Part shown: piece after piece, positions 1 through 49,612 of the stretch
How the letters are laid out: each line of letters opens with the position of its first letter
Position numbering within the stretch: the stretch's first letter is position 1
NCBI RefSeq assembly: GCF_029889805.1
Contig: NZ_JARANT010000008.1
Coordinates: forward strand, 1-49,612
Source: Halorubrum sp. Boch-26
GTDB lineage: Archaea; Halobacteriota; Halobacteria; Halobacteriales; Haloferacaceae
Direction of reading: 5' to 3'
DNA: 49,612 bases
Program-made: the position numbers and the translations under genes
Notes under the pieces: model-generated
What the model was told of the DNA's origin: nothing
The model's input: only the letters and a program-made list of their open reading frames with translations
Database searches by the model: none

Positions 1-1546
1 ATCCCGTAGTATCAAATATTACATTATCTGTGTTATTTGAATATGTACCTATTCCGGATATTATGGATCGGTTACTCGTAGCTCTCCTGTATAATCTAAC
101 TGTATTTGATGATGTAACATTTTTAATGCCAATTAATTCTCCAGAATATACAATCTTACTGTTCTGTTTTGTGTGATTATATTGCCGATCTACTCTTGTA
201 CTGTTGCCTTGATCTGGTTTGATATTAGAAACGTGTATGTTTGCACTATCTGATACTCCTCCATTTACAAACTGATCCCTAATATCTGAATTTGGCAGTG
301 GTTTCGTCGAATTCAAATTAACAGGTTCGCCCTGTTCCTGTCCTTCTGCAAGCCGAATAACTGCCACAAACTGATTACTTTGCCAAATCGTGTTTCTATT
401 TCCCATAGTATCTCTAGCAGGAATCGTCAAACTATCATGTACACCAGTTAGTACCTCTGAGTATCCAATGTATTTCTCGTAGACGACGTTACCACCCGCA
501 GTGATTGGGTGAATTGAAACGACATATGGTGTCTTCATTCCCACCGTGTCTCGAACTTCTATAGTTGCGATCGAGATATTTGTGGTTGCTTCCGCCTCAT
601 GTTTTTGATTCTCAAAACGTACTGTACCTAAATACACATGAGCTTGATCTTTGGCTATTGCCAACCTCTTTAATTCACTCGGTAATTTTGTAACATTATT
701 TTGTTTAATGTTTATTTGCTTGCTTGGTATGAGGTATGCTCTAATCCCTCCCCCTAAATTTGAAGTATTAAGCGATATACTGCCTTCCCCATCCATTTGT
801 TGTACTGTCAGTGATTTATGGCCAACAATTTCGCCATTATCTGGGTGGGTAAGGACCACTGTCGAATTCACGTCTGCAATTAACTCACTGACTGTTACTC
901 CAGATGAAGTTCTAGTATCTCTAGCAAAATTCGTAGAAACCGTTGCTTGATCCTGCACAGTCATGGAGGCATCAGCAAAATCAAATTCAGAAGAATTCTT
1001 TAAATTTCCACTTGTTTTTAATTCATCATAGCTACTTGTTGAGTCACCGTTTATTGCACCCACTCTATATTGAAGGTTAGTTGATGTTTCGCCCTCCGAC
1101 CCATTAATGCCCCCCAGTTGTACTGATTCAATTTGAACAGAACCTCCTAAATTCAGACGCTTAATCTGTATCATAAGAACTGCTTCGCCATTGATATTCA
1201 TATTACTAGTTTTAGCGATAATCCCATTTGATATTGTTGAATTTTCGACAATTGTATTAGACATATCAACACCAATGTTTTGTAATTCTTTAAAGTTCAG
1301 ATATATGGTCAAATATTCTTTAGAATCAGTAACATCCCTCGGTTCGATTTTTATATCTGAAATTGTATGAGTATTTTCGAACGATAATAATTTCTCGACA
1401 TCTCCTGATTCACTTATATTGAGAGATTGATCTTTATCCGCTTCTGCAGACATAAGAGTCATTCCCACCGCGGCAACAGAAATCACGACAACACAAATGA
1501 TGAGGATGACTACCGGTCTGCGCCGAGTTGAGTTTCTTCGATCCAT
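1..1546 (-). CDS. Large secreted surface protein, C-terminal part outside window (AT-rich gene)
   Basis: A frame on the minus strand stays open from an ATG at 1546 to the window edge, giving about 515 residues with no stop. I checked it by reverse-complementing line by line. It starts with a basic stretch (MDRRNSTRRR) and a hydrophobic segment to about residue 30, which is a signal peptide or membrane anchor. The rest is polar and beta-rich with many N-x-S/T sequons. Residues around 200-285 (V-x-DQ, V..THP-x-NG, then a V-L/S-I-S-L pattern) resemble the DUF7282 repeats of haloarchaeal surface proteins. The last 50 visible residues (S-G-E-L, T-V-R-L-Y-R, V-I-F-D-T) resemble BGTF-type surface domains. 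Both assignments are by eye. Codon use is AT-rich and unlike all neighbours, suggesting transfer or a fast-evolving surface locus. An archaeosortase-processed C-terminus is possible but not visible. Confidence 0.82.
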   Translation of the reverse strand, partial: MDRRNSTRRRPVVILIICVVVISVAAVGMTLMSAEADKDQSLNISESGDVEKLLSFENTHTISDIKIEPRDVTDSKEYLTIYLNFKELQNIGVDMSNTIVENSTISNGIIAKTSNMNINGEAVLMIQIKRLNLGGSVQIESVQLGGINGSEGETSTNLQYRVGAINGDSTSSYDELKTSGNLKNSSEFDFADASMTVQDQATVSTNFARDTRTSSGVTVSELIADVNSTVVLTHPDNGEIVGHKSLTVQQMDGEGSISLNTSNLGGGIRAYLIPSKQINIKQNNVTKLPSELKRLAIAKDQAHVYLGTVRFENQKHEAEATTNISIATIEVRDTVGMKTPYVVSIHPITAGGNVVYEKYIGYSEVLTGVHDSLTIPARDTMGNRNTIWQSNQFVAVIRLAEGQEQGEPVNLNSTKPLPNSDIRDQFVNGGVSDSANIHVSNIKPDQGNSTRVDRQYNHTKQNSKIVYSGELIGIKNVTSSNTVRLYRRATSNRSIISGIGTYSNNTDNVIFDTTG

Positions 1547-1790
1547 CGTGATGAGCCACGATCGACAGAGCCGGGGCTACGGAGCGCTCGCCTGTGGTGT
1601 CCGACGAGGTTGCTACGCTGCCGCCGCCTCGCGTCGTGAGATACTCTCGGGTGGTTGATTATTTATTAAATGCGTTACGGACACAGAAGCTTCTAATCGC
1701 GGAAACGACCTCGAGAGATCGACTCACGTTCGGCGATCGAAGCGCTCCCCTCCGTGATCGTCAGAGGGCCTCAAAAACCAGATTGACGTG
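1547..1790. other. Intergenic region with possible promoter of the surface gene
   Basis: No gene is seen here. Base composition changes sharply from AT-rich to GC-rich at about 1500-1560. On the minus strand an A/T run at about 1659-1670 (TTTAATAAATAA) is a plausible TATA element about 115 bases before the surface-gene ATG. Confidence 0.35.
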
Positions 1791-2468
1791 TCAGTTTGAC
1801 GAGGAGTGCTCGGCGTGTTCCATCAGCGAGAGGACGGAGTCGCCGGCGTCGACCGCGATCGGGTGGACACCGACGAGCGCGATCACGTCTTCCTCGTGCT
1901 GGACGGTCGCGACGTAGAGAAGCACTGGAACGTCTTCGACGGTACTCTGGTTGTCGCCGGCGTCGACCTCCGCGTCGATCGTGGTCTCGAGGATCGACAC
2001 CTCGACCTGCCGACCGAGGATGGTCCGCGTCTCCGACCCGCGGCTCTCGATATCTTCGGCCTGAACCTCGGTGCCTTCGCCGCCGATCCCTCGCTGATCG
2101 ACCTGTTCTAACAGCCGACGGATAAGCTCCGCGTCGTTCGCGCGGACGAGCGGGTTGACCGACTGGCCGCCAACCGACGCATCCGGCGTGCTCGCCACGA
2201 ACAGCGCGGACCCGTTGTCCCGGTTCTCGTACCCGGCGACCCACGTCGTCGCAGACACCTGCGCGTTCACGCCCGCCACGTCGAACTCCTGTTCAAGCGT
2301 GAACGACTCCGGCTCCTCGCCCTCGTACCCGGACTCCGAGGCCGCATCGGACGGGATCCGAGCCGGGCTTGCGTCGTACTCATAGCTCCCGTTTTCTCCG
2401 CCGGCGCACCCGGCGACGGCGACGGACGTCGATGCGGCGATCGCCGCGAGCAGTCCACGTCTGTGCAT
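1791..2468 (-). CDS. DUF6517-like lipoprotein
   Basis: This 225-residue protein has a twin-arginine-free signal (MHRRGLLAAIAAS) and a lipobox, A-V-A-G-C-A-G, with the lipidated Cys near residue 21. It is predicted to be a membrane-anchored, externally exposed lipoprotein. The mature part begins with an acidic linker, followed by a single domain with the phrases TTWVAGYE, SVNPLVR and HEEDVIALVGVHP, which I recognise from the haloarchaeal DUF6517 family. That family has no established function. The start ATG sits directly before the signal peptide, and the gene lies alone between the AT-rich surface gene and a divergent membrane-protein gene. Confidence 0.8.
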   Translation of the reverse strand: MHRRGLLAAIAASTSVAVAGCAGGENGSYEYDASPARIPSDAASESGYEGEEPESFTLEQEFDVAGVNAQVSATTWVAGYENRDNGSALFVASTPDASVGGQSVNPLVRANDAELIRRLLEQVDQRGIGGEGTEVQAEDIESRGSETRTILGRQVEVSILETTIDAEVDAGDNQSTVEDVPVLLYVATVQHEEDVIALVGVHPIAVDAGDSVLSLMEHAEHSSSN

Positions 2469-2597
2469 AAGGGTTTGTAGGCCTGTTGGAACGGTTAAGC
2501 GTATCGGCGCGAGGGCTCCTATCTGATAATCGGCGATGCGCGCTCGGTATCAGTTCCGCGAGTGAAGGCACAAAGTTCACGGTGTGGCGTGTGCGAG

Positions 2598-3374
2598 ATG
2601 AGCCAAATGGAACGCCGAGGACAGACAGGGCTGGTGGAAGCGCTCCTCCTTGACGTGGTCCGACTCCACGAGACGTGGATGGAGGTCGTCTTCCCTAGAC
2701 AGCTCGATCCGAGCGCGGTGCTGGGAAAGTGGAAACCGGAAACCCCCGCTCAGACGGTCGGGTACTACCTCTGGGCGATACTCGGCGGTCCGCTCGTCGC
2801 GGTCGCGTACCCGCTCCTGCTCGTCGGGTTCGCCACGCGGTTCTACGCCGCGAAGCTCGACTCGGCGGTCACCCGCTTCGGCGTGATCGGCGCGGTCATC
2901 GTCGCGACGCTCGTTTGGGGGTCGCTCACCCTCCTCGCGCACTTCCAACTGCCGACCGAGGTGATGCTCGGTATCGGTGGCGCCAGCGTCGTGGCGGTGA
3001 TCTCCGCGGGCGCGGCCGCCGGGTTCTCGAAGCTCGGCGGACGGTTCGTCAGCGTGCTGTTCGCGTACCCGTTCGCGATGACCGCGATCTTCCTCCCGCC
3101 GGTGGTCGCCGGGCTGCTCACGCCCTCTATCTCCAGTCTGGTGCTCGATCCGAGCTACGAGCTCGCGGTTTGGATCCTCGACACGTTCCTCGCCGTCGGC
3201 GGGGTCAACGAAGCGCTCCGGGGCGCGTTCGACTTGAAGACGTTCGGTGAGCAGTGGGGCGTCGCCGGCCTCGGCTACGTGCTGATGTGGCTCGGCATCT
3301 CCGTCCCGCTCGGATGGTTCCTCGGAGTGCTCGTCTCCCTCGCGAACCTGATCCGTCCGAAGCCCGACGCCTGA
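2598..3374 (+). CDS. Multi-pass membrane protein of unknown function
   Basis: The frame opens at 2562, but I prefer the ATG at 2598 (MSQMERRGQTGLV) because the preceding dozen residues are Cys-rich and unlike a haloarchaeal N-terminus. That gives 258 residues. A soluble start of about 50 residues (H-E-T-W-M-E-V-V-F-P, resembling an amphipathic docking region) is followed by five or six hydrophobic segments spread to the C-terminus. I see no catalytic motif or transporter signature. It is divergent from the lipoprotein gene upstream and ends 40 bases from the convergent HNH-like gene. A membrane location is clear; the function is not. Confidence 0.75.
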   Translation: MSQMERRGQTGLVEALLLDVVRLHETWMEVVFPRQLDPSAVLGKWKPETPAQTVGYYLWAILGGPLVAVAYPLLLVGFATRFYAAKLDSAVTRFGVIGAVIVATLVWGSLTLLAHFQLPTEVMLGIGGASVVAVISAGAAAGFSKLGGRFVSVLFAYPFAMTAIFLPPVVAGLLTPSISSLVLDPSYELAVWILDTFLAVGGVNEALRGAFDLKTFGEQWGVAGLGYVLMWLGISVPLGWFLGVLVSLANLIRPKPDA

Positions 3375-3414
3375 GCGCGGGCGGTCGGGCGTCGGCGCCG
3401 ACGCTCCGGGAGTG

Positions 3415-3963
3415 CTACTCGCTTCTGTCGAACCGGTCGCGGGCCGTCTCGAAGGCGGACTCCGACTGTTCCTTGCTCCGACGGCCCTCTCGCTCCGCGA
3501 CCGCCTCGGGAGCCGGGCTCGCGTCGTCGTCGATCCGCGCGAACGACTTGTGGACCTTCGTGTGACACCAGCGACACAGCGCGACGGTGATCTCGTGGGG
3601 ACCGGCGTCGTCGGGGTCGCCCGACTGTTCCTCGTCGGTATCTGTCCCGCCGTACGACAGGTGGTGTTCCTCCACTAGCGGCCGGGCGTCGTCGTGGGCG
3701 ATCCGAACCTCTTCGAGCCCGCAGCGGCGACACTCGCGACCGTCGGTCGTCGAGCGGTAATGAGGACACCGCGGCCACGCCTCCTCGGCGCCGACGTGGC
3801 AGGCGTAGCCGTCGGCGCGGCGGGTCGCGGTGAACTCGGGGTCGTCGCCGGCGCGCGTCAGCGCGAACCGACAGCGCCCGTCGTCGGTCAAGTGGTCGCA
3901 GACGCCGGCGACCGCGTACGGGTCGTCGACCCCGACGGGGGTCCCGTCCGGCGTCCGTTCCAT
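3415..3963 (-). CDS. HNH-like zinc-binding protein
   Basis: This 182-residue protein has eight or more Cys in pairs. The N-terminal half has C-DHL, GRC and a CHV...RCPHY set that could bind one metal. The second half has CRRCGLE, then EEHHLSYG, then LCRWCHTKVH, which is the layout of an HNH (beta-beta-alpha metal) nuclease fold: a Cys pair, a His-His catalytic position and a closing CxxCHxxxH. The C-terminal 40 residues are charged and probably disordered. HNH proteins cut or bind nucleic acid; whether this one is an active nuclease is not shown. It sits 6 bases downstream of the phosphodiesterase gene on the same strand, so the two may be cotranscribed. Confidence 0.75.
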   Translation of the reverse strand: MERTPDGTPVGVDDPYAVAGVCDHLTDDGRCRFALTRAGDDPEFTATRRADGYACHVGAEEAWPRCPHYRSTTDGRECRRCGLEEVRIAHDDARPLVEEHHLSYGGTDTDEEQSGDPDDAGPHEITVALCRWCHTKVHKSFARIDDDASPAPEAVAEREGRRSKEQSESAFETARDRFDRSE

Positions 3964-3969
3964 GTCCGG

Positions 3970-5316
3970 TCAGATCAGGCTCGCGCCGTCGAGGTCGGTC
4001 CGGCCGTAGTCGACGTCGAGCAGTCGCAGGAGGGTCGGTGCCACGTCGAGGAGGTCCGCGTCCTCGACGGTCGCGTCCGGGTGGTCGACGAACAGGGCGG
4101 CGTCTTCGAAGGTGTGCATCCCCGTCCGCGGACCGTCCGGGTCGAACACGTCGTCGTGGGGGCGGAAGCCGGACTTGAGGTCGAACCCCTCGTTCGGGAT
4201 GACGACGAGGTCGGGGGCGATCTCGTCGTGATCGCCTCGGAAGACGGTCTCGCGCTCGACGACGCGCTTCGCGACCGGCTTCCCGTCGGGGCCCTCCCAC
4301 GCTTCGAGGGCCGACTGCAGCTCGGCGCGCACGGATTCGTACTCCGACTCGGGCACGACGCCGTCGGGCTCGCGGCCCTCGAGGTTGACGTAGAATCGGC
4401 CGGGGACGAGCGAGTACGCGCGGGTGTCCTCGTCGATGTCGGTCAACGCGCCGTGGTCGTCGCCGTCGTACGAGAGCCAGCCCTCTCGCTCCAGCCACTC
4501 GTTGCAGTAGACGTCGTAGCGGAGCCGCGCGAACCCGTGGGTCGAGCCCACGACGAGGCGAACGTCGTCGGGGAGAGCCGTCCGGATCGCGCCGATGTGT
4601 TCGTCCAGCGCGGCGTAGAAGTCGAGGAAGTCCTCACGGTATCGGCCGTTCTCCGCGTAATCGCCCCACAGGAAGTGGTTGATCCGGTCGGGCGCCGTGA
4701 ACACGCCGACGAACAGGTCCCAGTCGTCGCGCTCGACGTACCGGGAGAACGCGGCGGCGCGGGCGTCGAGCGTCTCTCGCGCGTGCTCGATGAACTCGGA
4801 CTTGTCCGGCTTGTGTCCGAGCTTCGCGTTCACCGACAGCCGGTAGTCGCTCTCGGTGAGGTACTCGCGGAGCTCCTCGGGATGTGCGGCCTTGTCGACG
4901 TCGGGCGAGAGGTATCCCGAAACCATCCGCTGGATCCTCCGCTGGGGCGGGAACGTCACGGGAACGTTCATCACCGTCGCGTCGAGCTCGGCGTCGGCGG
5001 CGCGGTCCCACACGCGGGTCGCTTGGACGTCCCGTCCCATCGGGACGTAGGTGTCGTACGAGCCGACCTCCCGGTCCTGAAAGCCGTACACCCCGGTCTC
5101 GCCGGGGTTGACGCCGCTGGTGAGGACCGGCCAGCACGCGCTCGATTCCGGAGGTACGGCGCTGTCGATCGGTCCGCCGTCGCCGTTGTCTTCGATCGCC
5201 GACAGTGCCGGAAACGTGTCCGGGTTGTCGGCGACGAGACCGTGCGGGAGACCGTCGATCCCGATAAACGCCACGCGCGGGGTGTCGGTCCCGCGCAACC
5301 GGTCGAAGAGGCCCAT
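3970..5316 (-). CDS. Alkaline-phosphatase-superfamily phosphodiesterase / nucleotide pyrophosphatase
   Basis: The frame is open much further upstream, but the real N-terminus is MGLFDRLRG at 5316, after which the fold begins at once with FIGIDGLP, the metal-binding Asp motif of type I phosphodiesterases. That gives 448 residues. PESSACWPVLTSG holds the likely Ser/Thr nucleophile region, followed by NPGETGVYGF. FTAPDRINHFLW and GSTHGF (positions usually D-H and D-H-G) supply the remaining metal ligands. The C-terminus (LDVAPTLLRLLDV) is the usual end of such enzymes. The natural substrate is not predictable; phosphodiesters, nucleotide sugars or phosphoglycans are possible. It is divergent from the PhzF-like gene. 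Confidence 0.85.
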   Translation of the reverse strand: MGLFDRLRGTDTPRVAFIGIDGLPHGLVADNPDTFPALSAIEDNGDGGPIDSAVPPESSACWPVLTSGVNPGETGVYGFQDREVGSYDTYVPMGRDVQATRVWDRAADAELDATVMNVPVTFPPQRRIQRMVSGYLSPDVDKAAHPEELREYLTESDYRLSVNAKLGHKPDKSEFIEHARETLDARAAAFSRYVERDDWDLFVGVFTAPDRINHFLWGDYAENGRYREDFLDFYAALDEHIGAIRTALPDDVRLVVGSTHGFARLRYDVYCNEWLEREGWLSYDGDDHGALTDIDEDTRAYSLVPGRFYVNLEGREPDGVVPESEYESVRAELQSALEAWEGPDGKPVAKRVVERETVFRGDHDEIAPDLVVIPNEGFDLKSGFRPHDDVFDPDGPRTGMHTFEDAALFVDHPDATVEDADLLDVAPTLLRLLDVDYGRTDLDGASLI

Positions 5317-5469
5317 AGGGGTACATCCGGCGTGGAGGGCAAAAGGGTTGACATCGCCCGCCCTCTCGGACGGCGCCCGCCGTCGACCGCTCGCGGGATG
5401 TCGACCGCCTCCGCGGCGGCGTCCGTCTCGGCTCGGGAGCCTTTTGAATGCGCCCCGCGAGGGTGACCC

Positions 5470-6390
5470 ATGGAGACGCGACGCGCGCTGCTCGTCGACG
5501 CGTTCACGGACGAACCGCTGGCCGGGAACGTCGCCGGCGTGCTGCCGGACGCCGCCGGCCTGAGCGACGGCCGCATGGGGAAGATCGCCGCCGAGATCGG
5601 CGCCTCCGAGACCGCGTTCCTCTTCGACGCGGGCGACGGCGCCGACGAGCGGGTCCGTTACTTCACCCCCTCCACGGAGGTCGATCTCTGCGGCCACGCC
5701 ACGATCGCGAGCTACGCCGCGCTGTACGCGGCGGGGACGGTCGAGGCCGGCGACCGCACCCTCCGGACGAACGTCGGCGACCTCTCGATTCGGATCGACG
5801 ACGACGGCACCGTCTGGATGCGCCAGAACCCGCCGACGGTCGAGCCGGTGGACGAGGCCGAACTCGACGCCGACCGCCTCGGCGACGCGCTCGGGATCGA
5901 CCCCGCGGCCCTCCGGGACGTGGGCGCCGACCTCCCCGTCGCCGTCGCCTCGACCGGGCTCCCGTGGCTCGTCGTCCCCGTCAACTTCCTGGAGCGTCTC
6001 GGGGAGGCAGAGCCCGACGCGGCCGCCGTCGAGGCGATCTCGAACGCCCACGACGCCGCCGGGATCTACGCGTTCACGTTCGACGCGATCGGCGCGGAGT
6101 CGACGCTCCACGGCCGGGCGTTCGCGCCCGCGGTCGGTGTCGCCGAGGACCCCGTGACGGGCACGGCGAGCGGCGCGGTCGGGGCGTACCTCCGGGCCGT
6201 CGACGCGTTCGACGGCGACCTCCCGGAGGAGCTCCGGTTCGAACAGGGCCACTTCCTCGACCGCCCCGGGCACGTCAGGGTGCGAGTCGAGGGCGACGAC
6301 GTCCGGGTCGGCGGCCGCGCGGTCGTCTCGACCGAAGGCGAGCTGACGCTGCCGGCGGAGGAGGACGGCGACGACATCATCGAGGCGTGA
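5470..6390 (+). CDS. PhzF-family isomerase-like protein
   Basis: This 306-residue protein matches the PhzF/DAP-epimerase fold of two similar alpha/beta barrels. The N-terminal VDAFTDEPLAGN is the family signature. Glu47 in ASETAFL is the expected catalytic acid/base. FTPSTEVDLCGHAT (residues 65-78) and EDPVTGTASGAVGAYL in the second half mark the cleft between the two lobes. Most archaeal members have no known substrate, and there are no phenazine genes nearby, so a phenazine role is not implied. The start ATG follows a 153-base divergent spacer shared with the phosphodiesterase gene. Confidence 0.9.
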   Translation: METRRALLVDAFTDEPLAGNVAGVLPDAAGLSDGRMGKIAAEIGASETAFLFDAGDGADERVRYFTPSTEVDLCGHATIASYAALYAAGTVEAGDRTLRTNVGDLSIRIDDDGTVWMRQNPPTVEPVDEAELDADRLGDALGIDPAALRDVGADLPVAVASTGLPWLVVPVNFLERLGEAEPDAAAVEAISNAHDAAGIYAFTFDAIGAESTLHGRAFAPAVGVAEDPVTGTASGAVGAYLRAVDAFDGDLPEELRFEQGHFLDRPGHVRVRVEGDDVRVGGRAVVSTEGELTLPAEEDGDDIIEA

Positions 6391-6494
6391 GCGCGCTCGG
6401 TCCCCGTGTCGCGACGGTCCGTCAATCACCGGAACGCGCCGCGGCCTCCGTCGTCGAGCCGAACGTTTAGGCGGTCCCGGGGCGTACGGTCTGT

Positions 6495-6689
6495 ATGGAG
6501 TTTGACCTCCCACGCGCGGCGGCGCTGCTGGTACTGATCGTCGCGGTCGGCACCGCGGGACTGATCGGAAGCGGGATGATGCCGCTACAGACCACGCTGA
6601 TGATGGTCGCCCCGTCGATGCTCCTCTTCGGGGCGATCGCGTTCGCCATCGGCGTGAAACACGGTCAGTTCCGGGCGACACACGCCTGA
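6495..6689 (+). CDS. Small two-helix membrane protein
   Basis: This 64-residue protein (MEFDLPRAAALLVL...) has two hydrophobic segments at about residues 8-27 and 31-54, with a short GMMPLQT turn and a basic, soluble tail. The first helix has a G-T-A-G-L-I-G-S-G pattern typical of helix packing. I recall similar small membrane proteins annotated as a haloarchaeal DUF (7333 or near), but I cannot confirm the number. It stands alone, about 100 bases after the PhzF-like gene and about 90 bases before the exchanger gene, on the same strand. Function unknown. Confidence 0.7.
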   Translation: MEFDLPRAAALLVLIVAVGTAGLIGSGMMPLQTTLMMVAPSMLLFGAIAFAIGVKHGQFRATHA

Positions 6690-6780
6690 TCGGGCTCGCA
6701 GCGACCACGCCTCCGCGGGGCTGCGCCCGCGCCGGCCGGAACCACGACGCTTTTTAAAACGGGACCGACAAGCGGGAGCC

Positions 6781-7731
6781 GTGTTGATCGGGTCGCCGCT
6801 CACCGAACTGCTGCTCCTCGTCGGCGGTATCGTGCTCCTGTACGCGGGCGCGGAGCTGCTCGTCAAGGGCGCCAGCGACTTGGCGCTCGCCGTCGGCCTG
6901 AAGGCGTCGACTGTCGGGGTCACCGTCATCGCGTTCGCGACGACCGCCCCCGAGCTGTTCGTCTCTCTCCTCGGCGCCGTGACGGTGTCGACGGACGTGG
7001 GACTGGGGACGATCCTCGGGTCGAACATCGCCAACATCGGGCTCGTGCTGGGCGTCTCCGCGCTGATTCGCCCCCTCGACGTCTCCGACACGGTGTTCGA
7101 GCGTCACGTCCCGTTCATGGTCCTCGCCGCGGTGCTGCTCGTCGCGCTCGGCTGGAACGGCCGCATCGGCCGACCCGCCGGGCTCCTCCTGCTCGGAGTG
7201 CTCGTCGCGTTCACCGTCGTGATTATGCGACGCATCCGCCGAACGCAGTCCGGCATCTCCACCGCGGAGCGCGCGGAGATGCCGGACGCGAGCCTCCGGG
7301 ACGTCGCCGCCGTGGTCGGCGGTATCGTCGCGCTGGTGCTCGGCTCGCGGTGGCTCATCGACGGGGGGGAGTCGCTCCTCTCCGCGGCCGGCTTCTCCGA
7401 CATCTTCATCGGGCTCACGGTGCTCGCGCTCGGTACCTCGCTCCCCGAGCTGGCGGCGAGCCTCGTCGCCGCCGTCCGCGGCGAGGCGGAGTTCAGCGTC
7501 GGCAACGTCGTTGGCTCGAACATCTACAACGTCCTCGCCGTCCTCGGGATCGTCGCGATCGTCCGACCTATCGGCGTGAGCCCCGGCGTCCGCGTATTCG
7601 AGTTCCCGGCGCTGATCGGCTTCACCGCCCTCCTCGTTGGACTCATGTATCGCGACAGGCGGCTATCGCGCGTCGACGGCGCGGTCCTCATCGCGGGGTA
7701 CGGCGCGTTCGCGTACCTGCTGTTCCCGTGA
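6781..7731 (+). CDS. Calcium/sodium antiporter (CaCA family)
   Basis: This 316-residue integral membrane protein starts at a GTG (a TTG follows as the next codon). It shows the internal duplication of the cation/Ca2+ exchanger superfamily. In the first half are TAPELFVS and GSNIANIGLVLG (near residue 80), and in the second half TSLPELAASL and GSNIYNVLAVLG (near residue 245). These alpha-repeat motifs carry the ion-binding Glu and Asn residues. About ten hydrophobic segments are visible. The expected role is Na+- or H+-driven Ca2+ extrusion. The gene has no obvious operon partner; the next gene begins 244 bases further on, after duplicated A/T elements. Confidence 0.92.
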   Translation: MLIGSPLTELLLLVGGIVLLYAGAELLVKGASDLALAVGLKASTVGVTVIAFATTAPELFVSLLGAVTVSTDVGLGTILGSNIANIGLVLGVSALIRPLDVSDTVFERHVPFMVLAAVLLVALGWNGRIGRPAGLLLLGVLVAFTVVIMRRIRRTQSGISTAERAEMPDASLRDVAAVVGGIVALVLGSRWLIDGGESLLSAAGFSDIFIGLTVLALGTSLPELAASLVAAVRGEAEFSVGNVVGSNIYNVLAVLGIVAIVRPIGVSPGVRVFEFPALIGFTALLVGLMYRDRRLSRVDGAVLIAGYGAFAYLLFP

Positions 7732-7803
7732 CGAGGCTGGAGAGGGGTGAGGTGCGGTCGCTGTGCCGGGCGGGGCTTTGGCGGTGTTCACCGCAGATCC
7801 GCG

Positions 7804-7918
7804 ATCGATAATTTATAAGAGAGCGGCTGGGGCTTTGAAGCAATTTCCCGGCGCTCCGAGGGCGATAGCTTATAAATAACCGACTGCGGCTTCGGCCACG
7901 ACCGCGACCAATTTCCCG
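7804..7918. repeat. Two diverged copies of an intergenic element
   Basis: Two similar blocks lie in tandem at 7804-7850 and 7861-7918. Each reads CGATA, an A/T core with TTATAA, a CTG-x-GGCTT segment, and ends in CAATTTCCCG. The second copy has about ten extra bases before its end block. Both carry a TATA-like core, and they precede the GTG of dtdA by 58 bases or more. Confidence 0.6.
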
Positions 7919-7975
7919 ACACCGTCTCGCGCTCGAACCGACGCCTATTCGGCGGCCCGACTCCGACCGGAACCC

Positions 7976-9541
7976 GTGATAGCGATCGTCGTTAGCCGGG
8001 CCGACAGCGCCTCTGAACACATCGGCGAGCGCCTGCTCGCGGTCGGGGACTGGGAGCGGCGCGAGGACGAAACGCGCTCCGACGCCGCGGGCGGCGGGAC
8101 CTATTACCGGACCGAGGGATTCGAGCTCCGGGAGTTCGACGACCTCCACATCGAACTCGACGACCCAGCGGCCGCGTTCGGCGGCGGGGGGGACCGCGGA
8201 GGCGCTGGAGACGCCGCCGGAGACGCGGCGCCCGACTTCCTCGTCTTCGTCTCCAGACACTCCGGGGAGACGGGCCGGCTCCTGACCGCCCACGTCACCG
8301 GGAACTTCGGCCCGGCGCCGTACGGCGGCGAGCCGGAGACGCTCGCGACCGCCGCTCCCGGCGCGGAGAAGCGCGTCGTCGAGGCCTTGGCGACGCGCGC
8401 TCCCGATGGGTACGACGTCGGTATCGAGTGCACGCACCACGGACCGACGAGCGTCTCCGTCCCCTCGCTGTTCGTCGAGCTCGGCTCCGACGAGCCGCAG
8501 TGGGAGGACTCGGGGGCGGCCGAGGCGGTCGCCCGGGCGGTCCTCGACCTACGCGGGACAGGCCCGGATCTCGTGGGTGACGGAGCTGCCGACGCGACCG
8601 ACGGGGCGGTGCAGGCGACCGACGGGGCGGTGCAGGCGACCGACGGGGCGGTGCAGGCGACCGACGGGGCAGCGCAGGTGACTGACGGGACAGCGCAGGC
8701 GACCGACGAGTCGTCCCGCCACGACGACTCCCCCCGCCACGTCGTCGGCTTCGGCGGCGGCCACTACGCGCCGCGGTTCACTCGGATCGTCCGCGACACC
8801 GCGTGGGCCGTGGGGCACGTCGGCGCCGACTGGGCGCTCGGCGAGATGGGCGCGCCCGAGGCGAACCGCGAGACGATCGATCAGGCGTTCGCGCGCAGCC
8901 GCGCCGACCGCGCCGTGATCGAGGGCGATAGACCCGACCTCGCCGCAGTCGTCGAGGCGCTCGGCCACCGCGTCGTGAGCGAGACGTGGGTCCGCGAGGT
9001 CGGCGACCGCCCGCTCCCGCTGATCGAGCGGCTGGAGGCCGATCTCGCGACCGTCGACGAGGGGCTCCGGTTCGGCGAGATCCTCCCCGCGGAGTCGGGG
9101 GCCGGCGCGATCCGGATCCGCGAGCTCCCCGACGCGCTCCTGTCGCGGGCGCAGGGGATCGACCCGGAAGCGACCCGCGAGGCGGTCGCGTCGAACGCCG
9201 TCGCCTTCGACACGGAGCAGGCCGGCACCCGCGCGGCGGGAGCGGCCGCCTTCGACGATCGCGCGGACGCTCCCGGCTACGGGGACCTCGTCGACGACCT
9301 CGCGGCGGTGCTCGCGGAGAGATACGACGCGGTCGAGGCGGGAGACGACGCGGTCGTCGCCCGCGAGGCGGCATTCGACCCCGATCTCGCGAGGGACCGC
9401 GGCGTTCCCGAGGGTCCGGCGTTCGGCCGCCTCGCCGACGGAGAGACCATCGAGGCCGACGGCGAGACGGTGGCCCCGGAGGACGTGTCGCGGTCGCGAA
9501 CTGACCGGTTCCCGATCGACGGTAAGGACACGGAAGAGTGA
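7976..9541 (+). CDS. dtdA: D-aminoacyl-tRNA deacylase (archaeal type)
   Basis: This 521-residue protein hydrolyses D-amino acids from mischarged tRNA and so protects translation. The GTG start gives MIAIVVSRADSASEHIGERL, the usual N-terminus of archaeal/plant DTD2-type enzymes. LVFVSRHSGETG-like sequence (FVSRHSGE near residue 95) and the FGGGHYAPRFT motif near residue 260 are family hallmarks. Between them, residues about 205-245 form a low-complexity linker built from a seven-residue unit, (A/V)TDGxxQ, encoded by tandem repeats. The C-terminal 120 residues end with GVPEGPAFGRL, an element common in haloarchaeal homologues. The protein is longer than the roughly 250-450 residues usual for the family because of the linker and tail. 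The stop codon lies inside a tandem duplication. Confidence 0.9.
   Translation: MIAIVVSRADSASEHIGERLLAVGDWERREDETRSDAAGGGTYYRTEGFELREFDDLHIELDDPAAAFGGGGDRGGAGDAAGDAAPDFLVFVSRHSGETGRLLTAHVTGNFGPAPYGGEPETLATAAPGAEKRVVEALATRAPDGYDVGIECTHHGPTSVSVPSLFVELGSDEPQWEDSGAAEAVARAVLDLRGTGPDLVGDGAADATDGAVQATDGAVQATDGAVQATDGAAQVTDGTAQATDESSRHDDSPRHVVGFGGGHYAPRFTRIVRDTAWAVGHVGADWALGEMGAPEANRETIDQAFARSRADRAVIEGDRPDLAAVVEALGHRVVSETWVREVGDRPLPLIERLEADLATVDEGLRFGEILPAESGAGAIRIRELPDALLSRAQGIDPEATREAVASNAVAFDTEQAGTRAAGAAAFDDRADAPGYGDLVDDLAAVLAERYDAVEAGDDAVVAREAAFDPDLARDRGVPEGPAFGRLADGETIEADGETVAPEDVSRSRTDRFPIDGKDTEE
8594..8710 (+). repeat. 21-bp in-frame tandem repeat inside dtdA
   Basis: There are five full copies and one partial copy of a 21-bp unit beginning GCGACCGACGGG, starting at 8594, 8615, 8636, 8657, 8678 and 8699. 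The first three copies are identical; the last ones have drifted. Each unit encodes seven residues. Confidence 0.95.
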
Positions 9542-9582
9542 GTCCGCCGCGGAGGGAGTGAGTCCGCCGCGGAGGGAGTGAG
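9536..9582 (+). repeat. 20-bp tandem duplication spanning the dtdA stop codon
   Basis: The 20-base unit GAGTGAGTCCGCCGCGGAGG occurs at 9536-9555 and again at 9556-9575, followed by a partial third copy. The dtdA TGA (9539-9541) lies in the first copy. Confidence 0.95.
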
Positions 9583-9671
9583 CCCGAGGGACACCGACGG
9601 TTCCGAGAGCGACCGCGCTCCCCGCGCTGGCGACGGTCTCTCGGCGTCCGACCCGCGTCAGACGATCGGGC

Positions 9672-9682
9672 AAAAATAAATA
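9672..9682 (+). promoter_or_regulatory. TATA-like element of ftsZ1
   Basis: AAAAATAAATA lies 27-37 bases before the ftsZ1 ATG at 9709 in otherwise GC-rich sequence. At this spacing the transcript would start very close to the ATG, as is common for leaderless haloarchaeal mRNAs. Confidence 0.55.
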
Positions 9683-9708
9683 CGTCCGGGTCGCAACCAC
9701 ACCACATA

Positions 9709-10863
9709 ATGGACTCTATCGTAGAGGACGCAATCGACGAAGCCGAGGAACCCCCGGCGGACGACGCCGGGGAGGCCGGCGCCGGCGCGACCGACGCGAC
9801 GACCGGCACCCCGCCACAGTCCGGCACGATGACCGACGACGAGCTGCAGGACGTCCTCCAGGACCTGCAGACGAACATCACCGTCGTCGGCTGCGGTGGC
9901 GCCGGCGGGAACACCGTTGACCGGATGACCGAGGAGGGGATCCACGGCGCGAAGCTGGTCGCCGCAAACACCGACGTCCAGCACCTCGTCAACATCGAGG
10001 CCGACACGAAGATCCTCATGGGTCAGCAGAAGACCCAGGGCCGCGGTGCCGGCTCGCTCCCGCAGGTCGGCGAGGAGGCCGCCATCGAGTCCCAAGAGGA
10101 GATTCAGGACGCCATCGACGGCTCCGACATGGTGTTCGTCACCGCCGGGCTCGGCGGCGGCACCGGCACCGGCTCCGCGCCGGTCGTCGCGAAGGCCGCT
10201 CGCGAGTCGGGCGCGCTCACCATCGCCATCGTCACGACGCCGTTCACCGCCGAGGGCGAGGTCCGCCGGACGAACGCCGAGGCCGGCCTCGAACGCCTCC
10301 GCGACGTGAGCGACACGGTCATCGTTGTCCCCAACGACCGCCTGCTCGACGCGGTCGGGAAGCTCCCGGTCCGGCAGGCGTTCAAGGTCTCCGACGAGGT
10401 GCTGATGCGCTCGGTGAAGGGGATCACCGAACTCATCACGATGCCCGGACTGGTCAACCTCGACTTCGCCGACGTTCGGACCGTCATGGAGAAGGGCGGC
10501 GTCGCGATGATCGGCCTCGGCGAGTCCGACTCCGATTCGAAGGCGCAGGACTCGGTGAAGTCCGCGCTCCGCTCGCCGCTGCTCGACGTCGACATCTCCG
10601 GCGCGAACTCCGCGCTGGTCAACGTCACGGGCGGCACGGACATGTCCATCGAAGAGGCCGAGGGCGTCGTCGAGGAGATCTACGACCGGATCGATCCCGA
10701 CGCCCGGATCATCTGGGGCACTTCCGTCGACGACGAGCTGGAGGGTCAGATGCGCACCATGATCGTCGTCACCGGCGTCGAGTCGCCGCAGATCTACGGG
10801 AGCAACGGCGAGCCGCCGGAGGGAACCGCGGCGGAGATGGAAGACATCGACTACGTGGAGTGA
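9709..10863 (+). CDS. ftsZ1: Cell division protein FtsZ1
   Basis: This 384-residue tubulin-superfamily GTPase forms the cytoskeletal ring at mid-cell. After an acidic N-terminal extension of about 55 residues, the fold begins with [15 protein letters not shown], and the tubulin signature [10 protein letters not shown] is at residues 149-158. PNDRLLD and the NxxFADV-like T7 region ([10 protein letters not shown]) follow. The N-terminus ([14 protein letters not shown]) and the downstream secE-spt5 order match haloarchaeal FtsZ1 rather than FtsZ2. In haloarchaea FtsZ1 scaffolds ring assembly together with FtsZ2. A TATA-like element lies just upstream. Confidence 0.96.
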
Positions 10864-10879
10864 CGCGTCGGCGACGCGT
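10863..10879 (+). other. Hairpin immediately after ftsZ1
   Basis: ACGCGTC-GGC-GACGCGT forms a perfect 7-bp stem with a 3-base loop starting at the last base of the stop codon. There is no following T-run, so a terminator role is doubtful. Confidence 0.5.
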
Positions 10880-10941
10880 CGCGTCCCGATAGAGTCCCTT
10901 CTCGCGGTTTCGCTCTCGGGTCCATCGGATCGGCCCGCATC

Positions 10942-10953
10942 AAAAGGTAAAAA
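10942..10953 (+). promoter_or_regulatory. TATA-like element of secE
   Basis: An A-rich stretch (AAAAGGTAAAAA) lies about 28-39 bases before the secE ATG and is the only A/T-rich patch in the ftsZ1-secE spacer. It suggests that secE-spt5 has its own promoter besides any read-through from ftsZ1. Confidence 0.45.
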
Positions 10954-10980
10954 CCGTCTCGCCTCGAAACCCGTCGTAAC

Positions 10981-11157
10981 ATGGACGTTCCGTACGACCT
11001 CAACAGCTACGTTCGGGTGCTGAAGCTGGCGAGCACGCCGAGCCCCGACGAGTTCCTCCAGGTGTCGAAGATCGCCGGCGCCGGCATCCTCCTCGTCGGC
11101 TTCATCGGATTCCTGATGTTCGCGATCATGAGCCTCCTGCCGGGGGTCGGCGTCTGA
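10981..11157 (+). CDS. secE: Protein translocase subunit SecE (Sec61 gamma)
   Basis: This is a 58-residue tail-anchored protein (MDVPYDLNSYVRVLKLASTP...). A short amphipathic N-terminal helix (SYVRVLKLASTPSPDEFLQVSK) is followed by one transmembrane segment at about residues 31-53. This is the expected size and layout of archaeal SecE, which clamps SecY in the translocon. The TGA overlaps the ATG of spt5 by one base (TGATG), so translation is coupled. The ftsZ1-secE-spt5 order is conserved in haloarchaea and supports the call. Confidence 0.93.
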   Translation: MDVPYDLNSYVRVLKLASTPSPDEFLQVSKIAGAGILLVGFIGFLMFAIMSLLPGVGV

Positions 11158-11609
11158 TGCCGATCTTCTCGGTCAAGACCACTGCGAGCCAAGAGCGCAC
11201 CGTCGCCGACATGCTCGCGGAGAAGGAGATGCCGGAGATCCAGGCGGTCATCGCCCCCGACCAGCTCACGAGCTACGTGATGGTCGAGGCGACGGACGGC
11301 AGCGTGTTCGCCCGGATCCTCGACGAGATCCCGCACGCCCGCGGCGTCATTCAGGGCTCCGAGGGACCGGCCCGGAGTCCCTTCTCCGAGGTCGAACACT
11401 TCCTCTCGCCGACCCCCGACGTCGAGGGGATCGCCGAGGGCGACATCGTCGAGCTGATCGCCGGGCCGTTTAAAGGAGAGAAGGCCCGCGTCCAGCGCAT
11501 CGACGAGGGGAAAGACCAGGTGACCGTCGAGCTGTACGAGGCGACCGTCCCGATCCCTGTCACCGTCCGCGGCGACCAGATCCGCGTGCTCGACTCCGAC
11601 GAGCGCTGA
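11157..11609 (+). CDS. spt5: Transcription elongation factor Spt5 (NusG-like)
   Basis: This 150-residue protein has an NGN domain (about residues 1-85, MPIFSVKTTASQERTVADML) and a C-terminal KOW domain (about 90-125, DIVELIAGPFKGEKARV). It binds the RNA polymerase clamp across the DNA channel and aids processivity, usually with Spt4. Archaeal Spt5 is normally about 145-150 residues, so the gene is full length. Its start overlaps the secE stop. Pyrimidine-rich sequence downstream (11656-11670) could contribute to termination, and a short tandem repeat follows. Confidence 0.96.
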   Translation: MPIFSVKTTASQERTVADMLAEKEMPEIQAVIAPDQLTSYVMVEATDGSVFARILDEIPHARGVIQGSEGPARSPFSEVEHFLSPTPDVEGIAEGDIVELIAGPFKGEKARVQRIDEGKDQVTVELYEATVPIPVTVRGDQIRVLDSDER

Positions 11610-11677
11610 TCGGCCGACTCCCGTTCCCTCTCCGTCCTCCTCTTTCGTCCCCACGTCGCGTCTTTCTTTGCGCCCTC

Positions 11678-11729
11678 TCGCACCGAGCTTCCGCGCTTTC
11701 GCACCGAGTTTCCGTGCTCTCGCACCGAG
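11678..11729. repeat. 21-bp tandem repeat after spt5
   Basis: TCGCACCGAG recurs at 11678, 11699 and 11720 with similar spacer sequence (TTCCGxGCT) between, giving two full units and one partial unit with a period of 21 bases. It lies between the spt5 stop and the artA promoter region and is not translated in either neighbour. Confidence 0.85.
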
Positions 11730-11792
11730 CGACCCGCGACGGATCGTCGGCAACGACAAGGGCTTTATTCGACGACGACCGACGGTTCGGAC

Positions 11793-12755
11793 ATGTTCGG
11801 TCCCGGCCTGTCGGCGGTCGTGAGCTTGGTTCCCAACACGTTCACGTTCGCTTGGATCGTCGCGATCCTCTTTGCGGCGTCGTGGCTGCTCGACAGCCGC
11901 AGGCTGGCGGCGGGCCGGTCGCTCGCGGCGGGGACGTGGGCGCTGTTCGGGCTCTTCTGGCTGACGACGGTCCCGTACTTCGCGCTCGAACACCAGAGCT
12001 ACGTCGAGTCGATCTTGGCGCTCGTCGGCGTTCCGGCCTGCACCTACGCCGGTTACCTGCTGTACGACGGCCGCGCCTCGCTGTTCACGCTCACCCGGGC
12101 GATCGCGATCATGCTGTTCATCTACCTCCCGTTCGAGACGATCCCGGCGTTCTCGATCGCGGGCGTCGCGTTCCCCGAACCGCGGCAGATCCTCATCGAG
12201 GCCGTCGCGACGCAGACGGGATTCCTCATCGACCTGCTCGGTTACGCGCCGGAGCGCGTGATAAGCTCCGAGGGGTACGACGCGGCGTACGCGTGGACGC
12301 TCGCTGACGGCCACACGGTCACGATCCACGTCGTGTTGGCGTGTACGGGGCTCGGGAGCATGGCGATCTTCGGCGGCCTCGTCGCCGCCGTGCAGGCGCC
12401 GCTCTCGCGCAAGCTCCGCGCGCTCGCGGTGTCGATCCCGCTCATCTACGTGCTCAACATCCTCCGGACGACGTTCATCTCCGTCGTCGCGGGCAACCAG
12501 TACATGCAGTGGCAGACCGACCTCGTGCTCGCGATGTTCGGCGCGACCGACCCGTACCGGGTCTCCTTCCTCATCTCCGACCGGATCATGAGCCAGCTCC
12601 TCGCGGTCGTCGCGCTGATCGCGATCACGTTCCTCGCGGTGCGGGAGCTCCCGGAGCTCGCGGTCATCCTGGAAGACGTCCTCTACCTGCTCACGGGCGA
12701 GGAACACGACTTGACGGAGTCGCTGGACCTGCCGCGAGAGCCGACGAACCGCTGA
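11793..12755 (+). CDS. artA: Archaeosortase A
   Basis: This 320-residue protein has about eight transmembrane segments. The exosortase/archaeosortase catalytic triad is visible: Cys184 in VLACTGLGSM, Arg225 in LNILRTTF and Arg264 in SDRIMSQ. ArtA recognises PGF-CTERM proteins at the membrane, removes the C-terminal helix and allows lipid attachment of surface proteins such as S-layer glycoproteins. The gene follows spt5 by 183 bases on the same strand. A predicted substrate is encoded at 24212-25456, and the partial surface protein at 1-1546 may be another. The acidic C-terminal tail of about 30 residues is cytoplasmic. Confidence 0.95.
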   Translation: MFGPGLSAVVSLVPNTFTFAWIVAILFAASWLLDSRRLAAGRSLAAGTWALFGLFWLTTVPYFALEHQSYVESILALVGVPACTYAGYLLYDGRASLFTLTRAIAIMLFIYLPFETIPAFSIAGVAFPEPRQILIEAVATQTGFLIDLLGYAPERVISSEGYDAAYAWTLADGHTVTIHVVLACTGLGSMAIFGGLVAAVQAPLSRKLRALAVSIPLIYVLNILRTTFISVVAGNQYMQWQTDLVLAMFGATDPYRVSFLISDRIMSQLLAVVALIAITFLAVRELPELAVILEDVLYLLTGEEHDLTESLDLPREPTNR

Positions 12756-12793
12756 GTTGGATCGCGTGTGTCGGTTTCCGCCCCGCCGCCGCC

Positions 12794-12824
12794 GACTACA
12801 TAGTCCTCTATAGAAAACTATAGG
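12794..12824. promoter_or_regulatory. Cluster of short inverted repeats upstream of the MgtC-like gene
   Basis: GACTA-CA-TAGTC (12794-12805) is followed by CTATAG-AAAA-CTATAG (12808-12823). These A/T-rich palindromes lie 80-110 bases before the GTG at 12905 and could include a promoter and operator. This is inferred from symmetry only. Confidence 0.4.
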
Positions 12825-12904
12825 CGTATTTGTGTGATATACCGACGCATGCCGGAGACCGTTCGCGCGGCGCGTCGACGCCGCGGCGGGGCAGGTGACC
12901 GGCC

Positions 12905-14152
12905 GTGTTGAGCGCGGTCGACCCCCTCGTCTACCTCCAGACCAACGTCGCGAAGCTGGTCTTGGCGACCGCGCTCGGACTGTTTCTCGGACTCGAACGG
13001 GAGTGGTCCCACAAGTCGGCCGGGATCCGCACGTTCGCGCTGATCGCCCTTGCGGCGGCGGTGTTCTCACTGCTCGACGGCGGCGGGCTCCTGATCGTCG
13101 GCGGCGCGCTCATCGTCGCCAGCGCGGTGCTGTTAGCGGTCCGGAGCTTCGTCGAGGAAGGCGTCGACGGCCTCTCGCTCACCACGTCGGTGTCGATGCT
13201 CGTCACGTACGGGGTCGGGGCGCTCGTCGCCGAGGCGTTCTTCATCGAGGCGGTGACGGTGGCGATGCTCTCCTCGCTTTTACTCGTGCTGAAGCGGGAG
13301 CTCCACCAGTTCGCGTGGGGGCTCTCCCGCGAGGAGGTCCGCAGCGCGGTGGAGTTCACCATCCTCGCGTTCGTCGTCTTTCCGCTGCTCCCCGCGGAGA
13401 CGATCGACCCCTGGGGCGCGGTCCAGCCGCGGCTCATCTGGTCGCTCGTCGTCGCAGTCAGCGCCATCGGCTTCGTCAACTACGTGCTCGTGAAGCGGTA
13501 CCAGGGGCGCGGCTACGCGGTCACCGGCTTCTTCGGGGGGCTCGTGAACTCGACGGCGGTCGTCGCGGAGATGGCCAAACGCGCGAAGGGTCGGGGCGAC
13601 GCGCTCGACCTCGCGGTCGGGTCGATACTGCTGGCGAACGCCGCGATGGCCCTGCGGAACGCCGCGGTCGTCGCCGCCTTCGTTCCGGAGGCCGCCGTGG
13701 TGGTCGGCGCGCCGCTCGGTGCGGTCACCATCGCCGGCGTGTCGATCGCGATATGGAGGAGCGACTGGCGGACGACCATGGAGGCGGAGCTCACCTCCCC
13801 GTTCAGCCTCCGGAACGCCCTGACGTTCGGCGCGCTGTTCCTCGCGGTCCTCCTCATCTCCGCCGGCGCGGAGCGGACCTTCGGCGCTGGCGGATTCGTC
13901 GCCACATCGTTCCTCGCGGGGCTCGTCTCCTCCGGGACCGCGACGACGACCGCGGTCTCGCTGCTCGGTACCGGACAGATAACGGTCGACACCGCGGTCG
14001 CGGGCGTCGTCGCCGGAACGGCCGCGAGCATCGTGGTCAAGACGGCGTTCGCGGCGAGCTTGGCCCGCGAGCTGCTTCGCCCGGTGCTGCTCTGGAACCT
14101 CGTGTTGTTCGCCGTCGGCGTCGCGGTCGGCGTCCCGCTGCTCCTGTTTTAA
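12905..14152 (+). CDS. MgtC/SapB and DUF4010 membrane protein
   Basis: This 415-residue protein starts at a GTG. The N-terminal part (residues about 15-150) has the MgtC/SapB signature, GLEREWSHKSAGIRT at 29-43, with four to five transmembrane segments. The C-terminal part (about 175-410) is a DUF4010 membrane domain with GFFGGLVNSTAVVAEMA, LANAAMALRN and FLAGLVSSGTATTTA motifs. Fusions of this type are widespread in prokaryotes. MgtC proteins are linked to Mg2+ homeostasis and inhibition of ATP synthase in bacteria, but the function of the fusion is not established. A T-run at 14164-14168 shortly after the stop may act as terminator. Confidence 0.88.
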   Translation: MLSAVDPLVYLQTNVAKLVLATALGLFLGLEREWSHKSAGIRTFALIALAAAVFSLLDGGGLLIVGGALIVASAVLLAVRSFVEEGVDGLSLTTSVSMLVTYGVGALVAEAFFIEAVTVAMLSSLLLVLKRELHQFAWGLSREEVRSAVEFTILAFVVFPLLPAETIDPWGAVQPRLIWSLVVAVSAIGFVNYVLVKRYQGRGYAVTGFFGGLVNSTAVVAEMAKRAKGRGDALDLAVGSILLANAAMALRNAAVVAAFVPEAAVVVGAPLGAVTIAGVSIAIWRSDWRTTMEAELTSPFSLRNALTFGALFLAVLLISAGAERTFGAGGFVATSFLAGLVSSGTATTTAVSLLGTGQITVDTAVAGVVAGTAASIVVKTAFAASLARELLRPVLLWNLVLFAVGVAVGVPLLLF

Positions 14153-14183
14153 CGGGCGCTGCGTTTTTCGTGCGCTCCGCGAC

Positions 14184-14558
14184 TCACGAGAGGTGCGCCG
14201 CCACGTCGGTCGAGGAGACCATGCCCACGTAGTCGTCGTCGACGACCGGGAGGTGTTTGACGCCGTACATCGTCATCATCGCGGCGACCTCCTCCATCAT
14301 GAGGTCCGGCGTCACCGTCTCCACGTTCTCGGTCATCACGTCGCGGACGACGGCCTCGTCGAGGTCGCGGTCGGCCGCGACGGCGCCGATGATGTCGCTC
14401 TGGGTGACGATACAGCCGCCGCCCGTCGTCACGACGAGCGCGCTGATGTCGTCGTCGGCCATCCGACGCGCGGCCCCGCGGAGCGGCTCGTCCGCCCCGA
14501 TCGTCTCCAGCGGCGTCGACATGACCTCGCTAACGCGGGTTCGGTCGTTTAAATCCAT
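14184..14558 (-). CDS. Stand-alone CBS-domain pair protein
   Basis: This 124-residue protein consists of two CBS motifs with nothing else. The first is at about residues 8-60 (VSEVMSTPLETIGADEPL ... VTQSDIIGAV) and the second at about 67-122 (VRDVMTENVETVTPD ... HLPVVDDDYVGMVSSTDV). CBS pairs bind adenine nucleotides or S-adenosylmethionine and regulate partner proteins. It is paralogous to the CBS protein at 15314-15712, sharing the ending VGxVSxTD. It is convergent with the MgtC-like gene, with only 31 bases between stops. Confidence 0.9.
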   Translation of the reverse strand: MDLNDRTRVSEVMSTPLETIGADEPLRGAARRMADDDISALVVTTGGGCIVTQSDIIGAVAADRDLDEAVVRDVMTENVETVTPDLMMEEVAAMMTMYGVKHLPVVDDDYVGMVSSTDVAAHLS

Positions 14559-14677
14559 ACCATGTCGTGTGCTATCAGGTCGGATTACTCTTCCGGTGCA
14601 CGATCATCTCCGACTCGTCCGACGGTTTCTGCGACCGGCCGCCGGCTTCTCGGCGGGCCTGACACGCTCGGACGAGC

Positions 14678-14687
14678 ATATATACGC
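14678..14687 (+). promoter_or_regulatory. TATA-like element of the small membrane gene pair
   Basis: CATATATACG at this position lies about 22-31 bases before the ATG at 14709 and is the only strong A/T block in the spacer. The spacing suggests a leaderless transcript. Confidence 0.55.
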
Positions 14688-14708
14688 GTCCACCTCCGTA
14701 CTGTTCAT

Positions 14709-14966
14709 ATGACAGGGGTTCTCAGTTCACTGGACGATTTCGGAACGCGGTCGCTGCTCACGCACGCCATCATGTCGGTGACGCTCCCGTTGGGATTCCT
14801 CATCGGGCTTACCGTGGACTCGCAGCTCGGGTTAGTGTCGTTCGTCGCGCTGTTGAACTTCACCGCGGGGATGTGGATCTGCCAGTCGATCCACTCGCTC
14901 GGCGCGGAGGCAAGCGAGGACGGATACGACGGCGTCATCAACGAGCTCAGAGCCTATGTCCGGTGA
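14709..14966 (+). CDS. Small membrane protein of unknown function
   Basis: This 85-residue protein has its start placed at MTGVLSSLDDF because a TATA-like block lies at the right distance before it; an in-frame upstream ATG would read through the promoter. Two hydrophobic segments lie at about residues 18-34 and 40-60, with an acidic tail (EASEDGYDGVINELRAYVR). Its stop lies inside the next gene, an 11-base overlap, so the two small membrane proteins are probably co-translated and may form a complex. No family is recognised. Confidence 0.72.
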   Translation: MTGVLSSLDDFGTRSLLTHAIMSVTLPLGFLIGLTVDSQLGLVSFVALLNFTAGMWICQSIHSLGAEASEDGYDGVINELRAYVR

Positions 14967-15183
14967 CGACGGAATCGACGCCGGGCGGCTCGGGCGTCTG
15001 CTGCTGTTGATCGGATTCGTCACGGCGGTCTCGCTGCTGACGTCCGCGCGGGTCCTCCCGAGCGACCTGTTCTCCGTCGCCGTCGTCGCCATCGGGAGCA
15101 TCGCGCTCGTCACCGCGATAATCGGCTTCCTGATCGCGGCGGGCGCGACGTACGACGAACAGGTGTCCGCGTCGAACCGCTAG
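14956..15183 (+). CDS. Small two-helix membrane protein
   Basis: This 75-residue protein (MSGDDGIDAGRLG...) has two clear hydrophobic segments at about residues 14-30 and 38-62 and a short polar tail. Its ATG overlaps the preceding small membrane gene by 11 bases. The pair sits between two divergently oriented CBS genes, which hints at, but does not show, a regulated membrane complex. No family is recognised. Confidence 0.72.
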   Translation: MSGDDGIDAGRLGRLLLLIGFVTAVSLLTSARVLPSDLFSVAVVAIGSIALVTAIIGFLIAAGATYDEQVSASNR

Positions 15184-15250
15184 CCGGTCGGGGATCGGCG
15201 ACGGGGGCACGTCCTGTCCCCCCGTACGGCTCGTCGTTGAATCGAGGGTG

Positions 15251-15346
15251 CGCCGTCAGCGTCGGTGTTCCGAGATATACGCCGTCAGCGTCGGTGTTCC
15301 GAGATATACGCCGTCAGCGTCGGTGTTCCGAGATATACGCCGTCAG
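15251..15346. repeat. 29-bp tandem repeat at the 3' end of a CBS gene
   Basis: Three identical full copies begin at 15251, 15280 and 15309, with a fourth partial copy at 15338-15346. The unit contains GCCGTCAGCGTCGGTGTTCC and ends GAGATATA. The copy starting at 15309 encodes the last residues and stop of the CBS gene on the minus strand; the others lie beyond the stop. The period is not a multiple of three. Confidence 0.97.
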
Positions 15347-15712
15347 GTCGGTCGTCGACACCACCCCGACCACCTCGCCGTCCGCGCCGACCACCGGTAG
15401 GTGCGTGTATCCGCGGTCCGTCGGCTCCGCGAGCTCCTCGACGGAGTCGTCGGGAGAGACGGTGACGACATCTGTCGTCATAAACGCCTCGACGGACGTC
15501 TCGTCGTCCGGGTCGTTCCGGCGGACGAGCGAGACGAAGTCCGTCGCAGTGATCAGTCCCGCGAGGCGCCCGTCGTCGTCGACGACGAGGACGGAGCTCA
15601 CTCCCGTCTCCAGCATGCGTTTGGCCGCGTCCGCGGCGGCCGCGCTCGGGGAGATCGTGACGAGTTCGGTCGACATCAGCTGCTCGACGGGCACGTCTGT
15701 CATGAACTGCAA
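15314..15712 (-). CDS. Stand-alone CBS-domain pair protein
   Basis: This is a 132-residue protein, or 129 if the ATG at 15703 (MTDVPVEQLM) is used, which fits the family better. It has two CBS motifs: residues about 8-65 (VEQLMSTELVTISP ... GLITATDFVSLV) and 75-130 (VEAFMTTDVVTVSPDDS ... THLPVV ... VGVVSTTDL). The role is probably nucleotide-sensing regulation of an unidentified partner. The second motif seems one residue short between EELAE and THLPV compared with typical CBS helices. The last codons and TGA are embedded in the 29-bp tandem repeat, so duplication has extended the untranslated 3' side. Confidence 0.88.
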   Translation of the reverse strand: MQFMTDVPVEQLMSTELVTISPSAAAADAAKRMLETGVSSVLVVDDDGRLAGLITATDFVSLVRRNDPDDETSVEAFMTTDVVTVSPDDSVEELAEPTDRGYTHLPVVGADGEVVGVVSTTDLTAYISEHRR

Positions 15713-15771
15713 TAACGCGAGACGGGGATATCAAACGACCGGTCGTCGGATCCCCGCGATCCTCGGTGTGC

Positions 15772-16569
15772 TCACTCGTCGAGGAACTCCTTCGGCGCCC
15801 CGGCGAGCCCGGCGAGCGCGTCGGCCTCGACGTGGTGGAGGTCGCCGGGGATCACGAGGAGATGGAGCGGATCGCCGAACTCCCGGTCCGCGAGGGCGCT
15901 CAGCCGGTCGGCGGCGACGGTCGCGTCGGGGGAGCCCGCGCGGGCGACGACGACGGCCAGTTCGTCGCGCCAGCCGTCGGCGAGGAGGCCGGCGGCGACG
16001 TCGGCGGTCATGTACTCCTCGTGGTCCGGGTCGGGGCCGGTCGGGCCGGTGCCCACCTTGATGTCGAGGTAGACGAGGGTGTGGAGCCCGCGCTCGCGGT
16101 TGGCCTCGATCGTCTCGACCACGCTTCCGGGCACGTCGCCGCCGCCGTGGGCGTACGGGAAGGGAAGCGTCGTCGCCTTACCGAAACGGTAGTTCTGGAG
16201 CCCGGTGAGGCTCGACGCGGCCGATTGGGCCGTTACCCCGTGGATAACGCGCGTGTCGATACCCCGTTCCTCGGCGCGCAGCCGGAGGTCCGTGTGCGTC
16301 GTCGAGATCATCGTGTCGCCCGCGGTACAGAAGGCGATGTCGCTTTCGGCGGCGGCCGCGAGGATAGGCTCCGGGTCCCGCTCGACCCCCTCGCGGTCCC
16401 GGACCTCGATCTCGGCGCCGTGGTACGCCTCCAGCTCGTCGACGTCGGCGCCGACCAGTCTACTGGTGTAGAACTCGGCGAAGACCCGATCCGCGGCGCG
16501 CAGCGCCTCGCGCCCCTCGACGGTGATCGACCGCTCGTCGTAGAGCCCGAGCCCGATGAACGTGAGCAT
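15772..16569 (-). CDS. dphB: Diphthine synthase
   Basis: This 265-residue SAM-dependent methyltransferase of the tetrapyrrole-methylase fold methylates the modified histidine of elongation factor 2 in diphthamide synthesis. The start is MLTFIGLGLYDERSITVEG at 16569, the standard N-terminus of this family; the frame is open further upstream but that part is not conserved. GDTMISTTHTDL, HGVTAQSAASS, PYAHGGG and TLVYLDIK are family motifs in the expected order. Length matches archaeal DphB at about 260 residues. It is divergent from korA. Confidence 0.95.
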   Translation of the reverse strand: MLTFIGLGLYDERSITVEGREALRAADRVFAEFYTSRLVGADVDELEAYHGAEIEVRDREGVERDPEPILAAAAESDIAFCTAGDTMISTTHTDLRLRAEERGIDTRVIHGVTAQSAASSLTGLQNYRFGKATTLPFPYAHGGGDVPGSVVETIEANRERGLHTLVYLDIKVGTGPTGPDPDHEEYMTADVAAGLLADGWRDELAVVVARAGSPDATVAADRLSALADREFGDPLHLLVIPGDLHHVEADALAGLAGAPKEFLDE

Positions 16570-16741
16570 ACCCGCGGTGGGTCGGGCGGCGGCTAAAAGG
16601 GCGCGGAACGAACCGCCGGCCGTCGGCGACGGGGTCACACCTAAAGGTCTTTCATGATTGTTCCTTGTGATTCCATAGCAAGCCCTAAGAGGTAACCACC
16701 ACAACTTCTGGCCACAGGCCCTCACGGGCTCACATACCACT

Positions 16742-18637
16742 ATGACTGACGACGAACTCATCTGGCGCATATCGGGGGGATCCGGAGACGGGATCGCTTC
16801 GACGAGCCAGAACTTCGCAAAAGCCTTGATGCGATCGGGGCTCAACGTGTTCACGCATCGCCACTACCCGTCCCGCATCCGCGGCGGTCACACGTACACC
16901 GAGGTCCGCGCCGCCGCGGACCCGGTGAAGTCTCGCGGCGACGGATACAATTTCCTGCTGGCGCTCGGCGACTCCTTCGCCCGAAACCCGCAGGAGGAAG
17001 CTGTGTACGGGAACGAGGAGATCAAACCGCTCTCGGAGAACCTCGACGAGCTCCGCGAGGGCGGCGTCATCGTCTACGACGAGGGACTCTTAGACGCCGC
17101 CGAGATCCCGAACTTCGACGAGCGGGTCGAGGAGAACAACTGGCACGTATTCCCCCTCGACCTCCGCGGGCTCGCCCGCGACATGGGTCGCGAGGTCATG
17201 CGCAACACCGCCGGCGTCGGCGCCACCTGCGCGCTGACCGGTATGAACCTCGACCACGTCCAGGACCTCATGCGCGACGCGATGCCGGAGAAGATCCTCG
17301 ACCCGAACCTGGAGATCCTCCAGACCGCCTACGATCAGGTGCGGGAGGAGTACGACGCCGACGCGCCGGACGTCTCGGTACCGACCGGCGAACACGAGGA
17401 AACGCAGCTGCTCATGTCCGGGTCGGACGCCATCTCCTACGGCGCCATCGACGAGGGCTGCCGGTTCATCGCCGGCTACCCGATGACGCCGTGGACCGAG
17501 GTGTTCACCATCATGACGAAGCACCTGCCGAAGCTCGGTGGGATCTCCGAGCAGGTCGAAGACGAGATCGCGGCGGCCGCGCTCGCGGTCGGCGCCTCGC
17601 ACGCCGGCGTCAAGGCCATGTCCGGCTCCTCCGGCGGCGGGTTCGCCCTGATGTCGGAGCCGCTCGGGCTCGCTGAGATGACGGAGACCCCCGTCGTCCT
17701 CGTCGAGGCCATGCGCGCCGGTCCCTCGACCGGGATGCCGACGAAGCCGGAGCAGTCCGACCTCGAACACGTCCTGTACACCTCGCAGGGCGACTCCCAG
17801 CGCGTCGTCTTAGCGCCCGGGACCGTCGAGGAGGCGTACGAGCAGTCGCGGCTCGCCTTCCGACTGGCCTACGAGTATCAGATTCCGTCGATCCTCCTGT
17901 ACGACCAGAAGGTCGGCGGCGAGATGACGAACGTCCCCAAGAGCCACTTCGACCGCGATCCGAATCCGACGCTCGGAAAGACCCTGAGCGAGGACGCGCT
18001 CGCCGATGAGCCGCATTCGGCCGACGGGAAGTTCCACCGGTTCCAGCACGACGTCGACGACGGCGTCTCCCCGCGCTCGATCCCCGGACAGAAGGGCGGT
18101 CGCTTCCTCGCGACCGGCAACGAGCACGATCCGACCGGGCACATCGCCGAGTCGCCGGACAACCGCGTCGCGCAGATCGACCGGCGCACGGAGAAGCTGG
18201 AGGCGATCCGCGCCGACCTCGACGCGGTCGACACGGGCTCGTACGCCGGCCCCGACGACGCCCAGTACGGTATCCTCACTTTCGGAAGCCAGCAGGGCAC
18301 CGTCGAGGAGGCCGTCGGGCGCCTCAACGACGCCGGTATCTCGGTGAAGTCGTACGGCGTCTCCGACATGGCCCCGTTCCCGACCGAGCAGGTCGAGGCG
18401 TTCGTCGAGAGCGTCGACGAAGTCCTCGTCGTCGAGATGACCGCCTCGGGACAGTTCCGCGGGCTCATCCAGAAGCACCTCGGTCGCTACGGCGAGCGGC
18501 TGTCGAGCCTGCTGAAGTACAACGGGAACCCGTTCGAGCCGGCGGAGATCGTCGACGGGTTCGAGGCCGCGATCGTCGAGGGCGACGGCGACGCGTCCGG
18601 CCATCAGACCACCTTCGTCCCAGCCGCAGGTGACTAA
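16742..18637 (+). CDS. korA: 2-oxoacid:ferredoxin oxidoreductase, alpha (gamma-alpha fusion) subunit
   Basis: This 631-residue subunit fuses the gamma domain (residues about 12-190, RISGGSGDGIAS...RIRGGHTY) to the pyrimidine-binding alpha domain (about 220-420, GSDAISYGAIDEGCRFIAGYPMTP) and a C-terminal transketolase-like domain (about 510-625, GILTFGSQQGTVEEAV). With KorB it oxidises 2-oxoglutarate (or another 2-oxoacid) to the acyl-CoA and reduces ferredoxin; haloarchaea use this in place of lipoamide complexes. The N-terminus closely matches haloarchaeal KorA as I recall it. Substrate specificity is inferred. korB follows after 3 bases. Confidence 0.93.
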   Translation: MTDDELIWRISGGSGDGIASTSQNFAKALMRSGLNVFTHRHYPSRIRGGHTYTEVRAAADPVKSRGDGYNFLLALGDSFARNPQEEAVYGNEEIKPLSENLDELREGGVIVYDEGLLDAAEIPNFDERVEENNWHVFPLDLRGLARDMGREVMRNTAGVGATCALTGMNLDHVQDLMRDAMPEKILDPNLEILQTAYDQVREEYDADAPDVSVPTGEHEETQLLMSGSDAISYGAIDEGCRFIAGYPMTPWTEVFTIMTKHLPKLGGISEQVEDEIAAAALAVGASHAGVKAMSGSSGGGFALMSEPLGLAEMTETPVVLVEAMRAGPSTGMPTKPEQSDLEHVLYTSQGDSQRVVLAPGTVEEAYEQSRLAFRLAYEYQIPSILLYDQKVGGEMTNVPKSHFDRDPNPTLGKTLSEDALADEPHSADGKFHRFQHDVDDGVSPRSIPGQKGGRFLATGNEHDPTGHIAESPDNRVAQIDRRTEKLEAIRADLDAVDTGSYAGPDDAQYGILTFGSQQGTVEEAVGRLNDAGISVKSYGVSDMAPFPTEQVEAFVESVDEVLVVEMTASGQFRGLIQKHLGRYGERLSSLLKYNGNPFEPAEIVDGFEAAIVEGDGDASGHQTTFVPAAGD

Positions 18638-18640
18638 CCA

Positions 18641-19579
18641 ATGAGTACGTTTTCAGCGATCGGAGAGGAGCGAGAGATCGACCGCGACGAGTACACTCCC
18701 AGCGTGGAGCCGCAGCCGACCTGGTGTCCGGGCTGCGGTGACTTCAGCGTCCTGAAGGCGCTCAAGCAGGCGCTTCCGGAAGTCGGGCGCACCCCCGAGG
18801 AGACCCTGCTGTGCACCGGGATCGGCTGTTCGGGCAAGCTGAACAGCTACCTCGACACGTACGGGTTCCACACGATCCACGGGCGCTCGCTGCCCGTGGC
18901 CCGCGCCGCGAAGCTCGCGAACCCCGACCTCGAAGTCATCGCCGCCGGCGGCGACGGCGACGGCTACGGGATCGGCGGGAACCACTTCATCCACACGGCC
19001 CGGGAGAACCACGACATGACGTACATCGTCTTCAACAACGAGATCTTCGGGCTCACGAAGGGGCAGACCTCCCCGACGAGCCCGAAGGGCCACAAGTCGA
19101 AGACGCAGCCGTCCGGCAGCGCCAAGGAGCCGATCAAGCCGCTCTCGATGTCGCTGAACGCCGGCGCCTCCTACGTCGCCCGCACGGCCGCGGTCAACCC
19201 CAATCAGGCGAAGGAGATCCTCATCGAGGCGATCGAGCACGACGGCTTCGCACACGTCGACTTCCTCACCCAGTGCCCGACCTGGAACAAGGACGCGCGC
19301 CAGTACGTTCCGTACATCGACGTCAACGAGTCCGACGACTACGACTTCGACAAGACGGACCGCGTCGAGGCCGCGGAGATGATGCGCGAGACCGAGGAGT
19401 CGCTGCACGAGGGGAAGGTCCTCACCGGCCGCTACTACGTCGACGAGGACCGCCCGTCCTACGGCGCCGAGAAGCAGGCGATAGGCGAGATGCCCGACGA
19501 GCCGCTGGCCGAGCGCTACTGGGACGACGAGTACGAGTGGGAGCGCTCGCACGACAAGTTCCTGGACAAGCACGCCTGA
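18641..19579 (+). CDS. korB: 2-oxoacid:ferredoxin oxidoreductase, beta subunit
   Basis: This 312-residue TPP-binding subunit has WCPGCGDF (Cys29, Cys32) and CTGIGCSGKL (Cys58, Cys63), which provide Fe-S cluster ligands; a further Cys is in TQCPTWN. GGDGDGYGIGGNH at 103-115 is the TPP/Mg2+ motif, followed by FNNEIFGLTKGQTSPT. It completes the KorAB enzyme and is almost directly joined to korA. The 3' end, encoding the final DKHA and the stop, is part of a 21-bp duplication, so an untranslated copy of the gene end follows at once. Confidence 0.94.
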   Translation: MSTFSAIGEEREIDRDEYTPSVEPQPTWCPGCGDFSVLKALKQALPEVGRTPEETLLCTGIGCSGKLNSYLDTYGFHTIHGRSLPVARAAKLANPDLEVIAAGGDGDGYGIGGNHFIHTARENHDMTYIVFNNEIFGLTKGQTSPTSPKGHKSKTQPSGSAKEPIKPLSMSLNAGASYVARTAAVNPNQAKEILIEAIEHDGFAHVDFLTQCPTWNKDARQYVPYIDVNESDDYDFDKTDRVEAAEMMRETEESLHEGKVLTGRYYVDEDRPSYGAEKQAIGEMPDEPLAERYWDDEYEWERSHDKFLDKHA

Positions 19580-19603
19580 CGCCTCGACAAGCACGCCTGA
19601 CGC
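19565..19603 (+). repeat. 21-bp duplication spanning the korB stop codon
   Basis: GACAAGCACGCCTGACGC occurs at 19565-19582 and again at 19586-19603. The first copy contains the korB TGA. Confidence 0.95.
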
Positions 19604-19660
19604 GGCCGTAGATCGGTATCGACGGCCGATCCCGCCGCGTTTCGTCGTCCGTTCGTCTCG

Positions 19661-19685
19661 TTTTTTGGTTCGCAAGGTATTTTTT
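19661..19685 (+). terminator. T-rich terminator candidate after korAB
   Basis: Two runs of six T (19661-19666 and 19680-19685) lie 80-105 bases after the korB stop and just before the Lrp-type gene. Archaeal RNA polymerase terminates at such U-tracts. The second run may also belong to the promoter of the next gene. Confidence 0.5.
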
Positions 19686-19701
19686 CCGTGGCGACAAAGC
19701 C

Positions 19702-20136
19702 ATGCGTATGAGTACGGTATCGACGGAAGAACGGATCCTGTCGGTGTTAGAGGAGAACGCGCAGGCCTCCTGCGCGGAGATCGCCGACCGGGCCGACGTC
19801 TCGAAGCCGACGGTGCGGAAGTACATCGACCGCCTCGAAGATCGGGGCGTGATCGTCGGCTACTCGGCGGAGGTCGACCCGAAGAAGCTCTCGTCGCAGT
19901 CGATCGCCATGGTCGGGATGGACGTCGACTCCGGGAAGTACGTGGGCGCGACCCGCGAGCTGAAAGAGCTCGACGAGGTGCAGGCGCTGTACACCTCTTC
20001 CGGCGACCACATGCTGATGGCCGAGGTGCGCGCCGGCGACGGCGACGAGCTCGGTGCCGTCATCTCCGAGAAGCTGCTGGCGATCGACGGCATCACCGCC
20101 GCACACCCTTCGTTCCTGCAGGAACGCCTGAAGTGA
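19702..20136 (+). CDS. Lrp/AsnC-family transcriptional regulator
   Basis: This is a protein of 144 residues, or 142 from the second ATG (MSTVSTEERIL), which fits haloarchaeal homologues. It has an N-terminal winged HTH (residues about 5-55, ILSVLEENAQASCAEIADRADVSKPTVRKYIDRLEDRGVI in outline) and a C-terminal ligand-binding and oligomerisation RAM domain (about 65-140, ALYTSSGDHMLMAEVRA). Similar haloarchaeal proteins are annotated LysM, but no lysine-biosynthesis genes are near. Location directly after korAB suggests possible control of central or nitrogen metabolism; this is inference. Confidence 0.9.
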   Translation: MRMSTVSTEERILSVLEENAQASCAEIADRADVSKPTVRKYIDRLEDRGVIVGYSAEVDPKKLSSQSIAMVGMDVDSGKYVGATRELKELDEVQALYTSSGDHMLMAEVRAGDGDELGAVISEKLLAIDGITAAHPSFLQERLK

Positions 20137-20288
20137 GCGCGGGGTGATCGACCGGCTCGGTGCGCCGAACCGCTTCTATCGATAGCCGAGCGCGAGGGCG
20201 GAACCGAAATCGACGGAGACCATGATCGGACGGGTGGCGGTGCGTGCGCCGGCTACTTACTCTCGCTCCGCCGCGGGCCCTGTCCGGG

Positions 20289-20759
20289 TCACTGAAGCGA
20301 GTTCACGTCGGCGGCGACGACCGACTCGTCGCCGGCGGGGCCGCGCCGCGTGCCGCGCGGATCGAACCCGTGCGCGGCGAAGAACTCCTGTGCGCCCGGA
20401 CTGTCGGCGGGGACGCTCGCCCGGAGCGTGTCGACCTCGCGGTCGGTCACCGACGACGCGACCCGCGAGAGCAGCTCGGCGGCGACGCCCTCGCCCGCGT
20501 GGCCCGGGTGGACCCACAGCGCGAGCAGCTCGGCCTCCGATCCCTGCGCGTCGGGGTGCGCGATGGCGACGCCGACGGGACCGTCGCCGTCCTCCATCAG
20601 GAACGACCACTCCGCCTCCGCGGCGGCCTCGCGGACGCCGGCGGCGGACACGTCCAGAAGGGGGGATCCGATGTCGTCGAACACGGTCGCCTCGCGGGCC
20701 CGCGAGACCGCTGTTCGCAGCGCCTCCGCGTCGTCGGGCCGAGCCGCCCGGACATGCAT
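20289..20759 (-). CDS. GNAT-family N-acetyltransferase
   Basis: This 156-residue protein has the GNAT fold: MHVRAARPDDAEAL at the start, then LWVHPGHAGEGVAAELL (residues about 82-98), the acetyl-CoA pyrophosphate-binding motif A with the Q/R-x-x-G-x-A/G pattern (here HAGEGVA), and FFAAHGFDPRG near the end. The substrate cannot be told from sequence; protein N-termini, amino acids or antibiotics are all possible. A palindromic CCTATAGG about 25-35 bases upstream of the ATG is a likely TATA region. It is convergent with the Lrp gene. Confidence 0.85.
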   Translation of the reverse strand: MHVRAARPDDAEALRTAVSRAREATVFDDIGSPLLDVSAAGVREAAAEAEWSFLMEDGDGPVGVAIAHPDAQGSEAELLALWVHPGHAGEGVAAELLSRVASSVTDREVDTLRASVPADSPGAQEFFAAHGFDPRGTRRGPAGDESVVAADVNSLQ

Positions 20760-20923
20760 GGATAACCATGAGTAAAGAACTCACCTATAGGTTTCGGGAT
20801 GGGAACGGTACGCACAGTAACGGCGAAACTCGCTCGGCGGTCAGCGGGTGGCCGCCGAGCGAACGTCGCGGCGGGCCTCGCTTCCCAGACCGGTGGGTCC
20901 CCCGCACGCGGTGCGATTCCGGC

Positions 20924-23900
20924 CTACGCGACCGGCTCGATTCCGATCGCCACGACGACGTCTTCGACGTCCCACTCCTCGACGAGGCCGCCCGCGCCGC
21001 CGGCGGCGTCGCGCGGGTCGTCGAGCCACTCGTCGGCGCGCACCTCTCCGGCGATCAGGTCGGCGTGCTCGTCGACGAAGCCGGCGACCCGGTCGTCGTC
21101 GACCTCGACGCCGACGCGGATCCGCGCTTCGACGTCGAGGTCGAGCTCCTTGCGCATCTCCTGTATCCGACGGATCACGTCGCGGGCGTACCCCTCCGAC
21201 TCGATCTCGGGGGTGAGCGAGGTGTCGACGTAGACGGTGCCGCCCTCGAAGTCGACGCCGGAGACGTTCTCCGGGGGTTCGGCGACGTACTCGACCATCG
21301 CGTCGTCGAGGTCGACCGGCTCGCCGTCGACGGTCACGTCGCCGCCCTCGACCGCGGCGCGGGTCGCGCCCTGCACCGCGTCCATCACCGTCTGGGCGTC
21401 GGCGCCGAACGCGGGGCCGATCTCGGCCATCTGCGGCTCGGCGGTCTCGACGAGCTCGTCGAACGCCTCGGTGACGATTACCTCGCGGGCGTTGACGCGC
21501 TCGCCGATCAGGTCGGCGAGGCGCTCGACGGCGGCGGTCACCCCGTCGTCGTCGCTCTCGACGACCACGCGCGGCACGGGCCACCGGAGCTTCCGACCGG
21601 CCTGCTGGCGGGCGTTCGCGGCGGCCTCCTCGACGTCGCGGAGGACGGCCACGTCGCGCTCGAGGTCCGGATCGCGGAGCCCGTCGTCGGGCTCGGGATA
21701 GTCGAGCTGGTGGACGGTCGTCGCCGAGCCGTCGAGCGTCTGGTACATCCGCTCGGTCAGGTACGGCGCGATCGGCGCGAGCAGCCGGACCACCTCGTCG
21801 AGGACCGTCGCGAGGGTCGCGTAGGCGCCGCGCTTCGAGGCGGAGTCGGCCTCCTCCCACATCCGGTCGCGGACCGCCTTCACGTAGAACCGCGAGACGT
21901 CCTGCGTGACGAACTCGATGACGGGGTTGACGGCGTCGCTGACGCGGTAGTCGGCCCACGCCTCCGTCACCTCGGTCTCGACGGACTGGAGCCGGGAGAG
22001 GACCCACTCGTCGGCGAGTTCGAGCTCGCCGTCGTCGAGGTCGGCCTCGGCCGGGTCGTAGCCGTCGAGCTCCATGTACTCCAGCGGGAAGCGGAACACG
22101 TTCCAGAGGATGTTGAGCTTCCCCTGTAGCTCGCCGAGCCCGTCCCACTCGAACGCGAGGTCGACCCCCTGCTGGTCGTGGCTGAGCAGGTAGGTCCGGA
22201 GCGGGTCGCGGCCGGCGCGCTCGATCGCCTCCTCCGGGGTGACGATGTTGCCGACGGACTTGGACATCTTGCGGCCGTCCTCGTCGTTGGCGAACCCGTG
22301 CATCAACACCTCCTCGTAGGGGATCTCGCCGACGGCGGCGGTCCCCATGCCGAGCTGCGACCAGAACCAGCCGCGGGTCTGGTCGTGCGCCTCGACGATG
22401 AAGTCGGCGGGCCACAGCTCGTCGTGGGCGTCCTCGTCGGACGGGTAGCCGAGCGTGCCCCAGCTGGCGACCGAGGAGTCGAGCCACACGTCGAACACGT
22501 CCTCGACGCGGCGGTACGTGGTGCCGTCGTCGACGATGGTCAGGTCGTCGACGGCGGGACGGTGGAGGTCGATCGCCTCGGGATCGACGTCCTCCTCGAC
22601 GCGCTCGGCGAGCTCCTCGCGGGTGCCGATCACGATCATGTCGTCGTCGAGGCTGCTCCCGTCCGCGTCCTCCGGCACCCAGATCGGGATCGGGATCCCC
22701 CAGTATCGCTGACGGGAGACGTTCCAGTCGGGCGCGTCCTCGATGAAGTCGCGGAACCGGTTGTCGCGGGCCCACTGGGGGTGCCACTCGGACTCCTCCA
22801 TGTTGTCGAGGAGTTCGTCTTTGACGTCCGTGATCGAGATGAACCACTGGTCGGTGACCAGCTGGATGATCCCGGTGTCACAGCGCCAGCAGTGGCCGTA
22901 GCTGTGCTCGACGGTGCCGTGCGCGAGCATGTGGCCGTCGGCGACGAGGTCGTCGACGATGTCGTCGTTGGCGTCGCGCACGAACTGACCCGCGTACTCG
23001 CCGGCGGCCTCCGCGAACTCGCCGTTGGGACCGACCGGACAGTAGATGTCGAGCCCGAGTTCGCTGCCGCGGTGGAAGTCCTCCTCCCCGTGGCCCGGCG
23101 CGGAGTGGACGAGCCCGGTGCGGTCGGCCTCCACGTAGTCGGCGGCGTACACCTGCCCGGCGCCCTCGAAGTCGGGGTATTCGGCGACGCGGTCGGCGAG
23201 CGGGTGGTCGTACGCCCAGCCGACGAGATCGCCGCCGGTGAGCTCCGCTTCGATCTCGTACTCCTCGTAGCGGCCCTCCTGTAACACGCCTTCGACGCAC
23301 TCCTCGGCGACGTAGATGAGCTCGCTTTCGCCGTCCTTCTCGGCGCGGACCGCGTTGTACCTGAGCTCCTCGTCGACGGCGACGAAGGTGTTCGCGGGAA
23401 TCGTCCACGGGGTCGTCGTCCAGATGACGAGGCTTCCCTCCCGGTCCGCGAGGGGGAACTTCACGTAAATAGAGGGGTCCTCGACGTCCTCGTACTCGAC
23501 CTCGTTGTTGGCGAGCCCGGTCTCACACCGCGGACACTGCGAGATGGAGCGTTTCCCCTGCTCGACGAGCCCGTTGTCGGCGACCTCGGAGAACGCCCAC
23601 CACGCGGCCTCCATGTACTCGGGGTCGATCGTCTCGTACGGGTTCTCCCAGTCCATCCACACGCCGATGGACTTGAAGTCCTCGTCCATCGCCGCGCGGT
23701 TGGTGACGGCGAACTCCTTGCACTTCTCGATGAACCCCTCCATCCCGTACTCCTCGATGTCTCGCTTGTTCTCGAAGCCGAGTTCCTCCTCGACTTTCAC
23801 CTCGATCGGGAGCCCGTGCATGTCGTACCCCGGGCGGTCGGTGACGCGGTGGCCGGTCATCCGCTTGTGGCGGATGATCGCGTCCTTCAGCGTCTTGTTC

Positions 23901-24076
23901 CACGCCGTGCCGAGGTGCATCTGTCCCGAGGTGTACGGCGGCCCGTCCACGAAGAAGAATGGCGGGTCGTCGGCGTGCGCCTCCTTCGCCGCCTCGTACG
24001 CGTCCGCGTCGTCCCAGTACTCGTCGACCGCCGACTCGACGTCCGCGGGCGCGTACTGGTCGTCGATCTCGTCCAT
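20924..24076 (-). CDS. ileS: Isoleucyl-tRNA synthetase
   Basis: This 1050-residue class Ia synthetase charges tRNA-Ile. The HIGH-type motif is HLGT at residues 54-57 (SGQMHLGTAWNK), and KMSKS is exact (GRKMSKSVGN near residue 603). An editing domain lies between them, and a C-terminal anticodon-binding region follows. CPRC near residue 185 and HCWRCDTG near 397 supply zinc-like Cys pairs. Length is normal for archaeal/eukaryal-type IleRS. An inverted repeat CGTATT-TG-AATACG (24096-24109) sits at the expected promoter distance upstream of the ATG. Confidence 0.97.
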   Translation of the reverse strand: MDEIDDQYAPADVESAVDEYWDDADAYEAAKEAHADDPPFFFVDGPPYTSGQMHLGTAWNKTLKDAIIRHKRMTGHRVTDRPGYDMHGLPIEVKVEEELGFENKRDIEEYGMEGFIEKCKEFAVTNRAAMDEDFKSIGVWMDWENPYETIDPEYMEAAWWAFSEVADNGLVEQGKRSISQCPRCETGLANNEVEYEDVEDPSIYVKFPLADREGSLVIWTTTPWTIPANTFVAVDEELRYNAVRAEKDGESELIYVAEECVEGVLQEGRYEEYEIEAELTGGDLVGWAYDHPLADRVAEYPDFEGAGQVYAADYVEADRTGLVHSAPGHGEEDFHRGSELGLDIYCPVGPNGEFAEAAGEYAGQFVRDANDDIVDDLVADGHMLAHGTVEHSYGHCWRCDTGIIQLVTDQWFISITDVKDELLDNMEESEWHPQWARDNRFRDFIEDAPDWNVSRQRYWGIPIPIWVPEDADGSSLDDDMIVIGTREELAERVEEDVDPEAIDLHRPAVDDLTIVDDGTTYRRVEDVFDVWLDSSVASWGTLGYPSDEDAHDELWPADFIVEAHDQTRGWFWSQLGMGTAAVGEIPYEEVLMHGFANDEDGRKMSKSVGNIVTPEEAIERAGRDPLRTYLLSHDQQGVDLAFEWDGLGELQGKLNILWNVFRFPLEYMELDGYDPAEADLDDGELELADEWVLSRLQSVETEVTEAWADYRVSDAVNPVIEFVTQDVSRFYVKAVRDRMWEEADSASKRGAYATLATVLDEVVRLLAPIAPYLTERMYQTLDGSATTVHQLDYPEPDDGLRDPDLERDVAVLRDVEEAAANARQQAGRKLRWPVPRVVVESDDDGVTAAVERLADLIGERVNAREVIVTEAFDELVETAEPQMAEIGPAFGADAQTVMDAVQGATRAAVEGGDVTVDGEPVDLDDAMVEYVAEPPENVSGVDFEGGTVYVDTSLTPEIESEGYARDVIRRIQEMRKELDLDVEARIRVGVEVDDDRVAGFVDEHADLIAGEVRADEWLDDPRDAAGGAGGLVEEWDVEDVVVAIGIEPVA

Positions 24077-24211
24077 ATCCGTTGGTCTTCGCGCGCGTAT
24101 TTGAATACGGCGGAGTCGGGGTCACCGTCGCACGAGAATCGGGGTGGCCGCCGCGCTCGCTCCGGGTGCTCGGTACATACCAATATACCGTTGCGACCCC
24201 TACTCTCGCGC

Positions 24212-25456
24212 ATGAACTTCGCACGTCCGGCTCTCGCCGGAGCGGCAGTCCTGTTCGTTGCGATCGTCGCGACCGGCGGCGCGGTCGGCGCCGACCCGGT
24301 GACGCTCACCGTCTCTGTCACCGACCAGAGCGGCGACAGCGTCGGCGGTGTAACCGTCGAGGCGACGTGGGAGACCGAAGCCGGCGAGACGGGGGCCGCG
24401 TCCGGAACGACGGCGAGCAACGGGAAGGTGTTCCTCGACGTCCCCGAGGGAGCGAGCGTCGATCTGGACGTGGACGACGACACCTACGTCCGGAACCGGC
24501 CCCTCCGGGTCGCCGACGCGAGGGAGACGGAGGTCGACCTCGGCGTCTCTCGGAGCGGGACCGCGACGGTGTCGGTCGTCGACGACCAGAATCGGCCGAA
24601 GGTCGACGCGCGGGTGACCGTCCGCCGGGACGGCCGAACTGTCGACCGCGGCGAGACCGACTCGGACGGCGCCTACGAGACGGCACGCCTCGAGCGCGGC
24701 ACGTACAGGGTCACCGTCGTGAAGCCGGGGTACTTCGAGAGCACGCGCGAGGTGACGGTGTCGCTGAACACGGAGGCGACGGTGGCGATCGAGCGCGGTA
24801 CCGTGACGCTCGACGTCCGCACCCTCGACGACCACTTCGAGCCGCCCGAGCCGATCGAGACCGGATCGGTCCGGGTTACCTCGTCGGTGTACGAGGGAGA
24901 GGTGACAGTGACCGAGGGAACCGCCTCGCTCAACGTCCCCGTGAACGCCGCGTACACGGTCGAAGTCGTCAACGACGGATACGACGCCTCGCCCGATCGG
25001 CTTCGGGTGCGGGAGTCTTCGGTGAGCGTGAACGCCACGGCGCAGCGGACCCCGACCCTGTCGGTCACGCCGGCGAACGAACGCGTCCTCGTCGGCGAGA
25101 CGACCCGCGCGACGGTACGGAACGCGTACGACGAGCCGGTGTCCGGGGCGACGGTCGAGATCGACGGCGACGCGGTCGGCGAGACCGACGATCGCGGTGA
25201 GATAGACGTGCCGATATCGTCCGCCGGCGACAGGACGATCGTCGCGCGCGACGGGTCCGTCGCGTCCGACCCGGTGACGGTCGAGGGCGTCGAGACGGCG
25301 GACGAGACCGACCCGGAAGAGGACGGGTCGGACGGCGCCGATGACGAAGGCGATGCGGAGACCACCGACGACGGCGCCCCCGGCTTCGGCGTCGTCGCCG
25401 CGGTCCTCGCGCTTCTGACCGCGGCGACCGCCGCGGGTCGGCGCCACGGTCGCTGA
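24212..25456 (+). CDS. PGF-CTERM surface protein with carboxypeptidase-regulatory-like domains
   Basis: This is a 414-residue secreted protein. A signal peptide (about residues 1-27, ending AVGA) is followed by beta-sandwich repeats of the CarboxypepD_reg/Big type: about 28-100, 110-190 (KVDARVTVRRDG...GTYRVTVVKPGY) and 290-350 (PVSGATVEIDGD...). An acidic, Thr-containing linker of about 35 residues (about 353-387) leads to a C-terminal APGFGVVAAVLALLTAATAAGRRHGR: a PGF motif, a hydrophobic helix and a basic tail. That tripartite signal is recognised by archaeosortase A, encoded at 11793-12755. The expected fate is Sec or Tat export, cleavage at PGF and lipid anchoring at the S-layer. ATG at 24212 has a TATA-like ATATACC about 25 bases before it. 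Confidence 0.88.
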   Translation: MNFARPALAGAAVLFVAIVATGGAVGADPVTLTVSVTDQSGDSVGGVTVEATWETEAGETGAASGTTASNGKVFLDVPEGASVDLDVDDDTYVRNRPLRVADARETEVDLGVSRSGTATVSVVDDQNRPKVDARVTVRRDGRTVDRGETDSDGAYETARLERGTYRVTVVKPGYFESTREVTVSLNTEATVAIERGTVTLDVRTLDDHFEPPEPIETGSVRVTSSVYEGEVTVTEGTASLNVPVNAAYTVEVVNDGYDASPDRLRVRESSVSVNATAQRTPTLSVTPANERVLVGETTRATVRNAYDEPVSGATVEIDGDAVGETDDRGEIDVPISSAGDRTIVARDGSVASDPVTVEGVETADETDPEEDGSDGADDEGDAETTDDGAPGFGVVAAVLALLTAATAAGRRHGR

Positions 25457-25513
25457 TCGAGAGGACAGACGCCGGCAGGGATCAGGCCGATCGGGGTCGA
25501 GTCACCCGCGGCC

Positions 25514-26725
25514 TCACCACGCCGCGCGCAACACGCCTTCGATCGCCTCGGGCGTCGCGTCGAGATCGGCGGGCGCGCGGTCCATCGACCAGTCGTCGGC
25601 GATGTACTCGGCGATCGCCGGGAGGTCGCTCTCGTCGGTCTCGGGCACGTCCCGAAGGCGTCCGGGGGTCGGTAGCGCGTCTCGGACCGCGGTGACGGCG
25701 TCGACGACGTCCTCGCCGATCGCCTCGTCGTCGCGGCCGCCGACGTCGACGCCGAGCCCGTCGGCGAGCGCCCGGCGGCTCGCGTCGATCTCGTCGAAGA
25801 GGTACGCGAGGACGTGCGGGGCGACGATCGCGTGGATGTCGCCCTGCTGGACGTCGTAGCGCCGCGCGAACCCGTGGCCGAACGCGTGTATCACCGAGAT
25901 CCGACGGTCGAGTTGGACGAGCAGCACGCCGACCACGGCTCGGTCCATCGCGGCCTCGCTTCCCGGTCGATCCCCGGCGACCCGCGGGAGCGCGTCGGAT
26001 AAGAGCCGCAGCCCGTGGACCGCGGTCGCGTCGCTCACGGGCGTCGCGTCCCGCGCGTACGGCGTCTCGATCCCCTTGTCGAACCCGTTCATCGCCGACC
26101 CCGCCAGCACCGACTTCGGGGTCGTCTCGAACAGCGCCGGGTCGGCGAGGTCGACGACCGGCATCGCGCCGTCGCCGCTGACGGTCATCGGCTGGCCCGT
26201 GGGCGACTCGTCGGCCGGGAGTACCTCCAGCGAGCCCCCGGTCGAGACGTCCGCGCCGGCGAACGTCGTCGGAATAACCACGAGCGGGATCGCGGGGTCG
26301 CTACCGGGAGCGAGCGACCCGAGCTCGTCGGGCCCGTCGGCCGCGTCGGCGCGGAGGGCGTCGAGGTCGCGGCCGTCGACGTCGAGGGTCGTCGCCTGCC
26401 GCGCGATGTCGAGGCTGCTACCGCCGCCGACCGCGACGAGGGCGTCCGCGCCGACCTCGGCCCGTTTGTCGAGGAGGTCGTACGCCGTCTCTATCCGTTT
26501 GTCCGGGGTCGTCCCGTCGAAGACCCCGGCGAGCCGGTCGCCGAGCCCCTCGCGGATCGGGTCCATGAGGTCGTCGTTGGCGCCGACGTTGGAGCCGCAG
26601 ACGACGAGCGCGTCGACGACCCCTCGGTCGCCGAGGATCGCGCTCAGCTCGCTCGCGCGACCGCGTCCGTACAGGATCTCACAGCCCCGGTAGTCGTGCT
26701 CGAAGGTGTCCGCGATCGGTAGCAT
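25514..26725 (-). CDS. Iron-containing-alcohol-dehydrogenase-fold protein with altered metal site
   Basis: This 403-residue protein starts at MLPIADTFEHDYRG (26725); the open frame upstream has no family similarity. The N-terminal NAD(P)-binding lobe has VVCGSNVG and GGGSSLD (residues 100-106), then IPTTFAGADVS. The C-terminal helical lobe has NGFDKGIE where canonical enzymes have DALTHAIE, and HAFGHGFARRYDVQQG where they have HxxxHPLG...PHG. Aligned so, Asp-to-Asn213, His-to-Lys217 and His-to-Gln294 replace three of four metal ligands; only His284 remains. It may act without iron or with a rebuilt site. It could be a dehydrogenase/reductase of unknown substrate. Convergent with the PGF-CTERM gene. 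Confidence 0.85.
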   Translation of the reverse strand: MLPIADTFEHDYRGCEILYGRGRASELSAILGDRGVVDALVVCGSNVGANDDLMDPIREGLGDRLAGVFDGTTPDKRIETAYDLLDKRAEVGADALVAVGGGSSLDIARQATTLDVDGRDLDALRADAADGPDELGSLAPGSDPAIPLVVIPTTFAGADVSTGGSLEVLPADESPTGQPMTVSGDGAMPVVDLADPALFETTPKSVLAGSAMNGFDKGIETPYARDATPVSDATAVHGLRLLSDALPRVAGDRPGSEAAMDRAVVGVLLVQLDRRISVIHAFGHGFARRYDVQQGDIHAIVAPHVLAYLFDEIDASRRALADGLGVDVGGRDDEAIGEDVVDAVTAVRDALPTPGRLRDVPETDESDLPAIAEYIADDWSMDRAPADLDATPEAIEGVLRAAW

Positions 26726-26877
26726 CGCCAGTCGGTACGGCGGGCGGCCGCTTGTAGCTGTGGGAACGGGCGGCACACCGCCCACGACGCGGCGTGGCTC
26801 GCGGCCCGCGGCCGTCTCCCCAAGAGCCAACCCGCTGCGGGTCGGAGACTCAGATCCGGTCGCTCGACCGACACACC

Positions 26878-27840
26878 ATGCGCGAGTTTCCGCCGCTCCC
26901 CTCTCTCGACGATCCGGAGGCGCCAGACGACGTCCTTGAGGGCCACCTCTGGCTCCTCGAACTGATCGACGGGACGGGGCTTCGCTTTTCGATGGACGAA
27001 TCTGGGCTCCTCCGCTTCGGTGGCCCGGAAGCGACGTACGCCGACCTCGACGCCGTCCCGCTCGCGCTCCGTCCCGCGGTCCGACACGTCCGCCGGCGGT
27101 TCGATCGCGAGGCCCTCCGCGGGGCCGTCGCCGACCCCGCCGCCGTGACGTTCCTCGGCGTCGCGACCCGCCGTCGCGGGACCGACTACGACTGGGACCG
27201 GCTCCCGCCGTTCCTCGGCGCCGACGTGTGGGTGGGACCAGGAAGGGAGGCGAGTGCGGAAGGCACGGACGCGGAAGCAGCCGACGGCGCGTTCCGTCCG
27301 CCAGACGCCGACGCGGCGATCTTCGACGGGGTCGGGCTCGACCCGGTCAACGCGGTGGCGCGCGAGGTGAACGCCCGCGACTTCGACCCCGACGAGTTCG
27401 CGGTCCCGGCGTCGGCGTGGCGCGACGGTCCGGCTGCGGGGGTCGTCGTCCGGAACAAACGCGGCGGCCGCGGGAGGATCGCCCGGGAGACGGACGACGG
27501 CGATGATGACGCTCGCGTGGAGGTCGGTCACCCGGATGACGGCCGAGCCGGCGACCCGGTCGACCCCGACGAACTCGCCGCGACCCACGCTGGACGGGAG
27601 CGGTTCGAACGGGTCGTCCGGGCCCTCGAACGACGCGGCGACCCGGCGACGGTCGACGTCCTCGCGGACCGGACCGTCGAGGCGGTCGCCAGAGAGACGC
27701 CGCTCGAGTTCGAGGAGGGGAATTCCGGTCCCGTGGGAGTCGATCCGGCTCGGTTCCGCGCGTCGGTCGTCGAGCGCGCGCGGGTCTTCCTCGACGGTCG
27801 CGAGGAAGGCGAATACGGCGACCCGAACGGTGCAGAGTAA
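26878..27840 (+). CDS. Nucleic-acid-ligase-like (nucleotidyltransferase fold) protein, probably degenerate
   Basis: This 320-residue protein resembles haloarchaeal RNA-ligase-domain proteins that start MRExPPxPS and have a KxDG motif I followed by a GLLRFG strand. Here motif I reads LIDG (residues 29-32), so the adenylated lysine is leucine. FLGVATRRRG...YDWDRLPPFLGADVW corresponds to motif III/IIIa. Motif IV, normally EGVVV(R/I)xK, reads AAGVVVRNK (186-194) with Ala for the Glu. Inserted acidic linkers lie near 125-145 and 200-215. These losses suggest a non-catalytic paralogue. The family call rests on my recollection of homologues and is moderate. Confidence 0.65.
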   Translation: MREFPPLPSLDDPEAPDDVLEGHLWLLELIDGTGLRFSMDESGLLRFGGPEATYADLDAVPLALRPAVRHVRRRFDREALRGAVADPAAVTFLGVATRRRGTDYDWDRLPPFLGADVWVGPGREASAEGTDAEAADGAFRPPDADAAIFDGVGLDPVNAVAREVNARDFDPDEFAVPASAWRDGPAAGVVVRNKRGGRGRIARETDDGDDDARVEVGHPDDGRAGDPVDPDELAATHAGRERFERVVRALERRGDPATVDVLADRTVEAVARETPLEFEEGNSGPVGVDPARFRASVVERARVFLDGREEGEYGDPNGAE

Positions 27841-32447
<4,607 letters not shown>

Positions 32448-32572
32448 TCACGTCGAGTAGCTGTCCCGAGGAGCCGCGTCGACCCATCCCCGGCGCGTTT
32501 TTGCGAGCCGCCCTCTGCCCGGTCGAATCTCAGGAAAGTTACTTACGGTCACCGCGAAAACGGCCGGACGAG

Positions 32573-34606
32573 ATGGACGAGTACGAGGGGATAAACGAGG
32601 TCGTACACGAGCCGAGCGAGGCGTTCGCCGAGTCGACGAACGTCGCCGCGTTCATGCGCGAGTACGGGATCGACGACTACGAGGCGCTGATCGAACGCAC
32701 CACCTCGGAGATCCCGGGCGAGCCGGCCTCCGGCGTCGACTGGTTCTGGGACGAGATCGTCGACTACCTCGACATCGACTTCTACACCGAGTACGAGACC
32801 GTTCGGGACGACAGCGACGGCCCGCAGTTCACCGACTGGTACCCCGGTGGCGAGATCAACGTCGCGCACAACGTCGTCGACCGGCACGCCGCCGTCGACT
32901 CGCCGAACCGGAACCGGGTCGCGCTGATCTGGGAGGGCGAACCCGGCGACGTCCGGGAGGTCACCTTCCACGAACTGGCGCGGCAGACGAACCGCGTCGC
33001 CAACTACCTGGAGTCGGTCGGGGTCGAGACCGGGGACACGGTCGGCCTGTACATGCCGATGGTGCCCGAGGTCGTCCCGATCCTCTACGGCTGCCTCAAG
33101 GTGGGCGCGGTCGCGGTGCCGATATTCTCCGGGTTCGGCACCGAGGCGACGGCGGCCCGGATCGCCGACGCCGAGCCATCCGTCCTCTTCACGGGCGACG
33201 GCTTCTACCGTCGAGGCAGCGAGGTCCGGCTGAAGGCGACCGCCGACGCGGCGATCACGGACGCGGGGCGCGTCGAGCACGCGGTGGTGTACGATCGGTT
33301 GGGCGCGACGCCCGCGGGGGAGTCGGGAGGCGGCGACGGCGGTGACATCGAGCCTGTGCCGTGGGATCCCGACCGCGACGCGACGTGGACCGAGGCGATC
33401 GCGTCGCAGTCGACCGATTACGAGACGAAGCGGCTCCCCAGCGACCGGGAGTCCATGCTGCTGTACTCCTCGGGCACGACCGGCGAACCGAAGGGGATCG
33501 TCCACACCCACGCGGGCGTCCTCACGCAGTGCGCCAAGGAGATCCACTTCGGTTTCGACCGGAAGCCGGCCGATCGGTTCTTCTGGGTCTCCGACATCGG
33601 CTGGATGATGGGGCCGTGGACGCTGATCGGGAACCACGCGTTCGGCGGCACCGTGGTGATGTACGAGGGGGCCCCGGATCACCCCGAACCCGACCGCTTC
33701 TGGGACATGATAGACCGGCACGGCATCACGCAGTTCGGCATCTCGCCGACGGCGATCCGCGCGCTCCGGAAGCACGGGGACGAGTGGGTCGAGGGCCACG
33801 ACCTCTCCTCGCTCCGGATCCTCGGTTCGACCGGCGAGCCGTGGGACCCCGAGTCGTGGCGGTGGTTCTACGACGCGGTCGGCGGCGGCGACTGCCCGAT
33901 AATCAACATCTCCGGCGGCACCGAGATCTGCGGCTGCTTCCTGATGCCGATGCCGAACCAGCCGCTGAAGCCGTGTACGCTCGGGGGCCCGGGACTCGGG
34001 ATGGACATCGACATCGTCGACGAGAGCGGCGAGTCGGTCAGGGAGTCTGGCGAGCGCGGCTACCTCGTCGCCCGCGACTCCTGTCCCTCGATGACGAAGT
34101 CGCTGTGGTCCGGCGACGAGCGCTACCTGAACGAGTACTGGTCGACGTGGGACGACCTCTGGGACCACGGCGACTTCGCGCAGAAGGACGACGACGGGTT
34201 CTGGTTCCTCCACGGCCGCGCCGACGACGCCCTGAACGTCGCCGGGCGGAAGGTCGGCCCCGCCGAGATCGAGGGCGTGCTCATCGACCACGACGCCGTC
34301 AATCAGGCGGCCGCGGTGGGCGTCCCGGACGACACCACCGGCACCGCGGTGGTCGCGTACGTCGTCCTCGAACAGGGCGTCGAGCCGAGCGACGGGCTCC
34401 GCGACGAGCTCCGCGAGCTGGTGGGAGAGGAACACGGGAAGCCGTTCCGGCCGCGCGAGTTGCTCTTCGTCGACGCCTTCCCGAAGACGCAGTCCGGGAA
34501 GATCATCCGACGCGCGATCGAGTCGGTTTACAAGGGCGAGGACCCCGGCGACCTCTCCTCGATGGAGAACCCGGAGGCGCTGGCGGACCTCCGCGACGCG
34601 GCCTGA
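32573..34606 (+). CDS. AMP-forming acyl-CoA ligase (acetyl-CoA-synthetase-like)
   Basis: This 677-residue adenylate-forming enzyme starts at the ATG at 32573 (MDEYEGINEVVHEPSE). Motifs: LLYSSGTTGEPKGIVHTH (P-loop-like A3), ISGGTEICGCF (A5), YLVARD, and the acetylatable lysine K643 in KTQSGKIIRR. The N-terminal STNVAAFM...WFWDEIVDYL and WYPGGEINVAHNVVDRH are typical of acetyl/propionyl-CoA synthetases. It makes acyl-CoA from a short carboxylic acid, ATP and CoA. The exact substrate is not fixed by sequence. It is 125 bases after gyrA, with a weak T-run between, and convergent with the peroxiredoxin gene. Confidence 0.92.
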   Translation: MDEYEGINEVVHEPSEAFAESTNVAAFMREYGIDDYEALIERTTSEIPGEPASGVDWFWDEIVDYLDIDFYTEYETVRDDSDGPQFTDWYPGGEINVAHNVVDRHAAVDSPNRNRVALIWEGEPGDVREVTFHELARQTNRVANYLESVGVETGDTVGLYMPMVPEVVPILYGCLKVGAVAVPIFSGFGTEATAARIADAEPSVLFTGDGFYRRGSEVRLKATADAAITDAGRVEHAVVYDRLGATPAGESGGGDGGDIEPVPWDPDRDATWTEAIASQSTDYETKRLPSDRESMLLYSSGTTGEPKGIVHTHAGVLTQCAKEIHFGFDRKPADRFFWVSDIGWMMGPWTLIGNHAFGGTVVMYEGAPDHPEPDRFWDMIDRHGITQFGISPTAIRALRKHGDEWVEGHDLSSLRILGSTGEPWDPESWRWFYDAVGGGDCPIINISGGTEICGCFLMPMPNQPLKPCTLGGPGLGMDIDIVDESGESVRESGERGYLVARDSCPSMTKSLWSGDERYLNEYWSTWDDLWDHGDFAQKDDDGFWFLHGRADDALNVAGRKVGPAEIEGVLIDHDAVNQAAAVGVPDDTTGTAVVAYVVLEQGVEPSDGLRDELRELVGEEHGKPFRPRELLFVDAFPKTQSGKIIRRAIESVYKGEDPGDLSSMENPEALADLRDAA

Positions 34607-34648
34607 CGGTCGGCCGCGGCGGCGGGACCGGGAGGGCGCGCGGTTCCC

Positions 34649-35116
34649 CTACGCCGCCTCGGCGACCGCGTCGGCGAGCGCGTCGTACTCCGGTTCCTGT
34701 CCCGCGTTCTCCGCGAGCCAGCGGTACGTCACGACGCCGTCGCCGTCGATCACGAAGACGGCCCGCTGCGCGACCGTGTCGACGCCGTAGCGGTCGAACG
34801 ACTCGACCACGTCGTACGCCTCGATCGCGCGGTGGTCGGGGTCGCCCACGAGCGCGAACGGGAGCTCGTACTGCGTCCGATAGGCCGCGAGCGCGTGCGG
34901 GAGGTCGGTGCTCACGCCGAGCAGGGTGCAGTCGTCGCGGTCGAACCCGTCGCGGAGCGCCTCCATCTCGTCGGTGCAGGTGTTCGAGAAGGCGGCCGGG
35001 AAGAAGGCGAGCACCACGGGCTCGTCGCCGAGGTGATCGCTCAGCCGAAACGGTTCGATGGTCTCGTCCACGAGCGAGGCGGTGAAGTCGGGGGCGTCGT
35101 CGCCGACGGCTGTCAT
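34649..35116 (-). CDS. Peroxiredoxin (AhpC/TSA family, BCP-like)
   Basis: This 155-residue thioredoxin-fold peroxidase has GDDAPDFTASLVD at the start. The active-site stretch VVLAFFPAAFSNTCTDE contains the peroxidatic Cys47, preceded by Thr/Phe/Pro in family positions (usually P-x-x-F-T-x-x-C; here the Thr position is Ser44). A second Cys63 is close by; there is no distal C-terminal Cys, so it may be a 1-Cys or atypical 2-Cys enzyme. It reduces hydroperoxides in the cytoplasm. Divergent from tatA. Confidence 0.9.
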   Translation of the reverse strand: MTAVGDDAPDFTASLVDETIEPFRLSDHLGDEPVVLAFFPAAFSNTCTDEMEALRDGFDRDDCTLLGVSTDLPHALAAYRTQYELPFALVGDPDHRAIEAYDVVESFDRYGVDTVAQRAVFVIDGDGVVTYRWLAENAGQEPEYDALADAVAEAA

Positions 35117-35241
35117 ATCAATCGCTTGTGCCGCGGGCGTATGACGGTTTCGGCGTCCGTCGGAGCCGTTCTCGGTACGGCGGGGTTCCGGGGGCGTTGC
35201 CCGGCCAACGGCGACCCGTCGTCAGCCCACCGAGGCAAAAA

Positions 35242-35251
35242 GACTATAGTC
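35242..35251. promoter_or_regulatory. Palindromic TATA region of tatA
   Basis: GACTATAGTC is a perfect 10-base palindrome about 26-35 bases before the tatA ATG, in the tatA/peroxiredoxin divergent spacer. It holds the most likely TATA element for tatA. Confidence 0.5.
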
Positions 35252-35276
35252 GCAAGAGGGTTACTCCGGAATAGAG

Positions 35277-35558
35277 ATGGTAAGTGCGATTCCACTGATC
35301 GGCGGCATCCCGGCGGGCCCGGAGCTCCTCATCATTCTGCTCGTGCTGGTCCTCCTGTTCGGGGCGAACAAGATTCCGAAGCTCGCCCGGTCGACCGGCC
35401 AGGCGATGGGCGAGTTCAAGAAGGGCCGTGAGGAGGTCGAGGACGAACTGAAACAGATGCAGGGAGACGACGAGGAACCGGCCGTCGACGCGGGCTCGAC
35501 GGTCGACGAGGACGAGGACCTCGACGACCTCGAAACCGAGAAAGAGACGAGCGCGTAG
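35277..35558 (+). CDS. tatA: Twin-arginine translocase protein TatA/E
   Basis: This 93-residue protein has a short extracytoplasmic N-terminus, one transmembrane helix at about residues 15-29 (ELLIILLVLVLLFG), then ANKIPKLARSTGQAMGEFKKG, the amphipathic helix with the conserved FGxxKxPxLARxxG signature. An acidic, disordered tail fits a haloarchaeal cytoplasm. TatA oligomers form the pore for folded substrates; haloarchaea export a large share of secreted proteins this way. No tatC is in the window. Confidence 0.94.
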   Translation: MVSAIPLIGGIPAGPELLIILLVLVLLFGANKIPKLARSTGQAMGEFKKGREEVEDELKQMQGDDEEPAVDAGSTVDEDEDLDDLETEKETSA

Positions 35559-35611
35559 ACCGGCTCCGAGACGCCGACCGATCCCCGCTGCGACGTTTTC
35601 TCTGACGCCTT

Positions 35612-35684
35612 GGGCGCGTGGCCTAGCGGACAGGGCGAGAGGTTCCTAACCTCTCGATCGCGGGTTCGAATCCCGCCGTGCCCG
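35612..35684 (+). tRNA. tRNA-Arg (anticodon CCT)
   Basis: The cloverleaf folds fully. Acceptor GGGCGCG pairs with CGTGCCC (one G-T pair), the D arm is GCC...GGC, the anticodon stem is AGAGG/CCTCT with loop TTCCTAA giving anticodon CCT, which reads AGG. The variable loop is CGATC, and the T arm is GCGGG-TTCGAAT-CCCGC. The discriminator is G and no CCA is encoded. There is no intron. The 3' end also forms half of a perfect inverted repeat with downstream sequence. Confidence 0.96.
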
Positions 35685-35710
35685 TATCGAACGGAGTGAG
35701 ATACGGGCAC
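35678..35710. repeat. 11-bp perfect inverted repeat starting in the tRNA 3' end
   Basis: GTGCCCGTATC (35678-35688) and GATACGGGCAC (35700-35710) are exact reverse complements with an 11-base loop. The left arm includes six bases of the acceptor stem and the discriminator. It could act in 3' processing, as a terminator hairpin or as a remnant of integration. Confidence 0.85.
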
Positions 35711-35748
35711 GGCTGACCCTCGCTCGCTGACTCCGTTCGCTCGCGAGG

Positions 35749-35764
35749 ATCCCGCCGCGCCCGT
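35749..35764 (+). repeat. Partial copy of the tRNA-Arg 3' end
   Basis: ATCCCGCCGCGCCCGT here matches 35670-35685 (ATCCCGCCGTGCCCGT) at 15 of 16 bases, the 3' end of the tRNA plus one base. Such duplications flank integrated elements, but only about 60 bases lie between the copies. Confidence 0.55.
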
Positions 35765-35793
35765 CGCCTCGTCGCAATCGCGCCGCGTCCCTT

Positions 35794-36492
35794 CTAATTA
35801 CCCTCGCCCAGCCGCGGGAACGACCGCCACGCGAGCCACACCGCGAACCCGGCGATCGCGAGCGTCGCGCCCGCCAGCTGGGGGCCGGGGTCGTATAAGA
35901 GGGGAGGGTGGTAGCCGAGCCCGTAATCGAGGGCGACGTTGCCGACGGCGATGGCGAGGGCGACGGCGAGCGCGCCGCGGGTCGTCCGACCGAACGCCGG
36001 GAACAGCAGCGCCAGCCCGACGAAACAGAGGTGCGTGCCGAGCACGCCCCAGTAGTAGATCCACGCGTCGGGGGCGGCGACGTACTGCGAAAAGGCGAGG
36101 TTCAGCGAGACCAGCGGCCAGAGGCCGAACGTGACCAGCCAGACGAACGCGAGGGTGTGGAGGTACGCGAGCGCGCGTGACACCGGGGCGTCGGTCACGC
36201 GATCTCCGCGGCGGACCGTGGGAATGAGCGATACGAGCGTGATCCCGCCGAGCGCGACCGCGACGGCCGAGTCCGCGTACAACGGCCACAACGGGACCGG
36301 CACGTCGCCGGCGGTCGGCGCGTAGTAGCCGACGCCGACCGCGAGCATGAACGCGACGAACGCGAGCACGACGCCGAGGCTCCGGGGAGCGCCGAGCAGC
36401 TCCTCGGCGATCGCCGCGCGGACGCGACGACGGACGGCCGGCCGCCTGAGCCGCCCCAACGAGCGAAGCACCGAGGCGTCTGAGCGTGTCAC
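35794..36492 (-). CDS. DUF1405 membrane protein
   Basis: This 232-residue protein has a basic N-terminus of about 30 residues and six or seven hydrophobic segments. GYYAPTAGDVPVPLWPLYADSA and VWLVTFGLWPLVSL are the phrases that mark DUF1405, a family of integral membrane proteins in archaea and Firmicutes without known function. It ends with a short soluble tail. It is transcribed toward the tRNA gene and divergent from the large sensor gene; no partner is evident. Confidence 0.82.
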   Translation of the reverse strand: MTRSDASVLRSLGRLRRPAVRRRVRAAIAEELLGAPRSLGVVLAFVAFMLAVGVGYYAPTAGDVPVPLWPLYADSAVAVALGGITLVSLIPTVRRGDRVTDAPVSRALAYLHTLAFVWLVTFGLWPLVSLNLAFSQYVAAPDAWIYYWGVLGTHLCFVGLALLFPAFGRTTRGALAVALAIAVGNVALDYGLGYHPPLLYDPGPQLAGATLAIAGFAVWLAWRSFPRLGEGN

Positions 36493-36587
36493 ACCGTTCG
36501 CTTCGTCCGCCGCGGCCTAAAGGTCCGCTCTCCGCGCCGCCGTGACGGAGTGCGGGCCGAGCGCAGCGGTCGGTGACGTGTCGCGGG

Positions 36588-36599
36588 TTGAATAGTAAA
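36588..36599 (+). promoter_or_regulatory. A/T-rich promoter candidate of the sensor/regulator gene
   Basis: GAATAGTAAATG lies about 45-56 bases before the ATG at 36644 and is the only clear A/T block in the divergent spacer, so a short 5' leader of roughly 20 bases would follow. Confidence 0.4.
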
Positions 36600-36643
36600 T
36601 GGCAGGGGTTTTGCTCGTCTGACGAGTAGTCGGCGGTATCGAC

Positions 36644-39517
36644 ATGAGCTCCGCATCCAACGGCGTTCTCGACACCGCCGTGATCGTCGTGGTCGGCGAG
36701 ACGGCGTGGACGACCGCCTACGCCGACGCCCTCAGAGATCGGTCCGACGCGACTGTCCGCCCGGTCCCGACGGCGTCGGCGGCGCTGGACGCGCTCGGAG
36801 AGTCGGCGGTCGACTGCGTGGTGACCGACCACGTGCTCTCGGAGCTCACGGGCGTCGAACTCGTTCGCCGGATACGCGACCGGACGGTCTCGCTGCCGGT
36901 CGTCTTGGGGACGGCGGACGGAAGCGAGGCGATCGCCAGCGAGGCGGTCGGCGCCGGGGTGACCGACTACCTCGCGGTCGGCGAGCCCCTCACGGACGCC
37001 GTCGACGACGCCCTGTGGCGGACCGAGCGGGCGCTCCGGGAGGCCCGGCGGTCCGCGAGTCGGCGCGAGCGCGCGCGGCAGTTCGACGCTTCCTTCCACG
37101 ACACCAGATCGGCGACGTGGGTCCTCGATCCCGACGGCGGGCTGACGCGCGTCAATCAGGCCGCTCGCGACATGGTCGACGCCGACGTCGACGCCGTCGT
37201 CGGTGACTCGTTCTGGACGCTCCCGTGGTGGTCCGAGGGGGATCGACCGAGAGCGGACATCCGCCGGCTCGTCGACGTCGCGCGGGGCGGGGAGTTCGGA
37301 CACGCCGTCGTCGTCCGGGACGCGGCCGACGAGCGGGTGCTGGAGCTCTCCGTGCGACCGGTCACCGACGAGCGGGGAGACCTGGCCTCGATCGTCGTGG
37401 ACAGCGCCGACATCACCGACCGGGTCGCCCTCGAGCGGGAGCTCCGCCGGTCCGAGAAGCTCCACCGCGTCACGCTCAACAACATGACCGACACCGTCCT
37501 GATGACCGACGAGGACGGCGAGTACACGTACGTCTGTCCCAACGCCCACTTCATCTTCGGATACACCGCCGAGGAGATCCGCGGGCTGGGGACCATCGAG
37601 GACCTGCTCGGCGAGGACCTCTTCGACCGCGAGGAGCTGGCCGACGAGGGCGTGCTGAAGAACATCGAGACCACGGCCACGGACAAGGCAGGCCGCGAGC
37701 ACACGCTGTTGGTGAACGTCCGGGAGGTGTCCATCGAGGACGGGACGCTGCTGTACAGCTGTCGGGACGTGACGAAGCGCAAGCAGCGCGAACGGGCGCT
37801 CGCCACCCTCCAGGGAACCGCGCGGGACTTCCTGTACGCCGAGACTCACCGGGAGATCGCCCGCCACGTCGTCGACGACACGCCGGACGTCTTGGGTCTC
37901 GACGCCGGCGCCGTCTACCTCTTCGACGCCGACGACACACGGCTCCGACCCGCCGCCCGCTCGCGGGAGATGCGGGACGCGCACGGACCGCTACCGCCCG
38001 TGCACGCGGACGGCCGCGACCTCACGAGCCACAGCTTCGTCGAGAACGAGGCGCTGTTCTTCGACGACGTTCACGACGCCGACCGGCTCGCGGACCGCGC
38101 CACCGGCCTCCGAAGCGCGGCGTACATTCCCCTCGGAAACCACGGCGTGTTCGTCGCCGGCTCGATGGCGGTCGGCGCCTTCGACGACGTGACGCGGGAG
38201 CTCGCCGACCTCCTCGCGGCGACCGCGGAGGCGGCCCTCGATCGGGTCGACCGGGAGTCCCAGCTCCGCGAACAGGACCGCGAGCTCCAGCGACAGAACG
38301 ACCGGCTCTCCGCGCTCGACCGGATAAACGAGACCATTCGCGAGATCGACCACGGGATCGTGCAGTCCGAGACCCGCGAGGAGATCGACCACACGGTCTG
38401 CGAGCGGCTGACCGCCGACGGGCGCTTTCGGCTCGCGTGGATCGGCGCCCGCGACGACGCGGGCGACGCGGTGACGCCGCGGGCGTGGGCGGGGACCGAT
38501 CGGGGCTACCTCGACGCGCAGTCGTTCCCCGTCTCCCCCGAGGACGTCGAACCAGCGGGTCGGACCGCGGCGACGGGCGACGTGACCCTCGTTTCGAACG
38601 TCGCGGCCGACCTCCGCGCAGCGCCGTGGCGCACGGACGCGATCTCGCGTGACCTGCTCTCCGCGTTGAGCGTCCCGCTCGCGTACAACGACCTCTCGTA
38701 CGGCGTGTTGACCGTGTACGCGGAGACCCCGGACGCGTTCGACGAGACCGTTCGGGCCGTGATCGCGGAGCTGGGAGAGACGATCGCCGCGGCGATCAGC
38801 GCCGGCGAGCGCAAGCGCGCGCTGCTCACGACCTCGATGACCCGCGTCGAGTACGCGGTCCGCGACCCGTCGTTCCTGCTCACGCAGTTGGCCGAGGCCG
38901 CCGACTGCACGATCGCCTACGAGGGCGGCGTCCAGCAGACCGCGAGCGGCAACTACGTGTTCCTCACCGTCGAGGACGCGTCGCTCGATGCCGTCGTCGA
39001 CGCGGCGGACGACCTCGTGGCCGTCGAGGCCGTTCGGCGGATCCGCGGGGGCGATACCGGGGGCGTGCTGCGGCTCCGGCTGGCCGAGCCGTTCCTCGCC
39101 GCGGAGTTGGCGGACCACGGCGCGGTCCTCCGGAACACGACGGCGACCGGCGAGGAGACGGAGCTGGTCGTCGACGTTCCCGGCGGCGTCGAGCACAGAC
39201 ACGTCACGCAGCTCGTCCGCGAGCGGTTCGTCGACGTCGACCTCGAGTCGAAGCAGACTCGCGAGCAGGCGTCCGAACACGGATTCTACGCGTCGGTCCT
39301 CGACCGGCTGACCGACAGACAGCTCGAGGTCCTGGAGACGGCGTACTACAGCGGGTTCTTCGAATCGCCGCGGAAGGCGACCGGCGAAACCGTCGCGGAC
39401 TCGCTGGACATCTCTCCGCAGGCGTTCTACCAGCACATCCGCACCGCCCAGCGGAAGCTGTTCGCGGCGCTGATCGACGACCACGCGCCGGTGGCCGCTC
39501 GCCGCGTCGACCGCTGA
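36644..39517 (+). CDS. Bat-like multidomain sensor and HTH transcription regulator
   Basis: This 957-residue soluble protein contains, in order: a receiver-like domain (about 10-125) with Asp62 in VVTDHVLS but without the usual acidic pair (GET at 18-20) and without the conserved Lys; two PAS domains (about 145-265 and 275-385, FHDTRSATWVLDPDGG and YVCPNAHFIFGYTAEEI); two GAF domains (about 400-530 and 560-720); and a C-terminal bacterio-opsin activator region with a HTH_10 domain (about 895-945, LTDRQLEVLETAYYSGFFESPR). Proteins of this kind sense small ligands, redox state or light and act on transcription. The target genes are unknown. A response-regulator receiver that cannot be normally phosphorylated is likely. 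Confidence 0.9.
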   Translation: MSSASNGVLDTAVIVVVGETAWTTAYADALRDRSDATVRPVPTASAALDALGESAVDCVVTDHVLSELTGVELVRRIRDRTVSLPVVLGTADGSEAIASEAVGAGVTDYLAVGEPLTDAVDDALWRTERALREARRSASRRERARQFDASFHDTRSATWVLDPDGGLTRVNQAARDMVDADVDAVVGDSFWTLPWWSEGDRPRADIRRLVDVARGGEFGHAVVVRDAADERVLELSVRPVTDERGDLASIVVDSADITDRVALERELRRSEKLHRVTLNNMTDTVLMTDEDGEYTYVCPNAHFIFGYTAEEIRGLGTIEDLLGEDLFDREELADEGVLKNIETTATDKAGREHTLLVNVREVSIEDGTLLYSCRDVTKRKQRERALATLQGTARDFLYAETHREIARHVVDDTPDVLGLDAGAVYLFDADDTRLRPAARSREMRDAHGPLPPVHADGRDLTSHSFVENEALFFDDVHDADRLADRATGLRSAAYIPLGNHGVFVAGSMAVGAFDDVTRELADLLAATAEAALDRVDRESQLREQDRELQRQNDRLSALDRINETIREIDHGIVQSETREEIDHTVCERLTADGRFRLAWIGARDDAGDAVTPRAWAGTDRGYLDAQSFPVSPEDVEPAGRTAATGDVTLVSNVAADLRAAPWRTDAISRDLLSALSVPLAYNDLSYGVLTVYAETPDAFDETVRAVIAELGETIAAAISAGERKRALLTTSMTRVEYAVRDPSFLLTQLAEAADCTIAYEGGVQQTASGNYVFLTVEDASLDAVVDAADDLVAVEAVRRIRGGDTGGVLRLRLAEPFLAAELADHGAVLRNTTATGEETELVVDVPGGVEHRHVTQLVRERFVDVDLESKQTREQASEHGFYASVLDRLTDRQLEVLETAYYSGFFESPRKATGETVADSLDISPQAFYQHIRTAQRKLFAALIDDHAPVAARRVDR

Positions 39518-39596
39518 CCCCGGCTCTCGTTCTCGGTTGCAGCGAGTGATTTAACTGTAAACCCCCCGATCAGATCTCGGTTGGATGAACAACTAC

Positions 39597-39620
39597 TGAA
39601 TATATCCTTATATCCACGAT
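39597..39620 (+). promoter_or_regulatory. Promoter region with repeated TATATCC
   Basis: TATATCC occurs twice, 8 bases apart, within an A/T-rich stretch about 50-70 bases before the zinc-ribbon ATG at 39670. It is the likely promoter of the zinc-ribbon and gdh genes. Confidence 0.45.
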
Positions 39621-39669
39621 ATGTCCTTGTAGAGTCCCGCGCGGAACTCCCGGGAACTCGCAACTATCC

Positions 39670-39813
39670 ATGAGGGACGTCGACCAGAGATCGGCCGAGG
39701 AATCGCCCTACGAGTGCTTCGACTGCGGAAACGTCGTGCTCGCCGAGAACAATCCCGGCCGGTGTCCCGACTGCGGCGGTGAGATGCGGAATCGACACAC
39801 GCCGCTCGAGTGA
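39670..39813 (+). CDS. Rubrerythrin-like zinc-ribbon miniprotein
   Basis: This 47-residue protein ([20 protein letters not shown]...) has two CxxC knuckles, CFDCG (Cys16 and 19) and CPDCGG (Cys32 and 35), the spacing of a rubredoxin-like zinc ribbon. Many haloarchaea carry such single-ribbon proteins annotated rubrerythrin-like. The TGA ends 2 bases before the ATG of glutamate dehydrogenase, so both are very likely on one mRNA. The role is unknown; binding to a partner protein or nucleic acid is plausible. Confidence 0.8.
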
Positions 39814-39815
39814 GA

Positions 39816-41123
39816 ATGGCGCGGACACCGACGACGACCCACGACGAGACGCGAGCGGAGAGTCGGGAGGAACCGAACGAGCCTGAATCGGCGCTGGAGA
39901 CGGCGCGTCGACAGCTCCGGCACGCCGCCGAACACCTCGATATCGATCGGAACACCGTCGAACGGCTCAGCTATCCGAAGACGGTCCACGAGGTCACGGT
40001 CCCGATCGAGCGCGAGAACGGCGAGGTAAAGGTGTACACGGGGTACCGCGCGCAACACGACAGCGTTCGCGGCCCGTATAAGGGAGGGCTCCGGTATCAC
40101 CCCGACGTGACGCGCGAGGAGTGTGTCGGCCTCGGCATGTGGATGACGTGGAAGTGCGCCGTGATGGACATCCCGTTCGGCGGCGCGAAGGGCGGTATCG
40201 CGGTGAATCCGAAGGACCTGAGCGACGACGAAAAGGAGCGGCTGACGCGCCGGTTCACCGACGAGATCCGGACCGCCATCGGCCCCACGAAGGACATCCC
40301 CGCGCCGGACATGGGGACGGACCCGCAGACGATGGCGTGGCTGATGGACGCCTACTCCATGCAGGAGGGCGAGACGATCCCGGGCGTGGTGACGGGGAAG
40401 CCGCCGGTCGTCGGCGGGAGCGAGGGCCGCGACGAGGCGCCGGGCCGGAGCGTCGCGATCGTCGCCCGCGAGGCGATCGATTACTACGGGAAGGCGATCG
40501 AAGAGACGTCGGTCGCGGTGCAGGGGTTCGGGAGCGTCGGGGCGAACGCCGCGACGCTGCTCGACGACTGGGGAGCGAACGTCGTGGCCGTGAGCGACGT
40601 CAACGGCGGGGTCCACGACCCGGACGGGCTGGACACCCACGCGATCCCCTCTCACCGCGAGGAGCCGGAGGCGGTGATGGCCCACGAGGCGCCGGAGACG
40701 GTGACGAACGACGAGCTGTTGGCGCTCGATGTCGACGTGGTGATCCCGGCGGCGATCGGGAACGTCCTGACGGCGGACAACGCCGGCGACGTCGCGGCCG
40801 ACATCGTCATCGAGGGTGCCAACGGCCCGACGACGAGCGCGGCGAGCGAGATCTTCGCCGAGCGCGACGTGCCGGTGATCCCGGACATCTTGGCCAACGC
40901 GGGCGGCGTGACGGTGAGCTACTTCGAGTGGCTCCAGGACATCAACCGCCGCGCGTGGTCGCTCGAACGCGTCAACGACGAGCTGGAGACGGAGATGCTC
41001 GACGCGTGGGGAGACGTGCGCGAGGCGTTCGAAGCGCGGGACGTGACGTGGCGCGACGCGGCGTACATCGTCGCGCTGTCACGGGTCGCCGAGGCCCACG
41101 AGACGCGCGGTCTGTGGCCCTGA
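39816..41123 (+). CDS. gdhB: Glutamate dehydrogenase
   Basis: This 435-residue hexameric-type enzyme interconverts glutamate and 2-oxoglutarate plus ammonia with NAD(P). I use the ATG at 39816 rather than the GTG at 39810. [11 protein letters not shown] (residues 87-96), PFGGAKGGI with catalytic Lys125, and [14 protein letters not shown] are the active-site blocks. The Rossmann motif [10 protein letters not shown] is near residue 237. [11 protein letters not shown] and [12 protein letters not shown] complete the family set. The acidic N-terminal extension of about 25 residues is common in haloarchaea. The symbol is given by similarity; several paralogues occur in haloarchaea. Confidence 0.94.
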
Positions 41124-41423
41124 GCGGGTCGCGCCCGTCGCCGACCCGACAGCAACGGTCCCGAACCGACCGGACTCCTCGCGGATCGCCCTCGACGATC
41201 CGACGGACGCGAGAATCCCGAGCGTTGAGTGTACCGCGACGGACCGGGCCGAAATCACCGGGACCGCGTGCTCCGGGTGAGGTCGTCCGACGAGCCGACG
41301 AACGGTGGCGGGCGAGAGACCCTCCCCCGTTTCGAGCGCGTGTCACCGCGCCGTTGTCCGGGGATTATCAGTCGCGGGTTTTTGCGAGACACCTTTTTCA
41401 ACGGTTGCGGCGTTCCCGTACGC
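41124..41423. other. 300-base spacer between gdh and the pilus operon
   Basis: I see no gene on either strand. The last part holds GATTATCA and two T-runs (41379-41383 and 41393-41397) ahead of the pilB ATG at 41424. These could combine a promoter for the pilus operon with termination from gdh. No repeat or hairpin of note. Confidence 0.4.
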
Positions 41424-44400
41424 ATGGTAACCGAGGACGCCGAGCGTTCGCCTCTCTCGCCCGACGAGACGGCGGGATCGCCGGCGTCCGATCCCCCGGT
41501 GTCGGTGGGGCGGTACTCGTGGCGCTCGTTCCTCCGCGAGCGCGGCCGCGACGCCGCCGCGGCGGCGCTGTACGCTGACATCGGTGAGGAACCGGTCGTC
41601 CCGGCGACCGCCGTCGCCGCGCACGCCGAGGCGGGGGCTGACCGCGTCGTTCGCGCGACCGGGGTCGACGAGCCGTTCGTGGCCGACGGCGACACCGCGG
41701 TCCCCGGTCAGGGGACGCCGGACGCGGGAACGCTCGTGGTCGGCGCCGCCCACGCCGTGCTCAGCGGCGACGCCGTCGTCCCCGACGGCACGTCGACGGC
41801 GGCGGTGGACTCCGGGGCGTTCGCGTCGGAGCCGGACCCGGCCTCGACGACGGAGGAGGACGGGCCCGAAGGAGCGACGGAGGAAAGCGACGCGGACGAA
41901 TCGGGAACGTCCGCGGACGCGACCGACGAGGGAGACGGTCCCGCGGTCGCTAGCGGCGGCGTGACCGGAACGGTCGCTGTCGCCGCCGCCGACGTCGAGA
42001 CCGTCCCGAGGCGCGCGCCGACGAGTGAAGAGTGGGACCGAGCGGGCGTCGACCCGAGCGAGTCCCTCGGGTTCGACCCGTCGGAGACGGGGTACCGGGT
42101 CCGGGCGGCCGCGGCCGTCGGCGACGCCCTCTGGGACCTCTGTTCGGCTCGATACGACCTCTACGAGGTGCCGGTGCTCAAGGGGTACTACGCGTGGGAC
42201 GACTACCGCGAGGAGTACTTCCTCGACGAGGAGGGAGCGCCGCCGACCGACGAGGACGACGAGCCGCTGGCGTTCACCCACGAGGACAAGACCGAGGCGC
42301 TCGGGTTCGACCCCGACCGGACCGAGGAGCTGCTGGGTGCGGGCGGGAGCGCGGCCGCCGAGCTCGCCGACTTGGTCGACGAGCGCACCGTGGACGTGAA
42401 CCCCGATATCGACGAGGACGCGTTCTTCTCGACGGCCGCCGGCGACGCCACCCTCGCGAACCGCTACGACTTGGAGAAGGCGGTGCCGATACCGAAGAAG
42501 GCCCACTTCCGCGAGATCGAGCGGTACTGGGTGAACGAGCCGTACGCGTTCGTGATCGTCTTCCGCTCGACGAAGGAGAACGAGGTGAAGTACTACGCGG
42601 TCCAGCCGTACCGGACCGAGATCGAGACGGACCTCGTCGAGTTCCTGACCGGGAAGCTCCGGACCTCGATCAAGTACGCCGACGAGGCGATCGCGGGCGG
42701 CGACGAGGCGTTCCGTGAGGACGTGATCGTCGACGAGGCGCTCACGCTCCTCGACCGGTACGACCTCTACGAGCGCGAGGACGACGGTCGCGGGGTCGTC
42801 GAGGACCTCGTCGACGACGTGGTCGACCGGTTCGGGTTCGACGTGACGGAGGGCATCGCCGCTCGGATCACGGAGTCGCTCGGGTACGAGGCGCCGATCG
42901 AATCGAGTTCGACATCGCCCTCGAAGATACTCGCCCGACCCGAGCCCGCGGTGCTCGCAGAGGACTCGGAGACGCTCTCGGAGCATCAGGTCGAGAAGCT
43001 GCTGTACTACCTCAAGCGCGACTTCATCGGCTACGAGCGCATCGATCCGATCAAGTACGACATCAACGTCGAGGACATCTCCTGTGACGGGTACGACTCC
43101 CCCGTCTTCGTCTACCACTCCGACTACGAGCAGATCATCACCAACGTCTACCACGAGACCGACGAGCTCGACGACTTCGTGGTGAAGCTCGCGCAGCGCT
43201 CCGGGAAGGGGATCTCGAAGCGACGCCCGCAGGTGGACGCCACCCTCCCGGACGGCTCCCGCGCCCAGCTCACGCTCGGCCGCGAGGTGTCGGACCACGG
43301 GACCAACTACACCATCCGGCAGTTCAACGACGTCCCCTTCACCCCGATCGACCTGATCAACTGGAAGACGTTCTCGCTCGACGAGATGGCCTTCCTCTGG
43401 CTCTCGATCGAGAACCACAAGAGCCTGATATTCGCCGGCGGTACCGCCTCCGGGAAGACGACGAGCCTGAACGCGGTCTCTCTCTTTATCCCCTCGAACG
43501 CGAAGATCGTCTCCATCGAGGACACCCGCGAGGTCGAGCTCCCGCAGCGCAACTGGATCGCCTCCGTCACCCGCCCCTCCTTCTCCGACGACGACAAGGG
43601 CGACATCGACGAGTTCGACTTATTGGAGGCCGCGCTCCGCCAGCGCCCGGACTACATCGTGATGGGCGAGATCCGCGGCGAGGAGGGTCGGACCGCCTTC
43701 CAAGTCATGTCGACCGGCCACACCACGTACACGACGTTCCACGCCGACACCGTCGGCGAGGTGCTCAAGCGGTTCACCACGGAACCGATCAACGTCTCGA
43801 AGACGATGTTCACGGCCCTCGATCTGGTCTCCGTCCAGACGTCGACGCGGGTGCAGGGCAAGAAGGTACGCCGGAACAAGTCGCTGACTGAGATCAACCA
43901 CTACGACGCCGAGAACGACGAGATCAACGTCCAAGACGTGTTCCAGTGGCAGGCGGAGACCGACGAGTTCCTCCAGATGGGCGACTCGAACACCCTCGAA
44001 GACATCATGTTCGACCGCGGGTGGAGCCGCGAGACGTTGGACGAGGAGCTCCGGAAGCGCAGAATCGTGTTAGCGTACCTCATCGACCGCGGGCTCAACA
44101 GCTACGCGCAGGTGGCCGCGACGTTCCAAGCGTTCATCAACGACCCCGAGACGGTGCTCGCGCTGATGGCCAACGAGGAGCTCGAACGCTCGCTGGAGGA
44201 CCTCCGCGAGATGGAGTCGGTCCTCATCAACGTCGACCGCGACAAGGAGGAGATGGTGCCTCGCCCGGAGCCGGACGAGGCGGGCCGCGCGGAGGTCGAG
44301 CGGATCCTCGCCGACGCCGAGGACCTCTTCGCGGAGTACCGCGGTCGGATGCCCGACTCCGTCGCCGACGCGCTGCTCGACGTGGCCCCCTCTCCCGACG

Positions 44401-44975
44401 TCGAGGCGTCGCCCGACGCCGCCCGCGAGACGCTCGCGGAGACGGCCCGCGAGGCGGCGGCGCTCCACCCCGAGGCGCTCGGCCCCCGACCCCCCGACAC
44501 CGGTACCGACGACGAGGCCGCGGCGGCCGACGGGACGCCGACCGATCCCTCACCGTCCGAACCGGCCGCCCGCGACGGCTTCGAGGGAGTCGCAAACGCG
44601 TCCCCCATCGACGACGGTCCCGGCGTCGGCCCGAGCGACCGGACCTCGGACGCGAACGGGACGGAACCGACGAACGGCTCGGTGCCGACTGATCGGCAGT
44701 CAGGCGCGACGGACGCAGATTCGGGCGGCGGGGACGCCGAGATCGACTTCGACGAGCCGTTCGAGGAGGGGATCGACGTGTTGGACCCGGGCCGCGAGGG
44801 GAACGAGACGCCCGACGTCGCTCCCGGCGGAGACGCTGAGACGCCCGACGTCGCTCCCGACGAGAGCGACGAGGTCGGGGAGGAGTTCGAAGACGGGGCC
44901 GAAGAAGGGAGCGCCTCCGACGACGACATCGACGACTGGGGGTTCGGCACGGTCGAATCTCCGGAGGAGCGGTAG
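41424..44975 (+). CDS. pilB: Type IV pilus assembly ATPase (PilB/GspE family)
   Basis: This is 1183 residues from MVTEDAERSPLSPDE at 41424; the frame opens earlier but that part lies in the spacer. Residues 1-200 are partly low-complexity and acidic. A conserved N-domain (about 210-640) with DYREEYFLDEE and FSTAAGDATLANRYD leads to the secretion-ATPase domain: GGTASGKTT Walker A at about 672-680, HSTFHAD-like TTFHAD box, and Walker B region DYIVMGEIRGEEG at about 743. The C-terminal 180 residues are acidic, Pro/Thr-rich and contain the repeat ETPDVAP. The enzyme powers assembly of pili in the membrane. It heads a tight operon with pilC and four small membrane proteins. Confidence 0.93.
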   Translation: MVTEDAERSPLSPDETAGSPASDPPVSVGRYSWRSFLRERGRDAAAAALYADIGEEPVVPATAVAAHAEAGADRVVRATGVDEPFVADGDTAVPGQGTPDAGTLVVGAAHAVLSGDAVVPDGTSTAAVDSGAFASEPDPASTTEEDGPEGATEESDADESGTSADATDEGDGPAVASGGVTGTVAVAAADVETVPRRAPTSEEWDRAGVDPSESLGFDPSETGYRVRAAAAVGDALWDLCSARYDLYEVPVLKGYYAWDDYREEYFLDEEGAPPTDEDDEPLAFTHEDKTEALGFDPDRTEELLGAGGSAAAELADLVDERTVDVNPDIDEDAFFSTAAGDATLANRYDLEKAVPIPKKAHFREIERYWVNEPYAFVIVFRSTKENEVKYYAVQPYRTEIETDLVEFLTGKLRTSIKYADEAIAGGDEAFREDVIVDEALTLLDRYDLYEREDDGRGVVEDLVDDVVDRFGFDVTEGIAARITESLGYEAPIESSSTSPSKILARPEPAVLAEDSETLSEHQVEKLLYYLKRDFIGYERIDPIKYDINVEDISCDGYDSPVFVYHSDYEQIITNVYHETDELDDFVVKLAQRSGKGISKRRPQVDATLPDGSRAQLTLGREVSDHGTNYTIRQFNDVPFTPIDLINWKTFSLDEMAFLWLSIENHKSLIFAGGTASGKTTSLNAVSLFIPSNAKIVSIEDTREVELPQRNWIASVTRPSFSDDDKGDIDEFDLLEAALRQRPDYIVMGEIRGEEGRTAFQVMSTGHTTYTTFHADTVGEVLKRFTTEPINVSKTMFTALDLVSVQTSTRVQGKKVRRNKSLTEINHYDAENDEINVQDVFQWQAETDEFLQMGDSNTLEDIMFDRGWSRETLDEELRKRRIVLAYLIDRGLNSYAQVAATFQAFINDPETVLALMANEELERSLEDLREMESVLINVDRDKEEMVPRPEPDEAGRAEVERILADAEDLFAEYRGRMPDSVADALLDVAPSPDVEASPDAARETLAETAREAAALHPEALGPRPPDTGTDDEAAAADGTPTDPSPSEPAARDGFEGVANASPIDDGPGVGPSDRTSDANGTEPTNGSVPTDRQSGATDADSGGGDAEIDFDEPFEEGIDVLDPGREGNETPDVAPGGDAETPDVAPDESDEVGEEFEDGAEEGSASDDDIDDWGFGTVESPEER
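44811..44861 (+). repeat. 21-bp direct repeat in the acidic tail of pilB
   Basis: The block starting GAGACGCCCGACGTCGCTCC occurs twice with a period of 30 bases, both copies in frame, encoding ETPDVAP twice in the C-terminal tail. Confidence 0.8.
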
Positions 44976-45002
44976 CGCCGTGTCCCCGACGAGGTGGGTC
45001 GC

Positions 45003-47045
45003 GTGAGCCTCGATACGGGAGTCGGCGACGGATCCGCCGACGGCGACGTCCTCGCGGAGCTGTTCTACCCCGTCTTCGAGCTGCTGTTCGCCCCCGACGG
45101 CGACTTCGTCGGCGATGTCGAGCGCAAGCTCGCGGAGGCCCGGATGCCGGATCAGGTGGAGATGTACGTCTCGCGGGCCCTCGGCATCGGGCTGCTCGTC
45201 GGTGGGCTTCTCTGGGCGTTCGGCACGCTGATCGGCTACGGCGTGTTCTCGCTCGGGCTGATCGACTCGAGTGCGCTGTCGCTCGGTATGCCGGCGCCCA
45301 CGCCGGCGATTCAGGAGCTGTTGCGGTCGCTGGTCGTGCCGACCGCGGTGCTGATAAGCGGACTCGTCTTCGGCTCGATCGGATTCGCGCTCGGGTTCGG
45401 CACGTTCGTCGCGATCCCCTACTCGCGGGCGTCATCGCGGAAACGCGAGATCAACCTCCTGCTCGCGGACTCCGTCTCGTTCATGTACGCGCTCTCTGTG
45501 GGAGGGCTCAACCAGCTGGAGATCCTCCGCGCGATGGCGACGGCGGAGGACACCTACGGCGAGGTCTCCCGCGAGTTCCAGAGCATCGTCAACGAGACGG
45601 AGTACTTCGGCACCGACTACCGGAACGCGATCCGCCAGCAGTCGATGGAGACGCCGTCCGACGAGCTCTCGCAGTTCCTCGCCGACATGCTCTCCATCGT
45701 CAACTCCGGCGGCGACATGGAGAGCTTCCTGAAGGACAAAAAAGAAAAGCACCTCCGCACGTCGAAACAGGAGCGCGAGATGACCTTAGAGACGCTGGAG
45801 CTGTTCGGCGAGATGTACATGACGCTCTCGCTGTTCCCCCTCCTCCTGATCATCATCCTCGTCATCATGGGCATGATGGGCGAGGCCGACGACCGGCTGC
45901 TGTACGCGACGGTGTACGTCCTGATCCCGCTGACGGGAGTCGGCTTCCTCGTGCTCGTCTCCACCGTCAAGCAGGACGAGCCCGGCGACGGCTACCTCCG
46001 CCCCGACGGCGGCAGCGAGCGGCTCAGGCAGACGAGTCGGGAGGGACTCCTCCACTTCGGACTGATCGAGGGGTTCGTCGGTCGCTTCGGCGTCTTCGAC
46101 CGGATCCGCGACCGCGAGGGGGCGTTCAAGACGAAAGAGATCGTCTCGGCGCCGCACCTGTTCTTACGGGACAACCCGCTGTACACGCTGGCCCTGACCG
46201 TGCCGACCGCGGTCGCGATCGTCGCGATCACCGCGCTCACCGGCAACGCGCCGACGACCTTCGACGGGTGGGTCGCCCGCCCGGTCTGGTCGGCGTTCGT
46301 CTGGATCTACGTCCCGGCGTACCTCGTAATGGTCCCCCTCGCGGCCTTCCACGAGTGGAGCCAGCGGTCGAAGCGGGCGATCACGGGCAAGCTCTCCGAG
46401 AGCCTCCGGAAGCTCTCCTCGGCGAACGACACCGGCCAGACGCTGCTGGAGTCGGTCGAGACGGTCTCGGCGACCTCCACCGGCCAGCTCGCCGAGGAGT
46501 TCGAGGTGATCCACGCGAAGGTGAACTACGGGATGAGCCTCCGAGACGCCATGGTCGAGTTCAACAACACGTACGCGGTCCCCCGGCTCGCCCGGACGGT
46601 GAAGCTCATCTCGGAGGCCCAGGAGGCGTCCTCGCAGATCACGGACGTGTTGACGACGGCGGCTCAGGCCTCGGAGAACCAAGACGACATCGAGCGCGAA
46701 CGGATCTCCCGCACCCGGATGCAGGTGGCGATCATCGTGATGACGTACGTCACGCTGCTCGGCGTGATGGCGATCCTCCAGACGCAGTTCGTCGACGTGA
46801 TGGGCGATCTCTCGTCACAGGGGGAGTCCGCCGGGGGCGCGGCCGCGGGCGGCGGGCCGAGCTTCGGCGGCGGCGGCGTCGAGCCGGACGTGCTCTCGTT
46901 GCTGTTCTTCCACGCCGTGACCCTGCAGGCGGTGCTCTCCGGGTTCATCAGCGGTTACATCCGGAACGCCGACATTATCTCCGGCGTCAAGTTCGCGGTG
47001 GTCCTGATGACGCTCGCGCTGGGGGTGTGGATCTATGTGGGGTGA
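45003..47045 (+). CDS. pilC: Type IV pilus assembly platform protein (PilC/TadC family)
   Basis: This is a 680-residue integral membrane protein; starts at GTG 45003 (MSLDTGVGDG) or GTG 44994 are both possible. Two T2SF domains are present. The first, residues about 140-300, has REINLLLADSVSFMYALSVGG, NETEYFGTDYRNAI and KKEKHLRTSKQEREM. The second, about 445-600, has LSESLRKLSSANDTGQTLLESVE and LRDAMVEFNNTYAVPRLAR. Eight to nine transmembrane segments flank them. This is the archaeal-type duplicated PilC that works with PilB. The stop overlaps the next gene by 11 bases. Confidence 0.92.
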   Translation: MSLDTGVGDGSADGDVLAELFYPVFELLFAPDGDFVGDVERKLAEARMPDQVEMYVSRALGIGLLVGGLLWAFGTLIGYGVFSLGLIDSSALSLGMPAPTPAIQELLRSLVVPTAVLISGLVFGSIGFALGFGTFVAIPYSRASSRKREINLLLADSVSFMYALSVGGLNQLEILRAMATAEDTYGEVSREFQSIVNETEYFGTDYRNAIRQQSMETPSDELSQFLADMLSIVNSGGDMESFLKDKKEKHLRTSKQEREMTLETLELFGEMYMTLSLFPLLLIIILVIMGMMGEADDRLLYATVYVLIPLTGVGFLVLVSTVKQDEPGDGYLRPDGGSERLRQTSREGLLHFGLIEGFVGRFGVFDRIRDREGAFKTKEIVSAPHLFLRDNPLYTLALTVPTAVAIVAITALTGNAPTTFDGWVARPVWSAFVWIYVPAYLVMVPLAAFHEWSQRSKRAITGKLSESLRKLSSANDTGQTLLESVETVSATSTGQLAEEFEVIHAKVNYGMSLRDAMVEFNNTYAVPRLARTVKLISEAQEASSQITDVLTTAAQASENQDDIERERISRTRMQVAIIVMTYVTLLGVMAILQTQFVDVMGDLSSQGESAGGAAAGGGPSFGGGGVEPDVLSLLFFHAVTLQAVLSGFISGYIRNADIISGVKFAVVLMTLALGVWIYVG

Positions 47046-47616
47046 CCGGCGCGCGGCCACGGCCGGACTGCGCTCCGCGAGCGACCGCGCTCAGACCCCG
47101 ATCGACTTCGCCGTCGGCGCGAGCGTGTTCCTGTTGACGCTCGGGTTCGTGATCGCCTTCGTGCCGACGGTGTTCGACCCCTTCGCGGGCGCCGCGACCG
47201 CCTCGCCGGCAGTGAGCGACCGCGTCGCCGCGGGGCTCGTCGGCGACCTCCTCGCCGCGTCACCGACCGAGCCCGCGGTGTTGTCACCCGCGTGTACGGC
47301 CGCGTACTTCGAGGACGACGGGGGCAACGCGACCCTCGCCGGCGCGGCCGGCTGTCCCCCCGGGATCACGAACGACACGGCCGCGGAGTTCGGGCTCGAC
47401 GACGACGTGCTCGTCGTCGTCCACGCGATGGACGAGGCGGACCCGGTCGGTAACGCCTCGACCGTCACGGTCGACACGGCGTACGGCACGCACGCGGTCG
47501 ACCTCCGCCGCAGCACGAGGGATCCGGTCCGCGTCGACCGCGGGGGCGTCAGCGTCTCGCAGCGACTCGTCTCCATCGAGGGGACGCAGCACCGGCTCAC
47601 GGTGTGGGTGTGGTGA
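47035..47616 (+). CDS. Prepilin-like single-pass protein 1 (pilus operon)
   Basis: This 193-residue protein has a basic N-terminus (MWGDRRAATAGLRSAS), then DRAQTPIDF and a hydrophobic helix at about residues 21-45, then a polar outside domain with two Cys and several N-x-S/T sites. DR-A|Q directly before the helix fits a class III signal cut by the prepilin peptidase PibD. It overlaps pilC by 11 bases. I recall a haloarchaeal DUF (7287) for this type but am not certain. A minor pilin or pilus-assembly accessory role is inferred. Confidence 0.8.
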   Translation: MWGDRRAATAGLRSASDRAQTPIDFAVGASVFLLTLGFVIAFVPTVFDPFAGAATASPAVSDRVAAGLVGDLLAASPTEPAVLSPACTAAYFEDDGGNATLAGAAGCPPGITNDTAAEFGLDDDVLVVVHAMDEADPVGNASTVTVDTAYGTHAVDLRRSTRDPVRVDRGGVSVSQRLVSIEGTQHRLTVWVW

Positions 47617-47618
47617 CG

Positions 47619-48224
47619 ATGCCCTCGAGCGAGGACCGCGCGCAGGCGCACACGCTGGAGGCGTTCGCGGCGGCGATCCTGATCGTCGCCGGGCTCGCCT
47701 TCGCGCTGCAGGCGACCGCGGTGACGCCGCTGTCGGCCAGCACGTCGAACCAGCACTTGGAGAACCAGCAGCGGGCGGTCGCGAACGACATCTTGGAGAC
47801 GAGCGCGGCGAACGGCGATCTCCGGGACGCGGTGCTGCGCTGGGACCCGGTGAACGAGACGTTCACCGACGGCCGAAGCCCGAGCTACTTCACCGGTGGC
47901 GGCCCACCGAACGGGTTCGGCGCGGCGCTGAACGAGAGCTTCGGCGACCGGCGGATCGCCTTCAACGTCCACATTCGACACGGCTCGGACAACGGGGCCG
48001 AGACGACGCTGGTGAGCATGGGATCGCCGAGCGACAACGCCGTGACGGCGACGCGGACGGTCGTCGTGACCGACGACGCGAACCTGACCGCGCCGGGATA
48101 CGATGACACGACACTGGGAGCGCTCTCGGACGGGACGAAAGACGGCGAGTTCTACGCGGCAGACGCCGCCGCCGGCGCGATATACGACCGACTGGAGGTG
48201 CGCATCGTCGTATGGCAGCTTTAA
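47619..48224 (+). CDS. Prepilin-like single-pass protein 2 (pilus operon)
   Basis: This is 201 residues from the ATG at 47619 (MPSSEDRAQAHTLEAF), two bases after the previous stop; further upstream in-frame starts lie inside the previous gene. DRA|QAHTLEAFAAAILIVAGLAFAL is a short n-region, a PibD-like site and a pilin-type hydrophobic helix with Glu near mature position 6, like the +5 Glu of type IV pilins. The outside domain (about 40-201) is polar with glycosylation sequons. It overlaps the next gene by 13 bases. The role is inferred from context. Confidence 0.82.
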   Translation: MPSSEDRAQAHTLEAFAAAILIVAGLAFALQATAVTPLSASTSNQHLENQQRAVANDILETSAANGDLRDAVLRWDPVNETFTDGRSPSYFTGGGPPNGFGAALNESFGDRRIAFNVHIRHGSDNGAETTLVSMGSPSDNAVTATRTVVVTDDANLTAPGYDDTTLGALSDGTKDGEFYAADAAAGAIYDRLEVRIVVWQL

Positions 48225-49294
48225 CGTCCGGCTCGTCCGACGGCGACGGCTCCCGCGGAGGTAGCGCCCGCGGCGATAGCGCCCGCGGCAGTAGCGCCTG
48301 CGGCAGTAGCGCCCGCGACGCGGAGCGCTCCCGCGACGCGGACCGCTCCCGCGACGGGCGGCGGTTCCGCGACGCGGACCGCGGTCAGCTCCTGTTGATC
48401 TCCGGGCTGGTCGTGGCCGTTTCGCTCGTGGCGCTCGTGGTGCTGTTGAACGCGAGTATCTACAGCGAGAACGTCGCGACCCGCGGAGTCGAGGCCGCCG
48501 ACGGGGAGGCCTTGGAGGTCCGCGCGGCCGCGGTCGAGGAGACCGGAAAGCTGATCGACGGGACGAATCGGAACCGCCCCGGAGACCACGATGCGGCGGT
48601 CACGGCGGTTGAGAACGGCACTGCCGACCTCGACGCGTACCTCGCCCGAGCGTACGCCGATCGCGGCGGGGTGACTAACGTCTCGCTCGTCCCTTCGTCG
48701 ATCCGCCGGGGGAGCTACGTGACGGGGAGCCTCACCGCGAACGGTACCGGGGACTCGAACGCGACCCTCGCCGCCGGCGCCGCCCGGACGCGCGGATTCG
48801 TCGTCGAGGTCGACCCGGATTCGCTCGCGTCCACGGACGCCGCCGGGGCGGCGTCGGGCGCCTTTCGTATCGAGTTCGGCGACACGACCAACGAGACGCG
48901 GGAGGTGTACGTGTACGAGAACGCGACCGACGGCGACGTCACCGTCGCCGTCGGCGAGAACGGGAGCGACCCGACCGTCGTCTGCTCGACGCCGTCCGGC
49001 GACCGCGTCGGCGTCGACCTGACCGGTGAGAGGGTCGGTGACGAGCGCTGTCCGGGGCTCTGGGCGGCAAGCGCCGGGGAGCTGGCGGGCCCGCACGACG
49101 TGTCTATGGAACGAACCGACGCGGCGAACGGCACCGCGGTCCTGACTGCGCTCCCCGATTCGGGCGACGCCGTCGGTTCGGATCACTCCGCGACCCCCGC
49201 GGTGTACGATACGGAGATCGACTTCAGCTACCGGACCGCGGAGCTCCGGTTCGACACCGCGATCCGGGTCGCGCCGGGTGAGCCCGATGCGTGA
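48212..49294 (+). CDS. Prepilin-like single-pass protein 3 (pilus operon)
   Basis: This is a 360-residue protein. Residues about 8-58 are low-complexity Ser/Ala/Arg/Asp/Gly (SARG, SARD, DADRSRD units), then DRG|QLLLISG and a hydrophobic helix at about 60-82. The rest is a large polar domain with N-glycosylation sites and two Cys. A shorter start further in is possible, which would remove the repetitive leader and leave a compact class III signal; I keep the ATG overlapping the previous stop because coupling fits the operon. Similar haloarchaeal proteins are in pilus clusters (a DUF7261-like family by recollection). Confidence 0.75.
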   Translation: MAALTSGSSDGDGSRGGSARGDSARGSSACGSSARDAERSRDADRSRDGRRFRDADRGQLLLISGLVVAVSLVALVVLLNASIYSENVATRGVEAADGEALEVRAAAVEETGKLIDGTNRNRPGDHDAAVTAVENGTADLDAYLARAYADRGGVTNVSLVPSSIRRGSYVTGSLTANGTGDSNATLAAGAARTRGFVVEVDPDSLASTDAAGAASGAFRIEFGDTTNETREVYVYENATDGDVTVAVGENGSDPTVVCSTPSGDRVGVDLTGERVGDERCPGLWAASAGELAGPHDVSMERTDAANGTAVLTALPDSGDAVGSDHSATPAVYDTEIDFSYRTAELRFDTAIRVAPGEPDA

Positions 49295-49612
49295 GCGCGG
49301 GGCGGCGGACGGCGGCGGCGGCCGCTTCCGCGACGACGACCGCGCCGTGAGCGTCACCGTCGGATACGTCCTGACGCTCGCGATCGGCGCGGTACTGCTC
49401 TCCGGGGTCGTCATCGGGATCGGCGGCGTCGTCGACTCGCAGTCCGAGCGGGTCGTCAGGGGCGACCTCGCCGTGGTCGGCCAGACCGCCGTCGCGAACC
49501 TCGAGAGCGCGGACCGGCTCGCCCGCGCGGCGGAGGTCGACCGCCCGGCCGACGCCGACCCGCCGACCGGCGCCCTCGACGTCGCCCAGCCCGACCGGCA
49601 CACCGGCCGCCC
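49287..49612 (+). CDS. Prepilin-like single-pass protein 4, 5' part only (pilus operon)
   Basis: The ATG at 49287 overlaps the previous stop by 8 bases; the frame stays open to the window edge (about 108 residues). MRERGAADGGGGRFRDDDRA|VSVTVGYVLTLAIGAVLLSGVVI resembles the RAVSPVIG-VIL start of archaeal pilins (DUF1628 type), with DRA|V as the peptidase-like site. The visible domain after the helix has VDSQSERVVRGDLAVVGQ. It is the fourth such protein in the operon. The C-terminus and downstream genes are not seen. Confidence 0.78.
   Translation, partial: MRERGAADGGGGRFRDDDRAVSVTVGYVLTLAIGAVLLSGVVIGIGGVVDSQSERVVRGDLAVVGQTAVANLESADRLARAAEVDRPADADPPTGALDVAQPDRHTGR

Follow-up and report, generated by a model that had tools for sequence, protein, structure and literature searches.

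The closest described relative of the locus reported here is the PilB4-C4 locus of Haloferax volcanii (HVO_1160), one of the euryarchaeal clade 2 pili. Makarova et al. (2016; PMC4858521) described it as an ATPase with extra terminal domains accompanied by its own set of pilins, three of which recur in the loci of subclade 4C. These authors predicted that one member of the set, arCOG03926, is the major pilin and suggested that the remaining ones may contribute to the structure of the filament. FlaFind-positive pilins are co-regulated with pilB4-C4 (PMC4371748). Detection of the PilB4 protein was confined to GMM-grown cells (PMC7305310), and in Haloferax gibbonsii infected with a virus the expression of pilB4-C4 is reduced (PMC12542753). 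Among bacterial systems, Tad pili use PilB and PilC of the archaeal type; haloarchaea have no outer membrane to hold a secretin.

We analysed a stretch of 49,612 nucleotides from Halorubrum sp. Boch-26 (hereafter the window), which is an entire contig of a draft assembly (177 contigs, 95% complete); what we say of this genome refers to that assembly. At 41229..44975, on the plus strand, the window encodes a PilB4-type VirB11/T2SSE assembly ATPase of 1248 residues with long N- and C-terminal extensions (Pfam T2SSE 1e-30, PilB3_C 1e-9), one of the six T2SSE matches above cut-off in the genome. It adjoins a gene for a PilC/TadC-type membrane platform protein (44994..47045, plus strand; Pfam T2SSF 1e-26). 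An ATPase with extra terminal domains next to PilC/TadC is the mark of a PilB4-type locus, and the kind of system is already known. The extended PilB, the adjacent PilC and the presence of several FlaFind-positive pilins, one of them common to other pil loci, are all shared with the PilB4-C4 and clade 2 loci (PMC4858521), and we find no real difference in kind from the H. volcanii locus. This tie is drawn from the published description together with the matches of DUF7288, DUF7261, DUF7266 and DUF7289 in H. volcanii. Upstream of the pil operon lies a gene for a bacterio-opsin activator-type protein with Response-regulator/PAS/GAF/BAT/HTH_10 domains (36644-39517), and a glutamate dehydrogenase gene (39810-41123) stands between the two.

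An earlier note on this DNA had singled out the four genes after pilC as a mostly uncharacterised set. This is right as to function: their Pfam families (DUF7287, DUF7288, DUF7261 and DUF7266) are of unknown function, and their names were not found in the literature searched. A PilB4 pilin set had nevertheless already been predicted (PMC4858521, PMC4371748). In the same literature we found no description of the ordered cassette, of the residue code or of the grafted modules presented below. As far as this literature shows, the additions made here are the order kept across the phylum, the residue code, the grafted modules and the cassette that stands alone in distant orders.

Prepilin genes downstream of pilC

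All four open reading frames lie on the plus strand and run into one another, each sharing 8-17 nucleotides with the preceding gene, beginning with pilC, which ends at 47045. The first (47035..47616) encodes a DUF7287 protein (PF23958, 1.4e-39) with a predicted processing site DRA↓Q at 47083..47094, a predicted mature start at Gln 47092 and Asp at +5 (the arrow marks the predicted cut; sites are from a six-frame motif scan). The second (47604..48224, with an alternative ATG start possible at 47619) encodes a DUF7288 protein (PF23959, 2.8e-60), with DRA↓Q at 47634..47645, a predicted mature start at Gln 47643 and Glu at +6. The third (48212..49294) belongs to DUF7261 (PF23922, 9.5e-15), with DRG↓Q at 48377..48388 and a predicted mature start at Gln 48386. 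The fourth (49278..49612), present in the window as its 5' part only, belongs to DUF7266 (PF23928, 1.9e-16); it starts with GTG 49278 or ATG 49287 and has DRA↓V at 49338..49349, with a predicted mature start at Val 49347. Read with one more residue, the four sites are SDRA↓Q, EDRA↓Q, ADRG↓Q and DDRA↓V, each followed by a hydrophobic helix.

All 34 matches to DR(A/G)(Q/V) that the window contains, counted over its six reading frames, were checked for a following helix, the chance rate estimated from composition being about 1.7e-4 per position. A helix follows 4 of the 34, and these are exactly the four genes after pilC. The motif might be a coincidence and the four products ordinary, uncut membrane proteins anchored by their N-termini, given that DR and acidic or Arg-rich leaders are common in haloarchaeal proteins and that the window holds 30 other matches. 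We consider this highly improbable, since none of those 30 precedes a helix, the genes adjoin pilB and pilC, and positions -1 and +1 hardly vary among the 60+ relatives of each family.

The leaders were expected to be short. This is so for the first, second and fourth genes (19, 8 or 13, and 20 or 23 residues, respectively) and fails for the third, whose sole in-frame start, ATG 48212, gives an unusually long, low-complexity, SARG-like leader of 58 residues (48212..48385), against a median of 17 in relatives. Of note, the segment 48212-48385 reads as a repetitive SARGDSARGSSACGSSARD leader, longer than in the relatives compared.

Profile-profile comparison bore out the claim that the outside domains share no evident similarity, with all ectodomain probabilities below 3%. 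A clear relationship was found only between the N-terminal helices of DUF7266 and of DUF7289, a fifth family described below (83%); that between the helices of DUF7287 and DUF7288 is weak (32%). AlphaFold alignments consisted of the window and four further loci (L041-L044) only, and their shallowness yielded weak models: helices followed by strands for DUF7288 (pLDDT 69) and a helix at residues 2-63 followed by strands for DUF7261 (pLDDT 53), neither of them good enough to establish a pilin fold. The weak DUF7288 model (pLDDT 69) matched no fold in the PDB, and a PDB sequence search for solved relatives gave no useful match. A relationship to the TadE pilins of Tad systems was tried and rejected, as Pfam TadE matched neither the window proteins (E up to 1) nor the distant relatives (E up to 10).

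The DUF7266 gene is cut by the end of the contig. Its remainder was found at the start of another contig, C116 (positions 1-312 of our locus L009), which overlaps the end of the window by 135 bases at 93% identity. No second copy of DUF7266 above cut-off was found elsewhere in the draft genome, and C116 therefore very probably continues the pil locus. The last 40 or so bases of the overlap (window 49478-49612 against C116 1-137) diverge, pointing to variation between strains or to a break in the assembly within the DUF7266 gene. After the remainder of DUF7266, C116 encodes a DUF7289 pilin with the start DDRG↓VSDVVGYIL, weakly similar to Pilin_N (E 7e-5), which by description would fit arCOG02911, the shared signature pilin of clade 2 loci. 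The set is thus one of five, DUF7287, DUF7288, DUF7261, DUF7266 and DUF7289 (Pfam, C116 included), rather than of four as first proposed. Further along C116, on the minus strand, a divergent protein of 659 residues (L009 1171-3150) joins a DUF7289 pilin N-terminus, PDRA↓QSEVIGAVLLLG, to a DUF7305 domain, so that another modular pilin lies alongside the operon.

Conservation of the cassette and of the processing site

Gene order was compared in 44 haloarchaeal loci, comprising 43 DUF7288 loci with sufficient flank and the window. The order 7287-7288-7261-7266-7289 is kept in nearly all of them; DUF7261 was undetected in one (L049) and DUF7289 in another (L058). DUF7288 is also widespread beyond the haloarchaea within the same phylum, and the same order recurs in 19 informative distant loci from other orders of the phylum, with the exceptions of L127, which is rearranged, L129 and L130, in which DUF7261 was undetected, and L136, which ends before DUF7289. 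Two distant loci contain a second cassette, whole or partial. Judged from these comparisons, the four genes are real and ancient pilus subunits that form part of a five-gene set.

The suggestion that the set is dedicated to the adjacent PilB and PilC is correct for 38 of the 44 haloarchaeal loci, where PilB-PilC directly precede the cassette. It does not hold for the other 6, nor for 18 of the 19 distant loci, from which pilB/pilC are absent within the 14 kb fetched (only L140 has one). In addition, haloarchaea have another kind of pil locus, of PilB1 type (subclade 4C), that contains three of these families: there DUF7289, DUF7266 and DUF7261-type pilins adjoin PilB-PilC, a sharing consistent with the published account (PMC4858521). 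The PilB1-type locus differs in its order, PilB-PilC-7289-7266-...-7261, and DUF7287 and DUF7288 were undetected there. In PilB1-type loci L103-L112 the DUF7261 Pfam model fits the paralogues far better than it fits the window's copy.

Site residues were taken from the aligned columns of each family. Without exception, position -1 holds A or G, in haloarchaeal and distant loci alike. In haloarchaea, +1 is Gln in DUF7287 (44/44), DUF7288 (45/45) and DUF7261 (44/44) and Val in DUF7266 (41/45) and DUF7289 (44/44), and Arg occupies -2 in about 89-98% of the aligned sites. In the distant loci the Arg at -2 is lost, whereas -1 stays A or G and +1 is mostly kept (Gln in 21/21 DUF7288 and 17/19 DUF7261 sequences). 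This indicates that A or G before the cut and Q or V after it are the ancient constraint, and that DR is a haloarchaeal habit. The site is conserved in orthologues, over 44-45 haloarchaeal and about 19 distant loci, and the lack of conservation that the earlier note had named as a refutation is not observed. All four genes of the window also have the pattern sought by a FlaFind-type rule (charged -2, G/A at -1, then a hydrophobic helix), as do, at the aligned site, 41/44 relatives in DUF7287, 44/45 in DUF7288, 40/44 in DUF7261, 42/45 in DUF7266 and 43/44 in DUF7289.

The draft genome holds one prepilin peptidase gene (Peptidase_A24, contig C104, 7.9e-11). Together with a site conserved over haloarchaeal and distant loci, this upholds the proposed class III signals, and the interpretation of the four open reading frames as archaeal type IV prepilins with a predicted class III signal is strongly supported. 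The Epd pilins of Methanococcus maripaludis are likewise prepilins with Gln at +1, encoded near pilus biosynthesis genes and several of them minor (PMC4371748). They are processed by a second peptidase, EppA, whereas our search of the genome analysed here yielded a single prepilin peptidase.

The residues after the site distinguish the families further. DUF7287 has an invariant Asp at +5 (65/65; 44/44 haloarchaeal and 21/21 distant) and DUF7288 an invariant Glu at +6 (66/66; 45/45 and 21/21), with Thr at +4 in 21/21 distant DUF7288 sequences; both acids are close to the position of the bacterial Glu5. No acid occurs at +1 to +6 in the aligned DUF7261 sites, haloarchaeal or distant, and the window's DUF7261 protein has none in its first ten mature residues. 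DUF7266 lacks an acid near its start in haloarchaea and has Glu at +6 in 13/20 distant members.

A candidate priming and tip complex

The families differ in how much their size varies. The mature DUF7288 protein is steady in haloarchaea (185-227 residues), and that of DUF7261 ranges from about 120 to 1359 residues, with 58 in one early-ending frame. Most haloarchaeal DUF7261 proteins have about 300 residues, and three long ones (749, 1199 and 1359) carry von Willebrand A (vWA) domains in which the DxSxS/DxTxS motif and the Asp motif downstream of it can be recognised. Another haloarchaeal DUF7261 (L059) bears a bactofilin-like module and a distant one (L125) an Ig-like module (Big_7); a recognised adhesin module is absent from the window's own DUF7261. 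In three distant loci DUF7266 is the large protein, with about 770-800 residues and PKD and vWA domains. Among the loci with vWA grafts (L065, L066, L069, L128, L140 and L141) we saw none in which DUF7261 and DUF7266 are both modular.

We think it rather probable that the five prepilins of this PilB4-type locus are cut by PibD, assembled by PilB and PilC and work as a priming and tip complex. The four open reading frames would be the first four of the five co-encoded prepilins, each inserted in the membrane through its N-terminal helix and cut after A or G by the single prepilin peptidase, after which PilB and PilC would assemble the cut pilins through that helix. DUF7287, with Asp at +5, and DUF7288, with Glu at +6, could make a Glu5-like contact with the N-terminus of the neighbouring subunit. 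DUF7261, with its acid-free start, would cap the tip and, in some lineages, display a vWA, Ig-like or bactofilin-like module that resembles an adhesin. The bulk subunit may be DUF7289, DUF7266 or PilA-type pilins encoded elsewhere. Major pilins acting in trans are possible because the genome has six T2SSE-type ATPase genes over cut-off and four other Pilin_N proteins.

The placing of DUF7261 at the end is by analogy with bacteria. GspHIJK, PilHIJK and Streptococcus sanguinis PilABC are likewise small co-encoded sets of pilins, with modular vWA-bearing members, and in bacterial tip complexes, too, all but one or a few of the pilins have an acid close to residue 5, and one lacks it. Such complexes are capped by the subunit without Glu5 (reviewed in PMC10191384), and in structural modelling a vWA-bearing minor pilin was compatible solely with a position at the tip (PMC8179133). 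No sequence similarity to bacterial minor pilins was found with Pfam or with PDB sequence and fold searches, however, and the acid of DUF7288 is at +6 and not +5. Many archaeal pilins, moreover, have no Glu5 (PMC4371748), and in this organism a missing acid is no distinguishing mark of DUF7261, because haloarchaeal DUF7266 is also acid-free. The role as minor pilins or a tip complex, proposed in the earlier note, is plausible and appears best supported for DUF7261, in view of its missing acid, variable size and occasional vWA graft; the probable function of the five-gene set as a whole is to form or cap the tip of a fibre on the cell surface.

A different arrangement, in which the five pilins together supply all the structural subunits of a single filament, with DUF7266 (or DUF7289) as major pilin and the others interspersed along the shaft, is less likely but deserves serious consideration. 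It agrees with the prediction of a dedicated major pilin, arCOG03926, in the PilB4 locus and the suggestion that the rest are structural (PMC4858521), and with the resemblance of DUF7289 to Pilin_N and the helix that it shares with DUF7266. Where DUF7266 reaches the size of a PKD- and vWA-bearing protein, as in the three distant loci, it is unlikely to be a bulk subunit.

It is also conceivable, if improbable, that no extended pilus is made and that the products form a short pseudopilus-like or membrane-bound machine for secretion, DNA transfer or sensing. We found no PilB4-dependent pili described in the literature consulted, and an H. volcanii pilB3-C3 deletion strain has no surface pili despite expression of pilB4 and pilC4 (PMC4371748). 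TadG/CpaL, the vWA-bearing pilin-like protein among the Tad components TadE/TadF/TadG (CpaJ/K/L), provides a comparison, as vWA pilins of the Tad type, CpaL among them, are tied to surface sensing (PMC12607857). The adhesin-like modules, on the other hand, suit an exposed filament, and the immediate neighbours of the locus include neither a secretion substrate nor a gene for DNA uptake.

Returning to the priming and tip complex, we put forward more tentatively, as a proposition somewhat less likely than not, that the set is the equivalent in archaea of the tip complex that minor pilins form in bacteria. It would be an ancient five-gene cassette, kept in order across a phylum and separable from its ATPase, with a signature for each kind of subunit (Asp+5, Glu+6, no acid, or a Val-Ser start) and with DUF7261 and, elsewhere, DUF7266 as interchangeable carriers that present vWA, PKD, Ig or bactofilin modules at the tip. 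If true, archaea and bacteria would share a design in which one acid-free member of a minor pilin set presents grafted adhesins. The cassette gives defined candidates for the start of assembly and for the tip, and Asp+5 of DUF7287, Glu+6 of DUF7288 and the module-carrying subunit are handles for mutation in H. volcanii.

Elsewhere in the same genome, on the minus strand of contig C120 (L120), two adjacent open reading frames of more than 500 codons each (5772-7367 and 7437-9020) are further candidates for large prepilins, with the starts DRA↓QSTTVGTILLV and RRG↓QSVVIGTVILF.
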